Under the pieces are notes generated by a model. That model saw nothing but the letters and a program-made list of their open reading frames with translations. It searched no databases and was not told where the DNA came from. A stretch of 64,000 nucleotides of DNA from Solibacillus daqui (lineage in GTDB: Bacteria > Bacillota > Bacilli > Bacillales_A > Planococcaceae), in assembly GCF_028747805.1 (NCBI RefSeq), contig NZ_CP114887.1, positions 3,745,001-3,809,000 on the forward strand, in the 5' to 3' direction. Below are positions 1 through 64,000 of this stretch, one piece after another (position 1 is the first letter of the stretch; every line of letters starts with the position of its first letter). A program made the translations under genes and the position numbers.

Positions 1-1802
1 GCACTTAATTCTGATAAACTCAATTCGCTAATCGCTTGTTCTGCCTTTGGTGTACCAACGTCTTTTTTTGTTAATGCAGCCGCTTCTAAAATTGCTTCAG
101 CCAGCTTATAACTTTCTGGGTGAATGCCTGTAGTATCGAGTGGATTTTTTGCCTCTGGGATACGTAAGAAACCGATTGCTTGCTCATAAGTTTTTGCACC
201 TAAACGTGGAATTTTTTTTAGTTGCGCACGTGATGTGAATTTTCCGTTTTCACCGCGCATTATTACGATATTTTCTGCTACCGTTTTCGATAAGCCCGAA
301 ACATATTGTAACAGTGACGCTGACGCTGTATTTACATCAACACCTACTTGGTTTACCGCTGTCTCTACGATAAATGTTAGTGATTCAGCTAGCTGTTTTT
401 GAGAGACGTCATGCTGATATTGTCCGACACCAACTGCTTTTGGTTCAATTTTTACTAATTCAGATAAGGGATCTTGTAAGCGACGTGCAATCGATACTGC
501 GCTACGCTGCTCTACTTGTAAATCCGGGAACTCAGCACGTGCTACATCTGAAGCTGAATAAACGGAAGCTCCCGCCTCATTGACGATTACATATGCAACC
601 TGCTCATCTACTTCTTTTAACACTTCCGCAATAAATTGCTCTGTCTCACGTGAAGCAGTCCCATTTCCAATTGCAATAATGCTTATTGGATACTTTTTCA
701 ATAATTTTATAATCGTTGCTTTTGATTTCGTTGTATCTGATGTCGTATGCGGATAAATTACACCGATTTCAATCATTTTCCCTGTTTCATCAACTACAGC
801 TAATTTACAGCCTGTACGATAAGCCGGGTCAACACCTAATACCATTTTACCGCGCATTGGTGGTTGTAGTAATAAATTACGTAAGTTTTCCGAGAAAATA
901 TGAATCGCCTGTGTTTCACCTTTTTCGGTTAACTCTGAGCGCAATTCGTTTTCAATGGACGGTTTAATCAGGCGTTTATAGCTATCTAATATCGCTAATG
1001 TCACTTGTTCGACAGATGGACCAACAAAGTTTTTCGGAATGAAGTGCAATTCCATTTGTGTTGTTGCCTTCTCAATAGGTACGTCAATTGTTACGCGCAA
1101 TATGTCTTCCTTTTCCCCACGATTTACTGCTAATGTACGGTGAGGTGCTATACGAGAAACCGGCTCTTCGTATTCATAATACATTTCGAATACTTGTTTT
1201 TCGTCTTTTTCTGCATTTTTTACAGCTGTTACAAGCTTCCCTTCACGCCAAGATAATTTACGCAGCTTTTCTCGAATTGTGGCATCATCTGCAAAATATT
1301 CCGCTAAAATATCACGCGCACCTGCTAATGCATCTTCTATAGATGTAACACCTTTTTCTTCGTTTATATAACTAGCAGCAAGTTGCTCTACTGATTGCTT
1401 TGTAAATTTTAATATGTGCTCAGCTAGTGGTTCTAACCCCCGTTCTTTGGCAATCGTTGCTTTCGTACGTCGTTTTTGCTTATATGGTCGATATAAATCT
1501 TCAACACGTTGTAATACTGTTGCCGCTTGGATGGCTTGTTGTAATTCTGCTGTCAACTTGCCTTGCTCAGCAATTAAGCGTACTACTTCTTCTTTTCTCG
1601 TTTCTAATTGTTGTATGTAATGATAGCGATCTTCAATGGCTTTTATTTGTACTTCATCTAGAGAACCTGTAACTTCTTTACGATAACGCGCAATAAACGG
1701 TACGGTATTCCCTTCTTCTAATAAGTCAATAACTGCTTGTGCTTGTTTCGGTTGTACATTTGCATCTTGTGCAATCATTTGTAGCATTTTCTTCTGTTCC
1801 AT
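1..1802 (-). CDS. tex: Tex-type S1 RNA-binding protein, C-terminus beyond window
   Basis: About 600 residues can be read from the ATG at 1802, which follows an AAAGGAG ribosome binding site. The N-terminal helical part is followed by the YqgF/RuvX-like RNase H-fold region (GVDPAYRTGCKLAVVD) and then helix-hairpin-helix repeats. The C-terminal S1 domain expected in this family of roughly 720 residues lies beyond base 1. Tex proteins bind nucleic acid and associate with transcription; the B. subtilis homologue is YdcI. The gene is downstream of sigB on the same strand, as in B. subtilis, but rsbX and the small genes between them are missing here, and a terminator separates the two. Family assignment is firm; the exact cellular role is not shown by the sequence. 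Confidence 0.95.
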   Translation of the reverse strand, partial: MEQKKMLQMIAQDANVQPKQAQAVIDLLEEGNTVPFIARYRKEVTGSLDEVQIKAIEDRYHYIQQLETRKEEVVRLIAEQGKLTAELQQAIQAATVLQRVEDLYRPYKQKRRTKATIAKERGLEPLAEHILKFTKQSVEQLAASYINEEKGVTSIEDALAGARDILAEYFADDATIREKLRKLSWREGKLVTAVKNAEKDEKQVFEMYYEYEEPVSRIAPHRTLAVNRGEKEDILRVTIDVPIEKATTQMELHFIPKNFVGPSVEQVTLAILDSYKRLIKPSIENELRSELTEKGETQAIHIFSENLRNLLLQPPMRGKMVLGVDPAYRTGCKLAVVDETGKMIEIGVIYPHTTSDTTKSKATIIKLLKKYPISIIAIGNGTASRETEQFIAEVLKEVDEQVAYVIVNEAGASVYSASDVARAEFPDLQVEQRSAVSIARRLQDPLSELVKIEPKAVGVGQYQHDVSQKQLAESLTFIVETAVNQVGVDVNTASASLLQYVSGLSKTVAENIVIMRGENGKFTSRAQLKKIPRLGAKTYEQAIGFLRIPEAKNPLDTTGIHPESYKLAEAILEAAALTKKDVGTPKAEQAISELSLSELS

Positions 1803-1885
1803 CGTGCCACTCCTTTACGTTTGAACTCCTTTTAGTTTACCACTAACAATCCTTTGTTACTCTTGAAAATTCGCAATTTCACCCA

Positions 1886-1926
1886 CAAAAAAAGAGTCCA
1901 CTTGTGCAAAAAATCAGTAGACTCTA
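1886..1926 (-). terminator. Intrinsic terminator of the sigB operon
   Basis: On the minus strand a hairpin with AGAGTC/GACTCT arms (1893-1898 and 1920-1925), extended by ACT/AGT after one mismatch, is followed by seven T. It starts 7 bp after the sigB stop codon and separates sigB from tex. Confidence 0.85.
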
Positions 1927-1931
1927 AACGG

Positions 1932-2717
1932 TTATGATGATATTCCGCCACTTGAAACAATAGCATCTTGTAATTTTTTTATCGCCTTGCGCTGAATACG
2001 CGAAACATGCATTTGTGATATGCCAAGTCGTTCACCAGCTTCTTTCTGGCTTAGCTGATCTAAATAGGTAAATTGGATAATTTGACGCTCGCGATCATTT
2101 AACACATTCATTACATCCGTTACGATCATACGACGATTCGTTATTTCATAACCGTCATCCTCTTTACCAACGACATCGAATAAGGAAACGGTACTACCAT
2201 CTGAATCGGATTCAATCGAATGATCCATCGATAACGCTTGATAACTACGCCCCATCTCCATCGCTTCAAGCACGTCTTCTTCTTGCACTTCTAAATAAGT
2301 TGCAATCTCACTGATCGAAGGTGAACGCTGCAACTCTGTAGTTAGTGCTTCTACTGCTGATTTAATGCGTGGTCCAAGCTCTTTAATTCGCCTTGGTACA
2401 TGTACATCCCATGTTTTATCTCGTAAAAACCGTTTAATTTCACCAACAATTGTTGGCACAGCAAATGCTTCAAAGCTTCTGCCAAAGGAAGGATCAAATC
2501 GTCGAATCGCACCTAATAAGCCAAGCATACCAACTTGTACAATATCATCATAATAAGATTTACCATGAGAATATTTACGAGCAATTGACTCTACTAATTG
2601 TTGATAATGAAGTACTAAGTTTGTCTGTGATTCCTCGCTGGTATGCTCTTGATATTCTGCAATCCAATTTAGTACTTCTTCTCTTGATGAATTTCTAGGT
2701 AGTGATTCTTTCGACAT
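1932..2717 (-). CDS. sigB: General stress sigma factor SigB
   Basis: A 261-residue sigma-70 family group 3 factor. Region 2 with the core-binding segment DDIVQVGMLGLLGA lies near 57-70, region 3 near 110-190, and the region 4.2 helix-turn-helix (LSQKEAGERLGISQMHVSR) at 222-240. The ATG overlaps the end of rsbW by 23 bp and has an AGGTGA-type ribosome binding site inside rsbW, so the two are translationally coupled. It is held by the anti-sigma factor RsbW and released by dephosphorylated RsbV. No rsbX follows, unlike in B. subtilis. Confidence 0.97.
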   Translation of the reverse strand: MSKESLPRNSSREEVLNWIAEYQEHTSEESQTNLVLHYQQLVESIARKYSHGKSYYDDIVQVGMLGLLGAIRRFDPSFGRSFEAFAVPTIVGEIKRFLRDKTWDVHVPRRIKELGPRIKSAVEALTTELQRSPSISEIATYLEVQEEDVLEAMEMGRSYQALSMDHSIESDSDGSTVSLFDVVGKEDDGYEITNRRMIVTDVMNVLNDRERQIIQFTYLDQLSQKEAGERLGISQMHVSRIQRKAIKKLQDAIVSSGGISS

Positions 2718-3165
2718 TCCCCTTCACCTGCTCTCTCGAGACATACTTTGTCATGAAAACCGTTACGCCGCCTTCATTATTAATTTTCACTTCATCCATT
2801 AAAGATTCCATTAAGTAAATTCCTAATCCACCCTCACGTAAAAGTGCTACGTTTTCATCCTCATGATATGGACCGATTTTAGATTTTACTTCTTCAAAGT
2901 TAAAGCTTACGCCGTAATCTGCTACCATAATTTCAATTTTGTCACTGTAAAGTGCACAGCCAAGTACTACTTCTCCACTTTCGCCTTTATAAGCATGATG
3001 AACAACATTTGTTACCGCTTCACTTGTTGCAATTTTTAAATCTTCTATTTCGTCATAAGTGAATCCAACACGCACAGCTAAACCAGAAATCGTTAAACGA
3101 ATGACACTAACATATTGCGATTTAGCCGGCACTCTGATTTCGATATAATCAAATGCTTTCATCAT
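2695..3165 (-). CDS. rsbW: Anti-sigma-B factor and serine kinase RsbW
   Basis: A 156-residue GHKL-fold kinase. The N box is E49...N53 (EAVTNVVHHA), the G1 box D83-G85 (ADYG) and the G2 box GGLGIYL at 112-118. In this family RsbW binds and inactivates SigB, and phosphorylates RsbV on its STAS serine. The start overlaps the rsbV stop by 4 bp (ATGA arrangement) and its end overlaps sigB by 23 bp, which is the usual tight rsbV-rsbW-sigB coupling. Confidence 0.97.
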   Translation of the reverse strand: MMKAFDYIEIRVPAKSQYVSVIRLTISGLAVRVGFTYDEIEDLKIATSEAVTNVVHHAYKGESGEVVLGCALYSDKIEIMVADYGVSFNFEEVKSKIGPYHEDENVALLREGGLGIYLMESLMDEVKINNEGGVTVFMTKYVSREQVKGNVERITT

Positions 3166-3494
3166 TTCATCTCCAACTCCTCGTCGGTTTCAATACTCAT
3201 TAATTCACTTAATCCTGTAATCTCAAATAATCGTACTAAACGACTAGATAAATTCACTAATTTTAACGATGCGTTTTCACGTGTTATCTTTTTGTAAAAT
3301 GCCACGAAAATTCCTAAACCCGTACTATCCATATAATTCACTTTCGATAAATCTAACTCAATTTTTCGTCCTTCTACAACTCTAACTGTTTCTAACTCTT
3401 CACGTAATACAGGGACTGTAAACGTGTCGATTTCCCCTTCAATATAACCTCGTAGCACGTTGCCATCTTCTCTAAACTGAACATTGACATTCAT
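3162..3494 (-). CDS. rsbV: Anti-anti-sigma factor RsbV
   Basis: A 110-residue STAS-domain protein. The phosphorylatable serine is Ser57 in the motif MDSTGLG. Unphosphorylated RsbV captures RsbW and frees SigB; RsbU removes the phosphate. It has a strong ribosome binding site (GGAGGTG, 3502-3508) and its own sigma-B promoter just upstream, so rsbV-rsbW-sigB can be transcribed autocatalytically, apart from the upstream rsbT-rsbU genes. Confidence 0.97.
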   Translation of the reverse strand: MNVNVQFREDGNVLRGYIEGEIDTFTVPVLREELETVRVVEGRKIELDLSKVNYMDSTGLGIFVAFYKKITRENASLKLVNLSSRLVRLFEITGLSELMSIETDEELEMK

Positions 3495-3528
3495 TATTAG
3501 ACACCTCCATCTACTGAATTATATTAAA

Positions 3529-3553
3529 ATTCCCTTTTTCTGTGTAATTAAAC
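3529..3553 (-). promoter_or_regulatory. Sigma-B promoter of rsbV-rsbW-sigB
   Basis: On the minus strand GTTTAA (3553-3548), a 13-nt spacer, then GGGAAT (3534-3529). This fits the sigma-B consensus GTTTAA-N12-14-GGGTAT with one change. It lies between the rsbU stop and the rsbV start, the same place as the autoregulatory promoter in B. subtilis. Confidence 0.88.
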
Positions 3554-3566
3554 CCATTTTCTTAGA

Positions 3567-4562
3567 TTATTTTTTTATAAAAACCACAGTAAAATCATCT
3601 TCTAAATCAAATTCTGGCATAGCTTTTAAATAAGCGTATATTTGCTCACACATTTCTTGTGCCGTAAGATGGTTATAACTCAACGCCAATTTTTTTATGA
3701 CATCACGCGGATCTATATCTCCCCGTTTGCGGAAATCGGTCACGCCATCTGTAATCATTAAAATAAAATCGTTGTCCCCCATTTCAATCTCATATTGAGG
3801 GTAGTTAACTTCAGGCATTACGCCTAATAACAAACCTTTAGACTCTAAATCATAGAAAGTTTGTTCACTCGCGCAATAGTAAATTGCCGGTTCATGACCA
3901 GCAGAACCATATGTAAACAGACTGTTTTCAACATCATATGTGCCATAAAACATCGAGACAAACATACTATCATCAACACTTTTTTCAATGATGCGATTTA
4001 AAACGCCTAAAATATGCGATGGCTCATTCGTTGCATATTCTAACGTATCCAAACCATACTTAACCATTGACATACATAGTGCTGCTGGTACACCTTTGCC
4101 TACTACATCCGTCACAGCCACGCTAACATAATGTTCATCATCACTTAAAAAATGTACATAATCGCCATTCATTTTACGAATGGGAATGGATACCATACCA
4201 ATATCAATGGCTTCAATTTTCGGAATTGTTGTCCGAAGAATCATATCTTGAATTTTCGTTGCTACATTCATCTCAATACGTAATTCTTCTTGTTGTTCTA
4301 GTAAACTTTGATGTTCTTTTAATGTCAGCCCAAAATGCACCATGATTTCGATTAAAAAATCAAAGCTATGTGAAACATCCTCCGACACATTCGGATAAAT
4401 ATGTTCAATCGCATATTTATGAATATTAATCACTTCTTCAGGCGTTACCTTTTTCTGAATCAATTGTCGAATAAAATTTTGGCCGATATACAAATTTCGT
4501 TCAGTTTGATTCTCTAAGTAATCAGATAATATTTTCTGATATTGAATTTGTAATTCTTTCAA
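3567..4562 (-). CDS. rsbU: PP2C-type phosphatase RsbU, activator of SigB
   Basis: 331 residues, close to the 335 of B. subtilis RsbU. The N-terminal four-helix RsbT-binding domain is roughly 1-85 and the C-terminal SpoIIE/PP2C phosphatase roughly 120-331. The metal-binding motifs are visible: MNGDY (131-135), TDVVGKGVPAALC (151-163) and MITDGVTDF. It dephosphorylates RsbV-P after activation by RsbT. The gene follows rsbT by 16 bp and precedes the sigma-B promoter of rsbV, as in the B. subtilis operon. Confidence 0.96.
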   Translation of the reverse strand: MKELQIQYQKILSDYLENQTERNLYIGQNFIRQLIQKKVTPEEVINIHKYAIEHIYPNVSEDVSHSFDFLIEIMVHFGLTLKEHQSLLEQQEELRIEMNVATKIQDMILRTTIPKIEAIDIGMVSIPIRKMNGDYVHFLSDDEHYVSVAVTDVVGKGVPAALCMSMVKYGLDTLEYATNEPSHILGVLNRIIEKSVDDSMFVSMFYGTYDVENSLFTYGSAGHEPAIYYCASEQTFYDLESKGLLLGVMPEVNYPQYEIEMGDNDFILMITDGVTDFRKRGDIDPRDVIKKLALSYNHLTAQEMCEQIYAYLKAMPEFDLEDDFTVVFIKK

Positions 4563-4578
4563 TTATCATCACTTCCTA

Positions 4579-4977
4579 CTACACCCATTTTTCAATTATA
4601 ACGATTGTCCCTTTACCGGTAGTTGACTGAATATCCATCGAATCCATCAGTCTTTTAACGCCTGGTAAACCCGCACCAAGACCGCCCGAGGTAGAATAGC
4701 CATCTTCCATCACTTTTTTTAAATTATTTATACCGGGGCCTTTGTCAGCAGCGATAATACGTATTCCCATTTTGTCCCCTTCATTAATCCGTTCCATTGT
4801 TACTTCTCCTGCACGAGCATATAAATAAATGTTTCGAGCAAGTTCACTAATTGCAGTTGTAATTCGAGCTTGATCTACCGCACCAAAACCTATCGCCTTT
4901 GCTTCGTTCCTTCCAAGTTGGCGTGCAGCTACAATATCCCATTCTGTTATAATCTCTACGGTAGCTTTTGAATCCAT
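4579..4977 (-). CDS. rsbT: Switch kinase RsbT
   Basis: A 132-residue GHKL kinase with N box ELARNIYLYA, G1 box ADKGPGI and G2 box GGLGAGLPG, very close to B. subtilis RsbT. Two ATG codons are adjacent (4980 and 4977). The second sits 7 nt from GGAGG and gives the same N-terminal length before the shared TEWDIVAARQLGR segment, so I start it there. RsbT normally works in the stressosome with RsbR and RsbS, which it phosphorylates, and then activates RsbU. Neither partner gene is present upstream here. Confidence 0.95.
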   Translation of the reverse strand: MDSKATVEIITEWDIVAARQLGRNEAKAIGFGAVDQARITTAISELARNIYLYARAGEVTMERINEGDKMGIRIIAADKGPGINNLKKVMEDGYSTSGGLGAGLPGVKRLMDSMDIQSTTGKGTIVIIEKWV

Positions 4978-4980
4978 CAT

Positions 4981-5395
4981 AGCGCCTCCAATTCCTTAAG
5001 TTTTCTTTAGGGGAATTAACGCGTAACATAAAAATTTTAAATAGTCAATTTATTATAACAAACTTCGTCACTCTCTGTGTAATTTATGGTAATAGTCTAA
5101 ATTTTACAAAAATATACAGATGGTTATTTTCCATTTTACTGCATAATTCTACTTTTTACACTATTTAAAACTTGTTAATTCATAATATATTTTAAGATTC
5201 TTCCCTAAAATATGCTTCGACTAACTATTTTGCAAATTATTGATTTTTTATGTGGATATACTGCGTAATAGATTGATTTTCGATTTATAGTATCCATTCT
5301 TTTAATTAAAAATCATAAAAGTCCTCAGCATTGTATTGATTTTAGCCTATTAAAAAAACACCGAAACGATTATGTTCCGATGTTTTTTTTATGTA
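4981..5395. other. 415-bp gap where rsbR and rsbS would be expected
   Basis: No credible reading frame or recognisable remnant of rsbR or rsbS is visible. The stretch is AT-rich. It contains the ndoA terminator on its right side and, on the minus strand, an extended -10 promoter (TGTTATAAT, 5060-5052) about 75 bp before rsbT that could drive rsbT-rsbU. Confidence 0.6.
5352..5390 (-). terminator. Terminator after ndoA
   Basis: A 10-bp hairpin (5358-5382, two G-T pairs, loop ATAATC) ends in a T run on the minus strand. T runs on both sides mean it could work in both directions. It insulates the toxin-antitoxin operon from the rsb genes. Confidence 0.8.
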
Positions 5396-5746
5396 TTAAA
5401 ATTTTACAAGTCCTAAACTAATACCAAGTGCCATGTCCACTTCATGCATTAATTTGGCATCCAGCTGTGTAATTCGATCTGTTAATCGAGATTTATCAAT
5501 AGTACGCAATTGCTCAAGCAAAATTACCGAATCACGTTCAAAACCATACTTTTTAGCATCGATTTCAACATGGGTAGGTAATTTTGCTTTTTGAATTTGC
5601 GCAGTAATTGCAGCGATAATGACTGTTGGACTAAAACGATTACCTATATCATTTTGAATAATAAGAACAGGTCTTGTACCACCCTGCTCTGAACCTATAA
5701 CTGGTGATAGGTCAGCAAAAAAAACGTCTCCACGTTTTACAATCAA
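5396..5746 (-). CDS. ndoA: Endoribonuclease toxin NdoA (EndoA/MazF type)
   Basis: 116 residues, the same length as B. subtilis EndoA and highly similar. The MazF-fold N-terminus [19 protein letters not shown] and the catalytic pair Arg25 and Thr48 are present. The family cleaves mRNA at specific short sequences and is neutralised by the antitoxin encoded 4 bp upstream. The pair lies between alr and the sigB operon, as in B. subtilis. Confidence 0.96.
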
Positions 5747-5750
5747 ATTG

Positions 5751-6038
5751 TCATCCCCCGCTTACGAGACGCTCCACCATATGTTCCGCTTCATATTCTG
5801 CATGTAAGCACTCACTGCAAATCGTCAGATTAATTTGCGACATTTCCACATAGCCTTTCATTAAAGCTTCCCGTATTTGATTTGGTTGCATATGCTTTGT
5901 ATATTCCTTAGCCGCTAAATACGTAATCATACCACCATTATTCGTACCACGACCAAACTTTCTTTCAAATTGTACAATTAACTCATTAGGAATATTAATT
6001 ACTACTTCTTCTACATCAATAATTTCTTTTGCGTACAA
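5751..6038 (-). CDS. ndoAI: Antitoxin NdoAI, TTG start
   Basis: Read from the TTG at 6038 the protein has 95 residues, close to the 93 of B. subtilis EndoAI. The C-terminus ([10 protein letters not shown] ... [18 protein letters not shown]-type end) is the conserved toxin-wrapping part, and the N-terminus ([10 protein letters not shown]) is the ribbon-helix-helix strand. A perfect GGAGGTG (6051-6045) stands 6 nt before this TTG; the longer frame from the ATG at 6071 has no such site and places that site within its own codons. The N-terminal half is divergent from B. subtilis. It precedes ndoA by 4 bp and should be co-transcribed with it. Confidence 0.9.
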
Positions 6039-6205
6039 AACAAGCACCTCCACCGAACATTCCATTTCCATACCATTCTAGCATTGAATGGCTACAAAGA
6101 AAAGACAAGAAAGTAAAAAAACTGACAATTCTCGCAGTGGGAAATGACAAATAAGTGAAAGTACTTATTTTAATCCGCATTTTTTCGACAAAACTCACAT
6201 TACAA

Positions 6206-7324
6206 TTACTTATATACTCTAGGAACCCGGGCTGTAATTACACAAGGTACTTCATAGTTAATTGTTTCTAACTTATTGGCCCAGTCATCTAATGTAATTC
6301 TCTCTTGCCCTTGATGACCGATTAAAACAACAGGTTCTCCAACATTATATGCTTTTGGTAGTAAAATCATACTTTGATCCATACAAATTCGTCCAATTAT
6401 TTTAGATCGCTCGCCACCTACAAGTACCTCTTGCCCACTGAGCTTGCGAATCATCCCATCTGCATAACCGATTGGAATTGTACCAACATAAATATCTTCC
6501 TCTGCTGTAAATGTCGCACCGTACCCTACTGACTGTCCTGCTTTAAGCTGCTTTACATGAACTAACTCCGTTTGTAACGAAAAAGCAGGTTGAATCGGGA
6601 AAGGTAAAATTTCTCCAACATATGATGAAGGAAGTAAACCGTACATTGAAATCCCAAAACGTACTGCGTCATATTGTAAAGATGTATCTTTTACTAACGC
6701 GGTTGCTGTATTTGCAACATGTACTAGTCTTGGCTTCGATGGCAATGCCATTAACAACTCCTTAAATAAGGATACTTGGTTGTCAAAGTACAAAGAATCT
6801 TCCTCATCAGCCGTTGCAAAATGTGTAAAAATCCCATCTAAAATAAAATGCGGTGAAGCTATGATCGATTCGTATAAAGGTATTAGCTCTTCTCTCGAAT
6901 CCACACCGATACGCCCCATACCTGAATCAATTTTAATGTGCAACTTCACTGGCTGTGACTGCGGAAAATATGCAGCTGCACGCTCTAACCAGTCTGTTGA
7001 AAAAACAGTGAGGGTAATATTTTCCTTTGCCGCATATGGAATAAAGTTAGGTGGTGTTGCACCTAGTATTAGCATATCAGTTTTTGGGAAATGTGCTCTC
7101 ATATGTACTGCTTCATCCGGTGTTGCAACTGCGAGCATTGTCGCCCCTGCTTTGATTGCTGCTTTTGCTACTTCAACGTCACCGTGCCCATATGCGTTCG
7201 CCTTTACGACGGCAATAATTTGCACATCTTGTTGGAGGTACTGTCGCAATGACGTAACATTTTGTTCAATTGCTTGTAAATCGATTACTGCTTTTGTAGG
7301 TCGAAAGTTAGTTTGAATATCCAT
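6206..7324 (-). CDS. alr: Alanine racemase
   Basis: 372 residues, a fold type III PLP enzyme. The PLP lysine is Lys41 (VVKANAYGHG) and the second catalytic base is Tyr268 (SVGYGATF). It interconverts L- and D-alanine, supplying D-Ala for peptidoglycan; ddl and murF in this window use the same product. The gene is 167 bp upstream of ndoAI, in the B. subtilis order ydcC-alr-ndoAI-ndoA. Confidence 0.97.
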   Translation of the reverse strand: MDIQTNFRPTKAVIDLQAIEQNVTSLRQYLQQDVQIIAVVKANAYGHGDVEVAKAAIKAGATMLAVATPDEAVHMRAHFPKTDMLILGATPPNFIPYAAKENITLTVFSTDWLERAAAYFPQSQPVKLHIKIDSGMGRIGVDSREELIPLYESIIASPHFILDGIFTHFATADEEDSLYFDNQVSLFKELLMALPSKPRLVHVANTATALVKDTSLQYDAVRFGISMYGLLPSSYVGEILPFPIQPAFSLQTELVHVKQLKAGQSVGYGATFTAEEDIYVGTIPIGYADGMIRKLSGQEVLVGGERSKIIGRICMDQSMILLPKAYNVGEPVVLIGHQGQERITLDDWANKLETINYEVPCVITARVPRVYK

Positions 7325-7369
7325 AATAATTTTACCCTCTTTTTGTAAATTTAAACATAATTTTGAAAA

Positions 7370-8368
7370 CTATTTTTGACTACCTTCTTGAACACTTGCC
7401 GCTACTTCTAATAATTCTTCTTTCGAAAGTTTCGTGGATGCAATGAAGAATGACATGCCATCTTTGTCCCATTGAATCGAATGCTCTGTAATAGCGCCAA
7501 TTGTATCCCCTAAATCAGCTGGATCTCCTGTAGAAAACACAGGTAATATACTTTCATTATAATTTATTGGCTGTTGCATCATCGTAAATGGCTTTTCCCC
7601 TTCAAACGTTAAAATGACACGTGAATTTCCATCTTCCTGCACTTCAAGCTCATCTGTTAATTTTGTATGAGCCCAATTCACAGTTGGATAATATACTTTG
7701 AACTCAGTGTTAACTATATCGGCACTAGCTGCCTTTTTTTCCTCATCATCTGAAAATTTTTCTACTGCATATTCTTCTGCCTTATGTTGTACACCTAATT
7801 TAATATCTTTAAATTGAATAACAACTTGCTCTTGTAACTCCCCGTCTAATACACTCACTTTTGTTGGCAGCATCGTTTTTTTGTTTATTGAAATTTGTTG
7901 AACCGGTAATGCAGTACGGTCTACATTTCGCGTTTCAAGCTCAAATACAAAGTTTTCTTCATCTTCTGTCATTACTAAATTTTTATCCGCTATTAAATCT
8001 TCTGCTAACGCACCAATTAAATATCCCTGGCCATTTTGCTTCGGCCATTCACTTTGAAACTTATGTGTTTTACGTAATGCCGGTGTAACAACAAAAACCC
8101 CTTCTTCATTGCGAACAATTAGTTGCTGCTCTGTTTCACCTTGTGGATTAACCGATACACGGTAAAAATCTGGTTTCGTATGCCATACATTTACATCATA
8201 AATCCTCGGTTCGCTTCCTGTTTTTACTTCCATAGATGCCGTTAATTCGTAGCCTTTTGCTTCACTCCACTTTTTATTGACATCTTCAATCACTTCTTCC
8301 TGCGTCACCTTGCCACAAGCCGCTAGAAAAATACAAAATGCGACAACTACGAGCAATCGAATGTTCAC
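7370..8368 (-). CDS. ydcC: YdcC-like lipoprotein, LolA-type fold
   Basis: 332 residues with a lipoprotein signal peptide: a hydrophobic stretch ending in the lipobox LAAC, lipidated Cys18. The mature part resembles the outer-membrane-lipoprotein-sorting (LolA-like) proteins that Gram-positive spore formers carry on the membrane surface. B. subtilis ydcC is in the same position between acpS and alr. Function is not established from sequence; a role in envelope or spore assembly is an inference from relatives. Confidence 0.85.
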   Translation of the reverse strand: MNIRLLVVVAFCIFLAACGKVTQEEVIEDVNKKWSEAKGYELTASMEVKTGSEPRIYDVNVWHTKPDFYRVSVNPQGETEQQLIVRNEEGVFVVTPALRKTHKFQSEWPKQNGQGYLIGALAEDLIADKNLVMTEDEENFVFELETRNVDRTALPVQQISINKKTMLPTKVSVLDGELQEQVVIQFKDIKLGVQHKAEEYAVEKFSDDEEKKAASADIVNTEFKVYYPTVNWAHTKLTDELEVQEDGNSRVILTFEGEKPFTMMQQPINYNESILPVFSTGDPADLGDTIGAITEHSIQWDKDGMSFFIASTKLSKEELLEVAASVQEGSQK

Positions 8369-8434
8369 TGCTCCACCCTTTCCTTCATCTGTTCTCGATA
8401 AAACAACATATGAAAGAAAGAAGGCATGTATGTA

Positions 8435-8788
8435 TTATTGCATTAAGATTACTTGTGCAGCAGCTGTCGTTTTCGTATGTGTAATGGAAATAAAACCATT
8501 CACCAGATCTCCGTCAAAGTAAAGCACGGGCTTCCCTATCTCATCTTTTAATATTTCAATTTGCATCAGTTCGCAGTCTTTCCCTATCCCTGTTCCATTT
8601 GCTTTAGAGTACGCTTCTTTCGCTGCAAATCGCCCCGCTAAAAACTCAACCTTTCGTGCGTGCGAAAGCGGTTCAAAAATTTTTAACTCTCTTACGGTTA
8701 ATATACGTTCGACAAACTTTTTTGAGCGCAACATCATTTTTTCGATACGCTCTAATTCAATTAAATCTAATCCTATTCCTTTAATCAT
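8435..8788 (-). CDS. acpS: Holo-[acyl-carrier-protein] synthase
   Basis: From the ATG at 8788, preceded by GGGAGAG, the protein has 117 residues, normal for AcpS. The magnesium ligands Asp8 (GIGLDLIE) and Glu58 (FAAKEAYSKA) are present. It transfers 4-phosphopantetheine from CoA to acyl carrier protein. A longer frame runs upstream to 8953 but would extend into the divergent rhomboid gene and lacks a ribosome binding site. Confidence 0.96.
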   Translation of the reverse strand: MIKGIGLDLIELERIEKMMLRSKKFVERILTVRELKIFEPLSHARKVEFLAGRFAAKEAYSKANGTGIGKDCELMQIEILKDEIGKPVLYFDGDLVNGFISITHTKTTAAAQVILMQ

Positions 8789-8873
8789 TTGAAGGCTCTC
8801 CCTTTCTTTTACGTAATATTCCAATGTATAATAAAAATAATTCGTTGTTTGTAGGACATTATCGAGGTGGAAT

Positions 8874-9497
8874 ATGTTTATTCGTAGAGAAAATTTTAAA
8901 CAATACATTACGTTATATCCAGTTGTGTCGTCAATTATTGCCATCAATTTCATCGTTTATTTACTAACATTAGTTCCCGGCTTTGGTGAGCGACTTTTAT
9001 ATACTGGCATGAGCGTAAATGGTTTGATCGCTCAAGGTGAATGGTGGCGCATCATTACATCAATGTTTTTACACGTAGGCTTTACCCATGTGCTTTTTAA
9101 TATGTTTTCATTATTTTTATTTGGTCCTGAGCTCGAAAAAATTGCAGGCAAGATGCGCTTTTTAACCATCTACTTTTTAGCAGGCATTTTTGGTATTGCA
9201 GCAACTTATTTAACGCAAGAACCGACCTATGCAAGTGTTGGTGCTAGTGGTGCGCTTTATGGGATTTTCGGCGCATTTGCCGCTCTTGTCTATTACACAA
9301 GGCATTTATTCCCTCAGCTAAAGCAAATCATCTTACCGTTAATCGTCATTAGTGTTATTATGACATTTTTAACGCCAAATATTAATATCGCTGCCCATCT
9401 TGGAGGGCTTATTGCCGGCTTTATTTTAGGAATTGTTTATTTCAACCCGAAAAATATGGTACGTTGGCGCGAAAAAAATATTCGACGTGTAAAATAG
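8874..9497 (+). CDS. Rhomboid family intramembrane serine protease
   Basis: 207 residues and about six membrane segments. The catalytic serine is Ser125 in GASG (123-126), the histidine His175 in AAHLGG, and Asn76 (LFNMFSLF) stabilises the oxyanion. It cleaves membrane proteins inside the bilayer; substrates are unknown. B. subtilis YdcA occupies the same place. It is divergent from acpS with only 85 bp between the starts. Confidence 0.93.
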   Translation: MFIRRENFKQYITLYPVVSSIIAINFIVYLLTLVPGFGERLLYTGMSVNGLIAQGEWWRIITSMFLHVGFTHVLFNMFSLFLFGPELEKIAGKMRFLTIYFLAGIFGIAATYLTQEPTYASVGASGALYGIFGAFAALVYYTRHLFPQLKQIILPLIVISVIMTFLTPNINIAAHLGGLIAGFILGIVYFNPKNMVRWREKNIRRVK

Positions 9498-9506
9498 AAA
9501 GCAAAT

Positions 9507-9540
9507 GAGACCGCCCCAAAACGAGAGCGGTCTTTTTTAT
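9507..9540 (+). terminator. Terminator after the rhomboid gene
   Basis: GACCGC (9509-9514) pairs with GCGGTC (9527-9532) and is followed by six T on the plus strand. Its T run overlaps the stop codon of the convergent ydbT gene. Confidence 0.85.
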
Positions 9541-11009
9541 TTTTCATACCAACATAATATCGTTTCCACTTCTTGCTGGTCAATGTGACGTACTATAGCC
9601 GATGCTCCTGTCATCCCAGACATCACTACAATTTTCGCCGAACCAATATCGCGTCGTTTTTGGAAATAGGTTTGACGGCCTTGCGTCACTTGAATGCGCT
9701 TTTTCACCGCAAAAAAGGTAACGCGACTAATCACACGAGACACAATCGTAATTTGGTTTTCGTAAAGTGTGTAGCCTGTTGTTTTGAACTGCCATCTACC
9801 TAATAAAATTATCGGCACTATTAGTAATAACGACAATAAGCCATACGGATAAAAGAAATACGATATAAGTCCAACGAGCGGAACAAACCAGATAAAATCA
9901 ATTCGATAAAAAAATGGAAGTGCTTTTTTTGGCGGCTTCACATGTGAGGATAATGAAAAATCATAATCCGGGAACAGTTCCTCAAGCGGCGTAAGTAGCT
10001 CTTTCTTTGCAATTAACGGCAACAAAATGATTTTTTTATTTGCTTCTCCGCTAAAACCACCACCAGCACTTTCTACAGCTACTGAAGCAAGACCTAGTAA
10101 TTGTTGAAATGGATTTTCAACAATTTTAATTGCTTGCACCCGGTTCAACGGAATAGTCACACGCTTTTTTTCAATTAAGCCACGAGTAATAATTAATCGT
10201 TCTTGCTCTTTTGACACCGTGAAATTATAGTAATTTAAACATGTAAAACCAACCGAAATAATCCACGTTAAAAGTAGTACGAGCGCAATTATAATCGCCA
10301 CCGCAATAAAACTATATTTCATCAAAAATGCAACTTCATCATAGATCGCATCAAACGGTATAAACTCCGCAAATTGCGAAACAGCTGCAAACACCCCCGC
10401 TAGCACTACTCCCATACCACTTGATGTCGTCGCAAGTAACAATAACTCCGGAATTTGCATTTTATGTACAACCGTTGATGGAACTTTTTCAATAATCGGC
10501 TGTTCGTTTTCTTCTATTATAGCTTGTTGGTTTTTCGCATACTTCATTCGAATTTCAATTTCATCGGCTGCTGCACGTGTTACAGCTGTTAATTCCGCTT
10601 CTGGTTTCCCATTTTTGCTACCAGCTGTTTCAATTTGTACTTCAACAAGCTTAAAAATTCGGTGAAATATACCTTCTTTATAATTTAAGTTTTGAATTCT
10701 TTCAAATGGAATATATCGCTTCTTTTTTACAAATAGACCGTATTCAACGCGGAGTTCACTATCCTCAAACCAATAAACGAAAGTCCACCATTTAATTCCC
10801 CCATTAATGATCGTCCAAAGTAAAACAACAGATAGAATCATTAATGGTACCATTTCTCCAAAAAAGTCTTTACTACGGTAATCAAAATTAAAGTTAAATC
10901 CATTCGCCACTATAATGATAGCAATTGGCACTAATAGGTCCTTCAGTGCCTTCACAACATTAATTAAAACTGCCGCAGGATGAAGTTTAAACTTTTCATT
11001 AGACATCAT
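9537..11009 (-). CDS. ydbT: YdbT-like membrane protein with bacterial PH domains
   Basis: 490 residues with several membrane segments and repeated bPH_2 (DUF304) domains, seen as the repeated pattern YENQITI..., KKRIQVTQGR and RIQNLNYKEG. It overlaps the upstream ydbS by 11 bp. In B. subtilis the sigma-W-controlled ydbST pair protects against certain antimicrobial peptides of other bacilli; the same role is likely here because the pair also has a sigma-W-type promoter. Molecular mechanism is not known to me. Confidence 0.88.
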   Translation of the reverse strand: MMSNEKFKLHPAAVLINVVKALKDLLVPIAIIIVANGFNFNFDYRSKDFFGEMVPLMILSVVLLWTIINGGIKWWTFVYWFEDSELRVEYGLFVKKKRYIPFERIQNLNYKEGIFHRIFKLVEVQIETAGSKNGKPEAELTAVTRAAADEIEIRMKYAKNQQAIIEENEQPIIEKVPSTVVHKMQIPELLLLATTSSGMGVVLAGVFAAVSQFAEFIPFDAIYDEVAFLMKYSFIAVAIIIALVLLLTWIISVGFTCLNYYNFTVSKEQERLIITRGLIEKKRVTIPLNRVQAIKIVENPFQQLLGLASVAVESAGGGFSGEANKKIILLPLIAKKELLTPLEELFPDYDFSLSSHVKPPKKALPFFYRIDFIWFVPLVGLISYFFYPYGLLSLLLIVPIILLGRWQFKTTGYTLYENQITIVSRVISRVTFFAVKKRIQVTQGRQTYFQKRRDIGSAKIVVMSGMTGASAIVRHIDQQEVETILCWYEK

Positions 11010-11478
11010 CTTCCGCCACCCTTGCTAATTCCGAAATTTTCATACGTAACATATCCGCGTATTCTAACTCTAGCATCGGAATAGTATGAACTGTTGCCGC
11101 TGACGATATTGAAATGTTTGCTAAATTGTATTTTTTTAATATCGGACCTTGCTCTGTATCAACATGCTGTACACGCACCATCGGAATTAAAGTACGTGTC
11201 ACAATAAATAAGCCGCTTTGAATTTCAATTTCTTGTTCACGTACTTCATAGCGCCAAATTTTCCAACGAATATTCGGGAAAATTATGATTGAGCAAATGA
11301 TTGATAATACAACAATTACAATCATCAGCCATTGAATCCATACTGGCCAACTGAATTTAATTGTTAGAAATACGGCACCAGCTGCAAGTAATGCTAAAAT
11401 CATCGTTTGAAAAAATCCATACAAACGCCAAACAGTTACCGCTTTTTTAGGTAATTGGTTTTGTGGTTGTGCTCTCAT
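10999..11478 (-). CDS. ydbS: YdbS-like membrane protein with PH domain
   Basis: 159 residues: two membrane segments in the first 70 residues followed by one bPH_2 domain (RYEVREQEIEIQSGLF, TLIPMVRVQHVDTEQG). It is the first gene of the ydbS-ydbT pair; GAGGTG precedes its ATG. A sigma-W-type promoter lies 33-58 bp upstream. Probable role in envelope stress resistance, by analogy with B. subtilis. Confidence 0.88.
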   Translation of the reverse strand: MRAQPQNQLPKKAVTVWRLYGFFQTMILALLAAGAVFLTIKFSWPVWIQWLMIVIVVLSIICSIIIFPNIRWKIWRYEVREQEIEIQSGLFIVTRTLIPMVRVQHVDTEQGPILKKYNLANISISSAATVHTIPMLELEYADMLRMKISELARVAEDDV

Positions 11479-11510
11479 TTTATTTACACCTCGTTTTCTC
11501 TATCTAGATA

Positions 11511-11536
11511 TACGATTTAAATGATATTTCGTTTCA
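11511..11536 (-). promoter_or_regulatory. Sigma-W-type ECF promoter of ydbST
   Basis: On the minus strand TGAAAC (11536-11531), exactly 16 nt, then CGTA (11514-11511). This matches the ECF sigma-W consensus TGAAAC-N16-17-CGTA. The B. subtilis ydbST operon is known to be sigma-W dependent. Confidence 0.85.
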
Positions 11537-11597
11537 CTTTTATCATACTATAACACTTCCATGTTCTTGAAACTTTACATTGATTTTATTTTTAAAC

Positions 11598-11632
11598 TAA
11601 AAAACACATCCGCGAATTAACGCAGATGTGCT
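11598..11632 (-). terminator. Terminator after cshA
   Basis: CACATC-GCG / CGC-GATGTG arms (11605-11630) with a TTAATT loop, followed by six T on the minus strand. Confidence 0.87.
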
Positions 11633-11646
11633 TTGGATTGTATAAA

Positions 11647-13200
11647 TTAGTCTTCGCGACGTTGACGAGGACGACGGTCACGAGAAGATGAACCTTCGCG
11701 GCGTCCGCTTCCTTCACGACGACCGCCATCACGACGTTCGCCACCGCGGCCACCTTCACGACGACGATCTCCACCGCCATTACCACCACGACGGTCTCCA
11801 CCACGGCTACCTCCACCACGGTTGCGGTCATTACCACCACGACCACGGTTTCCACCACCATTAGAACGTTCACGACGCATTGGTAATGGACGCTCTTCTG
11901 TTAACGTAACAGGCGTTGCATCTGGCTCTTTTGTAATAGACTTAAGTGCAGCTGCCACTAAATCTAACGCTTCGTTATTTGCTAATAACTGAGCTGCTAA
12001 TTCACGGTAGTTGCCTAAATCATTGTTTTGCACTAATTCCACCAACGATTGCATTGCATCTTCTTGTAAGCCTACTAAAGCTTCTTCAGATGTTGGTGGA
12101 CGTAAAGGATTCATACGTTTTTTCGTAGTTTCTTCTACGATACGTAAGTAACCCATTTCACGAGGTGTTACAAATGTTACAGAAGTACCTTGTTTACCAG
12201 CACGGCCAGTACGACCAATACGGTGAACGTAAGATTCTGGATCTTGTGGAATATCAAAGTTGTAAACATGTGTTACACCAGAAATATCTAAACCACGAGC
12301 AGCTACGTCTGTTGCGATTAAGATGTCAATTTTACTTTCTTTAAATTGACGTAATACAGAAAGACGTTTTGCTTGTGATAAGTCACCGTGAATTCCTTCT
12401 GCTAAGAAACCACGTAAACCTAATGCTTGAGATAACTCATCAACACGACGTTTTGTACGACCAAAGATAATCGCTAACTCTGGTTTTTGAGAATCTAATA
12501 AACGAGAAAGTGCATCGAACTTCTCACGCTCAGTAGCTTTTACAAAGAACTGCTCAATGTTTTCCATTGTTAATTCTTTTGCTTTGATTTTAACGATTTC
12601 TGGGTTTTTCATAAATGTTTCAGCAATTTTGCGGATTGCAGGTGGCATTGTTGCTGAGAATAATAACGTTTGACGATCAGATGGAACAGACTCTAAAATC
12701 GCGTTAATGTCATCAATGAAGCCCATGTTTAACATTTCATCTGCTTCGTCTAATACTAATGTTTGTACTTCGTCTAATTTCATAGTACGACGGTTAATAT
12801 GGTCTTGAATACGACCAGGTGTACCTACGATAATTTGTGGTTTATTTTTAAGCGCACGGATTTGACGACTAATTTCTTGTCCACCGTAAACTGATAATAA
12901 TTTTACGCGCTTATCATAACCTAATTTATAAAGTTCTTCTGAAACTTGGATTGCTAATTCACGAGTTGGAGCAATTACTAAAGCTTGGATATTCGGATTT
13001 TTAGGGTCGATTTTCTCGATTAATGGAATACCGAATGCAGCTGTTTTACCAGTACCTGTTTGCGCTTGACCTAATACGTCGCGGCCAGCCATGGCAAAAT
13101 TAACTGTTCCTTCTTGGATTGGTGTTGCTTCTTCAAACCCCATACGCTTAATTGAACGTAATGTAGATTCACTAATGTTTAATTCTGAAAAATTTGTCAA
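11647..13200 (-). CDS. cshA: DEAD-box RNA helicase CshA
   Basis: About 517 residues. The helicase core has motif I AQTGTGKT, motif II DEAD, SAT and [10 protein letters not shown], followed by a dimerisation region and an Arg/Gly/Ser-rich basic tail of about 75 residues. CshA unwinds RNA in ribosome assembly and, with the degradosome, in mRNA decay; it is typically cold-induced. Two TTG codons are candidates. The one at 13200 has AAGGAG at a workable distance and gives the MTNFSELN start expected for the family; the TTG at 13209 is too close to it. A structured leader precedes the gene. Confidence 0.94.
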
Positions 13201-13204
13201 ACTC

Positions 13205-13431
13205 TTCAATCTCCTTTTTCCTATTAAGTTGACAAATGGTTACATTTTCAGATAAAATGGCGGCAAATTTCGAGCCATTGTAATTGGAACGTTTCCGTTA
13301 CTAAAAAATTCTCTCTACTTACAAAATGTAGAGTCTCTTATATGAAAGGAAAGCCCGGTCATTGCCGAGCGGTTCGATTCTACAGTTTCTTAATTGCAAT
13401 GCATTTTTAAAAAATAGAATAAAACCGTTAT
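13205..13431 (-). promoter_or_regulatory. Structured cshA leader with attenuator-like hairpins
   Basis: Reading the minus strand: a TTGATA (-35) with TTTAAA 17 nt on; then TGTAGA (about 13384-13379); a hairpin GCTCGG/CCGGGC (13369-13352); a terminator-like hairpin CTCTAC/GTAGAG (13333-13313) followed by six T; then AATGGC/GCCATT. TGTAGA can pair with the TCTACA that forms the 5-prime arm of the terminator-like hairpin, giving two exclusive folds. No known riboswitch is recognised. Pairing is seen in the sequence; control by attenuation is inferred. Confidence 0.5.
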
Positions 13432-13472
13432 CAAAAAAAAGCACTCTTCACCTAAAACGCTTGAAGAGTCTT
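13432..13472 (-). terminator. Terminator after the esterase gene
   Basis: ACTCTTCA (13443-13450) pairs with TGAAGAGT (13462-13469) and on the minus strand is followed by GC and eight T. Confidence 0.85.
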
Positions 13473-13557
13473 TGCACAAAATGTATCCATTGCTTTACAT
13501 AGTCTAACACGGGAGTTCTCGGTATGCAACGTTTATGCTTATGTGAATTGTTATATA

Positions 13558-14256
13558 CTATGCATCATTTAAAAATTGAAAGACCTTTTGAAACCAGCTT
13601 TCGCAGTCATCACTATAGCAAATGTGATGTTTTCCCTGCTCAGAAATATACAGTCTTTTTTCTGAAGATTGAAGTAAATTTTGCAAATAAGCTGCTGTAG
13701 AAAATGGGACAATCCCATCCAATCTCCCTTGTACAATAAATGTCGGACACTTTATATTTTGAATATACGGTGCTGTTTTTTGCACAACACGTGTAAATTC
13801 TACCGTGGCAGATAACGGAACATGCTTAAACTTAAATTTGTAGCGTGCAAATAATTCATTATCCCCCAATTGATGATGTATGAAATCTTCGGCCATTAAA
13901 CGAATATCTTTTATAAGTTGTGTCGGACTAATATATTTTGCGGCCGCACTAAGTAAGACTAACTTTTTCACCTTATAACGAATTGCTAAATACATCGCGA
14001 TAACCCCTCCCATTGAAAATCCAACTACGATAACTTCATCAACCTTTTTCTTTAAATTTCGATAGGCAACTTCCGCTTCCATCATCCAATGTTCCGCTTT
14101 ATAACCTTTCATCGCCAACTCTTCTGCCTCACCATGTCCTGAAAAAGTTAGGATACTTACTTCCCACGTTGTCCGCTGCTGAAGAAAATCTACTAAAGGT
14201 TGTACCTCATAAGGGCCACCTGAAAATCCATGTAAAAAAAGTATACCTGTCGACAC
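13558..14256 (-). CDS. Alpha/beta hydrolase, carboxylesterase/monoacylglycerol lipase type
   Basis: About 232 residues. Nucleophile elbow GFSMGG, acid Asp in GRLDGIVP and His in GKHHICYS form the catalytic triad; LHGFSGGP forms the oxyanion loop. It resembles the Geobacillus Est30 type of carboxylesterase. The GTG at 14256 is preceded by AGGTGA four bases away; the ATG at 14274 has no ribosome binding site. The gene is followed by its own terminator and is separate from murF. Substrate cannot be told from sequence. Confidence 0.85.
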   Translation of the reverse strand: MSTGILFLHGFSGGPYEVQPLVDFLQQRTTWEVSILTFSGHGEAEELAMKGYKAEHWMMEAEVAYRNLKKKVDEVIVVGFSMGGVIAMYLAIRYKVKKLVLLSAAAKYISPTQLIKDIRLMAEDFIHHQLGDNELFARYKFKFKHVPLSATVEFTRVVQKTAPYIQNIKCPTFIVQGRLDGIVPFSTAAYLQNLLQSSEKRLYISEQGKHHICYSDDCESWFQKVFQFLNDA

Positions 14257-14326
14257 AACATCACCTGAATTCATAATTTTTTGTTTATTTTTCCCGATAA
14301 AATTTTATACATTTAAGAAGAAAGGA

Positions 14327-14611
14327 ATGGAATATGAAATCTTTGAAAAGAATTTATTGAATTTATCGTATAGTAACAATCAATATTTAGATACATTATT
14401 CAAGGAAGATTGGCATGTTGAAAATGGGTCGCTATTTAAAGGCGAGGAAAATGTTGAAAACATGAACGATGAGCTTGATCTCATTTTATCGGATATGGGC
14501 ATTGTAGCAACCATTTTCTTAAATGATACTCGTATCGCGACGAATGTCAAAATTGATGGTAGACGCGCTGTCGGTACATTATCTAAACTCATTCATAGAT
14601 TCAAATTTTAA
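14327..14611 (+). CDS. Isolated single-Cache sensor-domain fragment, possible remnant
   Basis: 94 residues without a signal or membrane segment. The stretch DWHVENGSLFKG ... IVATIFLNDTRIATNV ... GRRAVGT is the signature of the extracellular single-Cache domain of methyl-accepting chemotaxis proteins and related receptors. The transmembrane helices, the rest of the Cache domain and any signalling domain are absent. It may be a remnant of a larger receptor or a small cytosolic ligand-binding protein. A weak AAAGGAATGG precedes the ATG, and the ORF is intact, so I list it as coding. Confidence 0.55.
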   Translation: MEYEIFEKNLLNLSYSNNQYLDTLFKEDWHVENGSLFKGEENVENMNDELDLILSDMGIVATIFLNDTRIATNVKIDGRRAVGTLSKLIHRFKF

Positions 14612-14613
14612 CA

Positions 14614-14660
14614 AACAAAAAGACGTAGAATCATAGCTTAAATGCTGATGACTCCACGCC
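14614..14660 (-). terminator. Terminator after murF
   Basis: An 11-bp stem with G-T pairs (14624-14634 with 14648-14658) is followed on the minus strand by CTTTTTG. The convergent Cache-fragment ORF ends just before it. Confidence 0.75.
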
Positions 14661-14673
14661 TTTTGTTGATCAA

Positions 14674-16041
14674 TTATTGCGCTACGTTTTGTATAATCGT
14701 TTCAAGTTTCATGCCGCGTGAACCTTTTACTAAAATGAGTGTATCTTCCGTTGCGTGCTGTTTGATCGTTTCAATAATCGGCGCATAATCCGTTTCTGAA
14801 TAAACAAGAAGTTCCGAATTAAATTGACCTTGTAGCTTTTCATATAACCATTTCATGCGTGGGCCATATAAGCATACATAGCTCACAACGTCCGCATCGA
14901 TATGTTGGGCGATTTCTTCATGCATTTGTTGCTCGTCATCACCTAGCTCCAACATATCTCCTAGTACCAACCATTTATCGCCGCGAATCGATGTTTGATT
15001 TACAAATTGAACTGCTGCATGCATGCTTGTCGGTGCTGCGTTGTAAGCGTCATTAATGAATAACACATCGCCAACAGGAATCAGCTGCATACGCATATCT
15101 GTTAACACGACTTGCTTTAATGCCGCGCGAATTTGCTCGTCTGTCAAACCGAGTGCTTTACTTACAAGCATCGCGTTTAGCGTATTTTTCACTTGGTGCT
15201 CACCTAATACCGAAATGAAGAAATCTCCGTCGATTGCACCTTCAACGTGGAATCTGCTCCCTTCAGCGTTTGCTACAATATTAGATGCAACTAAATCTAA
15301 GCCTTGTGTAAAGCCAACTGATTGGGTTCTTAAAGTCGGCTGTTTTTTAATAAGGTTTTGTAATAATGGCTCATCACCATCAAAGAATAATACACCATTG
15401 TCATCTAAACCTTGAATGATTTCAAACTTTGCCTGTGCAATGCCTTCACGAGAGCCTAAATCTTGCATATGTGCTTCACCGATGTTTGTAATAATCGCAT
15501 AGTGAGGGCGCGCTAACTTCGTTAAAAATTCAATTTCACCAAAGCCGCTCATACCCATTTCAAGCACTGAAATCTCTGTGTCTTCATCTAGCTGTAAAAT
15601 CGTAATTGGTAAGCCTAATTGGTTGTTAAAGTTCCCAATTGTTTTTTGTACTTTATAATATGGTGCTAATGCGCTCGCTAAAATATCTTTCGAAGATGTT
15701 TTACCGTTCGAACCTGTAATGCCAATAAATGTTGCTCGATGCTCATTACGGTAGCCCTTCGCCATTTCTTGTAGCGCAATTTCTGGATTATCGACAAAAA
15801 TTAGCGGTAAGTGCTGCGGTGGGTTTGGTTCATCATTCATCCATAAAGCTGCCGCTGCCCCTTTTTCAAACGCTTGCTCAACAAAGCGGTGACCATTTAC
15901 AGCCTCTCCTCGAAACGGAATGAATAAATCTCCTTGCTCGATTGTACGTGTATCAATAGAAACACCTGTTACAACGGTTTCTGGAAATGCTTGATTTTCA
16001 ATGTTTAGCCAATTTGCTAGTTGTTGTAAATTCTTCTTCAC
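14674..16041 (-). CDS. murF: UDP-N-acetylmuramoyl-tripeptide--D-alanyl-D-alanine ligase
   Basis: About 455 residues. The Mur ligase ATP-binding loop GITGSNGKTS is near residue 110, followed by the central and C-terminal Mur ligase domains. It adds D-Ala-D-Ala, made by Ddl next door, to UDP-MurNAc-tripeptide. The frame extends to a GTG at 16053 directly after the ddl stop codon. The GTG at 16041 (giving MKKNLQQLANWL) has GTGGGGGAA at correct spacing and fits family N-termini better. Co-transcribed with ddl. Confidence 0.95.
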   Translation of the reverse strand: MKKNLQQLANWLNIENQAFPETVVTGVSIDTRTIEQGDLFIPFRGEAVNGHRFVEQAFEKGAAAALWMNDEPNPPQHLPLIFVDNPEIALQEMAKGYRNEHRATFIGITGSNGKTSSKDILASALAPYYKVQKTIGNFNNQLGLPITILQLDEDTEISVLEMGMSGFGEIEFLTKLARPHYAIITNIGEAHMQDLGSREGIAQAKFEIIQGLDDNGVLFFDGDEPLLQNLIKKQPTLRTQSVGFTQGLDLVASNIVANAEGSRFHVEGAIDGDFFISVLGEHQVKNTLNAMLVSKALGLTDEQIRAALKQVVLTDMRMQLIPVGDVLFINDAYNAAPTSMHAAVQFVNQTSIRGDKWLVLGDMLELGDDEQQMHEEIAQHIDADVVSYVCLYGPRMKWLYEKLQGQFNSELLVYSETDYAPIIETIKQHATEDTLILVKGSRGMKLETIIQNVAQ

Positions 16042-16053
16042 GGTTTCCCCCAC

Positions 16054-17127
16054 TTAGTCTCTGTTGTATTGAAGTTGTTGTTTCTCGGTATGGCGCTCAA
16101 CTGCAAGCGCGATTAAATTTTTAATTAGCTCTGGATACGGCATATTTGTATGTTGCCATAATAATGGATACATACTTACCGGTGTAAAGCCTGGTAAAGT
16201 GTTCACTTCATTAATAAAAATTTCATTGTCTTCGGTAACGAAGAAGTCTGCACGTACTAATCCAGCTCCATCAATTGCTTTAAATGCCTTTTTCGCCATG
16301 TCTACTAAGTTCTCATACACTTGCTCTTCTAAAGGGGCTGGAATAATTAACGCTGTTGAACCGTCTTTATATTTTGAATCATAATCGTAAAACTCAGTCA
16401 TCGGCTTAATCTCACCTGCTACCGATACTTTTGGCGCATCGTTTCCTAACACAGCTAGCTCAATTTCACGTGCTGTAACTCCTTGTTCAACAACGATTTT
16501 GCGGTCATATTGTAAGGCAAATGCAATTGCTCTTTCTAACTCTGTAGCATTTGAAGCTTTACTAATTCCCACACTTGAACCTAGATTTGCAGGTTTTACA
16601 AACATTGGATAGCCTAATGTTTCTTCACATTTCGCTGTATAGCCTTGCTTGTTGCTTTCCCACTCACTGCGAATAAAATGTACATATGGCACTTGAGGTA
16701 AGCCTGCCATTTCAAATAGCTGCTTCATCGTTACTTTATCCATCCCAGCAGCAGAACCCAGTACACCGTTACCAACGTAAGGAATATTTAATACTTCTAA
16801 AAATCCTTGTACCGTACCGTCTTCCCCATTAGTACCGTGTAATAATGGAAAAATCACCTCGAATGGATTTGCCATATGTGCCGAAATGAATTGCATAATA
16901 TTATTATCAGATTGCTCTGATGTTGATGTAAATTGTAATTGTTCGATTGATTGTGCGGCTTCTGTTAGTTGAGGTCCTACACGCCATTCACCATTTAATG
17001 TAATAAAAATCGGAAAGACATCAAACTCGCTAAAATCTAAAGCTTGTGTTACTGCCTTCGCTGTAGATAGTGATACTTCGTGCTCGGCGGACTTACCACC
17101 ATATAATAAACCGATTCTTTTTTTCAT
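16054..17127 (-). CDS. ddl: D-alanine--D-alanine ligase
   Basis: 357 residues of the ATP-grasp family. The N-terminal GGKSAEHEVSL motif and the ATP-grasp signatures (KPANLGSSVGISKA, FINEVNTLPGFT) are present. It makes D-Ala-D-Ala from the product of alr. The ATG follows GGAGGTC. Its stop codon abuts murF, and the ddl-murF order is the same as in Bacillus and Listeria. Confidence 0.97.
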   Translation of the reverse strand: MKKRIGLLYGGKSAEHEVSLSTAKAVTQALDFSEFDVFPIFITLNGEWRVGPQLTEAAQSIEQLQFTSTSEQSDNNIMQFISAHMANPFEVIFPLLHGTNGEDGTVQGFLEVLNIPYVGNGVLGSAAGMDKVTMKQLFEMAGLPQVPYVHFIRSEWESNKQGYTAKCEETLGYPMFVKPANLGSSVGISKASNATELERAIAFALQYDRKIVVEQGVTAREIELAVLGNDAPKVSVAGEIKPMTEFYDYDSKYKDGSTALIIPAPLEEQVYENLVDMAKKAFKAIDGAGLVRADFFVTEDNEIFINEVNTLPGFTPVSMYPLLWQHTNMPYPELIKNLIALAVERHTEKQQLQYNRD

Positions 17128-17171
17128 TTCTTTGACCTCCAGTTTTCACTATTTTCTAGTGTACCATTTCT

Positions 17172-17371
17172 ATCAATTACGCCTCGGCTAACTTTTGTCC
17201 AGATTTTTTTCAAGTTCACTTAAAAAATCCCTCTAAAAATCTGTGACATCCGCCGAAGCATTGGACCAACACGATGTTGGTCACTCAGGCGTTGTCGCAC
17301 GATGCGGCGCTCTTAGCCTGAGTTCCTCTAATTCAGTCCGAGTTTGAACCCCCACTGAATCAAGTTAAAAC
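17172..17371 (+). repeat. Family 1 structured intergenic repeat, copy A
   Basis: Starts with ATCAATTACGCC and ends CTGAATCAAGTTAAAA. Hairpins: CCAACA-CGA-TGTTGG (17266-17280); the nested CTCAGGC/GCCTGAG (17284-17322) enclosing GTCGCA-CGA-TGCGGC with 3 nt left and 7 nt right; and ATTCAGT/ACTGAAT (17331-17337 with 17354-17360). It fills the spacer between ddl and the gene at 17423. Confidence 0.85.
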
Positions 17372-17388
17372 GCTAGCGAGCATTCGTC

Positions 17389-17424
17389 ATAAAAACACCC
17401 ACTGCTTATTTTGCTGTGAGTGTT
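17389..17424 (-). terminator. Terminator overlapping the stop codon of the 17423 gene
   Basis: ACACTCAC / GTGGGTGT arms (17416-17423 and 17395-17402 on the minus strand) followed by five T. Confidence 0.75.
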
Positions 17425-18172
17425 AACTAATTTGTATTAATTCATCATAGCTTAGTTTTAAAATTTCATTTAAGTCGTCCCATACTTCATCTGGGTAATC
17501 ATAGTCACTAAGCATTCGGACTTCGACTCCATAATGAGCATTAGGCTTATCTAATTTATATAGTGACAGTAACGCGCCTTCCTTCACATAAGGTCTATAT
17601 AATCGTAATGTTGAAGGATCAATTGCTGGTGAATTATTTTTACTTTTTCTCCGCCAAAAATTCCCTGCGCCTTCTTTTTCTTTAATCATCTGATTAAATA
17701 AATTCGACACGAGTATTTCAGAATCCCCGATAAAACGATAATAAACTTTCGTCATTTTATCTGCAACGGATGAATAGTACGTATAACGGTTTTGTAATTT
17801 ACTAAAGAACGGTGTCGCGAGTGGCTCACGCTTATGACTTAAATACAGCAGCTCTGCCTGTTCAAGCGGTGTTAGTGCATTGACATTTTTTTCAGATGCA
17901 AAATCAACCCAGCATAAATCCCGCTTTAAATCTATTTCTTTTTTCAAAAAACCTGACATATCTTCATTCGTTACAAAATCGAATTGCGTATGCATATTAA
18001 ACGAGCCATCTTCGTAAGCGTGATTTAACAGCAAAATATTTTTCATCGGCTCAACAGAAGTAATAAATTGCTTTACTGTTAACCCGCTATATACGACAAA
18101 ATGTTCTACATCGTTCATATGTATATAGATATGATGCATAAAATCTTCTGCTGCCTTCACTTTCTTCGCCAC
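17423..18172 (-). CDS. Conserved hypothetical protein
   Basis: 249 residues from the GTG at 18172, which has AAAGGAG 9 nt upstream; the longer frame to 18262 has no such site. I do not recognise the family. It has no signal peptide or membrane segment, is rich in aromatic and charged residues, and contains repeated hydrophobic beta-like stretches (HFVVYSGLTVKQF, KNILLLNHAY). It stands alone between repeat copies A and B, with its own terminator. No function is proposed. Confidence 0.75.
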   Translation of the reverse strand: MAKKVKAAEDFMHHIYIHMNDVEHFVVYSGLTVKQFITSVEPMKNILLLNHAYEDGSFNMHTQFDFVTNEDMSGFLKKEIDLKRDLCWVDFASEKNVNALTPLEQAELLYLSHKREPLATPFFSKLQNRYTYYSSVADKMTKVYYRFIGDSEILVSNLFNQMIKEKEGAGNFWRRKSKNNSPAIDPSTLRLYRPYVKEGALLSLYKLDKPNAHYGVEVRMLSDYDYPDEVWDDLNEILKLSYDELIQIS

Positions 18173-18480
18173 GAAACACAACTCCTTTAATACGAATAAT
18201 AGATTTATTATATGACTTCTTGTGCAAATTTGAAACATTTTATCCTTTGTTTCGTCCAACATTTAAGTCAAAAGAAGTTCAAGTATTTTTCCTAAGAATA
18301 TGATACAGTAAATAAAGCAAAAAGCTTTGTTTTCTGCACTTATTCTACTTTACATAAAGTAGCGCCTCAATACAATGAGTAGAGATACTTACGCTATGTA
18401 GAGTAATCTAATAATTATTTTAGGTAGATACAAAAAATACATTCCTTAATTTGTTAGTATCTTTAACCCCTAGAGTGATA
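18173..18480. other. Intergenic stretch before repeat copy B
   Basis: AT-rich, no reading frame. It holds a palindrome CTACTTT-ACAT-AAAGTAG at 18345-18362 that could be a hairpin or operator; no regulator can be named. Confidence 0.4.
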
Positions 18481-18606
18481 AATCAATTACGCCTTGGCGT
18501 AATTGCGGACATACTTGGCATTTAACCCACACATATAGAAGTGGAGGACTTTTGTACCTGTCGCTTTGCTTACGGTACAATAAAATATGCTGAAGAAAGT
18601 TAAAAA
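18481..18606 (+). repeat. Family 1 repeat, internally deleted copy B
   Basis: Keeps the left module (AATCAATTACGCCTTGGCGT, a CAATTACGCC palindrome) and the right module (CCAC...GTGG hairpin, GTACCTGTC...GGTAC, TATGCTGAAGAAAGTTAAA). It lacks the nested hairpins. It ends 19 bp before the rodA-type start codon, so it would be part of that gene's 5-prime leader. Confidence 0.8.
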
Positions 18607-18624
18607 AACATAAGGTGAAACGAT

Positions 18625-19815
18625 ATGGATACAAACAATTATAATTTTAATAAGCGTTTCGATTGGCCGCTTACCATCATTTTATTTTTATTTCTTGTGG
18701 TCAGCCTTAGTGCCATTGCATCTGCTCAAACTTCAGGGCAATATGGGGGAAACTACGTAATAAGTCAAGCGATTAACTATGTTATATTTGCCTTTATAGC
18801 AGGGGTTGTCATGTACTTTGACCCCGACCAATACAAAAAGCTAGCATGGCCTCTTTACGGCATTGGCCTAGTACTTTTAATCGCCGTTGTTGCTATCCCA
18901 CCGTCAACTGGTATTACGTTATATCGAAACGGGGCACAAAGCTGGTTCATAACACCGATTGGTAGTATTCAGCCAGTAGAATTTATGAAAACCTTTTATA
19001 TTTTGGCAATTGCATACTTAATTAGTAAGCACCACGAAAAATTCCAGAATAAAACGATTAAAACGGACTTCGCTTTACTTGCTAAAATCGTTGCAACATT
19101 AATCGTTCCTTTAGCATTAATTATGCTGCAACCTGACTTAGGCTCGAGCCTTGTATTTATTGCCATCACTGCAGCGCTTGTAGTCGTTGCAGGAGTTACA
19201 TGGAAAATCATTTTACCGCTATTTGGTGGGGTAGCCGTTATTGGTGGCTCACTTCTTTGGATGGCGCTGTATATGCAAGATTTCCTTGAAAAAACATTTG
19301 GCTTCCAACCATACCAATTTGCGCGAATTTATTCATGGATAGATCCCTATTCATATGCAACATCTGACGGCTATCACTTAATTACATCACTAAATGCAAT
19401 TGGCTCTGGTGAAATTTTTGGGAAAGGCTTTATGTCACGTGAGGTGTACGTAGCCGAAAACCATACTGACTTTATTTTTGCTGTCATTGGGGAAGAATGG
19501 GGCTTTATTGGTGCAAGTGCCGTTATTTGCTTATACTTCTTACTGATTTATCATTTAACAAAAACAACGCTTCTTTTAAAAGATCCGTTTTGTACGTATG
19601 TTTGTGCAGGGATTATTGCAATGATTACGTTCCACGTATTCGAAAATATCGGGATGACGATTCAACTATTACCAATTACCGGTATTCCACTTCCATTCAT
19701 AAGCTACGGTGGTAGTTCGATGATGGGAAATGCACTCGCAATTGGTCTAGTCTATAGTATGAAATTCCATTACCGCACATACATGTTTACATCAAATGAT
19801 CCAGACGATGAATAA
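18625..19815 (+). CDS. rodA: SEDS family peptidoglycan glycosyltransferase, RodA type
   Basis: 396 residues with about ten membrane segments. The SEDS signatures are present: the AQSWF...PIGSIQPVEFMK segment, QPDLGSSL, the catalytic-loop region with the conserved Asp (HTDFIFAVIGEEWG) and the C-terminal PLPFISYGGSS. SEDS proteins polymerise lipid II with a class B penicillin-binding protein. The short termini favour RodA over FtsW, but sequence alone does not settle it. AAGGTGA precedes the ATG. It is near ddl-murF, which supply the precursor. Confidence 0.9.
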   Translation: MDTNNYNFNKRFDWPLTIILFLFLVVSLSAIASAQTSGQYGGNYVISQAINYVIFAFIAGVVMYFDPDQYKKLAWPLYGIGLVLLIAVVAIPPSTGITLYRNGAQSWFITPIGSIQPVEFMKTFYILAIAYLISKHHEKFQNKTIKTDFALLAKIVATLIVPLALIMLQPDLGSSLVFIAITAALVVVAGVTWKIILPLFGGVAVIGGSLLWMALYMQDFLEKTFGFQPYQFARIYSWIDPYSYATSDGYHLITSLNAIGSGEIFGKGFMSREVYVAENHTDFIFAVIGEEWGFIGASAVICLYFLLIYHLTKTTLLLKDPFCTYVCAGIIAMITFHVFENIGMTIQLLPITGIPLPFISYGGSSMMGNALAIGLVYSMKFHYRTYMFTSNDPDDE

Positions 19816-19827
19816 AAAATGAATATA

Positions 19828-19866
19828 AAAAGCGACCGCAGTCTATAACTTGCGGTCGCTTTTTTA
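19828..19866. terminator. Bidirectional terminator between rodA and the small gene
   Basis: A 10-bp perfect stem, AGCGACCGCA (19831-19840) with TGCGGTCGCT (19851-19860), flanked by A and T runs, serves both convergent genes. Confidence 0.88.
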
Positions 19867-20001
19867 GTTTTGTGTTTGTGGAGTTTGCGTTGGTGGTGTT
19901 AATACTTTTAAGAGCTCAAGACGCGATTTTGTAACTGTCGCTGTAACACCGACTTTTGCTAAATTGCTAACAATTCGTTTTAAATCTAATTCTTTCGCCA
20001 T
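19864..20001 (-). CDS. Small conserved protein, Lmo0850-like
   Basis: 45 residues beginning MAKELDLKRIVSNLAK and ending in a Pro/Gln/Thr-rich tail. GAGGTG is 6 nt before the ATG and the terminator overlaps its end. The sequence (KGVTxTxTKSRxELLK pattern) and its location near rodA and ddl recall the small Lmo0850-type proteins of Bacillales; this match is from memory and is tentative. Function unknown. Confidence 0.65.
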   Translation of the reverse strand: MAKELDLKRIVSNLAKVGVTATVTKSRLELLKVLTPPTQTPQTQN

Positions 20002-20428
20002 TCGGTACACCTCAAGCTTTCCTATTGTAATTTATATAACGAATTCGATTCTAAAAAGTTTCAATTCCAAAGGTCAGACCTTATACCTCTATATATTACC
20101 ACAACAATCAAGGTCTAAATTTATCAGATTTGTTACAAAAATAATTCTCTAAATTATTATTAACCAATTCATCACGAAATAAACGAATGAAATAAAATTC
20201 CGATTATTCCCCTTCATTTCTTTTTAATTAATAATTTACACTATGTTCGCAGTAAAAACGATAGGTAATTTAAATTAATGGATGTTTAGCAAACATTATA
20301 GGTGGAAATATTGTAGATAGAAGGCACATTTTGTCGTTATATTTCACTTAAGAATAAATAACTCCGCATCTCAATATGATACATTACGTCTTCTTACTTA
20401 ACTAAAGTTTAATAGGAGGTGCTTCATG
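20002..20428. other. 427-bp AT-rich gap upstream of ywqG
   Basis: No convincing reading frame. A palindrome ATGTTT-AGC-AAACAT at 20282-20296 is the only clear structure; it might be an operator for the downstream gene. Confidence 0.4.
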
Positions 20429-21232
20429 ATGAACAATTACGAAAAAAATATATACATTCCAAAAGAATTAACAAATTTCCATACTTGTTTAACTCAGTCT
20501 GCTGAACAAGTGGCGATTTTAACCCCTGTTTCACAACCGGCATTTTTGCATGAAAGTAAATTTGCAGGACTACCATTTTTAACACATGAGTTGGAACATC
20601 CAAAAGATGAATACAACCAATATATGCTATTGTTAGCACAAATCAATTTTGCTGAATTTAAACTAGAGAAGCCTTTTCCAGAGGGCGGCATTTTACAATT
20701 TTATATTTCCCAACATTGCTACGATAAAGTTAAATTTCATTCACAGTATTGCCATTTCAAAGTACAATTTTTATCTCATCAGGAAGACTATAAGAATGGT
20801 CTCCATGACTTTACGTATTTGAGAGATGTCAATTTAACGCATTTTCCAATTCAGCAGGAAATGAAGCTGCATGCTACAACACAATTCGAGCCCGTTTCCG
20901 CTACAGATTACCGATTAATTGACTATTTCAATCCAGAAATAATGACAGCTTCTATTACTTTAGATGAACGTTCATTCGAAGATGTTTATTTAGAAAGCTA
21001 TTTAGCAGCCGACCATAAAATCGGTGGTTATCCTTACTTTATTCATGAAGATTTCCGTAAACAATCCTACTATTTACAGCATTACGATACATTATTATTG
21101 CAAATTGTATCGAATGATGAACAATATATTATGTGGGGCGATAGTGGTATTATTAGCTTCTTCATCAACTCTGATAAACTTGCAAATCAGGATTTTTCAG
21201 ATATTTACTTCCATATCGAAGAATACGATTAA
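20429..21232 (+). CDS. YwqG family (DUF1963) protein
   Basis: 267 residues of the DUF1963/YwqG family, cytosolic. Typical features are the LPFLTHELEHPKDEYN segment, LLAQINFAEF, GGILQFYIS and the C-terminal WGDSGIISFFI. Two ATG codons are adjacent (20426, 20429); the second is 7 nt from GGAGGTG and is preferred. The biochemical role of the family is not established; in Bacillus it is often near cell-envelope or toxin genes. Confidence 0.88.
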   Translation: MNNYEKNIYIPKELTNFHTCLTQSAEQVAILTPVSQPAFLHESKFAGLPFLTHELEHPKDEYNQYMLLLAQINFAEFKLEKPFPEGGILQFYISQHCYDKVKFHSQYCHFKVQFLSHQEDYKNGLHDFTYLRDVNLTHFPIQQEMKLHATTQFEPVSATDYRLIDYFNPEIMTASITLDERSFEDVYLESYLAADHKIGGYPYFIHEDFRKQSYYLQHYDTLLLQIVSNDEQYIMWGDSGIISFFINSDKLANQDFSDIYFHIEEYD

Positions 21233-21310
21233 ACGATACTTGTTACACTGGGCAAATAAAGAGCCGAGTGTTTCTTTTTGCGTTCAAACATTTTACGTTA
21301 TAATAAGAAC

Positions 21311-21490
21311 AATACTAAAGCACCCTTCCCGTACTGAGTGAGCAAAACGCCACATCCATGTGGCATGCCCCCAATCACTCACATCGTGTGAGCCTCAGAC
21401 ATTGGATATTCTTCCTGCGAAAGTATGCGCACTACCACTTTTGTAAAAGGAACCGAAAAGATTGAAGGGACATAAGCTTTAACTTAGACA
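21311..21490 (+). repeat. Family 3 structured intergenic repeat, copy K
   Basis: Closing arms AAAGC...CCCTTC (21317-21328) and GAAGGG...GCTTT (21464-21480) bracket two hairpins: GCCACAT-CC-ATGTGGC (21349-21364) and CTCACA-TCG-TGTGAG (21378-21392). It lies between ywqG and cls. Confidence 0.75.
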
Positions 21491-21569
21491 GCTTGTAAAA
21501 GAATTATGCATGCTTATCTTTTTAGATTAAACATAACGTATGCAAAATAAAAAAAAGTAGGTGAACTTT

Positions 21570-23027
21570 TTGAGTGCGATTATTGATAAATATTATCTTG
21601 TTCCAATCGTTCTCTTCATTAATGTCATCTTTGCGATTACCGTCATCTTTTTAGAGCGCAAAAAACCTTCATCCAGTTGGGCTTGGCTACTCGTACTTTT
21701 CTTTTTACCGTTTGTCGGATTTTTATTGTATTTACTTCTAGGTCGCCAGTTACGTAAAAAACATTTATTCCGCTGGGATGGAAAAAAGGATATTGGTATT
21801 GACCGCCTCATAAATTATCAAATCGAAGCAATTAAAAATGACCAACTCGAATATCGTACCGATCATGTAAAAGAATACAACCATCTTATATATATGAATT
21901 TAACGACAAATAATTCCGTCTTAACACAAGATAATTCCGTACATATTTTTGATGATGGTGCCGATAAATTCGAAGCGCTTATTAAAGATATTCTTACAGC
22001 AAAAAATCATATTCATATTCAATACTACATTTTCAAACTCGATAATTTAGGTCAACGTATTTATAACGCTTTATTAAAAAAAGCAAAACAAGGTGTCAAG
22101 GTACGGATTTTATATGATGAAATGGGCTCACGTGGTGTACGGAAACGTCACTTTAAAGAGCTCCTTGATTTAGGTGGTCAGGTAGAAGTATTTTTCCCAT
22201 CGATTTTACCGCTTATCAATCCACGCTTAAATTTCCGTAATCACCGTAAGATTGTTGTCATTGATGGTCGAATTGGCTATATTGGTGGTTTTAATGTAGG
22301 AGATGAATATCTTGGATTGTCCGACCGATTTGGTTATTGGCGCGATACACATTTGCGCCTTGAAGGTAGCTCTGTGCATCCACTACAAACACGCTTTATT
22401 TTAGACTGGAATCAAGCAAGCGCCAAAAATGATATTCAATATGCTGAGCGTTACTTCCCGATCATTCCGCAAAAAGGAACTGCCGCATTACAAATTATTT
22501 CAAGCGGGCCTGACACAGATTGGGAAGTAATTAAAAATAATTATTTACGCTTAATAACCAATGCAAAACGTTATGTTTATATTCAAACGCCGTATTTTAT
22601 TCCAGACGAATCATTCTTTGATGCTGTCCGTGTTGCGGCACTCGCTGGGATTGATGTACGCATCATGATTCCAAATAAACCGGACCATATGTTTGTTTAC
22701 TGGGCGACTTATTCCTATGTCGGCCAACTCGTCGAAGCTGGTGCGAAAGTATATCATTATGAGAAAGGCTTTATTCACGCCAAGATGATTGTTGTTGATG
22801 ATGAGGTAGCATCTGTTGGGACTGCCAATATTGATGTGCGAAGCTTTAGCTTAAACTTTGAAGTAAATGCTGTTTTGTATGACCGCATTTTGGCACATCA
22901 ACTTGCAGAAATTTTTGAGGGTGATATGTTAGATAGCGTAGAATTAACACATGAACTTTATAAAAATCGATCAAATATTATTAAATTTAAAGAATCTATT
23001 TCTCGACTATTAACACCAATACTATAA
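21570..23027 (+). CDS. cls: Cardiolipin synthase
   Basis: 485 residues from the TTG at 21570, which is 5 nt after AGGTGA; the GTG at 21561 lies inside that ribosome binding site. Two N-terminal membrane helices are followed by two phospholipase D domains with HKD motifs (HRKIVVIDG near 225 and HAKMIVVDD near 400). It joins two phosphatidylglycerol molecules to make cardiolipin. Normal family length. Confidence 0.95.
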   Translation: MSAIIDKYYLVPIVLFINVIFAITVIFLERKKPSSSWAWLLVLFFLPFVGFLLYLLLGRQLRKKHLFRWDGKKDIGIDRLINYQIEAIKNDQLEYRTDHVKEYNHLIYMNLTTNNSVLTQDNSVHIFDDGADKFEALIKDILTAKNHIHIQYYIFKLDNLGQRIYNALLKKAKQGVKVRILYDEMGSRGVRKRHFKELLDLGGQVEVFFPSILPLINPRLNFRNHRKIVVIDGRIGYIGGFNVGDEYLGLSDRFGYWRDTHLRLEGSSVHPLQTRFILDWNQASAKNDIQYAERYFPIIPQKGTAALQIISSGPDTDWEVIKNNYLRLITNAKRYVYIQTPYFIPDESFFDAVRVAALAGIDVRIMIPNKPDHMFVYWATYSYVGQLVEAGAKVYHYEKGFIHAKMIVVDDEVASVGTANIDVRSFSLNFEVNAVLYDRILAHQLAEIFEGDMLDSVELTHELYKNRSNIIKFKESISRLLTPIL

Positions 23028-23068
23028 AAAAAGTGTGAGGAAAGTTATTACTTTCCTCACACTTTTTT
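23026..23068. terminator. Bidirectional terminator between cls and vanY-type gene
   Basis: AAGTGTGAGGAAAG (23031-23044) pairs perfectly with CTTTCCTCACACTT (23051-23064), with A/T runs on both sides. Confidence 0.9.
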
Positions 23069-23924
23069 ACTCTATCCCTAAATATTCTTCTAACGTAACG
23101 CCTGCTTCATATACTTTTGTGGCCAAGTCGCCATCTAAATAGCGGAAATGCCATGACTCATACATAAACCCTGTAATATCCTCTTTCCCTAGTGGATAAC
23201 GTAAAATAAAACCGTACTTGTGGGCATTGTTAACAAGCCATTGCCCTGCCTTCGTTTCTCCAAAGGCACTCGTTAACCATAGATCCTCACGCCCCTTTTC
23301 ACCAATATCGAATGCTAGTCCTGACTGATGTTCTGAATAGCCAGGGCGTGCGCTATAACGGTCCGCTGCATCTTTTCCATCCTTCGCTACATAACGATCA
23401 TAAAGTGACGTTTGGTATTCATAGGATCTGAAACCACTGAAAGCCACTAATTCGATACCTTCTGCTTTTGCGGCTGCTGCCATTTTTTCAAATGCCGCTA
23501 CTGCAGTAGGATCCTCACCCTTATTGTAGTTTGCCGGTAACGGGATTTTTTTGTTTACAATCAGAACACCTTTAACATACGTTGGTTCTGTTGCTGGCTG
23601 TTGCTCCACTAGATAGCCATTAACAACTTCTGGTTCAGTTGAAGGTTGCTCGGTTTCCGTTGTAGAATCTATCGGTTTCTTTTCGGGATTGTCTTCCGGT
23701 AGTTCAGTAACACTTGATTCAGAGTCGTCCACATTATTTGTTTCATCCACTTCATTCGTTTCTTCTGACTGTTGCTCATTTTTAGCATCATTTTGCAATA
23801 CAGAAGATTGTGCAATATAGTATTTATAATAGACTGAGCCTAAAATCGCGATTAATAATACACATGAAATCGATACAATCACTACAATAGGACTCTTTTT
23901 TTTCTGTTTTGAGTTCATTACCAT
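23067..23924 (-). CDS. D-alanyl-D-alanine carboxypeptidase, VanY/M15B type
   Basis: 285 residues: an N-terminal membrane anchor (about 12-32), an acidic Glu/Ser/Thr-rich linker (about 40-95) and a C-terminal M15B peptidase domain. Zinc-site motifs are SEHQSGLAFD and ESWHFRY. Such enzymes trim the terminal D-Ala from peptidoglycan stem peptides outside the membrane. There is no van resistance cluster nearby, so a housekeeping role (as for YodJ in B. subtilis) is more likely than vancomycin resistance. Confidence 0.92.
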   Translation of the reverse strand: MVMNSKQKKKSPIVVIVSISCVLLIAILGSVYYKYYIAQSSVLQNDAKNEQQSEETNEVDETNNVDDSESSVTELPEDNPEKKPIDSTTETEQPSTEPEVVNGYLVEQQPATEPTYVKGVLIVNKKIPLPANYNKGEDPTAVAAFEKMAAAAKAEGIELVAFSGFRSYEYQTSLYDRYVAKDGKDAADRYSARPGYSEHQSGLAFDIGEKGREDLWLTSAFGETKAGQWLVNNAHKYGFILRYPLGKEDITGFMYESWHFRYLDGDLATKVYEAGVTLEEYLGIE

Positions 23925-23950
23925 TCGCCTTCTTCTTTAATTCTTTTACT

Positions 23951-24205
23951 TTATCCATTTAACATTATAACAACAACTAATACCGATAAAATGGCAAAGA
24001 TCATTGACATTTTACGCATCCAATTTGCTTCTTTGTCATGCCCCTTTTCTTTAAACGTTCTTGAGCGGAAAAAGTTTGTTATTGTAAACATAATTGTCAT
24101 CGATAAAATTGCTGCATCCATGTTTTGCTTAATAATAAAAAACAGTGCCGATAAACTCGAAGCCGCTACTAAAACAAGCGAAATCATTCTTTCATATTTT
24201 TTCAT
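23951..24205 (-). CDS. Small membrane protein of unknown function
   Basis: 84 residues with three predicted membrane helices (about 9-25, 30-46, 65-82) and a charged loop RSRTFKEKGHDKEANW. I do not recognise a family. It is upstream of the vanY-type gene on the same strand with a 26-bp gap, so they may be co-transcribed. Confidence 0.7.
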   Translation of the reverse strand: MKKYERMISLVLVAASSLSALFFIIKQNMDAAILSMTIMFTITNFFRSRTFKEKGHDKEANWMRKMSMIFAILSVLVVVIMLNG

Positions 24206-24461
24206 GAAAATCTCCTTACATTATATTGATAGCATTATTCATGATTATATACCAAAATAAAAAACCCTCCACCCTTTTGCCTCAATCATGCAAATAAATT
24301 GCACGAAAACGAGCGTAATATAAATGGAGAGTTTTATATGATTGTTCATAACCATTGCAATTCAAATACAGCACAAAAAGTATCCGTTCTAATCAAAAGA
24401 TCTTCATAATTTAAACAATTACAACGCTTGGATCACATAATTGAAGACATGTAATGAAACA
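24206..24461. other. Intergenic stretch with a long-armed hairpin
   Basis: AAACCCTCCA (24262-24271) can pair with TGGAGAGTTT (24325-24334) around a 53-nt loop that holds a second palindrome TGCAA..TTGCA. T runs follow on the minus strand, so this may end the AraC-type gene transcript. Otherwise nothing is seen. Confidence 0.4.
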
Positions 24462-25256
24462 TTATACGTTTTCGTACTCAACTTCTGTCATTTCAAAGCG
24501 GAAAAACTCATGATGTAATTCGTCGCGGAAGTGTTTTGGTGTAACTCCTGTGTATTTTTTAAAAATACGTGTGAAATAACTTTGATTACAGAAATGGAAT
24601 TGCTCCGAAATAGATGTAATGCTCTTATTCGTATGACGTAAATAATATTGAGATTCTTCGACACGGCGAACATTTAAATATTCTACTAAAGTAATACCTA
24701 CGTGTTCACGGAAAATGCGAGATAGATGGCTCGTACTGATATGGAAATTCGCCGCGATGCTCTCTACCGTTAAGTCATTTTCAAGCTCGTCGTTTATGTA
24801 CATTATTACTTTGTTCACCGTTTGATGACGGAACGTTGGTTGCTTACGATCTGCGATAAAATATACATAAAAATCGATTAAGTCATCTGCAAACTGTAAA
24901 AATTCTGCATCCTTCATTTTGTTTTCAACCATATCTGCACATGCTAAATTAAACGCAAAGGCCTTTTTTGAAGGCACTTGATTATCTAATAGCTTACGTG
25001 CAACAATAGAAGATAAAATCACAAAATATTGACGTACTACTTTAATAACTTGTTTTCCAAAACGTAAAGACAAAATATCAATAATTTCGTGTAACGTCTT
25101 TTTCGCCTTCGAAGCCTCTAAATGATACACTTCAAATAAAAGTTTTGATTCTAGTACGAAAAAATCTTCGATGCCAGCATATTGATTGATATTATCAATT
25201 TCTTGGAAGTAGCGTTTTGAAATTGTTTCCGAGATTGAACGTTGATGTAGTTGCAT
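24462..25256 (-). CDS. AraC family transcriptional regulator
   Basis: 264 residues. The C-terminal 100 residues hold the double helix-turn-helix of the AraC family (LTVESIAANFHISTSHLSR and ITSISEQFHFCNQSYFTRI). The N-terminal 160 residues are helical and without a recognised ligand domain. It stands alone, divergent from the LytTR gene across a 573-bp gap. Target genes are unknown. Confidence 0.9.
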   Translation of the reverse strand: MQLHQRSISETISKRYFQEIDNINQYAGIEDFFVLESKLLFEVYHLEASKAKKTLHEIIDILSLRFGKQVIKVVRQYFVILSSIVARKLLDNQVPSKKAFAFNLACADMVENKMKDAEFLQFADDLIDFYVYFIADRKQPTFRHQTVNKVIMYINDELENDLTVESIAANFHISTSHLSRIFREHVGITLVEYLNVRRVEESQYYLRHTNKSITSISEQFHFCNQSYFTRIFKKYTGVTPKHFRDELHHEFFRFEMTEVEYENV

Positions 25257-25829
25257 AAATTACCCCATCTTTCTTCAGAATGGCTATTCTGTTTCTTGTT
25301 CGAAAAACTTTAATGCTGTCTTTCACACATGCAGATAGAAGTGTTTAATGCAGCAACCAATCTACCTACAATTTTATAAAAATATTAAATTTCGCTATTT
25401 CGCTAAGTAGTCAATACTTAAAGTCAATTTATTAAGCGAAGTGATTATTTATACGATTCTAAAAAATAATCAAACAATACTCTGTTTTAACATAATATTG
25501 TTTGCATTATTAGTAACTATAGAGAATATTACCATATTTTACGTTTTCCTTTCAACCTAATTTTAACAATTAATATAGTTCTAAATCATTATGTTACTTC
25601 CCTTTTTTTGAAAAAAATGCGCTGAATACATTGAATAATCATGATTTCATGCATCTTTTCATGCATCCAATTTTGTTATTATTATCCAAATTATAGTTAC
25701 TGAAATCTCCACTTTACTTTGTTAGATATAATTTTTCAATAATAAAAAAATCTTCTTAACCTAATTTCTTTAAATATGTAGTAAAATAGTTCATAATTGT
25801 ATAAAATGCTTATAAAGAGGTGTTAGAGA
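25257..25829. other. 573-bp AT-rich divergent control region
   Basis: No reading frame. It separates the araC-type and lytTR-type genes. Two direct repeats TTTCATGCATC, each containing ATGCAT, occur at 25645-25655 and 25657-25667 with a 12-bp period. A run of weak -10-like boxes precedes the GTG at 25830. Confidence 0.5.
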
Positions 25830-26480
25830 GTGGATCCAAAACAAATAGAAGAAATTATGGAAGTCATTAAAGAATTTTTCCCGGAAAATACGTCAATTGC
25901 TATTTCAGATACAAATGAGTATATATACTACCAAGCTAGCAAAAAGGTAGATTTAAAAATCAAGCCTGGCGATCCAATTAAGGAAGGTTCAGCTGCTTTT
26001 AAAGCTTTAACTTATGGTCAAAAAATCAATTCATACATCGAATCTGATGTATTTGGTGTTCCATACTACGGTATGAGTATTCCATTAGTTGAAGAAGGCG
26101 AGACAAAAGGCGCTATTACAGCGATCTTCCCTCAAAAGCCTTCACCATTTTTAACAAATTATATTACAGTTAAAATTGATGATTGCTGGTACCCGATTAA
26201 ACATAACCAAGTGATTTACCTTGAAACTCAATTACGTAAAACTTTCGTAAAAACGATGCATCGCGAAGGTTACCACCGCTTAAATTTAAGCGACTTAGAG
26301 CTATTTTTAGCGCCTGATTCTTTCATCCGTTGTCACCGTTCGTACATCGTTAATATTGACTTCATTGATGAGATTCAACCAGATTCTCATTCTACATTCT
26401 TATTAATTATGAAGGATGGTACTCGCATTCCCGTTAGCCAACGTTATGCTAGCTACTTCCGTCGTTCATTAGGATTCTAA
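25830..26480 (+). CDS. LytTR DNA-binding regulator with N-terminal sensor-like domain
   Basis: 216 residues from a GTG after AGAGGTG. The C-terminal half (about 110-216) is a LytTR domain: VIYLETQLRKTFVKT, FIRCHRSYIVNIDFI, IPVSQRYASYFR. The N-terminal half is a PAS-like fold rather than a response-regulator receiver, with no phospho-acceptor aspartate. It may sense a small molecule. Its terminator separates it from the CoA transferase gene downstream, which is a plausible target. Confidence 0.85.
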   Translation: MDPKQIEEIMEVIKEFFPENTSIAISDTNEYIYYQASKKVDLKIKPGDPIKEGSAAFKALTYGQKINSYIESDVFGVPYYGMSIPLVEEGETKGAITAIFPQKPSPFLTNYITVKIDDCWYPIKHNQVIYLETQLRKTFVKTMHREGYHRLNLSDLELFLAPDSFIRCHRSYIVNIDFIDEIQPDSHSTFLLIMKDGTRIPVSQRYASYFRRSLGF

Positions 26481-26485
26481 TATAT

Positions 26486-26521
26486 AAAAAGCGATTTCTC
26501 ACAAGAGAAGTCGCTTTTTTC
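26486..26521 (+). terminator. Terminator after the lytTR gene
   Basis: GCGA-TTCTC / GAGAA-TCGC hairpin (26491-26514) followed by six T. Confidence 0.85.
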
Positions 26522-26534
26522 ATGACTTAGTTAT

Positions 26535-26700
26535 ATAACAGTTGGTCTTTTTATCGCTTTTTTCAGTCATTATTGCATAAATTTGCTACATCGCCCTCAT
26601 TTTCTATATCTCATCCGACGTTTAATTTGTCGTTTTTGTCGCATTTTATCTCTAAATAACGTTTTTTAAGCGCTTTTATACATTCCACAAAGAAAATGTG
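26535..26700 (+). promoter_or_regulatory. Possible operators upstream of the CoA transferase
   Basis: ACAGTTGGT near 26537 fits the LytTR half-site consensus, and a pair of ACGTTTAAT / TCGTTTTTG-like repeats follows about 100 bp later. TTTAAGCGCTTTTA at 26665-26678 is a cre-like sequence (CcpA) with two mismatches. All three are consensus matches only. Confidence 0.35.
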
Positions 26701-26821
26701 ACAATTTGATGATAGTATTAATGTAAATGTCAGTGTAAGAGCTGACGAAAAAACAGAAAATTCCAACAAAAATTTTCTTTTTGCTCAAACCATCAAAAAC
26801 TTTTTAGGGGAGGATTTTTTA

Positions 26822-28342
26822 ATGGATCCACGAGTTGAGAAACGTTTAGGTTTAAAACAATTAGCAGATAAAATCGTATCTGCACAAGAAGCTGCTGCTT
26901 TAATTCAAGATGGCACAGTAGTAGGTATGTCTGGATTTACTCGCGCTGGAGATGCAAAAGTAGTTCCAATGGCTTTAGTTGAACGCGCTAAAACTGAACA
27001 AATTAAAATTGACGTATATACAGGGGCTTCTTTAGGTCCTGAAGTAGATAACCACTTAGCAGCTGCTGGTGTTATCAATAAGCGCGGTCCGTTCCAAGGT
27101 GATGCGGTAATGCGTGGTTTAATTAACAAAGGCGACATCAAGTACGTAGACGCTCACCTTTCTCACAATGCTGAGTTAGTACGTCAAGGTATTATCGGTC
27201 CAATTAAACACTTAATTTTAGAAGCTGTTGCAATTACTGAAGATGGTTTAATTATCCCAACTAACTCTGTTGGTAACTCACCAATCTTTGCTGAGTATGC
27301 AGAAAACATTATTATCGAATTAAACATTTCTCACCCTGAAGCATTAATCGGTATTCACGACATCTACATTCCAGGTGAACAAGGTAAGCGTGAAGCGATC
27401 CCAATGACAAATGCTGAACAACGTATCGGTGAAATCGGTATCCGCGTTCCTGTTGAGAAAATCCAAGCAATCGTTATTTCTGAAGAGCCAGATGCTCCTT
27501 CATTAATCGTTCCTCCAGATGAGGAAACACAAAACATGGCAAACATTTTATTAGACTTCTTCCGTGATGAAATTAAAGCGGGTCGTTTAACAAATGAACT
27601 TATGCCATTACAATCTGGTGTAGGTTCTGTTGCGAACGCTGTATTAGATGGCTTTGCTGATTCAGAGTTCGAAAACTTAGTTGTTGCTTCTGAAGTATTA
27701 CAAGATGCAGTATTCAACTTAATCGATGCTGGTAAAGTGCGTTTTGCAGCTGCAACTTCAATTACGTTAACAAAAGAGCTACAAGATAAAGTTTACGGTA
27801 ACTTAGAAGCTTACGCTGATAAAATTTGCTTACGTCCACAAGAAATCTCTAACCACCCAGAGCTTATCCGTCGTTTAGGTTTAATTTCTATCAACACGGC
27901 TCTTGAGTTAGATATTTATGGTAACGTAAACTCTACACATGTTTCAGGTACAAAAATGATGAACGGTATCGGTGGTTCTGGTGACTTCGCACGTAACGCT
28001 CGTCTTGGTATCTTCGTAACGAAATCTTACGCAAAAGGTGGCGCGATTTCTTCAATCGTACCAATGGTTTCTCACGTAGACCACACTGAACACGATGTAG
28101 ATGTAATCGTAACGGAACAAGGTATCGCGGATTTACGCGGTCTTGCTCCTAAAGAACGCGTTGAATTAATTATCAACAACTGTGCTCACCCAGATTTCAA
28201 AGAGCAATTATGGGATTACTACAACCGTGCTTACGAAGCAACTGGTGGCGCGCACACTCCTCACATCTTAGAGGAAGCTCTTTCTTGGCACGTAAACCTT
28301 GCTAAAAACAAAACAATGAAAAAAGAAGTAGCAAAAGCTTAA
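26822..28342 (+). CDS. Acetyl-CoA hydrolase/succinate CoA transferase family enzyme
   Basis: 506 residues of the class I CoA-transferase family (Cat1/AarC type). The N-terminal GMSGFTRAGDAK loop, NGIGGSGDFARNA motif and the C-terminal VTEQGIADLRGL segment, which contains the conserved Glu region, are present. The family moves CoA between acetate and succinate. AGGGGAGG precedes the ATG. It may be controlled by the LytTR regulator upstream and by carbon source (see the cre-like site). Exact acyl substrates are not certain. Confidence 0.93.
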   Translation: MDPRVEKRLGLKQLADKIVSAQEAAALIQDGTVVGMSGFTRAGDAKVVPMALVERAKTEQIKIDVYTGASLGPEVDNHLAAAGVINKRGPFQGDAVMRGLINKGDIKYVDAHLSHNAELVRQGIIGPIKHLILEAVAITEDGLIIPTNSVGNSPIFAEYAENIIIELNISHPEALIGIHDIYIPGEQGKREAIPMTNAEQRIGEIGIRVPVEKIQAIVISEEPDAPSLIVPPDEETQNMANILLDFFRDEIKAGRLTNELMPLQSGVGSVANAVLDGFADSEFENLVVASEVLQDAVFNLIDAGKVRFAAATSITLTKELQDKVYGNLEAYADKICLRPQEISNHPELIRRLGLISINTALELDIYGNVNSTHVSGTKMMNGIGGSGDFARNARLGIFVTKSYAKGGAISSIVPMVSHVDHTEHDVDVIVTEQGIADLRGLAPKERVELIINNCAHPDFKEQLWDYYNRAYEATGGAHTPHILEEALSWHVNLAKNKTMKKEVAKA

Positions 28343-28355
28343 TTTTTTCCAAAAA

Positions 28356-28401
28356 TAAAATGCGATGCGGTAGAGACATCTAACCGCATCGCATTTTTAT
28401 T
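28356..28401. terminator. Bidirectional terminator
   Basis: AAATGCGATGCGGT (28358-28371) pairs with ACCGCATCGCATTT (28383-28396). It serves the CoA transferase and the convergent ytxH-like gene. Confidence 0.9.
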
Positions 28402-28738
28402 GTTGATGTTGCTGCTCGTTGTATTGATCTATCATTCGCTGTGCGCCACCTTCACTAATGAACTCATTCTCATCAATAGCTAAAGTCTTTTTACTTGCCG
28501 CGCCTTCAGCAACGTCACCTGCTACATCGCCAACTGATTGGATATGTTCTTCTTCTGTAGAATATTGCTTGTTGCTTTGGAAGTTTTGTTTTTGTTCGTT
28601 TACTGCTTTTGTTGCTCTATCACGTGCTTCATTAAGGAAGACCATCGCTTTATCACGATTTTCCTTCTTACTTAAAAATGAAGCAGCTCCTGCTAATAAT
28701 CCTGCAACTACAACGCCTTTCCCTTTAAATTTAGCCAT
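28397..28738 (-). CDS. YtxH-like general stress protein
   Basis: 113 residues. An N-terminal hydrophobic Gly/Ala segment (VVVAGLLAGAASFL, about 9-22) is followed by a charged helical region, as in YtxH-type proteins. A sigma-B promoter precedes it, as for the B. subtilis ytxGHJ operon. Probable membrane-associated stress protein; function unknown. Confidence 0.8.
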   Translation of the reverse strand: MAKFKGKGVVVAGLLAGAASFLSKKENRDKAMVFLNEARDRATKAVNEQKQNFQSNKQYSTEEEHIQSVGDVAGDVAEGAASKKTLAIDENEFISEGGAQRMIDQYNEQQHQQ

Positions 28739-28781
28739 TGTTAATTACCTCCTAAATCTTGATTATTACACGTTATTTATA

Positions 28782-28807
28782 TTACCCTTTCATAGGCTTA
28801 TTCAAAC
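28782..28807 (-). promoter_or_regulatory. Sigma-B promoter of the ytxH-like gene
   Basis: On the minus strand GTTTGA (28807-28802), 14 nt, GGGTAA (28787-28782), 44 bp before the start codon. Fits GTTTAA-N12-14-GGGTAT with two changes. Confidence 0.78.
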
Positions 28808-28881
28808 ATCTTCAGAAATATGATTAAAAAACACCTAAAATGGGAAATATAATTATAATATGATAAAAAGGAGTGCTGACC

Positions 28882-28983
28882 ATGTTCCAAAATAAAGAAA
28901 TTCAATACAAAGGCATTGAAGTATTAAGTTTATTAGGGGTGGCGACATTCCTAACGTTCGTAATTTCCATTTTTATAGGTTAA
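28882..28983 (+). CDS. 33-residue small membrane protein
   Basis: ATG at 28882 follows AAAAGGAG by 8 nt. The peptide starts MFQNKEIQYKGIEVL and has one membrane helix (about 14-32). It is divergent from the ytxH-like gene, sharing its 143-bp promoter region, where GATTAA-N14-GGGAAA (28822-28847) resembles a weak sigma-B promoter. No family recognised. Confidence 0.65.
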   Translation: MFQNKEIQYKGIEVLSLLGVATFLTFVISIFIG

Positions 28984-29026
28984 AAAAAGGACTGCGCGAA
29001 AAGTAAATACTTCTCGCGCAGTCCTT
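28984..29026 (-). terminator. Strong hairpin with T run on the minus strand
   Basis: GGACTGCGCGA (28989-28999) pairs with TCGCGCAGTCC (29014-29024), with seven T following on the minus strand. It ends transcripts from the GNAT gene at 29198 after they cross repeat copy H, and may also serve the small gene at 28882. Confidence 0.8.
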
Positions 29027-29030
29027 CGTT

Positions 29031-29197
29031 CATGTATTAATTATCCGCTGCAGGCGGTGCTTCTGCGGTGGTCGAAATACGAACGAATGCTAAAACCGTC
29101 ACATCGTGTGACAACGCATTCATGACAAGCATCGTGCTGGCCTCCATCCTCGGCGCAAAGGAGGTGTCCCAGAATCACTTCTCGGACACCCCCTTTT
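29031..29197 (+). repeat. Family 2 structured intergenic repeat, copy H
   Basis: Nested hairpin GAATGC/GCATTC (29085-29121) encloses GTCACA-TCG-TGTGAC with TAAAACC (7 nt) left and AAC (3 nt) right. A second hairpin with the CATCGTG tip follows, then a terminator-like GGTGTCC/GGACACC hairpin ending in six T on the plus strand. It begins directly after the stop codon of the minus-strand gene at 29198. Confidence 0.85.
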
Positions 29198-29479
29198 TTA
29201 TGCCTTTAGATCATCATAGGTATCGCTTTTTTCAAATGCTGATACTACATAGCTACAAATGGCATTCATTTTCAAATTGTTTTCACGTGCATAATCTGCT
29301 GCTGCGTCTAATAATTTTTTGGCTACCCCTTGCCCACGCAGTACATCAGATACATATGTGTGATCCATATTCATAACTCCGTCACGCAAGATCCATGTAA
29401 TTTCTGCTACGCGTTCACCATTTAGCTCATACTCAAAAGCTCCATAATTATTCCCTTTGTCTCGATACGTAAATTCCAT
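29198..29479 (-). CDS. Small GNAT-type N-acetyltransferase (YjdJ/YidJ type)
   Basis: 93 residues, the compact single-domain GNAT form. The acetyl-CoA loop is VLRGQGVAKKLL and the family pattern MNMDHTYVSDVLRGQG is present. Substrate unknown. Its stop codon abuts repeat copy H. Confidence 0.88.
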   Translation of the reverse strand: MEFTYRDKGNNYGAFEYELNGERVAEITWILRDGVMNMDHTYVSDVLRGQGVAKKLLDAAADYARENNLKMNAICSYVVSAFEKSDTYDDLKA

Positions 29480-29530
29480 ATTTCTCCCTCCTCGTTATTT
29501 TTACTATAGCATAATCATGATTTAATCAAA

Positions 29531-29562
29531 CAAAAAAGCTCCCAAAAATTGAGAGCTTTCTA
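29531..29562 (-). terminator. Terminator after the DUF1002 gene
   Basis: AAAGCTC-CAA / TTG-GAGCTTT hairpin with six T on the minus strand. Confidence 0.82.
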
Positions 29563-29568
29563 TGTTTA

Positions 29569-30489
29569 TTATTCTTTTGAGAACCAAGAAGAAATAGTGT
29601 CGATTAAATTATTAAAGAAGTTTTTCACACTTTGCCAGAAGCCTTCATCCTCTAATATCGCACCGAATTTTTCATCAAATGTAGCGGTTAAATCTGAAAG
29701 CTGATCCGACCATTTACTAAAATCGATATTTAAGTTACTAATACGATCCATTAAATCTACTAATAATTGACGGTCCGCATCACTTAAGTTAATTTGGAAT
29801 TTTGCCAACTGGTCTTCAACAATTTGCTGTACCTCTTCTTTTGTTTCTGGTTTATTCTCAGCAATCACTTTTTTAATTTGTGTTAATAATTCTGCTACTT
29901 GCTCATCTGTTACCCCTGCAGATTCTGCAAGTGATGTTGCTACTGATAATTCGTCATTTGCTACGTCTGTACGCTCAATATCAAGTTTTTCACCTGTTTT
30001 TACTTCGTAGGCTTTATAAATCCCTACTAGCGCAGAGTGTCCAGTTACTGGCTTCGGTGCCGCAATTTCAACGATGGCATCTTCAATACCAGCTGTTAAC
30101 ATAGCGCTTGCATACATTTCTGAAGTAACTTGTGTAATATTTTCTGGTGTTACAATGCTAATTACAAGCCCTTTCCCTTCATCTTGACGTGTAATTTTTG
30201 CAGAAGAAAACATGCGTGAGCTTGGATTTGAATCTTTAATATATTTGGCTAAATCTTGACCTGTTATGGTAATTTCATCTACTTCAGTTTCTTTGTCTAC
30301 ACGTAAAGCCGTTTTGACTGTTTCCTTTTCATCTGCAGATAAGTTACCTCCATAAACAACAATTGGTACACCTAATTTTTCGTTAATTGGATTCTTTGTT
30401 TCTGTCGATGCAGCTGATGCGCTAAATGGCAGTACAATTGATAGCATTAAGGCAAGAGCAGCAACTAGTGCGATCCATTTTTGTTTCAT
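29569..30489 (-). CDS. Secreted DUF1002 protein (YpuA type)
   Basis: 306 residues with a Sec signal peptide (cleavage after SASA near residue 27) and a DUF1002 domain, like B. subtilis YpuA. Motifs include VVYGGNLSADEK, AGIEDAIVEIAAPKPVTGHSAL and a C-terminal amphipathic tail. Extracellular or wall-associated; function unknown. Stands alone with its own terminator. Confidence 0.9.
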   Translation of the reverse strand: MKQKWIALVAALALMLSIVLPFSASAASTETKNPINEKLGVPIVVYGGNLSADEKETVKTALRVDKETEVDEITITGQDLAKYIKDSNPSSRMFSSAKITRQDEGKGLVISIVTPENITQVTSEMYASAMLTAGIEDAIVEIAAPKPVTGHSALVGIYKAYEVKTGEKLDIERTDVANDELSVATSLAESAGVTDEQVAELLTQIKKVIAENKPETKEEVQQIVEDQLAKFQINLSDADRQLLVDLMDRISNLNIDFSKWSDQLSDLTATFDEKFGAILEDEGFWQSVKNFFNNLIDTISSWFSKE

Positions 30490-30548
30490 AATATTTTCCC
30501 CCTTCGAAATATATATGCCTACGCATGTACATTCAATTATTAATACGA

Positions 30549-30599
30549 ATAAAAAAAGTAAAAGGTTTCATTGGAAAGATTTACCTTTTACTTTTTTTC
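30549..30599. terminator. Terminator downstream of cvfB and repeat C
   Basis: GTAAAAGGT (30558-30566) pairs with ACCTTTTAC (30583-30591), with A/T runs on both sides. On the minus strand it follows repeat copy C, so a cvfB transcript would carry that repeat in its 3-prime UTR. Confidence 0.8.
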
Positions 30600-30620
30600 A
30601 TCGTACATTTTTATTATTCG

Positions 30621-30871
30621 ATCAATTACGCCCCGGCTAATTCTCGTCCTAGCCTAGGCCTGCACGATGCAGGTCAGTTAGCCGTTATCGCATGGATTCG
30701 ATGAACTTAGGCAAACCTTCTAAATTAACTCCTTTAAAAAATCTGTAACATCCGCCGAGCATTAGGTCAACATGAAGTTGATCATGAAATCGTTGTCACA
30801 GGACGTGAAGCTTTTAGCCTTTGTTCCCCTAGTCAGCCGAGGTTTGTAACGCCTGCTGAAGTAAGTTAAAC
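30621..30871 (+). repeat. Family 1 structured repeat, copy C, two modules
   Basis: Starts ATCAATTACGCCCCGG and ends GCTGAAGTAAGTTAAAC. Contains CCTGCA-CGA-TGCAGG (30659-30673), a degenerate nested hairpin with inner ATCG/CGAT and 3/7 spacing (30678-30715), and a second module with TCAAC-ATGAA-GTTGA (30767-30781). The GTTAAAC end includes the stop codon of cvfB (30866-30868). Confidence 0.75.
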
Positions 30872-31723
30872 GATTTCTGTCCAACCATCTTGCTGCGTAA
30901 TTTTACGCGCTTTCATTAATGTACCTAATGCACGTTTGAAAGCCCCTTTACTCATATTGAACATTTCTTGAATTTCTTCTGGTGTTGATTTGTCTCCGAA
31001 TGGCATTTTGCCGCCCACGCTTTCTAAATAAGCAAAAATCTTTTCAGCATCATCACCTAAACGTTCATGTTTACGCGGTAAAAATGAGCCATTTAGTGAT
31101 CCATCTTCTTTTACGTCGATAATACGCACGGTTACGTCTTGACCTAAACGTGGCTCAGCCATCATTTCTGATTGATGCACAAAAATACGATACGGAGCTT
31201 CTACACCAAGTAAAAATGAGCCTACTGGTAATAAACGATACGGGCGAGCTGAAATTGTTTTGTTGAACATATCTTCTAACGCGCCTTCGTACATGTCATT
31301 TACTTTTTCTTCTGTAATGAGACGGCCAAATAAATCACCATTACGATCTGTACGTAATGTCATGTATAATTGGTCACCTGGCTCTGGCCATACCTCTTGG
31401 ATTGCTGGTAAGTCTTCTGCGCGTACGAGCACCTCGCGAGACGTTCCAATATCACAATAAGCGCCTTCTTTTGTTACTTTTAATACACGCGCCCAACCGT
31501 AATCTGCCTCTGTAATTTGAGGAATTGCTGTTGTTGCCTGTAAGTCGCCACGACGATCCGTATATAGAAATACTTTTACTGTATCACCAATCGCCACTGT
31601 TTCTACTACATCTGAGGCATTTAACGGAATTTCGATATCACCGTTTGTTAAAATATAGCGTGAACCTTGCTCCTCTAATACCGTTAAATTAACAACTTGT
31701 CCTGATTTCATTAATTGATTCAT
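30866..31723 (-). CDS. cvfB: CvfB-type S1 RNA-binding protein
   Basis: 285 residues from the ATG at 31723, preceded by AAAAGGAGAAC; the frame continues 9 codons further but without a ribosome binding site. S1-like OB domains in the first 220 residues and a C-terminal winged helix (MSKGAFKRALGTLM), as in CvfB/YitL. The Staphylococcus homologue binds RNA and affects virulence gene expression. It lies 26 bp downstream of mntR and may be co-transcribed. Confidence 0.93.
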   Translation of the reverse strand: MNQLMKSGQVVNLTVLEEQGSRYILTNGDIEIPLNASDVVETVAIGDTVKVFLYTDRRGDLQATTAIPQITEADYGWARVLKVTKEGAYCDIGTSREVLVRAEDLPAIQEVWPEPGDQLYMTLRTDRNGDLFGRLITEEKVNDMYEGALEDMFNKTISARPYRLLPVGSFLLGVEAPYRIFVHQSEMMAEPRLGQDVTVRIIDVKEDGSLNGSFLPRKHERLGDDAEKIFAYLESVGGKMPFGDKSTPEEIQEMFNMSKGAFKRALGTLMKARKITQQDGWTEIV

Positions 31724-31749
31724 TTTGTTCTCCTTTTTCCTGTCAATCA

Positions 31750-32169
31750 TTACATACTATGATTTGATTTCATTTCTTCAAGCTTCCTTGTCACTTGTGG
31801 TTCATCTTCCAAAAGCTGCACAAGGTCTGCAATTCGATCGATTGAATTCCAGCTCAAGTGGTGTTCGATGCCTTCTACATCTTCATAAATTCGTTCTTCA
31901 TCAACCCCGATTAAACGCAAAAATTGTTCCAGTAACTCATGACGTTGTACTAACCGCTTACCTAATTTTTGCCCTTTTGGCGTTAATGTTAACCCTCTAT
32001 ATTTTTCGTAGACTAAGTAACCATCTTTATCTAACTTCTGTACCATTTTCGTTACTGAGGAAGGTAGAACAGATAAAGCTTCTGCAATATCGGACACACG
32101 CGCATAACCCTTATTTTCAATCAATAAATATATTTGTTCAATGTGGTCCTCCATGCTAGGTGTTGGCAT
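31750..32169 (-). CDS. mntR: Manganese-dependent repressor MntR
   Basis: 139 residues of the DtxR family. Starting at the ATG at 32169, the manganese ligands fall at the same positions as in B. subtilis: Asp8, Glu11, His77, Glu99, Glu102, His103. N-terminal winged helix followed by the dimerisation domain. The longer frame to 32223 breaks this numbering. It represses manganese uptake when Mn(II) is plentiful; no mntH or mntABC is in this window. Confidence 0.95.
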
Positions 32170-32249
32170 AACTGTTCCCTCTCTTTCCAATTGCTCTTTT
32201 AAGTGTACTACAATATTAGACAAAAAGTTAACTGAAAAACCGTAATACT

Positions 32250-32302
32250 AAATAAAAGAGACGATCCAAGTTATAGCTCAAACTTGAATTGTCTCTTTTC
32301 AT
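32250..32302. terminator. Long bidirectional terminator
   Basis: AAAAGAGACGATCCAAGTT (32254-32272) pairs with the complementary 32281-32299 with two mismatches. It separates comFB from mntR on the minus strand. Confidence 0.85.
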
Positions 32303-32340
32303 TTCCTTATCCAACTTTTAAACGTTGCAAAACCTCGAAC

Positions 32341-32388
32341 TGTTGCTTTGCTTATAGTACAAAAAGAATTTGCTGAAGCAAGTTTAAC
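32341..32388 (+). repeat. Family 1 repeat fragment, copy D
   Basis: Only the right module remains: TTGCTTTGCTTATAGTAC ... TTTGCTGAAGCAAGTTTAAC, closely matching the ends of copies B and E. It lies between comFB and its terminator. Confidence 0.7.
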
Positions 32389-32408
32389 CAGTTTAAAAGG
32401 ATTTCTCT

Positions 32409-32687
32409 TTAATGGCGAGGATATCGACCGACCATATGAAGCGCTCGAATAATTTGCTTATTAATCTCTTCAATATTTTCTGATGTATTAAGTTGTTTGA
32501 ACACGTCATCTCTTGCTTTTTCAGAAGCAACATAGCGAGAGGGTAAAGCATTAAGTGCAATTGCATTTACATCCATTTCGCACTGTTCACAATGGCAAAA
32601 GGTTTGATACTCAACACCATGAAGAAGGAAGCTGACAAGTCCTCGAACAATTTCTTCAGTCACATTTACTAATTTAAAATTAGACAT
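32409..32687 (-). CDS. ComFB-domain protein
   Basis: 92 residues (98 if started at 32705). The Cys motif CHCEQCEMDVNAIALN followed by LPSRYV is the hallmark of the ComFB family, whose Cys residues bind zinc. B. subtilis ComFB lies in the comF competence operon but is not essential for competence; homologues elsewhere bind cyclic dinucleotides. comFA and comFC are not here. Ribosome binding sites are weak for both starts. Confidence 0.85.
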   Translation of the reverse strand: MSNFKLVNVTEEIVRGLVSFLLHGVEYQTFCHCEQCEMDVNAIALNALPSRYVASEKARDDVFKQLNTSENIEEINKQIIRALHMVGRYPRH

Positions 32688-32839
32688 CCCTATTCTTCGC
32701 CTCATTCGACTTCTATTTTATCTAGTTAATAATATAACGTTCTCAAGGATAACTCAAGATTTTATAAATCTAAAATAAAAAATCGCCATTTCAGCACTTT
32801 TAATAGTATAAAATTACCATTTCCAGGTATAAAACATTT

Positions 32840-34957
32840 TTATTTCGTGCCATTTTTCATCAATCTTAAGGCATTCAAAATGACAAGTAATGTTGCCCCA
32901 ATATCTGCAAAAATAGCAATCCACAATGTAAGCCATCCTGGAATTACAAGTAAAATTGCCATTAATTTCAACCCAAGTGCAAACGTGATATTTTGCTTAA
33001 TAATTGTCAATGTTCGTTTACTTAGCTTCATCGTAAATGGAAGTTTTGTTAAATCATCACGCATGAATACAATTTGTGCTGTTTCAAGCGCTGCATCTGA
33101 ACCAGCGCCACCCATTGCAATTCCTATATTGGCTGATGCTAACGCTGGTGCATCGTTTACACCATCCCCTACCATTGCAACAGAACCATATTGCTGTTGC
33201 AGTTCTTTCATTGCTTGAAGTTTATTTTCTGGTAAAAGGCTCGCACGTACATCATCAATTGCTAACTGACTCGCTATTTTTTCGGCAGTTAGTGGGGCAT
33301 CGCCTGTTAGCATTACAGTATGTTGAATGCCATTAGTATGAAGCATTTCAATCACAGTTTTGCTTTCTGGGCGAACCTGATCGGCAATCGCAATTACCCC
33401 TATCACTTGTGTAGTACTTGCTGCCACAATAACAGAATAACCTTTAGAAGATAAATTTTTAATCCTTGTCATAGAATGCTCGGAAACTGTGACAAGAGAA
33501 TTAATCCAGCTGGCACTTCCTACATATATAATGTCACCTTCTACGGTTGCATAGGCACCTTTCCCCGTAACCGATTGGAAATTTTCAGTAGAAGGAATGT
33601 GAATTTTTTCATCGAATGCTTTCGATAAGATTGCACGCGCTAATGGATGCTGTGATTTCTTTTCAACAGCAGCCACTTTTGCGAGCAACGTATGCTCCTC
33701 ACCAACTTCAGTTATAACTTCCATTACTTCTGGTTGCCCTTTTGTTAACGTACCCGTCTTATCAAAGGCTACCGCTTGAACTCGACCCAATTCTTCTAAA
33801 TAAGCACCGCCTTTTATTAGCACTCCTTGGCGCGCAGCATTTCCAATTGCTGTGACAATGGCTACCGGAGTTGAAATAACTAATGCACAAGGGCAACCTA
33901 CTACTAGAACTGCTAATCCTTGATAGATCCAGTGTGTCCAATCGCCAGTAATTATACTTGGAATAATGGCTACTAAAAGAGCAACAAGCATAATAATCGG
34001 TGTATAATATTTCGCAAAACGATCAACAAATTTTTGAGAAGGGGCTTTTTGTGTTTGCGCTTCTTCTACTAAATGAATAATTTTAGCAATTGTTGTATCT
34101 TCAACACGCTTGGTTACCTTTACTTCTAAAGCACCGGCTTCATTTATTGTTCCTGCAAATACATGGTCTGTTATATTTTTCGTTACAGGGATGGATTCTC
34201 CAGTAATAGCAGCTTGGTTAACTGTAGAGCTCCCTTCTACTACAACACCGTCCATCGCAATTTTTTGCCCCGGTTTTACTAATAAAATATCCCCAATTTG
34301 AATCTCTTCAGTTGCTACTTCTATTTCATGAACATGCTCTCCATGTGCACGTTTAATAACTGCATTTACCGGTGCAAGTTCAACTAATTGTGAAATCGAC
34401 TGTCTCGCTTTATTTATCGAATACGCTTCTAATGCTTCACTTACTGCAAATAAGAATACAACGATTGCGGCTTCTTGCCATTCTCCAATTATCGCGGCTC
34501 CAATTATCGCAATCGTCATGAGCGTTTTCATATCAAATTCGAAGTGGCGTAAGTTTTTTATACCCGTTTTAAAAATCGGATAACCTCCTACAATTATCGC
34601 AATTGCATAAATGCTATTTACGAAAATATGTCCCTCTCCTAAGAAGAAACTACAAAGTATACCCATTAGTACGAAAGTTAGCGCAAATAAAGCCAATTGA
34701 TTTTCTTTCTTTTTCAAGAAAGGTTGCTTTTTCGTTCCCTTTCGTTCACTTGCCTTTGAAATTTTTATTCCATCAAATGCACCTGCCGCTTCTAACTGCG
34801 CAATCGATACATCGCCCGTAACCGTTAATTTAGCAGCTCCAAAATTAAGTTGTACGTCCGTTACTGTTTCAATTTCTTTTATATTTCGCTCGAATTTTGC
34901 AGCACAATTTGCACACGATAAATTTTCTAAGCGATATTGCTCGGTTTTCGTAGCCAT
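32840..34957 (-). CDS. cadA: Cadmium/zinc/lead-exporting P1B-type ATPase
   Basis: About 705 residues. One N-terminal heavy-metal-associated domain (LSCANCAAKF), eight membrane segments, the Zn/Cd/Pb-type membrane motif CPCALVIS, phosphorylation motif DKTGTLT, the HP dipeptide SQHPLA and GDGVNDAPALA. It exports divalent soft metals with ATP. The ATG at 34957 is preceded by AAAGGAG at the end of cadC; the GTG at 34966 overlaps it. Operon with cadC and controlled by it. Confidence 0.96.
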   Translation of the reverse strand: MATKTEQYRLENLSCANCAAKFERNIKEIETVTDVQLNFGAAKLTVTGDVSIAQLEAAGAFDGIKISKASERKGTKKQPFLKKKENQLALFALTFVLMGILCSFFLGEGHIFVNSIYAIAIIVGGYPIFKTGIKNLRHFEFDMKTLMTIAIIGAAIIGEWQEAAIVVFLFAVSEALEAYSINKARQSISQLVELAPVNAVIKRAHGEHVHEIEVATEEIQIGDILLVKPGQKIAMDGVVVEGSSTVNQAAITGESIPVTKNITDHVFAGTINEAGALEVKVTKRVEDTTIAKIIHLVEEAQTQKAPSQKFVDRFAKYYTPIIMLVALLVAIIPSIITGDWTHWIYQGLAVLVVGCPCALVISTPVAIVTAIGNAARQGVLIKGGAYLEELGRVQAVAFDKTGTLTKGQPEVMEVITEVGEEHTLLAKVAAVEKKSQHPLARAILSKAFDEKIHIPSTENFQSVTGKGAYATVEGDIIYVGSASWINSLVTVSEHSMTRIKNLSSKGYSVIVAASTTQVIGVIAIADQVRPESKTVIEMLHTNGIQHTVMLTGDAPLTAEKIASQLAIDDVRASLLPENKLQAMKELQQQYGSVAMVGDGVNDAPALASANIGIAMGGAGSDAALETAQIVFMRDDLTKLPFTMKLSKRTLTIIKQNITFALGLKLMAILLVIPGWLTLWIAIFADIGATLLVILNALRLMKNGTK

Positions 34958-34962
34958 CGTTC

Positions 34963-35304
34963 TCACTCCTTTGAATGCTCGTAAGCTATTTTTACAATTT
35001 GATAGACATGCTCATCTGCTAGTGAATAATACATCAGCTTGCCCTCACGCATTGATTTCGCCAAGCCATTGTCCTTTAAATTACGTAAATGGTGAGAGGT
35101 TGTCGCAATACTCGCATCAATAATCGCTGCTACATCACATACACAAAGCCTTTCCTCGATAGTTAATGCGTACACGATTTTTAACCTTGTTTCATCTGCA
35201 AGCACCTTTAATAGTTTTGAAACATGGGCTAGATCGGGCATTTGCGTTTTCACCTTTTCAACAGCCTGCTCATTTATTTTTGTAATTTCGCACGTTTCCT
35301 TCAA
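34963..35304 (-). CDS. cadC: ArsR/SmtB family metal-responsive repressor CadC
   Basis: 113 residues from the TTG at 35304, 5 nt after GAGGTGG. The longer frame would run into an operator. Winged-helix ArsR fold with the metal-site motif ERLCVCD. In the family it represses cadCA and dissociates on binding Cd, Pb or Zn. It is followed by cadA 5 bp after its stop. Confidence 0.95.
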   Translation of the reverse strand: MKETCEITKINEQAVEKVKTQMPDLAHVSKLLKVLADETRLKIVYALTIEERLCVCDVAAIIDASIATTSHHLRNLKDNGLAKSMREGKLMYYSLADEHVYQIVKIAYEHSKE

Positions 35305-35315
35305 AATATCCACCT

Positions 35316-35381
35316 CATTCAAAGATCTATTTGAATGTATTATAGCTTATGCCATGTCACATTCAAAGGTTTATTTGAATG
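35316..35381 (-). promoter_or_regulatory. cadCA promoter flanked by two CadC operators
   Basis: Two 22-bp palindromes of the form CATTCAAA-N6-TTTGAATG at 35316-35337 and 35360-35381, 44 bp apart centre to centre. Between them on the minus strand is a promoter with TTGAAT (35366-35361), 16 nt, TATAAT (35344-35339). One operator covers the -35 and the other the transcription start. Confidence 0.88.
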
Positions 35382-35414
35382 AAAAAAGCTCCTCCTTTTT
35401 AAAAGAGAAGCTTC
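35382..35414 (-). terminator. Terminator downstream of the acylase and repeat E
   Basis: AAGCT-CTC / GAG-AGCTT hairpin followed by six T on the minus strand. It lies after repeat copy E relative to the acylase gene. Confidence 0.75.
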
Positions 35415-35418
35415 CCAA

Positions 35419-35602
35419 AATCAATTCCCCCCGGCGTAATTGCGTCCAGATTTTTTTCGAGCCAAATCGAAAAAAATCTGTGACATTCGCGGGGCTCAAC
35501 TTGGTTCAGCCGGGGTTTTAACCCCCACTTATAGAGGTAGAGTACTTCTGTACCTGTCACTTTGCTTATGATACAAAAAGAATTTGCTGAAACAAGTAAA
35601 AC
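35419..35602 (+). repeat. Family 1 structured repeat, copy E
   Basis: Keeps the CAATT...GGCGTAATTG left end, a 14-bp stem CAGATTTTTTTCGA / TCGAAAAAAATCTG, TTCAGC/GCTGAA and the right module ending GCTGAAACAAGTAAAAC. It lacks the nested 3/7 hairpin. It ends at the stop codon of the acylase gene. Confidence 0.8.
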
Positions 35603-38014
35603 TTATTCAGCTTTTAAAAGTAATTCATAGCGCATATCCATTTCCCCATTAATCTTTGTTGTATGGTAATGACCGTTTACCCAGTTCGATACTTGGCTGT
35701 CGTACCATTTCGATTTAACATGACCACTTTGACCTGGGCCAACAATATGTTGAGCGGACGATAAATCATTCAAATCTGCAACGAAGCGCCATGATGCTCC
35801 ATGGTTTACATTGCCATTTCCATCTTCAGCAGCTGCTTGTACGGTAACGCTAGAGCCACCTACTGCTAAATTATCAGGATTTAAGTACTCTGCAATAAAG
35901 CTAGACGCACTTGATAAAGGGTGATTGAATGTAAGCTTATTGTAGCTACCCCATTTCCATTTCGAAACAGTTTTACCGAACTGATCTTGAATGGCTAATA
36001 CTGCGTCCTCAAAGGCCTTATAAACAAATTTATCTATGCCACCTTCACCTTGAATCCAGACACCTTCATTTCCAGCGTAGGCATCACGTAACATTTGGTT
36101 AGTGATTTGTGGTTTCGCAGGCATTAATTTATACATATCAGCTGGCATGGCATCTTCAAATAATGCCTCTTTCATATTTTCAATTAAAAAATAATATACA
36201 AGTGGTGCACCTTGCTCTTGATCGTCATAGTACTCCCACTCTTCTAGTAATGTAAGTTCTTTTGCATACTTGCCTTCTGTATCTTGCTCCTTAATCGTAG
36301 CCAGTAAGCTCGGTAAAAATTCCTCGGCATGTAGATTTTTCTTATCCATTTGTATTGCTTTCATATCGGAAGACGTCAATTTTAACTGTTTACCTGTTTC
36401 CTTATCGTATACAGGTGTTTCAATCATTTCGACAATGCGTTCATAACGATATGGCTGTGCCCAAAGGTTTGATAAATGATAGGGATATTCTTTGCCCACA
36501 ACTTCATTGTTGGCTGTTGCAATATAACCTTCTTTTGGGTTAATAACTGACGGTAGTTCGTCAAACGGGATATAGCTTTCCCAACCGTATTCTGATGAAT
36601 TACCTGGTACTGGCAATGCGCCTGTACCTTGTTTACGAATTGGTACTTTACCGTTTGCTTTATATGCAATTTTGCCATCTGTTGATGCAAATACGAAATT
36701 CTGTGCTGGTGCTTTAAAATCTTCTAATGCTGTTTCAAACTCTTCCCAGTTTGTTGCTTTGTTAAAGCCTAGGATGGCTCTTAATTCTTGCGTTGATTGA
36801 AGTGCTGTCCACTGCATAGAGAACACTTCTTTAACCTCTGTTTCTTTTAACATAATGTTTGAAATAATAGGACCGTGACGTGTTTCTACTACTTCAAACT
36901 CTATCGTTTCGCTATCTTTTACTTTAATCGGCTCTTGGCGAACAGTTGCGTCCTCCCAATTTCCATCATATTCAAATTGATATGGATTTTCTGGGTTCGG
37001 CACTTCAATATATAAGTCTTGAACATCTGGATTTACATTCGTTACGCCCCAAGCGATTTCTTCGTTATGCCCTAAAATAATTCCTGGAATCCCCGCGAAA
37101 ATAACACCGCTTACATTTTGTTCTGGTGATTGTAAATGCATTTGATACCAAATAGAAGGCGTACTTAACCCTAGATGTGGATCATCTGCAAGTAATGGCT
37201 TGCCAGATTCCGTCAACTCTCCGGCTATTACCCAGTTGTTACTACCATTAAATTCTGGTGGTAAATAATCTGGTGTAAACACGGATGCGATATCTGTTTC
37301 TATATTTAAGTTTGCTTCAATAATCGATTTTGCGTTTTCTGGATACTCAACAAATAATTCTTTTGCCTCTTCTTCAGTATAGTTTTGTAATGCCCAGGAG
37401 CGGAATGCTTGCTGATTCCAGTTACCACCTAAATCGTATGCCATATATTTACCGATTGTTAATGAATCAAGTGGTGTCCATGGCTCAGGTGTATAGCCTA
37501 ATAGCTTAAATTCAAATGAAAGCTTACTTGTACCCTTTACTTCATCAATGAAAGCATTCACTCCGTCAGCATACCATTCTAATATTTGTTTTGATTCTTC
37601 ATCATAGTCTTCCCATGAAAGTTCTGCCGCATGTCGCAAGCTAAATGTACGGAAGTATTTATCAGTTTGTACCGCAGCCTCCCCAATTACTTCAGCAAGT
37701 TTACCACTTGCTTGACGACGCGATAAATCCATTTGGAATAAACGATCCTGTGCTTGTATATATCCTTGTGCACGGTAAAGGTCAGCATCTGATTTTGCAT
37801 TAAGATGTGGAACCCCTTCACCATCCCGTGTAACTACGACATCGTCATCTAAAATTTTGACAACTGCCTCCCCTTCAATTAAAGGCTTTGAATTCGATAC
37901 GTATACATGTAACCCTGCAACTGCAACCCCACCCAAAATAATGACTACACCAATAACCCAAATAACAAAATTGACCCATTTGCGCCATTTTGGCTTACTC
38001 ATTTGTTGTGCCAT
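35603..38014 (-). CDS. Membrane-anchored penicillin acylase family protein
   Basis: 803 residues from the ATG at 38014 (AAGGGGTGG 6 nt upstream). An N-terminal helix (about 15-40) anchors or exports it, followed by the alpha chain, a linker and the beta chain starting at the catalytic N-terminal Ser of SNNW (about Ser258). It is an Ntn hydrolase made as a precursor that cuts itself. Members hydrolyse penicillin G, other acyl amides or acyl-homoserine lactones; substrate is not predictable here. Family 1 repeats E and F flank the gene in the same orientation. Confidence 0.92.
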   Translation of the reverse strand: MAQQMSKPKWRKWVNFVIWVIGVVIILGGVAVAGLHVYVSNSKPLIEGEAVVKILDDDVVVTRDGEGVPHLNAKSDADLYRAQGYIQAQDRLFQMDLSRRQASGKLAEVIGEAAVQTDKYFRTFSLRHAAELSWEDYDEESKQILEWYADGVNAFIDEVKGTSKLSFEFKLLGYTPEPWTPLDSLTIGKYMAYDLGGNWNQQAFRSWALQNYTEEEAKELFVEYPENAKSIIEANLNIETDIASVFTPDYLPPEFNGSNNWVIAGELTESGKPLLADDPHLGLSTPSIWYQMHLQSPEQNVSGVIFAGIPGIILGHNEEIAWGVTNVNPDVQDLYIEVPNPENPYQFEYDGNWEDATVRQEPIKVKDSETIEFEVVETRHGPIISNIMLKETEVKEVFSMQWTALQSTQELRAILGFNKATNWEEFETALEDFKAPAQNFVFASTDGKIAYKANGKVPIRKQGTGALPVPGNSSEYGWESYIPFDELPSVINPKEGYIATANNEVVGKEYPYHLSNLWAQPYRYERIVEMIETPVYDKETGKQLKLTSSDMKAIQMDKKNLHAEEFLPSLLATIKEQDTEGKYAKELTLLEEWEYYDDQEQGAPLVYYFLIENMKEALFEDAMPADMYKLMPAKPQITNQMLRDAYAGNEGVWIQGEGGIDKFVYKAFEDAVLAIQDQFGKTVSKWKWGSYNKLTFNHPLSSASSFIAEYLNPDNLAVGGSSVTVQAAAEDGNGNVNHGASWRFVADLNDLSSAQHIVGPGQSGHVKSKWYDSQVSNWVNGHYHTTKINGEMDMRYELLLKAE

Positions 38015-38039
38015 GAAATCCACCCCTTCAGTTCTTAGG

Positions 38040-38238
38040 ATCAATTACACCTCGGCGTAATTGCGTCCAGATTTCTTTCGTGATTGCTCGAAAAATTCCT
38101 CTGAAAAATCGGAGACATCTGCCAGAAGCTTTGGGCCAACACGATGTTGGTCACTTAGGCTATGCCGCACGATGCGGCACTTTCAGCCTAAGTTCAACTC
38201 TTCAGCCAGGGTTGAACCACCAATGAAACAAGTTAAAT
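38040..38238 (+). repeat. Family 1 structured repeat, copy F
   Basis: Left palindrome CAATTACACC-TC-GGCGTAATTG, hairpin CCAACA-CGA-TGTTGG (38136-38150), and nested hairpin CTTAGGC/GCCTAAG (38154-38192) around GCCGCA-CGA-TGCGGC with TAT (3) and ACTTTCA (7). The CTTAGG/CCTAAG pair is a compensatory variant of CTCAGG/CCTGAG in copies A and G. Confidence 0.88.
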
Positions 38239-38241
38239 GAA

Positions 38242-38280
38242 GAAAAAACGTATTGGTATTTTAACCCAATGCGTTTTTCT
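38242..38280 (-). terminator. Terminator after xthA
   Basis: AAAACG-ATTGG / CCAAT-CGTTTT hairpin with a T run on the minus strand, starting 4 bp after the xthA stop codon. Confidence 0.85.
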
Positions 38281-38283
38281 ATT

Positions 38284-39042
38284 TTACACTATTTTCAATT
38301 TTAATACGATAGGACAATGATCGCTACCTAACACATGCGAATGAATCGTTGCCTCTTGTACTTGCTCTACTAAATGATTGGATACAATAAAATAGTCGAT
38401 GCGCCAACCGATATTACGTTCGCGCACTTTATTCATATATGACCACCATGTAAAGTGATCTGTTTCATTTGGATGAAAATGACGAAACGTATCGGTAAAG
38501 CCGCTTGCTAATAAATCAGTCATCTTTCCACGTTCCTCATATGTAAAGCCAGAATTTCCAATATTCGATTTCACGTTTTTTATATCGAGCTCTTCATGTG
38601 CCACGTTTAAATCCCCACAATAAATGACAGGCTTCTTGGCATCAAGTTCCTTTAAATACAACGCCATTCGATCTTCCCAAAAAAGGCGTTCTGCTAAACG
38701 CGTTAAATCGCGTTTCGCATTTGGAACATACGCATTTACTAAGTAAAAGCTAGCATATTCAAGCGTCAAAATACGCCCTTCATCTGGAGCTACCTCATCT
38801 TCTATCCCGTAACGTATAGAAATCGGCTCATGCTTTGTAAAAATAGCTGTCCCTGAATAGCCTTTTTTAACGGCAACATGCCAGTATTGATGGTAGCCTT
38901 CGAGTTGGAGCTCAATTTGCCCTTGTTGACATTTAGTTTCTTGTATACAGAAAAAATCAGCATCTATGTCGTGGAAGTAATCTAAAAATCCTTTTGTAAC
39001 ACATGCACGAATGCCGTTTACATTCCATGAAACAAACTTCAT
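38284..39042 (-). CDS. xthA: Exodeoxyribonuclease III
   Basis: 252 residues of the endonuclease/exonuclease/phosphatase family. Catalytic motifs WNVNGIRA, QETKC, GDLNVAH and LGSDHCPI are intact. It cleaves DNA at abasic sites and trims 3-prime ends in base excision repair. B. subtilis ExoA is the closest type. It stands alone with its own terminator. Confidence 0.96.
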   Translation of the reverse strand: MKFVSWNVNGIRACVTKGFLDYFHDIDADFFCIQETKCQQGQIELQLEGYHQYWHVAVKKGYSGTAIFTKHEPISIRYGIEDEVAPDEGRILTLEYASFYLVNAYVPNAKRDLTRLAERLFWEDRMALYLKELDAKKPVIYCGDLNVAHEELDIKNVKSNIGNSGFTYEERGKMTDLLASGFTDTFRHFHPNETDHFTWWSYMNKVRERNIGWRIDYFIVSNHLVEQVQEATIHSHVLGSDHCPIVLKLKIV

Positions 39043-39093
39043 TCCTTCTCCCCCTCTACAAAATTTGTATGTTCGGAAAAATTTTTAGCTGAA

Positions 39094-39136
39094 AAAATAG
39101 ATTTCGTACATAATCGTACGAAATCATACTTTTTTG
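39094..39136. terminator. Terminator downstream of murB
   Basis: Perfect 10-bp stem GATTTCGTAC (39100-39109) with GTACGAAATC (39116-39125), flanked by A and T runs. Confidence 0.85.
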
Positions 39137-39222
39137 CATTATGAATTTCTAAAATATCTTTTGCCCTAGTATATATTCACACCAAAGCTAACGAACACTC
39201 GTATTTAAATGTTAGGACGATT

Positions 39223-40140
39223 TTAAGCTTCATCTTCTCCAACAATTTTTACTTCCATTTCTAAATCAACATCAAACTTTTCTTTTACTGTACGCTGTAC
39301 CATTTGAATCGTTTCAATGTAATCTCTTGCTGTTGCATTGTTTTTATTTACAATAAATCCAGCATGCTTTGTCGACACTTCTGCCCCTCCGACCCCTTTA
39401 CCTTGGAGTTCGCTATCTTGAATAAGTTTCCCAGCAAAATGTCCAGGTGGTCGTTTAAAGACACTTCCAGCTGACGGAAATTCAAGCGGTTGCTTTGATT
39501 CACGTTGGAATGTTAAATCAGCAATTTTTTCATCTATTTGCTGTTGATTTCCTTTAGCTAATTCAAATGTTGCCGAAAGTACAAAATAACCATTTTTCGC
39601 GATAATGCTTTTTCGATAAGAAAGCTCCAACTGGTCATTCGATAAGACGAGTAGCTCGCCTTCTTTCGTTACAACAGTACAAGATGTAACAACATCCTTA
39701 ATTTCTCCACCATATGCACCAGCGTTCATTGCCATTGCACCACCGATAGATCCTGGAATGCCACACGCAAATTCAAAACCAGTTAAGCTTTGTGACGCTA
39801 CTTGTTTTGACACCTCTTTAATTAATGCACCACTTTGTGAAAAAACCGTAGTGCCTTCTACGCGAATTTCATTTAATAACGTGAAATGTAATACAATGCC
39901 ACGCACGCCACCATCACGAACAACCATGTTCGAGCCATTACCTAACATTAATAATGGTACATTGTTTTCATGTGCATATTTAATAACTGCAATTACCTGC
40001 TGTTCTGTTTTTGGAAGTACTAATACATCCGCATTGCCGCCTAATTTTGTCATTGTATATTTTTTTAACGACTCATTGGTCTTAATATTTGTTGTTGGAA
40101 TCCACTGTAATAAATCATTTGCCCATTGTTGAATAGTCAT
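39223..40140 (-). CDS. murB: UDP-N-acetylenolpyruvoylglucosamine reductase
   Basis: 305 residues. FAD-binding motifs GNGSNMVVRDGG and CGIPGSIGGAMAMNAGAYGG, catalytic region YRKS and PSAGSVFKRP, and the C-terminal KHAGFIVN. It reduces UDP-GlcNAc-enolpyruvate to UDP-MurNAc with NADPH. Separate from the ddl-murF pair in this genome. Confidence 0.96.
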   Translation of the reverse strand: MTIQQWANDLLQWIPTTNIKTNESLKKYTMTKLGGNADVLVLPKTEQQVIAVIKYAHENNVPLLMLGNGSNMVVRDGGVRGIVLHFTLLNEIRVEGTTVFSQSGALIKEVSKQVASQSLTGFEFACGIPGSIGGAMAMNAGAYGGEIKDVVTSCTVVTKEGELLVLSNDQLELSYRKSIIAKNGYFVLSATFELAKGNQQQIDEKIADLTFQRESKQPLEFPSAGSVFKRPPGHFAGKLIQDSELQGKGVGGAEVSTKHAGFIVNKNNATARDYIETIQMVQRTVKEKFDVDLEMEVKIVGEDEA

Positions 40141-40224
40141 AAATAATACGTTCCTTTCTTGTAAAGCTTCATACCTTCTTAGTATCTGTTTTTAGCAACC
40201 GTTTTACAAGTAAAATACGACTAC

Positions 40225-40530
40225 TTATAACCATTTTTTCGACCAAACTTCGATTTCTCGAACAGCCTGCTCCAATGAGTATCCTTTTTCTGTTAAATTG
40301 TATTCCACACGAATTGGTACTTCCGAATATACTTTACGCTCGACGATTTCTTCTTTTTCGAGCTCCTTTAAACGTTCTGAAAGTAGACGCCCACTAATTG
40401 GCAATGCAGCCTCAATCGCATTGAATCGCTGCGGCCCTTCTAATAATTGATAAATAATTAAAGCCGTCCAACGTTTCCCTACCAGTTCCATTGCTTTTGA
40501 CAAGCGTGGACATAAAGCTGTTTCCTTCAT
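40225..40530 (-). CDS. HxlR-type (DUF24) winged-helix regulator
   Basis: 101 residues with the HxlR fold: an N-terminal Cys (LCPRL, Cys7) of the kind used for redox sensing, GKRWTALIIYQLLEG, and RLKELEKEEIVER. Such MarR-like regulators respond to quinones, aldehydes or disulphide stress. It is divergent from the YceI-domain gene and probably regulates it through the palindrome between them. Confidence 0.92.
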   Translation of the reverse strand: MKETALCPRLSKAMELVGKRWTALIIYQLLEGPQRFNAIEAALPISGRLLSERLKELEKEEIVERKVYSEVPIRVEYNLTEKGYSLEQAVREIEVWSKKWL

Positions 40531-40613
40531 ATTATCACCCCGTATTTAACATATTACGAATTCTTTTCTTATTAAATGCATAATCTTATATTAACACCTT
40601 TTTTTAATTACGA

Positions 40614-40632
40614 AAAGTAAGTAGCTTACTTT
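40614..40632. promoter_or_regulatory. Perfect inverted repeat between hxlR and yceI-type genes
   Basis: AAAGTAAG-TAG-CTTACTTT, 8-bp arms with a 3-bp spacer, just before TTGAAC, a possible -35 of the plus-strand gene. A likely operator of the HxlR regulator. Confidence 0.6.
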
Positions 40633-40711
40633 GAACAAAATACCATTGTATATTTTAGAGATATATCTTATGATTAATTTATACATTTGTTACATATTTT
40701 GGAGTGATATT

Positions 40712-41239
40712 ATGACGACATATTCTGTTGACACGTTCCATTCTTCAATTAACTTTTCAATTAAACATATGATGATTACAAAGATTAATGGCACATTTGA
40801 TTCGTTTTCTGCACATATTGAAGCAGATGATATTGAAACCTTTACAAATGCGTTCATTCGCTTTGAATTGGATGTAGCCAGTGTTAATACGCGAGATACT
40901 TCAAGGGATCAACATCTCATTTCTGCTGACTTTTTCTATACTGATCGTTTTCCAAAAATTATTTTTATCCAAAAATCGATTGAAGGTACAAACAATTCTT
41001 TTAAACTTCATGGGGACCTAACGATTAAAAACATAACAAGACCTACTACTTTTGATGTTATTTATACAGGGCATGTTAAAAATCCTTGGGATGGCGATAC
41101 ATATGGCTTTACTTGCACGACTATTATTAACCGAAAAGATTTTGGTCTAACATACAATGCCGCGCTCGAAGCAGGTGGTCTTTTAATCGATGAACTCGTT
41201 ACCATTAACGTTGAATTACAGCTGAATATACTTAAATAA
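40712..41239 (+). CDS. YceI-domain polyisoprenoid-binding-like protein
   Basis: 175 residues from the ATG at 40712, preceded by TGGAGTGA; the frame runs further upstream without a ribosome binding site. A single YceI lipocalin-like domain (YSVDTFHSSINFSIKHM, DVASVNTRDTSRDQHL, DLTIKNITRP). No signal peptide, so probably cytosolic. The family binds isoprenoid or other lipids such as quinones. Paired divergently with an HxlR regulator. Confidence 0.92.
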   Translation: MTTYSVDTFHSSINFSIKHMMITKINGTFDSFSAHIEADDIETFTNAFIRFELDVASVNTRDTSRDQHLISADFFYTDRFPKIIFIQKSIEGTNNSFKLHGDLTIKNITRPTTFDVIYTGHVKNPWDGDTYGFTCTTIINRKDFGLTYNAALEAGGLLIDELVTINVELQLNILK

Positions 41240-41243
41240 CAGG

Positions 41244-41284
41244 TAAAAAGGTCACTCGCGAAATGTAGCGAGTGACCTTTTCTA
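41244..41284. terminator. Bidirectional terminator between yceI-type gene and azoR
   Basis: AAAAGGTCACTCGC (41246-41259) pairs perfectly with GCGAGTGACCTTTT (41268-41281). Confidence 0.9.
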
Positions 41285-41300
41285 ATATTTAGTACAACAA

Positions 41301-41939
41301 TTATGCTGTAACTGTAGCTAATTTTTGAGCTGCTGCTTTAACGTTTTCTAAACCAGTAGCAATGATGTTTTCTGCTTCTGCAGGATTTGCATTGTGACCT
41401 TCAATAATTACTTCTTCTACTTTTTGCATACCATAAACGCCACCAATTACACTGTTCATGTAGTTAACTGACATTTCCATAGGAGCCATTTCTGGCGTAG
41501 AGTAGTAACCACCACGAGCATTTAATAAGATGTATTTTTTGTCTGTCATTAAGCTTACTAATTGACCTTGCTCATTATATTTGAATGAATAACCAGCGCT
41601 GTAAGTATAATCAATGAATGATTGTAAAGCTGCAGGAATTGTTAAGTTCCATAATGGGAAAGCAAATACTACTACATCTGCTGCATCTAATGCTGCACGA
41701 GATTTGTTCATTGAATCAACTGAAGCTTGCTCAAGAGCAGTTAATGCTTCACCATTTTGTAATTTACCGAAAGCATTGAATAATTCTTGACCGAAGTATG
41801 CTAAGTTTTCTTCAAATACATCAAAAGTTGTTACATTTAAACCTTCAACTGTAGCTGCTTCAGCCATGAAAGTGTTATACATTTTTGTTGAAATTCCGTC
41901 TGGACGGTTATTTGCTTTTACTACTAATACGTTTGTCAT
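41301..41939 (-). CDS. azoR: FMN-dependent NADH-azoreductase
   Basis: 212 residues of the flavodoxin-like AzoR family. FMN-binding motifs PLWNLTIPAALQSFIDY and NARGGYYS. It reduces azo dyes and, physiologically, quinones by two electrons. A palindrome close to the MhqR operator lies in its promoter, which suggests induction by quinone stress. Confidence 0.95.
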   Translation of the reverse strand: MTNVLVVKANNRPDGISTKMYNTFMAEAATVEGLNVTTFDVFEENLAYFGQELFNAFGKLQNGEALTALEQASVDSMNKSRAALDAADVVVFAFPLWNLTIPAALQSFIDYTYSAGYSFKYNEQGQLVSLMTDKKYILLNARGGYYSTPEMAPMEMSVNYMNSVIGGVYGMQKVEEVIIEGHNANPAEAENIIATGLENVKAAAQKLATVTA

Positions 41940-42000
41940 TTTACTTTAAACTCCCTATATCATATATTTTTGTTTTGAAATTATATATCTCCATTACAAG

Positions 42001-42018
42001 TATCTCTAATTCGAGGTA
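42001..42018. promoter_or_regulatory. MhqR-type operator in the azoR promoter
   Basis: TATCTCTAATTCGAGGTA, an imperfect palindrome close to the TATCTCGAATTCGAGATA-type box bound by the MarR regulator MhqR in B. subtilis, which controls an azoreductase gene. Downstream of a TATATAA-type -10 on the minus strand, so it would cover the transcription start. Confidence 0.7.
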
Positions 42019-42083
42019 CTTTTATATAATAAAGGAACAACCGTAAAAAATCAATACGATTGTTCTCAGACTTTAGGCTGAAA

Positions 42084-42788
42084 TTAAATTCCGCAGGATT
42101 CGTCCGTACACGTAATCCCATTTCCGCCCTGCATTTTTAACGGTTTACGTAACCCTGCCTCTTGTGCTGCTTTTTCAATTGCTTGTTCAAACACTTCTTT
42201 TGGCTGAGCCCCTGAAATACCGTATTTTTGATCGATGACAAAAAACGGTACACCGCGCACGCCTAGCTGCTGTGCAATAGCAATATCTTGTTGCATCTCC
42301 GCTAAATAGTCATCGTTTGCTAGTACTGCCTGTGCTTGTTGACGCTCTAAACCAACTTCTTCAGCTAAATTTAATAACGTTTCATCATGTCCTATTAATT
42401 GACCTTCTGTAAAATAGGCCTTTAATACTCGCTCTGAAAACGCTTTTCCCTTGTCTTTCGTTTCAGCCCATTTCGCTAAACGATGGGCTTTTACTGTATT
42501 AGCATTTTTCATGTCGTCAAAGTTGAAAGCTAATCCAACTTCACTTGCTCGCGCTACTACATTTTGGGTCATTTTTTTTACTTCTTCAATTGACATTCCA
42601 TACTTTTGTTGTAAACCCTCATAAATCGGCTCTGACGCATCTTCTTTAACAGTCGGATCTAATAAATAACTTTTCAGCTCTACTTCAATTGCCTCTCCGT
42701 AACCGGCCTGCTCTAATACATGTTCTAATTGTGTCTTACCAATATAACAAAACGGACACACATAATCTGACCATACTTCTATTTTCAT
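42084..42788 (-). CDS. DsbA/FrnE-like thioredoxin-fold oxidoreductase
   Basis: 234 residues from the ATG at 42788 (AAAGGAG 8 nt upstream; the GTG at 42797 lies beside that site). Thioredoxin fold with helical insertion, CPFC active site (EVWSDYVCPFCYIG) and cis-Pro motif RGVPFFVI. FrnE-type cytosolic proteins act as disulphide isomerases. The C-terminus has an extra Cys pair (CTDESCG). Located next to azoR. Confidence 0.92.
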   Translation of the reverse strand: MKIEVWSDYVCPFCYIGKTQLEHVLEQAGYGEAIEVELKSYLLDPTVKEDASEPIYEGLQQKYGMSIEEVKKMTQNVVARASEVGLAFNFDDMKNANTVKAHRLAKWAETKDKGKAFSERVLKAYFTEGQLIGHDETLLNLAEEVGLERQQAQAVLANDDYLAEMQQDIAIAQQLGVRGVPFFVIDQKYGISGAQPKEVFEQAIEKAAQEAGLRKPLKMQGGNGITCTDESCGI

Positions 42789-42843
42789 TTTCCTCACTCC
42801 TTTTCGAATTCATTGTACTGACTCCACTTTAAAAGTACAACTA

Positions 42844-43160
42844 AATCAATTACGCCTCGGCGTAATTGCGTCCAGATTTTTTTCAAGCTCGGGGCCACAG
42901 GACGTGGGCCAGTCAGCCGTTGTCACACGATGTGACGTCTTTAGGCTGACTTCCTCTTTAAAACTCACTAAAAATATCTGTGACATCCGCCAGGGCTTGG
43001 GCCAACACGATGTTGGTCACTCAGGTGTTGCCGCACGATGCGGCGTCCTTAACCTGAGTTCCTTCATTCAGCTGGGGTTCGACCACCTTGAAAGAGTTCC
43101 ATTTTAGCATTAATACCCCCCTGTAGAAATAGGGGACTTCTGCTGAATCAAGATAAACTT
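42844..43160 (+). repeat. Family 1 structured repeat, copy G, longest, two modules
   Basis: Left palindrome CAATTACGCC-TC-GGCGTAATTG. Module 1: CCAC/GTGG hairpin, then GTCAGCC/GGCTGAC (42912-42950) around GTCACA-CGA-TGTGAC with 3/7 spacing. Module 2: CCAACA-CGA-TGTTGG (43002-43016), then CTCAGGT/ACCTGAG (43020-43058) around GCCGCA-CGA-TGCGGC, again 3/7. ATTCAGC/GCTGAAT closes the right part; CCCC/GGGG hairpin inside. Between two divergent genes. Confidence 0.9.
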
Positions 43161-43222
43161 GTATAAAATAACGTTCAAATAATCATACTGAAAAATAAAA
43201 ATGAAAAATAAAAGGTGATTCT

Positions 43223-44599
43223 TTGAAACAATCGCTCTGGCTATCTGACCAGCAACCTATATCTGCCCCATCTGTTCAACAATCTATTACTTGCGATATT
43301 TGTATTGTAGGTGGGGGCATTAGTGGCATTTATAGTGCCTATTTATTGGCTAAACAAGGCTTTTCTGTCGTCCTAATCGAAGGACTATCGCACTTTGCTA
43401 ACGGTACAACTGCTTATTCTACTGGCAAATTAACGACACAGCATCAATTAATTTATTCCAAGCTTTCGTTAGAAGATGGGTTACTCTATTACAAAGCAAA
43501 TCGACAAGCAATCGAACAAGTTGTTGAGCAAAACCCAGAGAGCTTTTCACGCGCCACTTCTTTTTTGTATAGCACCACTAAATTAGGCAAAGAACAATTA
43601 ACCGAAGAAGCCAAACGCTATGAACAGTTAGGTATTCCTTACATCGCTACAAAGGATACAGAGCTGTCACTATCAATTGAATTAGCACTTGGCATAAAAG
43701 ACGAAGCGCAAATTAATCCAGTCGCCTTTACAAATCACTTTGCATCATTGGCAAGAAAACATGGGGCAGAGCTCTACTTAAATACACGCATAACAAGTAT
43801 TGACTTGAAAAAGCGTCATTTATTAACAAGTTTGGCGCATTCTATTCACTACAAAAAGCTTATTTTATGCACCCATTACCCAATCGAGGCAATAAAAAAT
43901 TTAACTATGCTTAAATTGCAAATTAGCCGTTCCTATTTAACCGCTACAAAATGCAACGAACTACTTGAAGGCCAATATTTAAGCATTGATACACCCGGTC
44001 GAACAATTCGTACTGCAAGCATTGATGGGAATCCCTATTTTATATACGGGGGCTATTCACACATAGCGGGAACGAATTCAGAAGTGAATTACTATGAATC
44101 CCTTCAGCAAGAAGTACAGGCATTGTTTGAATTGCCAGCACCAAGCTTTTGTTGGGACGCTCAAGACATGATGACTTTCGACCAAATTCCATTTATTGGG
44201 CAAGTAAATCATACAGATGACTCTCTCTATATTGCAACAGGCTTTAATAAATGGGGCTTATCTTCATCACTTGTAGCAGGGCAATTACTTTGCGATTTAT
44301 TAAAAGGAATAAAAAATCCAACTAGCGATTTATTTTCGCCGAGTCGGTCTAATTTTGGGAAAGCATTATATTTTATGTTGCAAAATGGAAGTTTTATCAG
44401 TAAGGAATTCATCAAGGGTTATCTTACGCGAAGAGATGCACCGCGCTGTACTCATTTAGGCTGTAAAACAAGATGGAATGAAAACGATGAGACATGGGAT
44501 TGTCCTTGCCACGGCTCACGCTACAATAAAGAAGGACAAGTAATCGAGGGGCCAGCTGTCTATCCACTGGACATAAAAAAATCCGGTCATTCCACTTAA
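43223..44599 (+). CDS. FAD-dependent oxidoreductase with C-terminal Rieske domain
   Basis: 458 residues from a TTG after AAAAGGTGA. N-terminal FAD-binding DAO fold with the Rossmann motif VGGGISGIYSA; C-terminal Rieske [2Fe-2S] domain with CTHLGC and CPCHGSRY ligands. Similar in layout to B. subtilis YhfW. Substrate unknown. The stop codon lies inside the loop of the terminator hairpin. Confidence 0.92.
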   Translation: MKQSLWLSDQQPISAPSVQQSITCDICIVGGGISGIYSAYLLAKQGFSVVLIEGLSHFANGTTAYSTGKLTTQHQLIYSKLSLEDGLLYYKANRQAIEQVVEQNPESFSRATSFLYSTTKLGKEQLTEEAKRYEQLGIPYIATKDTELSLSIELALGIKDEAQINPVAFTNHFASLARKHGAELYLNTRITSIDLKKRHLLTSLAHSIHYKKLILCTHYPIEAIKNLTMLKLQISRSYLTATKCNELLEGQYLSIDTPGRTIRTASIDGNPYFIYGGYSHIAGTNSEVNYYESLQQEVQALFELPAPSFCWDAQDMMTFDQIPFIGQVNHTDDSLYIATGFNKWGLSSSLVAGQLLCDLLKGIKNPTSDLFSPSRSNFGKALYFMLQNGSFISKEFIKGYLTRRDAPRCTHLGCKTRWNENDETWDCPCHGSRYNKEGQVIEGPAVYPLDIKKSGHST

Positions 44600-44617
44600 G
44601 GAATACCGGATTTTTTG
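44575..44617. terminator. Terminator hairpin spanning a stop codon
   Basis: AATCCGG-CATTCC / GGAAT-CCGGATT hairpin followed by six T on the plus strand. The TAA of the Rieske gene is in the loop, and the convergent ppaC ends 5 bp away. Confidence 0.85.
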
Positions 44618-44621
44618 CTTG

Positions 44622-45548
44622 TTATTTTAAGCCTTCTGTTAATACTGGAACGATTTGTTTTTTACGAGATACAACGCCTGGTAAAGCAATACGGCCATTT
44701 ACAATTTCTGCACCGAAAGCTTTTGCAGCTGCTTCTGCCACTTGACCTGTAGCTACTGCCGTTGAATCATTGTTTAAAATGTCTGTTACAACGAAGAAGA
44801 ATAAATCTAAACCGTTGTCCGCTACATTTTTGTTTAATAAGTTTTCTAACTCTGTTTGACGACCTAATACATCCTCGATATCCACTGCGTTTACTTGTGC
44901 AACGGTTGCTTTGTATCCACCAAATTCGAAGCCTTTCGCGTCTAATGATAATAAATCTTCTAATGATTTATCAGAAAGATCTGCCCCTGCTTTTAACATA
45001 GCCAAACCGTATTCTGCAGCGTCCACACCAGCGATTTCAGCTAATTCGGCACCTGCTTTCACATCTTGCTCTGTGCAAGTTGGTGATTTGAATAATAATG
45101 TATCCGAAACAATTGCTGATAACATAAGACCCGCTATGTTTGCAGGAATTTCTAAGTTATTTTCTTTGAATAATTTGTTTAAAATTGTTGCTGTACATCC
45201 AACTGGCTCTGCACGGAAGTATAGTGGATCAGCTGTTTGGAAATTTGCAATACGGTGGTGATCGATTACTTCGGTAATTTGAACGTCTTCGATTCCATCA
45301 GCTGATTGTTGGAATTCGTTGTGGTCTACTAAAATTACTTGAGCTGCTTCGTCTTTTACGTTAGAGATTAAGCGAGGTGCTTCGAAACCAAATTTATCTA
45401 AAGCGAATTGTGTTTCGTTGTTTATTTCACCTAAACGCACTGCTTCTGCATCTACACCTATTTGTTGTTTTAAGTACGCATAAACGATCGCGGATGTAAT
45501 TGTATCTGTATCTGGATTTTTATGTCCGAAAACTAGTGTTTTACTCAT
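44622..45548 (-). CDS. ppaC: Manganese-dependent inorganic pyrophosphatase
   Basis: 308 residues of the DHH family, family II pyrophosphatase. Metal motifs [14 protein letters not shown] and DHHRI; C-terminal DHHA2 domain with SRKKQIVP. It hydrolyses pyrophosphate to phosphate in the cytosol. Normal length, stands alone. Confidence 0.97.
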
Positions 45549-45733
45549 GAATTGAGCCTCCTATATGAAATGCTTTTCGATTACCATTTTAACATAACGC
45601 TATGAAGAGAAGAATAGAAGTTTTCTTGTAGTTTCCTGTTTAAAATTTAATATTTTATAATAAATTTATGATATTTTTTACGGTTTTGTTATACAATAGG
45701 TTTTGGAAATGAAAAGAAATGAGGAATTAATAA

Positions 45734-46519
45734 ATGAAAAAAATGGAAAAGAAATATATTCCATTGGCACAGTTTTTTGAAACATGTACTCAAAGTACAT
45801 TTACTCTTACATATGAAGAAATTCAAAATATTATGGGTCATGAACTACCAAATGCAGCGTATTTAAACGTGAGCTGGTGGAAAAAAACAAAAGCACCTTC
45901 AACACATTTTTTTGCTTGGATTAACTGTGATTACTATGTAACTAATGTAACTTTAGGGCATTCTGTAACATTCTCAAGCGCTGAACAAGATGTCGTGAGT
46001 GATGATAAGCCTCAAAGTACATATATTACACGTCCAATTGAAGCTAATGATGCTCGTGCTTATATCAATTTACAAGAAGAATTATTCGCTCAGTCTCCAT
46101 TTGGCTATTATACCCATCAAGAACGCAATTTAACGGTACAACAAGTACGCAAAACAATTGCAGATTGGCGCAAAGACAAAACAAGTACCATACTTCTTTG
46201 CATTTACAATGGACAATTTGCGGGCTATACAACGCTATTAGGTAATACAGCTTCTCGTACAAAACATATTGCAAACGTGCGCATCGCCATCCACAATGAT
46301 TTCCAACAAAAAGGCCTTGCTACTGTTCTCTTAAAGGAAGCTGAAAAATGGGCTCGCACAAATGGGATATCACGTTTTGAAGCAAGTGTGACAATAACAA
46401 ATACGATTGCACATCACTTGTTCGACAAGTTAAATTACTCCAAAGAGGGCACACGTACTCAAGCAATAAAAATCGATGAACAATTCGTCGATGAAGTACT
46501 ATATAGTAAAATTTTTTAA
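45734..46519 (+). CDS. DUF7662-like domain fused to GNAT acetyltransferase
   Basis: 261 residues. The first 80 residues (PLAQFFETC ... LTYEEIQNIMGHELPNAA ... SWWKKT ... VTLGHSVTF) match the pattern of the small DUF7662 domain. Residues about 96-260 are a GNAT domain with the acetyl-CoA loop DFQQKGLATVLLKEA. Substrate unknown. The match of the N-terminal domain is from memory. GAGG is 8 nt before the ATG. Confidence 0.78.
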   Translation: MKKMEKKYIPLAQFFETCTQSTFTLTYEEIQNIMGHELPNAAYLNVSWWKKTKAPSTHFFAWINCDYYVTNVTLGHSVTFSSAEQDVVSDDKPQSTYITRPIEANDARAYINLQEELFAQSPFGYYTHQERNLTVQQVRKTIADWRKDKTSTILLCIYNGQFAGYTTLLGNTASRTKHIANVRIAIHNDFQQKGLATVLLKEAEKWARTNGISRFEASVTITNTIAHHLFDKLNYSKEGTRTQAIKIDEQFVDEVLYSKIF

Positions 46520-46521
46520 TA

Positions 46522-46562
46522 AAAGAGACGTAAAGGTCCCCTATAACCTTTACGTCTTTTTC
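46522..46562. terminator. Bidirectional terminator
   Basis: AGACGTAAAGGT (46526-46537) pairs perfectly with ACCTTTACGTCT (46546-46557). Shared by the GNAT fusion gene and the convergent rpiR-type gene. Confidence 0.9.
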
Positions 46563-47406
46563 ATTGGCCAATCGCTATTAATTTTGATTGCCTTCTTTTT
46601 TGCTGTAGTTTAAATCCCTCATATTGCTGTGGCTGTTTACTTACCATTTCTTCAACTAACAAATGTAATAATGCAAAAATCGCAATCGTACATGTAGCGC
46701 CACCTTCCTGCGCAGACGGAACATATAAAACAATATTAGCAGGTTCATCTGTTTTTAAAGGTTTATCACGAATAGCTACGACCTTGACATTTTTATGTTT
46801 CGCGATTTCTACTGTAGTAGCCACATCTTCATACTCTTCATCTAATGCAAATACTACCAATAATGACTGCTCATCCATCATCGCAAGCTGTTGTGCAATT
46901 TTGTCTGCTTCATGAGGTATGAAAAATACGTTCTCCCGTAGCATCGTTAAATTATTGTACATCCAAAACGCAGCTGGTGCAGATTGTCTAAATCCTAAGA
47001 AATGAATACGTTTAGTGCTATGTAATAGTTGAATCACTTGTTCGACATCATGCTCCACTAATCCGTTAAACGTTTTTGAAATACCCGCTAAATCACGTTT
47101 TACAATTTGGGCGCCAAGTTGATTATTTTTTATTTTTTTCGTAGGCAATGCTTTTTTTACAGCGGCCACTTCGCCTTTATCAATCAAGTGTGCCTTAATT
47201 TGATCTTGCAATTCACCAAAACCGGATAAATCCATCGCATAACAAAAACGAATAACTGTAGACTCACTAACATCTGCTAAACGGCCTACTTCAGAAGCGA
47301 TTTGTGTCGCTACAACATTCGGATTATCGCTTACAAATTGGGCTACTTTACGCTGCCCTTTAGATAAATGAATGTACTTTCTTTTAATCTCATCACAAAT
47401 ACTCAA
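46561..47406 (-). CDS. MurR/RpiR family transcriptional regulator
   Basis: 281 residues: N-terminal HTH_6 domain (EVGRLADVSESTVIRFCYAM) and C-terminal SIS sugar-phosphate-binding domain (about 110-250). Such regulators sense phosphosugars. No sugar operon is adjacent; the nearest gene upstream is the niaP-type transporter on the same strand, beyond its terminator. Confidence 0.9.
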   Translation of the reverse strand: MSICDEIKRKYIHLSKGQRKVAQFVSDNPNVVATQIASEVGRLADVSESTVIRFCYAMDLSGFGELQDQIKAHLIDKGEVAAVKKALPTKKIKNNQLGAQIVKRDLAGISKTFNGLVEHDVEQVIQLLHSTKRIHFLGFRQSAPAAFWMYNNLTMLRENVFFIPHEADKIAQQLAMMDEQSLLVVFALDEEYEDVATTVEIAKHKNVKVVAIRDKPLKTDEPANIVLYVPSAQEGGATCTIAIFALLHLLVEEMVSKQPQQYEGFKLQQKRRQSKLIAIGQ

Positions 47407-47767
47407 CTTTCTCCCTCTCCTTTTCTCACTATCTATTTAACCTCAATAAAACTTGTGACTCTTACCAATTCGAATAAAATAAATCCCCAACCTAAGCAAG
47501 CTTATGTGTACACGCCTAAATTAGAGTAAGCTAACAGTGCTATGTAAACTTCCGTACAACAATCCTAATAATAAAGGATACATTATCATGAATATTAATA
47601 GAATTCAATGAGTTTTCAGAAAAAACTTCAACTAGCTAAAGAATCAATGTTTTTATGTATAAAATTGACATAATTTTGTAAAGATTAAAAGAATACATAA
47701 AGAATTACTAAGAGTGCACTTTTCTTATATAAATACTCAGATTAAATATAGTGTATATCGGATGTTT
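47407..47767. other. 361-bp AT-rich region upstream of the rpiR-type gene
   Basis: No reading frame and no repeat copy. It presumably carries the promoter of the rpiR-type gene, but I see no clear operator. Confidence 0.4.
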
Positions 47768-47804
47768 AAAAGGGCTCATTTCTGTATGAAATGAGCCCTT
47801 TAAT
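47766..47804 (-). terminator. Terminator after the niaP-type gene
   Basis: AAAGGGCTCATTTC pairs perfectly with GAAATGAGCCCTTT across a 5-nt loop, just after the stop codon at 47812. Confidence 0.85.
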
Positions 47805-47811
47805 AAAGCAA

Positions 47812-49044
47812 TTATTGTAATTCTGTTTGCTTTGTTTCTTTCCCTAAGAAGATAACCGCCAGTACGCCAATAACAATTGCTACACAGAAAATCGTAAAGA
47901 TATAACTAATATCATAGCCTTTCGCAAGCAGTGACCCTACAAGTAGCGGTCCAAAAATACCACCTACACGTCCAATCGCCGCAGCCATCCCTGCACCTGT
48001 ACCGCGCACAATTGCAGGATATTGTTCTGGTGTGTACGCATATAACGCACCCCATGCACCTAAATTAAAGAACGATAATAACATGCCTGAAATAAGCAAT
48101 GTTGTTGCAGTTTCAGCACCACCAAATACAAATGCACTCGCAGCTGTCCCTAAAAGATATGTAACAAGTACAAATTTACGTCCGAACTTTTCGATGAACC
48201 AAGCAGCTGTAAAATAACCTGGTAATTGTGCTAACGTCATAATTAACACATATTTAAAACTTGAAATTAAATCGAACCCTTTTCCAACCATAACACTTGG
48301 TAACCATAAAAACATGCCATAATATGAAAATACAACTGCAAACCATAAAATCCATAGCATAAATGTATTGCGTGCATATTTCTTATTCCATACTTCTGCA
48401 ATATTTTGAAAAACTGAACGCTTTTTTGATTCAGCTTTTACTACAAACTGCGGTGAATCAGGTAGCTTTATACGTATGTATATTGCATAAAGCGCTGGTA
48501 TTGCTGTTAGTAATAATGCAACTCGCCAGCCTTCAATTGGCCAGAAATCTGCTGGAATAACAAAATATGAAATAATAGCGGCAATTAACCAACCACCAGC
48601 CCAAAAGCTTTCTAATAATACAACGACGCGTCCTCGTTCTTCTGCTTTTACACTTTCTGAAACAAGTGTTGAAGCAACTGGTAGTTCACCACCTAGCCCC
48701 ATCCCTACAAAGAAACGTAACATTAAAAATGCTGTTAGCGTTGTCGTGAATGCTGACAACCCACTTGCAACAGAAAATAATATTAACGTCCACATAAAAA
48801 TTTGCTTACGCCCAACTTTATCTGCTAATACGCCAAATAAAAGTGCACCAACAGCCATTCCAATAGAGTTAATTGATCCGATCCAACCCATTTGGCTACT
48901 ATTTAATCCCCAATCTACCGCTAGTGCGGCAATAACGAATGAAAGAATACCGACATCCATTGCATCAAACATCCAACCAACACCCGCAACGCCTAACAGC
49001 TTATTGCGTGAAAGTGGCTGTGCTTGTTGTTTTTGCTTTCCCAT
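47812..49044 (-). CDS. niaP: MFS transporter, NiaP (niacin) type
   Basis: 410 residues from the ATG at 49044 (GGGGAG upstream). Twelve membrane segments with the MFS loop GVLADKVGRKQIF. It follows B. subtilis NiaP (YceI) almost residue for residue in the N-terminal GWMFDAMDVGILSF, GMGLGGELPVASTLVSE and C-terminal GKETKQTEL. NiaP takes up nicotinate/nicotinamide. No NAD genes adjacent. Confidence 0.9.
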   Translation of the reverse strand: MGKQKQQAQPLSRNKLLGVAGVGWMFDAMDVGILSFVIAALAVDWGLNSSQMGWIGSINSIGMAVGALLFGVLADKVGRKQIFMWTLILFSVASGLSAFTTTLTAFLMLRFFVGMGLGGELPVASTLVSESVKAEERGRVVVLLESFWAGGWLIAAIISYFVIPADFWPIEGWRVALLLTAIPALYAIYIRIKLPDSPQFVVKAESKKRSVFQNIAEVWNKKYARNTFMLWILWFAVVFSYYGMFLWLPSVMVGKGFDLISSFKYVLIMTLAQLPGYFTAAWFIEKFGRKFVLVTYLLGTAASAFVFGGAETATTLLISGMLLSFFNLGAWGALYAYTPEQYPAIVRGTGAGMAAAIGRVGGIFGPLLVGSLLAKGYDISYIFTIFCVAIVIGVLAVIFLGKETKQTELQ

Positions 49045-49248
49045 TTTACTCCCCAACCTTCCATGTGTCTTTACACCTGACTTAACATTTTCTATCATAC
49101 ATTTGTTTCTCAAAAGTGACAACTACTTTCTAATTTATTGAATAGTTTAGACAATTTATTTTTTCCTATTGAAATAGACACCTTATAGGTTTAAAATGTC
49201 TTGTATATAAAAACAACTGTTCACCTAGTGAGAACATAAGGAGCTAAT

Positions 49249-50313
49249 TTGTCTATGTGGAAAGGTCTAATCGAAGAATATAAACAGTATTTACCTGTTA
49301 CAGAAAATACACCCGCTTTATCTTTAAATGAAGGAAACACACCTCTAATCCCTTTAGTGAACTTATCAAAAGAGTTAGGAATTGAGCTTTACGGTAAAAT
49401 CGAAGGCGCAAACCCAACTGGTTCATTTAAAGACCGCGGCATGGTATTTGCTGTAGCTAAAGCAATTGAAGAAGGTTCAAAAGTTGTTATTTGTGCTTCT
49501 ACAGGTAACACATCTGCGGCAGCAGCTGCTTATGCAACGCGTGCTGGTATTCAATCAATCGTTGTTATCCCAAAAGGAAAGGTAGCGCTTGGTAAACTTG
49601 CTCAAGCTTGCATGTACGGTGCAAAAATTATTGAAATCGATGGTAACTTTGATGATGCCCTTAATATTGTGCGCAAAATTGGTGAAACTACTCCAATCGC
49701 ACTTGTTAACTCGGTCAATCCATACCGAATCGAAGGACAAAAAACAGCTGCTTTTGAAATCGTTGATCAACTTGGTCAAGCACCAGACTATTTATGCATT
49801 CCAGTAGGTAACGCTGGTAACATTACAGCTTATTGGAAAGGATTTAAGGAATATAATGAAGTAAAACAATCAGGTCTGCCTAAAATGTACGGCTTTGAAG
49901 CAGAAGGTGCTGCTGCTATCGTAAAAGGTGAGCCTATTGCTAATCCAGAAACAGTCGCAACAGCTATCCGTATCGGTAACCCAGCTAGCTGGAAATTTGC
50001 TGAAGCCGCACGTGACGAATCAGGCGGTATCATCGACTCAGTAACAGACGACGAAATTTTAGCAGCATACCAATTAATTGCAGGCCGTGAAGGGATTTTC
50101 GTTGAGCCAGGCTCTGCTGCATCATTAGCAGGTGTTATTAAATCTGTAAAAGCAGGCAAAATCGCTGAGGGTAGCCGCGTTGTTACTGTATTTACAGGTA
50201 ACGGCTTAAAAGACCCTGATACAGCAATGAGCGTTTCAACTGTTGACCTAGTATCGCTTAAAAACGATGAACAAGAAATCCGTAACTACATCGAAGGCGT
50301 ATTCAGTCTATGA
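49249..50313 (+). CDS. thrC: Threonine synthase
   Basis: 354 residues, PLP fold type II. PLP lysine in [11 protein letters not shown]; phosphate loop [10 protein letters not shown]. It makes threonine from O-phosphohomoserine. AAGGAG is 5 nt before a TTG (49249) and 11 nt before the ATG at 49255 (MWKGLIEEY), which is the usual start of the family; either is possible. Its end overlaps thrB by 4 bp. hom is not adjacent, unlike in B. subtilis hom-thrC-thrB. No T-box is seen in the short leader. Confidence 0.96.
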
Positions 50314-51218
50314 GTAAATGGCAAATCAAAGTCCCTGGCAGTACAGCAAATTTAGGACCTGGATTTGACTCAATTGGACTTGGACTTTCTCTTTACTTAA
50401 CGTTAGACGTAACATTGCAAAATGAGTGGGAATTTGTTCATATTGGTGAACACGTTCCTACTGACACAACAGTTGAAACACATTTAATTTATATAATTGC
50501 ACAGCAAATAGCCGCACAGTACAATACGAACTTAAAACCATGTAAAGTTGAAATGACGAGCGAATTGCCACTTGCGCGTGGTTTAGGTAGTAGTGCTGCG
50601 GCAATTGTTGCAGGGATTGAATTAGCAAACCTTCTAGGAGGTTTAAATTTATCGACCCAAGACAAGCTCAATATTTCTTCCCAAATTGAGGGACATCCTG
50701 ACAATGCAACAGCTTCTGTTCTTGGTGGATTAACAATTTCTTCAATGGATGAACAAGGTATTGTGGATACACTGCATATTCCAGAAGTAGATGCAGCTTT
50801 TGTCGTGTTCATTCCAAATGTTGAGCTAAAAACAGCGGATTCACGAGGGGTTTTACCTCAGGACTTTAATCGAGGCTATGCAGTACGAGCAAGCGCTAAC
50901 GCAAATATGCTAGCCGCATCACTCATTGCAAAAGATTATGTACGTATCGGTCATTATATGGAACAAGACCTGTTCCATGAACCATTTCGAGCAAAGCTAA
51001 TTCCAAACTACTCTGAAATTCGTTCAGCTGCTAAACAAGCCGGCGCATACGGTACAGCATTAAGCGGTGCTGGTCCAACATTAATTTCTATTATACCAAC
51101 CGCTATTCAAGAGCAATTCCTTACAGCTATGAACGCACAGTTTCCAGAACATCGCATCGTCTTAACACAAGCAGATGCTATAGGCTCTCGCGTTGTGGCA
51201 TATGAACAAAAACATTAA
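50310..51218 (+). CDS. thrB: Homoserine kinase
   Basis: 302 residues of the GHMP kinase family. Motifs [31 protein letters not shown] and [13 protein letters not shown]. It phosphorylates homoserine for ThrC. ATGA overlap with thrC shows translational coupling. Confidence 0.97.
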
Positions 51219-51381
51219 GTGGTGAGTGCATTTGAGGTTTTATAACTTTTAATGCACTCTTTCTTTTTTGATGCATCTTCAATCATTCCTCATACTAAAG
51301 ACTGACATTTTACTATTTTTGCATACATCTCTTACTAAACGGGTATATTAAGTAATCTACAAGTTGAAAGGGGTAATGTAT

Positions 51382-52029
51382 ATGAAAATTGCTGTGATTG
51401 GAGCTGCTGGTAAGGCAGGGACTCATATTTTACGTGAGGCAATTATGCGTAACCACGATGCTACAGCCATCATTAAAAATAGCGCAACGTTACAAGTCGA
51501 GGATGTAGCTATTATTGAAAGTGATTTATTCCATTTAACAAAAGAACAACTTGCTCCTTTTAATATTATTGTGAATGCCTTTGCCCCACTACCAGGAGAG
51601 GCACATTTACATGTTACAGCTGGAAAGCACTTAATATCGTTATTAGAAGGTACCGACAAAACACTATTTGTCGTTGGAAGCTCGGGCTGCCTCTTTGTTG
51701 ATAAGGCACATACAAAACGTTTAATGGACACTGAAGACTATCCAGAACAACTCGTCGCAAATGCTAAGGCACAATTGCAAAATCTACAAGACTTAGAAAA
51801 TTCCTCGATTCATTGGACTTTTGTCATTCCTTCTGCGATGTTCGATTCAGACGGGCCACGTACAGGACATTATATAACGGGCAATGAAAAACTATTAGTT
51901 AACTCACAATTTAATAGTTATATAAGTTACGCAGACTATGCCGTAGCCCTATTAGATGAAATCGAAAATAACGAACATAAAAACTCAAGCTTCACCGTTG
52001 CATCAGAAAACGTAACGACCGCTTCTTAA
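51382..52029 (+). CDS. NAD(P)-binding oxidoreductase of the NmrA/YwnB type
   Basis: 215 residues from the ATG at 51382, 8 nt after AAAGGGG. N-terminal Rossmann motif IGAAGKAGTHI, then GSSGCLFVD and SAMFDSDGPRTG as in YwnB-like atypical short-chain dehydrogenases. Substrate unknown. Its end abuts repeat copy L. Confidence 0.88.
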   Translation: MKIAVIGAAGKAGTHILREAIMRNHDATAIIKNSATLQVEDVAIIESDLFHLTKEQLAPFNIIVNAFAPLPGEAHLHVTAGKHLISLLEGTDKTLFVVGSSGCLFVDKAHTKRLMDTEDYPEQLVANAKAQLQNLQDLENSSIHWTFVIPSAMFDSDGPRTGHYITGNEKLLVNSQFNSYISYADYAVALLDEIENNEHKNSSFTVASENVTTAS

Positions 52030-52032
52030 GTA

Positions 52033-52216
52033 GTAAGAAAAGCGCTAAAGCGCCCTTCCAGCCCCGAGTGGGCAAAACACCACATCCATGTGGCATGCCC
52101 TCAATGATTCACATCGTATGAGCCGCAAGTTTTGGAGAGCCCGATGCAAAAGTAAACGCACCACCACTTTTGCAGGTGGGTTCTAATGGTGCGAGGGGCT
52201 GCGCTTTAGCCTAGAC
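52033..52216 (+). repeat. Family 3 structured intergenic repeat, copy L
   Basis: Terminal inverted arms AAAGCGC...AGCCCC (52047-52065) and GGGGCTGCGCTTT (52195-52207) close the element. Inside, GGGCA/TGCCC (52070-52100) encloses CCACAT-CC-ATGTGG with AAACA (5) left and CA (2) right; a degenerate CATCGTA-tip hairpin follows (52108-52122). Confidence 0.82.
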
Positions 52217-52253
52217 ACTTTGGAAAATTTTATATTTTCTTATACTGTTAAAA

Positions 52254-52302
52254 AAATAAAAGCACAGAAATTTTTAGTCTGTAAAATTTCTGTGCTTTAT
52301 TA
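52254..52302. terminator. Long bidirectional terminator
   Basis: AAAGCACAGAAATTTT pairs perfectly with AAAATTTCTGTGCTTT (ending 52298), with A/T runs on both sides. It ends the ZIP gene on the minus strand. Confidence 0.88.
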
Positions 52303-52311
52303 AATTCCTAA

Positions 52312-53133
52312 TTATGCAAGCAGTACTAAGCTTACTGCCATAACTGCCATACCTGCAATTAAACCGTAAATTGATGAATGGGCTTCATCATACTTCTTTG
52401 CTGCAGGTAATAATTCATCAATGGAAATGAACACCATAATCCCTGCAACCCCAGCAAATATAATCCCAAACATTGTATCAGTCATAAACTGCATTAAAAT
52501 TAAATAGGCGATTAATGCACCAATTGGTTCAGATAAACCTGAAGCGAACGACCATTTAAACGCCTTCATACGCTTACCTGTCGCATAGAAAATTGGAATT
52601 GCCACGGCAATACCTTCTGGGATGTTATGAATCGCTACGGCAATCGCAATTGCAATCCCAACATTAGGATCCTGTAATACTGACATAAACGTCGCAATCC
52701 CTTCTGGGAAATTATGTATCGCAATTGCAAGTGCTGTAAATAATCCCATTTTCATTAAACGATCTGCTTCAATATCTCCCTGCCCAAGACTTTGCGCTTT
52801 TTGTACATCTTCTACTGATTTTACTTCATGTGGGTTGTTACCCTTTGGAATAAAACGGTCGATTAATGCAATGACAAACATTCCACCAAAAAAACCAACT
52901 ATTGTGAGCCAATACCCCATTTTATCGCCATGAACATTTACTAATGCAGCTTTTGCTTTCACAAAGATTTCAACAAGTGAAACATATATCATGACACCTG
53001 CTGAAAAACCTAATGCAATCGATAAGAACCTTTTATTTGTACGGGTAGTAAAAAAGGCAATTAAACTACCAATCCCCGTAGAAAGCCCAGCAAAGAGCGT
53101 TAAACCTAACGCTAATAATACGTCATCACCCAT
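52312..53133 (-). CDS. zupT: ZIP family metal transporter (ZupT type)
   Basis: 273 residues from the ATG at 53133 (GAAGGAGAA upstream). Eight membrane segments with the metal-binding motifs AIHNFPEGIATF and AIHNIPEGIAVA in helices IV and V. It imports zinc and other divalent metals. Its own terminator follows. Regulator not evident. Confidence 0.93.
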   Translation of the reverse strand: MGDDVLLALGLTLFAGLSTGIGSLIAFFTTRTNKRFLSIALGFSAGVMIYVSLVEIFVKAKAALVNVHGDKMGYWLTIVGFFGGMFVIALIDRFIPKGNNPHEVKSVEDVQKAQSLGQGDIEADRLMKMGLFTALAIAIHNFPEGIATFMSVLQDPNVGIAIAIAVAIHNIPEGIAVAIPIFYATGKRMKAFKWSFASGLSEPIGALIAYLILMQFMTDTMFGIIFAGVAGIMVFISIDELLPAAKKYDEAHSSIYGLIAGMAVMAVSLVLLA

Positions 53134-53243
53134 ATGATTCTCCTTCTTCATTCTATTAATTAGTCTTATTATAACCTCAAAGTTTCCTTCACTCAACTTT
53201 TTTCAATAAGGTAACATCTTATGTTATAAGCCAAATTTCATAG

Positions 53244-53287
53244 CAAAAAAAGACTGTCCAAAAGGTGTTTCCCTTTTGAACAGTCTC
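53244..53287 (-). terminator. Terminator after the PAP2 gene
   Basis: AGACTGT-CAAAAGG / CCTTTTG-ACAGTCT hairpin (53251-53286) with seven T on the minus strand. Confidence 0.87.
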
Positions 53288-53333
53288 GTCTCATACCAAT
53301 ATAAACCTCTTTTTACGGTGGTCAAAGTTACTT
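53285..53333 (+). repeat. Family 2 repeat, partial copy M
   Basis: GTCTCATACCAATAT ... TTTTTACGGTGGTCAAAG matches the left part of copies I and J (GTCTCATGTATTACTAT ... TTTTCACGGTGGTCGCAAG). The hairpin core is missing. It lies just beyond the stop codon of the PAP2 gene. Confidence 0.6.
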
Positions 53334-53338
53334 CTTCG

Positions 53339-53950
53339 TCATTCTCTTAGTTGTTTATATTTACGATCACGTAGCTCGTACCATATTACACAAATAATAA
53401 ACCATGTATAGCCTATACTCCATCCTGCAAGCACATCAGTAGCAAAGTGACGGCTTTCTGCAATACGTGATAACCCTATTAAGCAAGCTAACACAATGGC
53501 AGCAATCCATACAAGTGTTGTGCGTTTATGGTTCGTTGTTATTTTTGAAAATAAATAAGCTAACATAAATAAGTAAAGTACACTCATTTGCGAGTGTCCA
53601 GATGGGAAGCTATAAGAAGTTAATTGCTCTGCAATTTCAGGTCGTTGGCGCTCAAAAAATGCCTTAAGCCCCTGATTGATTGCCGTTCCAGCTGCCATCG
53701 TTAACACAACATACAACATTACACGGTAATTTTTTTCCTTAAGCCAAAAATAAAAGAACACCATTAATGTCACAATGGCAACAAACACCGTTTCACCTAA
53801 ATAATGAAACAACCCTATAAATTCATTACCGCGCAGTATAGATGCAATTCGTTCATCAAACGCGATAAAGCTTGAAGATTTATAATTAAATGCCATTACT
53901 AAAAAAACGGCAAATGTAACAAGTGCTAATGGATATGCCCACTTTTTCAA
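53339..53950 (-). CDS. PAP2 family membrane phosphatase
   Basis: 203 residues with about six membrane segments and the three PAP2 motifs KAFFERQRP, SFPSGHS and SRIAESRHFATDVLAGW. It dephosphorylates lipid phosphates, such as undecaprenyl pyrophosphate or phosphatidylglycerol phosphate. Substrate not certain. Confidence 0.92.
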   Translation of the reverse strand: MKKWAYPLALVTFAVFLVMAFNYKSSSFIAFDERIASILRGNEFIGLFHYLGETVFVAIVTLMVFFYFWLKEKNYRVMLYVVLTMAAGTAINQGLKAFFERQRPEIAEQLTSYSFPSGHSQMSVLYLFMLAYLFSKITTNHKRTTLVWIAAIVLACLIGLSRIAESRHFATDVLAGWSIGYTWFIICVIWYELRDRKYKQLRE

Positions 53951-54014
53951 ATTTATTTCCTACTTTCCAATCTAACAATTCTTACATGTATTTTAACATA
54001 GTGTCCCTTTCAAA

Positions 54015-54054
54015 TAAAAAAACTACTTCACCTTTTGTTCGGATGAAGTAGTTG
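54015..54054 (-). terminator. Terminator after hmoA
   Basis: AACTACTTCA (54021-54030) pairs with TGAAGTAGTT (54043-54052), with seven T on the minus strand. Confidence 0.87.
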
Positions 54055-54072
54055 GACAATAAACTTACTCTA

Positions 54073-54405
54073 TTACTCTACAACAGTATAGTTACCATGT
54101 TCCATTGAAATCACAAATTCTGGCTTCGGCGGTTTACCACCGTGCTCAGCAATTTGCTTTTTATGACCAGCAATATGCTCTGGACTCTTTTCCCAAGCCT
54201 TCCATGCCTCTTCTGATTCCCAGCGAATAATCATGACAACTTCTTCTTCCCCACGACGAACATTTTTCACTAATAGTTCGCGACTGATGAAGCCTTCGCG
54301 TTGCTCTAATAATGATGGACCTTCACCTGGCTTTTTGCTAAAGCGTTCAATAATTTTATCTGAATTGCCTTCTGTTACTGTCCATTTACGGATTTGTACG
54401 AACAT
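54073..54405 (-). CDS. hmoA: Heme-degrading monooxygenase, HmoA type
   Basis: 110 residues from the ATG at 54405 (AAAAGGAG 8 nt upstream). ABM/IsdG-like fold; the pattern MFVQIRKWTV, KNVRRGEEEVVMIIRWES, HIAGHKK closely follows B. subtilis HmoA. It opens heme to release iron. It follows the siderophore-binding protein gene across a terminator, which fits iron control by read-through. Confidence 0.93.
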   Translation of the reverse strand: MFVQIRKWTVTEGNSDKIIERFSKKPGEGPSLLEQREGFISRELLVKNVRRGEEEVVMIIRWESEEAWKAWEKSPEHIAGHKKQIAEHGGKPPKPEFVISMEHGNYTVVE

Positions 54406-54419
54406 CAAAATCGCTCCTT

Positions 54420-54453
54420 TTGAAAAAGCATGCCTCAAGTTTGAGACATGCTC
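54420..54453 (-). terminator. Terminator between yclQ and hmoA
   Basis: AGCATG-CTCAA / TTGAG-CATGCT hairpin (54427-54452) with five T on the minus strand, immediately before the ribosome binding site of hmoA. Confidence 0.78.
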
Positions 54454-54466
54454 CGTATTCATGAAA

Positions 54467-55519
54467 TTATTTTAATTCGTTTAAGATTTCATCTAACTTG
54501 TCAACTTCAGTTGTTACACCGTTAGAAGAGAAGTACCAGTTTACCCCATCAAGGTAAACGATTTTGCCTTCTTTATAAGCACGAGTTTGTTTGATAATAT
54601 CATTTTCGATATCAGCTTTGATTGTTTCTACATCAGAAGCTGTACGGTCGATAATTAATAATACTTCAGGGTCTACAGAAAGGATTGATTCATAAGAGAA
54701 ATCCGAACCGTGTGAAGATGAAGTAATTTCAGTTGTTGATGGTTTGAAGCCAAAGTCATTGTAAACGTAAGCAAAACGAGAATCTGGACCGTTATCGAAA
54801 CCAGAGATTTTCTTGTCGTTATACATTGCTACTAAAGCATTTTCATAACCAGCAGCTTTTTCTTTCACTTGGTCAACTTTCGCTTGTAAGTTTGCTTTTA
54901 ACTCTTCTGCTTTTTCTTCTTTACCGAAGATTTGAGCAGCTAAGTCTACAGTTTCGAATACACCGTCGACATAGTTTTCGTTGTCAGAACCAATGAATAC
55001 AACGTTTGGCGTAATCTCTTTTAATTCTTCATAGAACGGTGCTTGACGACCAGAGATGAAGATTGCATCTGGGTTAGCAGCTGCTACTTTTTCGAAGTCA
55101 ATTTGTTTTAACGAACCAACGTCTGCTACTGAATCGTTTACGTATTTTTCTTTAATGTGAGTTGGGATGTTCCCTTTACCACCGTTTGCTGCTATACCAA
55201 CGATACCTTCAACGCCTAATGCATCAAGTGTATCTAAGAAGCCATAGTCGAATACGATAATGTTATTTGGAGCTTCTTCAAATGTTACATCTTCGAAAGT
55301 AATTGATTTACCGTCTTCTGTTTCACTACCTGCAGTAAGTGGAGATACAGTCATTGGGAATACTGGTGCTTCTGTAGCTGCATTTTCTTTGCTATCAGTT
55401 GCATTCTGCTCAGTAGACGCTTGATCGTTTGTACCTTCTGTTTTTGACTCTTCATCCGAGCCACATGCTGCTAACATTAATGTTAAGGCTGCTGCCGTTA
55501 AGAATTTCCACTTTTTCAT
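54467..55519 (-). CDS. yclQ: Iron-siderophore-binding lipoprotein, YclQ type
   Basis: 350 residues. Lipobox LAAC with Cys19, an acidic linker, then a periplasmic-binding-protein type III domain (FDYGFLDTLDALGV, DFEKVAAANPDAIFISGRQ). In B. subtilis YclNOPQ takes up petrobactin-type siderophores; ligand here is inferred. It has its own Fur-controlled promoter, 183 bp after the ATPase gene. It is last in the cluster, before hmoA. Confidence 0.93.
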   Translation of the reverse strand: MKKWKFLTAAALTLMLAACGSDEESKTEGTNDQASTEQNATDSKENAATEAPVFPMTVSPLTAGSETEDGKSITFEDVTFEEAPNNIIVFDYGFLDTLDALGVEGIVGIAANGGKGNIPTHIKEKYVNDSVADVGSLKQIDFEKVAAANPDAIFISGRQAPFYEELKEITPNVVFIGSDNENYVDGVFETVDLAAQIFGKEEKAEELKANLQAKVDQVKEKAAGYENALVAMYNDKKISGFDNGPDSRFAYVYNDFGFKPSTTEITSSSHGSDFSYESILSVDPEVLLIIDRTASDVETIKADIENDIIKQTRAYKEGKIVYLDGVNWYFSSNGVTTEVDKLDEILNELK

Positions 55520-55559
55520 TTCTACTATTTCCTCCTAAATTGATACCACCAATCGAAAG

Positions 55560-55616
55560 TGATAATCGTTTTCATTTAACTAACGTTAGTCTAAAGCAAC
55601 TGAGTAATATTGTCAA
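55560..55616 (-). promoter_or_regulatory. Fur-controlled promoter of yclQ with nested palindrome
   Basis: On the minus strand TTGACA (55616-55611), 17 nt, TAGACT (55593-55588), followed by a Fur box TGATAATCGTTTTCA (55560-55574, plus strand, two mismatches to the 7-1-7 core). A perfect 12-bp palindrome ACTAACGTTAGT (55579-55590) overlaps the -10; its binder is unknown. Confidence 0.78.
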
Positions 55617-55621
55617 TCGTT

Positions 55622-55660
55622 TCCTTGAAATCAAGATTCATTCTCAATGGATTTCAAGGA
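55622..55660. other. 11-bp stem-loop between yclP and yclQ
   Basis: TCCTTGAAATC (55622-55632) pairs perfectly with GATTTCAAGGA (55650-55660). No T run, so more likely an RNA-stability or processing hairpin at the 3-prime end of the yclNOP transcript than a terminator. Confidence 0.6.
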
Positions 55661-55702
55661 ATAAATGCATAAGCGAGTAAAACTTATACATTTATTCATT
55701 AA

Positions 55703-56470
55703 TTAGCTATGTGAATTAAAATACACGCAAATACGACAGCCATCTTGCTCTTGAACAGGAATATGCATATCATATACTTCACGTAATGCTTCAGAGTTAA
55801 TAATTTCATGTGTCGGGCCATCTTTTACAAGACGTCCATTTTTTAATGCAACGATGCGATCTGAATACACCGATGCAAAGTTAATATCATGTAGGACAAT
55901 AACAACCGTTTTCCCTAACTCATCCACTAGCTTACGTAAAATTTTCATAATTTGAACCGAGTGCTTCATGTCTAAGTTATTTAACGGCTCGTCCAGTAAA
56001 ATGTACTCCGTATCTTGTGCAATAACCATCGAAATAAATGCACGTTGTTTTTGACCACCTGATAGCTCATCTAAAAATTTATCCTGCATATCACCCAGCG
56101 TCATATATTCAATTGCACGGTCTATATGTTCTTCATCTTCTGGTGTTAAACGACCTTTTGAGTAAGGATAACGACCAAATGCTACAAGCTCACGCACCGT
56201 CAAGCGAACATTAAGATGATTTGACTGACGTAAAATTGCTACTCGCTTTGCAAAATCATTGGATTTCATTTTTTTGACGTTATTTTGATCTAATAATATT
56301 TCACCAGTATCTGCATCCATCAGACGGCTCACCATTGATAGTAAAGTTGATTTACCTGCACCGTTTGGTCCGATAAATGATGTAATTGCTTTCGGCTGAA
56401 TCTTTAATGTGACATCTTCAACAACTGGTTTTTTTCCAAAGCTTTTAGAAAGCCCTTTAATTTCTATCAT
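55703..56470 (-). CDS. yclP: Iron-siderophore ABC transporter ATPase, YclP type
   Basis: 255 residues. Walker A GPNGAGKSTL, signature LSGGQKQR, Walker B YILLDEP. It energises import through the YclN/YclO permeases. It overlaps yclO by 4 bp. Confidence 0.95.
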   Translation of the reverse strand: MIEIKGLSKSFGKKPVVEDVTLKIQPKAITSFIGPNGAGKSTLLSMVSRLMDADTGEILLDQNNVKKMKSNDFAKRVAILRQSNHLNVRLTVRELVAFGRYPYSKGRLTPEDEEHIDRAIEYMTLGDMQDKFLDELSGGQKQRAFISMVIAQDTEYILLDEPLNNLDMKHSVQIMKILRKLVDELGKTVVIVLHDINFASVYSDRIVALKNGRLVKDGPTHEIINSEALREVYDMHIPVQEQDGCRICVYFNSHS

Positions 56471-57423
56471 GCTGCTTTCCTACTTTCTCTCAATATTAGA
56501 TAAATAAAGTACAGACCACCAACAAAGTTAATAATCACGCTAATTGTTGTACTTAACTCAAAGACATGCAGTACTAAGAACTGCCCACCGACAAGTGCAA
56601 TGATACTAATTAAACTGGCACCCGCAATTAATACGGAATGCTTGTACGTTGCAAAATATTGATACGCTAAGTTCGATACGATTAACCCTAAGAATGTAAT
56701 CGGACCAACTAAAGCGGTAGAAGTCGCAATTAAAACAGACGATAAAATTAATACTTTTAAAACGATATTATCATAGTTAACACCTAGGTTCATGGCATTT
56801 TCACGTCCTAAAGACATCACGTCTAAATCACGTAATAATCGATAACCATAAATAAAGGCTGCACCTAAAATAACAAGTGCAATTATTAATAGCTCCGTTT
56901 TCACATTCATGAAGCTCGCGAATAAACGAGCCTGTAAGCCTTCATATTCGACAGGGTCTATAATTACTTGAAGGAATGTTACAAAGCTTCCGAGTAATGT
57001 CCCAATAATCATCCCCGCAAGTAATAGTAAGAAAATCGGATATTTATCGGCACGAAATAAGAAACGATATAAAATTAGTGCGAATAGCACCATCGCAAAA
57101 ATCGATAACCCGAAGTTTAAATAACGGCTCACAACGAAAATCGATGCTGAACCAGCAAAGAAGAAAATTATTGTTTGAACAACTTCATACATCGAGTCAA
57201 CACCCATCATAGACGGTGTTAATAAACGGTTATGTGTTACCGTTTGGAATGTTACCGTCGCATAGGCAATCGCTGTACCTGTAATAATCATTGCCAGTAC
57301 GCGCTCTACACGTTTTGGAAAGGCATAGCTAAAGCCGCCCTGAATATTATAAAAACAGAATAATAATACACAAATAATCGCAATAACTGCTAACACTATT
57401 AACTTCGTACTATTTTTTCGCAT
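56467..57423 (-). CDS. yclO: Iron-siderophore ABC transporter permease, YclO type
   Basis: 318 residues of the FecCD/BtuC permease family, about nine membrane segments; contact region ALVGPITFLGLIVSN. Overlaps the upstream permease gene by 14 bp and yclP by 4 bp. Confidence 0.94.
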   Translation of the reverse strand: MRKNSTKLIVLAVIAIICVLLFCFYNIQGGFSYAFPKRVERVLAMIITGTAIAYATVTFQTVTHNRLLTPSMMGVDSMYEVVQTIIFFFAGSASIFVVSRYLNFGLSIFAMVLFALILYRFLFRADKYPIFLLLLAGMIIGTLLGSFVTFLQVIIDPVEYEGLQARLFASFMNVKTELLIIALVILGAAFIYGYRLLRDLDVMSLGRENAMNLGVNYDNIVLKVLILSSVLIATSTALVGPITFLGLIVSNLAYQYFATYKHSVLIAGASLISIIALVGGQFLVLHVFELSTTISVIINFVGGLYFIYLILRESRKAA

Positions 57424-58366
57424 ATGCTTTCCCCCTAAATAACATGACTAAGAAGATTGCACTGCCGATGACAGCAACTGTCGTATTAACTGGAATTTCG
57501 AACGGATACACAATAATACGGCTAATAATATCACAGAATAATAGGAATGCAGCCCCTAAGAAAATCGTATGTGGAATCGTTTTACGTAAATTGTCTCCTA
57601 AATATAACGAAACTAAGTTCGGTACGATTAATCCTAAGAATGGAATAATCCCGACTGTTAATACTACTGTTGTGGAAATAAGTGCTACGAGTACTAAACC
57701 AAGATTTAGCACAGTACGATAACTTAAACCTAAGTTTTTTGCGAAATCTTCGCCCATTCCGGCAACCGTAAATTTGTTGGCATATAAATACGCTAGAATT
57801 ATTGCTGGAACTGCTACATAAAGTAGCTCATATCGCCCTGACACAACAAGCGTAAAACTCCCTAAGAAGAATGTGTCAACACTTTGCATTACTTCTGCTT
57901 CGTACGCAATAAATGTAGAAATTGCGCCGATAATATTCCCATACATAATCCCGATTAGTGGAACGAAAATAACGTCCTTGATTTTTATACTTTCAAGAAG
58001 ACGCATGAAAATCATCATACCGATTAGTGCAAATGTAAAACTGAAGATTATTTTCTCCATATAACCTACACTTGTAAAGAATACCATCGATACAACAATA
58101 CCAAGCTTTGCAGCGTCAAGTGTACCCGAAGTAGTCGGTGATACAAACTTGTTACGACTTAAGCTTTGCATAATTAAACCTGAAATTCCCATCCCTGCCC
58201 CAGCAAGTATGATCGCCATTAATCGCGGCACTCGACTCATTAAGAAAATCTGCGTTTTATCTGAATCAAGGTTCAATAAATCAGATGGATTAATGTCGAT
58301 TGCTCCGATAAATAGTGATACGAAGGACAAGATGATAGTTGCGACTACAAGCATCCAAAGTCTCAT
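57410..58366 (-). CDS. yclN: Iron-siderophore ABC transporter permease, YclN type
   Basis: 318 residues of the FecCD family; SRVPRLMAIILAGAGMGISG and VGIIPFLGLIVPN are the usual permease signatures. First gene of the cluster. Two Fur-box-like sequences and a good sigma-A promoter lie upstream. Confidence 0.94.
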   Translation of the reverse strand: MRLWMLVVATIILSFVSLFIGAIDINPSDLLNLDSDKTQIFLMSRVPRLMAIILAGAGMGISGLIMQSLSRNKFVSPTTSGTLDAAKLGIVVSMVFFTSVGYMEKIIFSFTFALIGMMIFMRLLESIKIKDVIFVPLIGIMYGNIIGAISTFIAYEAEVMQSVDTFFLGSFTLVVSGRYELLYVAVPAIILAYLYANKFTVAGMGEDFAKNLGLSYRTVLNLGLVLVALISTTVVLTVGIIPFLGLIVPNLVSLYLGDNLRKTIPHTIFLGAAFLLFCDIISRIIVYPFEIPVNTTVAVIGSAIFLVMLFRGKAYAKK

Positions 58367-58407
58367 ATCATTTTCCTACTATTCTCTATATATTTTTATG
58401 TTCTCAC

Positions 58408-58465
58408 TGAAAATGAGAATCATTTTTCCCTTCATTATTATATAATTGCTGATAATGAAAATCAA
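58408..58465 (-). promoter_or_regulatory. Fur-controlled promoter of the yclNOP operon
   Basis: On the minus strand TTGATT (58465-58460), 17 nt, TATAAT (58442-58437). Two Fur boxes flank it: TGATAATGAAAATCA (58450-58464) over the -35 and TGAAAATGAGAATCA (58408-58422) downstream of the -10. Two and three mismatches to TGATAATNATTATCA. Confidence 0.82.
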
Positions 58466-58623
58466 ACACCCTATTTCAAACTAAAACTGCATTGAAATGA
58501 AACAGACAAAAATCGAGGTCTTTTTAGCAATAACACTATTGATTTGAACTAATTATGTATTTTATTTTAATTTTCAAAAAACAAACATTAAACTGTAATA
58601 AGTATTAATTTTTTTGGGGGGCA

Positions 58624-58796
58624 GTGTCTGTCTCATGTATTACTATCACTGTAGGCTGCTTTTCACGGTGGTCGCAAGTAAAGAACGAATGCGTTGTCAC
58701 GTCCTGTGACAACGCATTCATGACTAGCTTCGTGCTAGCCTCCACTCTCGGCTTAAAGGGAATGTCCCAGAGTCACTTCTAGGACATTCCCTTTTC
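58624..58796 (+). repeat. Family 2 structured intergenic repeat, copy I
   Basis: The core is a perfect 14-bp stem GAATGCGTTGTCAC (58687-58700) with its complement (58706-58719) and a 5-nt loop; second hairpin CTAGC-TTCGT-GCTAG; then AAAGGGAATGTCC / GGACATTCCCTTT terminator-like hairpin. It abuts the stop codon of the minus-strand racemase gene at 58799. Confidence 0.87.
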
Positions 58797-58798
58797 CA

Positions 58799-59908
58799 TT
58801 AGATAGAAAAAATTCGTTTTTTGATGGTGTATTTTTCAAGTGCATTACGATTTACTTGATAACCCAAACCAATTGCTTGCGGCACTGTAATATAGCCGTT
58901 ATCCACTGTTACTTCTGGCGTAATAAGATCCTCATCCCAATAACGACTTGATGCTGCCGTATCACCTGGCATTGTGAAGTTTCCGAGACTTGTAAGTGCA
59001 ACATTTTGCGCACGACCAATGCCCGCCTCTAGCATTCCCCCACACCATACGGGAATATTTTTCTCCGCGCAGTAATCATGAATGCGTTTTGCTTCACTAA
59101 TGCCACCTACTCGGGCAATTTTTATGTTTACAACACGGCATCCACCAGCTTCAATAGCCTTTCGAGCATCGTTTAAAGACGTAATACTTTCATCTAGGCA
59201 AATCGGTGTTTTAATATGCTTTTGTAACGTAGCATGGTCAACAAAATCATCATAGGCAAGTGGCTGCTCAATCATCATTAAATTAAATTCATCTAGCTGC
59301 TTTAACAGCTCTATATCATTTAATGTATACGATGAATTGGCGTCTGCCATAAGTGGCACATTTGGAAACGCATTGCGAATCGTACGTATAAGTTCAACGT
59401 CCTTGCCTGGTTTGATTTTTACCTTTATACGTTTATAGCCTTCATCTAGAAAGCGCTCTATTGTGGCAATGAGTTGTTCCTCAGTTGGTTGTAGTCCAAT
59501 GCTTATGCCCACTTCAATTTTTAGTTGCGTACCACCAATCACTTCAGCTAAAGATTTGTTTTGTTGCTGTGCATAAATATCCCATACTGCGCCTTCAATT
59601 GATGCTTTTGCCATTTGATTCCGGCGAATTGGGCGGAAAATTTCATATACTTCATCAGGATGTGCTATTTCGGTACCTAATAACGTAGGAATTAAAAAAT
59701 CCTCTAGCATATGTAGCGATGTTTTAAAAGTTTCCTCCGTATACGAAGGTTCTTCAAACGCAACGCCTTCCCCCCAACCGATCGTGCCGGATTCATCCTT
59801 TGCTTCAAGTACGATGAATTTCTTGTTTTGCATCGTACCTAGGCTCGTTGTAAAAGGCGTTTTCATGTTCATTTCGACTTCATATAATATTACTTCTACT
59901 AATTTCAT
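58799..59908 (-). CDS. N-succinylamino acid racemase / o-succinylbenzoate synthase family
   Basis: 369 residues of the enolase superfamily, MenC type. Catalytic Lys164 in KVK, metal ligands Asp189 (MADANS), Glu214 (IEQPL), Asp239 (LDES) and Lys263 (NIKIARVGG). In Geobacillus a very similar protein next to a GNAT succinyltransferase and an M20 hydrolase racemises N-succinylamino acids in D-to-L amino acid conversion. The same neighbours occur here, with no menaquinone genes, so racemase is the better call, although OSBS activity may remain. Confidence 0.88.
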
Positions 59909-59920
59909 AATGAGCTCCTA

Positions 59921-60754
59921 TTACAGAGCAAATAGCGTACGCTTTACAAGGACGTAATGGCTAATGTGCTCATCTTTTTTGATGAGATGAATAATTTTAT
60001 AGCCTTGCTTAAACATTTCCTGCATAATATGGCGTGTTTTATAGCGCCAATCCTCCGCTAATGCTGGACTTTCTACTTTGATTTTTTGAAAGTTTGTCGG
60101 AATCGGTAATAGGTATGCGTCATAAATCAATGCTTCCCCTATACGAAACGTTTGCTTAGGATCTAGTGTTGGTAAACCAACCATATTAGGAGAACACTCT
60201 ACAACTGGTCTCGCCTCTTCGATTAATTCATCCACTTTGGCATCCCATCGTAAATAATCGTTATCGACAAGTTGCCACTCCACCCAAAGGCGATCTGTCG
60301 GTAATGAGCGGTTGAACGGGTCTTCCATTTCACCATAGCAATTTTCAATATACGTATCACTGTGGCTTCGTAATTTTGTGAAGTTTAAAAACCCATTACG
60401 CGCTTCAAGCGGATCAAACGTCCATCGGCAATTGCGATAACCTCGATCAATCGCAAGATCTTTTAAGTAAATCTTCAATAGCTCGCCGACACCTTGCTCA
60501 CGATAATTGCGCTTGATACCAAGCATATGTGAATATAAATAAATCGATTCTTCCATATAGCCTGGACAGCTATAATTAAAGCCAATAAGCTCGTCATTTA
60601 AATATGCACCTAATACAATGCCCCCAGTACGAATCGTAGCAATTGTTTGGTGAACTGGTATACTACCAACTGCCCAAATATCATGCTCTAACTTGCTTGC
60701 CTCTTCAATTTGCTCAATTGTAGTCAATTCCTTAATCGTTACTGATTTTAACAT
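59921..60754 (-). CDS. GNAT-type N-succinyl/acyltransferase
   Basis: 277 residues. An N-terminal GNAT domain (about 1-150, IKRNYREQGVGELLKIY as acyl-CoA loop; EARNGFLNFTKLRS) followed by a conserved C-terminal region. In Geobacillus the homologue succinylates D-amino acids before racemisation. It is 12 bp upstream of the racemase gene, in one operon. Confidence 0.85.
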   Translation of the reverse strand: MLKSVTIKELTTIEQIEEASKLEHDIWAVGSIPVHQTIATIRTGGIVLGAYLNDELIGFNYSCPGYMEESIYLYSHMLGIKRNYREQGVGELLKIYLKDLAIDRGYRNCRWTFDPLEARNGFLNFTKLRSHSDTYIENCYGEMEDPFNRSLPTDRLWVEWQLVDNDYLRWDAKVDELIEEARPVVECSPNMVGLPTLDPKQTFRIGEALIYDAYLLPIPTNFQKIKVESPALAEDWRYKTRHIMQEMFKQGYKIIHLIKKDEHISHYVLVKRTLFAL

Positions 60755-60831
60755 ACTTTTTCCTCCCCTGTAGTTACCTTTTGTAAAGCTAAATTAACAG
60801 CTCTTTCCAATATTTGCAATCCAGTTAAAAG

Positions 60832-61170
60832 TTATTTTACGTTAAACTCTATTTCTGGATGATGTAACCTCAGGAATAATCCGCTCCCTATCCCTAGCAT
60901 GGAAGCTTTAATATACGGGCGCTTTACCGCATACTAATGAAATCTTCGCCACCTGATGTATAAACTGCTTCTTTAAAATAGTGCATACCAACTTCTTCAA
61001 CAGTGGCTTGTGCTAATAGTTGCTCGGCATTAGGATGCCCATCATGCCTACAAAAATGATTGGTACGTTTCATGCCATAACGCATCAATATCAGAACGAA
61101 ATATCACGCGTGGAATACCTTTACCTATATCTACGTACAACGCCCCCTTCCAGCAGTATCACTTTAATAT
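60832..61170 (-). pseudogene. Decayed M20 family N-acyl-amino acid hydrolase
   Basis: Three short pieces of an M20 peptidase can be translated on the minus strand, in two frames. The N-terminal part (VDIGKGIPRVIFRSDIDALW, ending in TAG near 61053), a C-terminal part (HDGHPNAEQLLAQA ... YTSGGEDF), and the last segment (ASMLGIGSGLFLRLHHPEIEF). About 250 residues between the first and second parts, including the metal-ligand and dimerisation regions, are gone, and there are in-frame stops. It sits upstream of the GNAT and racemase genes, exactly where the hydrolase of the succinylamino acid pathway is found. Confidence 0.82.
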
Positions 61171-61249
61171 TTTCCAATATTCTTATAATTCCAATTATAA
61201 CCTACTACAGTATTAGTAAATAGCCTTGTTTCTATTATTCCTTTTCACC

Positions 61250-61296
61250 TAAAAGTAAAACCCCTGTTTTATCTATAAAACAGGGGTTTTACGAAC
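61250..61296. terminator. Long palindromic terminator after the POT transporter
   Basis: GTAAAACCCCTGTTTTA (61255-61271) pairs perfectly with its complement (61276-61292), loop TCTA. Works on both strands. Confidence 0.9.
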
Positions 61297-62780
61297 TATT
61301 TAATGCCGCGCATTGCTTTTGTAATGATTGGCGAAGTGAATAAAATAATCAGACCAATAACAATTGATAAGCCACCTATTACACCAAAGTACGTTGTTTC
61401 TGAAACTAGCTCATAGACACGAACTAGCTGTGCGTTAATTGCTTGTGCCGCCGCTGATGCTAAAAACCATAATGCCATTGTTTGACCCGCAAATGCAGCC
61501 GGCGCTAATTTTGTTGTAGCAGATAACCCAACTGGTGATAATAATAACTCTCCTACAACTAATAAAAAGATTGACAGTACGACCCATAATGGATTTACTA
61601 AATCGCCTTCTGGTGTTAATACAATTGCCGCAATTAGAATCAAGAATGAAGCACCTGCAAAGAATAAGGAATAGGCAAATTTACGAGGTGTTGATGGTCC
61701 TGTATCACCTAATTTTGTCCATAATAACGCAAATAATGGTGCCATTGTGATAATGAATAACGGGTTAAACGATTGGAACCATGCAGCTGGAATTTCAAAG
61801 CCCCATAAATGTAAATCTGTACGTGTATCGATGAATGTCGCTAAAATCGTTGAAGCTTGTTCAGCGATTGCCCAGAACATTACCGCACAAATGAATAAGG
61901 GAATATAAGCTAATAGACGTGATTTTTCGTCTACGTTTGTTTTTGGACTACGGTACATATAAGTAATAAATACTATAGGAATCATGACACCTAAGAATGT
62001 AATTAATAGCGAGAAATTTTCAACGCTTGCATTACCGGTCATGTATGCCAATGCTCCTAAAGCGAGAATTACGAAACTACCAATTATAAAGTTACGTGCT
62101 GTTGTTTTCTTCTCTGCATCAGATAATGGGTTTGGCGCTACAGAGCCTGCTAAACCAAGGTTCTTCTGTGACATTAAATAAACAACTAGCCCAATGAACA
62201 TACCTACTGCGGCAACACCAAATCCTGCGTGGAAGCCCCAGTTTTTTTGAAATAAACCAACAAGTAATGGCGCTGTGAAACCACCTAAGTTAATACCCAT
62301 ATAGAAAATAGAGAAGCCTGAATCACGACGAGCATCAGTAGGCGCATATAAATCACCGACAACTGATGATACGTTTGGCTTCAGTAAGCCTGTACCAATG
62401 ATAATGAAGAACATTGATAAGTAAAGTGCTGCTGCACCAAGTGGTAACGCAAGTAAAATATGACCGATCATAATTAATATACCGCCATAGAATATCGCTT
62501 TTCGCGTACCTGTAATTCGGTCAGCAATCCAACCACCGATAATACCTGACATGTAGATTAACGAACCGTAAATCGACATGATGATGTTTGCTTGCGTACG
62601 ATCCAATCCTAAACCGCCATCTTTAAGCGAGTAGTACATGTAGAATAATAAAATAGCACGCATGCCGTAATATGAAAATCGCTCCCAAAACTCTGTAAAG
62701 AATAAAGTAAATAGCCCTTTAGGTTGTCCTACAAAGCCAGTTTGAGGAACTGATTTCACGATTTCTTCTTTAGAATACAT
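61296..62780 (-). CDS. dtpT: Proton-dependent oligopeptide transporter (POT/DtpT)
   Basis: 494 residues from the ATG at 62780 (GGAGG 9 nt upstream). About fourteen membrane segments, the POT signature FFTEFWERFSYYGMRA with the ExxER motif in helix I, and GTGLLKPNVSSVVGDLY. Imports di- and tripeptides with protons. Stands alone. Confidence 0.95.
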   Translation of the reverse strand: MYSKEEIVKSVPQTGFVGQPKGLFTLFFTEFWERFSYYGMRAILLFYMYYSLKDGGLGLDRTQANIIMSIYGSLIYMSGIIGGWIADRITGTRKAIFYGGILIMIGHILLALPLGAAALYLSMFFIIIGTGLLKPNVSSVVGDLYAPTDARRDSGFSIFYMGINLGGFTAPLLVGLFQKNWGFHAGFGVAAVGMFIGLVVYLMSQKNLGLAGSVAPNPLSDAEKKTTARNFIIGSFVILALGALAYMTGNASVENFSLLITFLGVMIPIVFITYMYRSPKTNVDEKSRLLAYIPLFICAVMFWAIAEQASTILATFIDTRTDLHLWGFEIPAAWFQSFNPLFIITMAPLFALLWTKLGDTGPSTPRKFAYSLFFAGASFLILIAAIVLTPEGDLVNPLWVVLSIFLLVVGELLLSPVGLSATTKLAPAAFAGQTMALWFLASAAAQAINAQLVRVYELVSETTYFGVIGGLSIVIGLIILFTSPIITKAMRGIK

Positions 62781-63060
62781 TTGAAATTTCCTCCGATTTA
62801 ATAAATATTCTGACAATTAATTTCATTGTCATACCAGTAGTAAAAGCATTTTAATACTCTAACGTAACAATTAAACAAAATCAAGAAAAAACTAAAATGT
62901 TATAATATTACTTTTTTTCGTTATTTTCTGATAAATTAATCAAGAATCCATCATCAATATCCAACTATTATAGTTTATTCTCTTTCAGTTACAAAATGGT
63001 TTGACTTACTGAAATGAAATAATAAAGGACTCGTCCAAAGCATTTACTTTTTTTAGCAAC

Positions 63061-63236
63061 GTCTGTCTCATGAATTAATTATCCGCTGTAGGTTGCTTTT
63101 CGCGGTGGGCTTAAGTAAAGAACGAATGCTAAAAACGTCACGCCCTGTGACAACACATTCATGACTAGCTTCGTGCCAGCCTCCATTCTCAGCGCAAAGG
63201 GAGTGTCCCAGAATTGTTTCTAGGACACTCCCTTTG
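63061..63236 (+). repeat. Family 2 structured intergenic repeat, copy J
   Basis: Core: GAATGC (63124-63129), TAAAAAC (7 nt), GTCAC-GCCCT-GTGAC, AAC (3 nt), ACATTC (63155-63160). Then CTAGC-TTCGT-GCCAG and a terminator-like AAAGGGAGTGTCC / GGACACTCCCTTT hairpin. It abuts the hflX stop codon (63246). Confidence 0.85.
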
Positions 63237-63245
63237 CTTCGTAAA

Positions 63246-64000
63246 TTATTTCAATACATATTTTTCATATTTATTATAATCCGCTTGTTTTAGTTCTAAT
63301 GTTAGTAGCGTACCTTGTTCTTCGTACGCTGTTTCTAAAATTGTTGCCTGTTCATTTAAATGGGAAACAACTGCACCTTGTTCGTATGGAATGAGCATTT
63401 GGCATGTTACGTAATCCGAGAAGATTTGCTTACGAATCATTTGAAGTAATTCATCTAAGCCCACTCCCTCTTTAGCTGCAATCCAAATATTATCACCGCT
63501 AATTAACGGATATTCTAAATTGGCCAAGTCCGATTTGTTATACACATAGAGTGTTGGGATATTTTCAACATCAATAGCTTTTAATGTATCGTTTGTCACG
63601 TCCATCATGAAACGATATTCTTCATTTGACACATCAACGACATGCAGAAGTAAATCTGCCTCACGTGCTTCTTCTAACGTCGAACGAAAGGCCTTTACTA
63701 AATGGTGTGGCAGCTTACTAACAAAACCAACTGTATCTGTTAGTAAAAATGATTTGTTATCCTCTAATTCAATATTGCGCACCGATGTTTCAAGTGTGGC
63801 GAACAGCATGTCTTTTTCGAAAACCTGCTTTCCATCGTCCTGACCCATTTTCGCTAACAGTTGATTCATGATTGTTGACTTACCTGCGTTTGTATAGCCG
63901 ACTATTGAAACGACTGGCACAGCATTTTTACGGCGTTGCTTACGCTGTGTTTCGCGCTGTTCTTTTACTACCTCTAAATCCTTTTTAATTTTGGCGATTT
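63246..64000 (-). CDS. hflX: GTPase HflX, N-terminus beyond window
   Basis: The last about 250 residues of an expected 410-430. P-loop GYTNAGKST, switch DTVGFVSKLPHHLV and NKSD; the coiled region before it (KKDLEVVKEQRETQRKQR) continues past base 64000, so the internal ATG at 63920 is not the start. HflX binds the 50S subunit and helps split stalled ribosomes. Confidence 0.93.
   Translation of the reverse strand, partial: IAKIKKDLEVVKEQRETQRKQRRKNAVPVVSIVGYTNAGKSTIMNQLLAKMGQDDGKQVFEKDMLFATLETSVRNIELEDNKSFLLTDTVGFVSKLPHHLVKAFRSTLEEAREADLLLHVVDVSNEEYRFMMDVTNDTLKAIDVENIPTLYVYNKSDLANLEYPLISGDNIWIAAKEGVGLDELLQMIRKQIFSDYVTCQMLIPYEQGAVVSHLNEQATILETAYEEQGTLLTLELKQADYNKYEKYVLK

Follow-up and report, generated by a model that had tools for sequence, protein, structure and literature searches.

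The Bacillaceae-1 motif (Rfam RF01690) was reported among 104 candidate structured RNAs and marked as RNA, not as cis-regulatory (Weinberg et al. 2010, PMC2864571). Its strand has been called uncertain, with CsrA binding proposed for the opposite strand (PMC4333381), and the literature mentioning the Rfam accession reports no function for it (supplementary files being outside the search). Repeats of the bcr1 type are short, high-copy, intergenic and MITE-like and are tied to a TTTAT motif (PMC6542083, PMC3446304), and a TTTAA motif adjoins the left ends of mini-IS605 elements (PMC2993954).

The window, meaning the whole 64,000-nucleotide stretch of DNA analysed here, contains nine RF01690 copies above the gathering score of 35 (cmscan, Rfam 15), each aligned to model positions 1-67 of 67 with 48.7-76.5 bits and each with the two-hairpin fold of the Rfam family. 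An earlier note on this DNA had described nested hairpins at 17284, 38154, 42912 and 43020 as a family without a name. All four are present with the stems as quoted and are matched by RF01690 on the minus strand (E 2.4e-12 to 4.1e-7), the model strand being the reverse complement of the strand described in the note; five further copies lie at 29074, 58676 and 63113 on the plus strand and at 30659 and 30767 on the minus strand. The Rfam match is the refuting result that the note itself had named, and a motif already in the catalogue is no new discovery. The constant tips pointed out in the note are real, but they belong to a second hairpin of the family, CCAAC-ATCGT-GTTGG, which had been overlooked. 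What stands of the note's interpretation is a single repeat family of fixed geometry with compensatory stem changes and the behaviour of mobile DNA; what is not supported, besides the missing name, is selection on each copy and a resident Y1 transposase.

In a noticeable difference with its cataloguing as a non-cis-regulatory candidate RNA, RF01690 is here probably a structured optional module of mosaic, MITE-like mobile repeats, present in high copy number with no detectable constraint on the single copy, and judging from context the motif is likewise a passenger module of mobile mosaic repeats in related genera. What would be new is that RF01690 travels in this clade as such a module whose copies are not individually selected, which argues against counting them as functional sRNA genes.

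The carrier repeats termed class A resemble bcr1 of the B. cereus group in being short, high-copy, intergenic, MITE-like and variable between strains, but bcr1 is described from the B. cereus group only, and class A differs in its TTTAA motif and in the RF01690 core that it may contain, the comparison being one of descriptions. With the mini-IS605 and IS200/IS605 palindromic elements class A shares a left end beside TTTAA, hairpins at both ends and the lack of a target duplication; unlike IS200/IS605-derived elements, it lacks a Y1 or TnpB parent with the same ends, both in the host and at those Y1 loci of relatives that were examined. REP and BIME elements are similar to the RF01690 carriers in their mosaic hairpin modules, extragenic placement and co-option around gene ends, whereas a REP/RAYT system differs in that the host has no resident RAYT (Y1) and the class A ends (CTTG..., ...GTAATTGAT) lack a GTAG tag. 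Compared with a DDE-type MITE, class A has no terminal inverted repeats, since CTTGATTCAGC and GTAATTGAT are not inverted copies and each has its own hairpin, and no target-site duplication in four pairs of occupied and empty sites.

Carrier repeats of the RF01690 core

A protein encoded near the repeats has its best named matches, at 83% identity, in two Solibacillus species, whose genomes are listed under the genus of the host. RF01690 matches number 93 in the single 4.1-Mb contig of the host; after alignment of all copies, a simple script assigned 55 of the 93 to class A, 33 to class B and 2 to class C and left three unclassified. The same-species genome G061 has 101 matches and other congeners range from 3 to at least 69, and matches are absent from many other genera of the host's family.

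Class A elements read TTTAA^CTTG(A/C)TTCAGC, a hairpin, the optional core and CGGCGGATGTCACAGATTTTTT ... AAAAAATCTGGACGCAATTACGCCGAGGCGTAATTGAT^ (the caret marks the junction with flanking DNA), so that the ends CTTGATTCAGC...GTAATTGAT each carry a hairpin module. The folds predicted for these modules are far more stable than those of shuffled sequences, with z of -7.7 for the 5' hairpin and -4.9 for the 3' module. The stretch 38040-38238 singled out in the earlier note corresponds to one entire mobile element (38040-38232) plus its TTTAA flank, with the 67-nt core lying within an element of about 190 nt that has hairpins at both ends. A second core can occupy the class A 3' module, and the core may be found in either hairpin module or be absent. 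In class B repeats the core lies between a 5' hairpin and a 3' hairpin that resembles a terminator. Table 1 lists the elements of the window; the core-less element at 35420-35596 directly adjoins the end of an 813-aa open reading frame (35603-38044).

Table 1. Carrier repeats and RF01690 cores in the window
Feature	Position	Strand	Basis or remark
Class A element (CTTGTTTC...GTAATTGAT)	38040..38232	-	Ends from empty-site comparison and 47 right ends; left flank TTTAA at 38233-38237
RF01690 core, copy F	38136..38202	-	cmscan E 4.1e-7, 54 bits
Class A element	17172..17364	-	Element ends
RF01690 core, copy A	17266..17332	-	E 5.4e-11
Class A element, two cores, one per hairpin module	42845..43152	-	Empty in 14/14 congeners checked
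RF01690 core, copy G1, within 3' module	42894..42960	-	E 2.9e-10
RF01690 core, copy G2, within 5' module	43002..43068	-	E 2.4e-12
Class A element, two cores	30621..30865	-	Directly after stop codon (TTTAA); exact duplication-free insertion compared with congener G013
RF01690 core	30767..30833	-	E 1.3e-6
RF01690 core	30659..30726	-	E 7.3e-6
Class B repeat: 5' hairpin, core, terminator-like 3' hairpin and T run	28989..29199	+	Sequence
RF01690 core in class B	29074..29140	+	E 9.4e-9
RF01690 core in class B	58676..58738	+	E 2.3e-7
RF01690 core in class B	63113..63179	+	E 1.6e-8
Class A element without RF01690 core	18482..18599	-	Left and right ends found, no core
Class A element without RF01690 core	35420..35596	-	Left and right ends found, no core

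The outer module occurs without the core at 11 of its 14 best places in the host, which lie away from any RF01690 match, and the core occurs in at least two repeat architectures besides class A, so core and carriers are separable. A class A context surrounds 14 of the best 30 RF01690 places in the host's wider family. Other places in other genera (L215, L220, L221, L226, L228 and L231) show a different long-hairpin repeat, TTGATTGGAGTG...GGAAATCAAC, which is apparently another abundant family. The class A outer module gives at least 14 to at least 18 scored matches in most well-populated genomes, and candidates at first look number 116 in the host, 215 and 255 in the congeners G002 and G009, and 69 in G031, the last of these having four RF01690 matches. 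Plasmid and phage collections contain no match to the outer module, and spread by plasmids or phages was set aside on that result. Since the core is found in far more genera than the outer module of class A, it may have, or may once have had, a function of its own.

Covariation among copies and constraint on the single copy

The compensatory stem changes noticed in the four hairpins extend far beyond them. Thirty-six cores from many genera, seven of them from the window and 29 from as many other genomes of the host's family, were aligned without gaps, and 14 of 17 pairs show double changes. The doubly changed cells number 105, far above the 25.0 +/- 3.8 found in shuffles and the 3-14 obtained with partners slid by one to three columns. 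The double changes are almost purely Watson-Crick, with G-U in 3 of 612 cells, although the rarity of non-canonical pairs is partly a selection by score as this set consists of high-scoring matches. In 120 distinct cores, summed over 16 stem pairs with the frayed pair 11-49 and the two tip-closing pairs left out, G-T cells number 27 and A-C cells 39, and the asymmetry of G-U against A-C consequently gives no preference for a strand. An RNA under selection is expected to tolerate wobble pairs, and by these counts neither strand shows that tolerance. Template switching between the arms during replication can perfect a stem and change both its sides at once (PMC8794818), and a process of this kind may be the source of the RF01690 covariation.

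The note had taken the paired changes as a sign of selection on structure, and at the level of the single copy this is not borne out by orthologues from one species, in which the stems change as fast as the DNA around them. Between the host and G061, 37 cores with orthology required on both sides have 53 substitutions in 1257 stem positions (4.2%), compared with 287/5554 (5.2%) in the immediate surroundings of the element and 536/17711 (3.0%) in DNA more than 250 bp away. Divided by class, stems differ at 23/713 positions in A1 and at 23/476 in B, the latter set against 196/6706 outside. The stem changes comprise 16 between Watson-Crick and A-C, nine between Watson-Crick and G-T and one from Watson-Crick to Watson-Crick. 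An apparent conservation of stems in the first 14 orthologues (7/475 against 898/23537) was overridden by the 37-copy set, and that in 20 well-formed copies (1.6% against 3.3%) is about the effect of conditioning on one intact copy, which removes half the differences. Individual copies look neutral in this lineage, and the covariation must therefore have built up among spreading copies and not locus by locus. With copies that decay freely, the motif is closer in its behaviour to mobile DNA than to an RNA gene at work. DNA palindromes that spread can thus acquire strong covariation as well, a warning where covariation is taken, as is usual, for proof of a functional RNA.

Insertion sites, turnover and the search for a mobiliser

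At the window sites near 30.6, 38.1 and 42.9 kb the element is absent in congeners; in the 30.6-kb intergenic region G009 has a core-less class A element at another position, which its relative G002 lacks. Comparison of occupied with empty sites defines the junctions. The host reads TTTTTAA^CTTG..TTGAT^AATAAC where G061 has the empty TTTTTAAAATAAC (in longer form TTTTTAA^CTTGATT...TTGAT^AATAACAAC and TTTTTAAAATAACAAC), the window reads GTTTAA^CTTAC..TTGAT^CGAATAAT where G013 has GTTTAACGAACGAT (GAAATCGTTTAA^CTTAC...TTGAT^CGAATAATAA and GAAATTGTTTAACGAACGATAA), and G009 reads ATTAA^..^TGCAA where G002 has TTTAATGCTA (GATTAA^CTTGC...TTGAT^TGCAAAC and CATTTAATGCTAT). None of the four pairs has a target duplication, and such pairs make the transposition mechanism directly testable. 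The target is asymmetric, with T at -5, -4 and -3 in 33, 38 and 37 of 39 left flanks, the two A's of TTTAA being less informative since they were included in the search pattern; the right flank has no signal beyond one T. The fourth pair, again between the two same-species genomes, is an insertion at L110 that follows the T run of a terminator. Two other differences between the host and G061, L120 and L127, are internal deletions in the host and were rejected as insertions.

Three class B sites of G061 (L115, L121 and L123) are occupied in the host by an ordinary terminator, unrelated or partly similar (734930, 2253066 and 1402008), so class B seems to replace terminators and not to insert beside them. 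By two-sided flank matching, 37 of the 80 G061 copies with sequence have no orthologous host copy, an upper bound on turnover because orthologues are also missed at contig edges, after rearrangements and through the strictness of the matching. At five non-orthologous sites that were fetched and aligned on both sides or on one (L110, L115, L121, L123 and L128) the core is absent from the host. The core has also been gained or lost inside class A elements shared by the host and G061 (L105, L124 and L129), for which gene conversion between copies would be the simplest reading. Simple open-frame calls place 35 copies between convergent genes and 4 between divergent ones, and between co-oriented neighbours 32 copies run in the direction of the genes and 14 opposite to it; this preference for the 3' ends of genes would be expected if insertions are tolerated there, or if the copies affect the ends of mRNAs.

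The earlier note had suggested a REP/IS200-type Y1 transposase acting on folded single strands, and that such an enzyme spreads the copies now is very unlikely. Duplication-free insertion 3' of TTTAA as in mini-IS605, the terminal hairpins, and a TTTAA flank that can extend the left hairpin of core-less copies by pairing with TTAA(A) at its foot all agree with it. However, no Y1_Tnp is found in the host, G061, G008 or G009, four genomes with hundreds of copies between them, and no TnpB in the host, G061 or G009. The class A ends are missing from all 11 Y1 loci examined in relatives, whose Y1 elements were rejected as the parent, and the association of Y1 with RF01690 across 61 genomes is not significant (p = 0.13). 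A resident Y1 gene as the mobiliser is already refuted, and movement of class A, for which duplication-free insertion 3' of TTTAA is shown, needs a diverged, lost or different enzyme; HUH-like chemistry would be a guess. The few matches to the ends that lie close to TnpB genes seem to be independent insertions in the neighbourhood, and those at L292 have no counterpart at the remaining copies of that TnpB (L293-L296). In G002 there are 19 TnpB matches compared with none in the host, G061 and G009, probably a recent lineage-specific expansion.

Competing explanations for the motif

In the mechanism proposed, the RF01690 core would ride as an optional module on short non-coding mobile repeats, the class A carrier would insert 3' of TTTAA without duplicating the target, and copies would decay after insertion. 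The paired structure may matter during spreading, through recognition of the folded strand or gene conversion between copies, and template switching from arm to arm may keep the palindromes perfect. The mobile-module reading is borne out by patchy high copy numbers, exact pairs of occupied and empty sites, gain and loss of the core and lost constraint on stems. Against it, no transposase was found where Y1 and TnpB were looked for, the plasmid and phage collections lack the outer module, an unusual finding for an element that moves freely, and the orientation of copies is non-random, which could be function or only tolerance. A wider version, in which RF01690 is no RNA gene but a DNA-hairpin module recognised in the spread of several unrelated repeats, moved by an undescribed, TTTAA-targeting and duplication-free system that is neither Y1 nor TnpB and with its Watson-Crick-only covariation produced by template switching, is tentative and rather doubtful.

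Function of each copy in the 3'-UTR, a CsrA sponge and a resident Y1 are less well supported than the mobile-module reading, and the suggestion in the note that copies could act as RNA has no positive support. It is unlikely that the copies are maintained because they act in cis in the 3'-UTR, as terminators or as stabilisers of mRNA. Their placement downstream of genes, mostly convergent or co-oriented, and the terminator-like hairpin with which class B ends and replaces ordinary terminators would suit such a role, and for about half of the bcr repeats in B. cereus transcription is reported, within UTRs or elsewhere in transcripts (PMC3446304); but same-species orthologues, those of class B too, show no conservation of stems, strains differ in which loci are occupied, and shared elements can do without the core. 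Least probable is the sequestration of CsrA by a regulatory RNA, a role put forward for the reverse-complement strand of RF01690. The published motif match (PMC4333381) is joined by tips that in some copies read AGGAY on the opposite strand and by csrA in 35/35 RF01690-positive genomes of the first 61. That perfect pattern was broken in 261 genomes, where RF01690 occurs in 191/234 with csrA and 11/27 without (Fisher p = 1.4e-5), an association confounded by genus as eight csrA-less genomes are of one genus and seven of them lack RF01690. Several csrA-less genomes have many copies, among them G119 (rated 100% complete, in 2 contigs) with 18 or more. Opposite-strand GGA is missing from at least 52 of 120 first tips and at least 74 of 120 second tips. 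Among the latter ATCGT is the commonest, and its opposite strand, ACGAT, has no GGA; many tips are ACGAY and not AGGAY, and the stems of orthologous copies are not conserved. The csrA-less carriers and the GGA-less tips mean that a CsrA sponge is not a general role, which weakens the published proposal.

A separate structural detail concerns the class A 3' module, e.g. at 38040-38130, in which the right-end hairpin CAATTACGCC/GGCGTAATTG and an outer pairing GCCTCCGGCG/CGCCGAGGC are mutually exclusive, and the module could switch between these two predicted folds.
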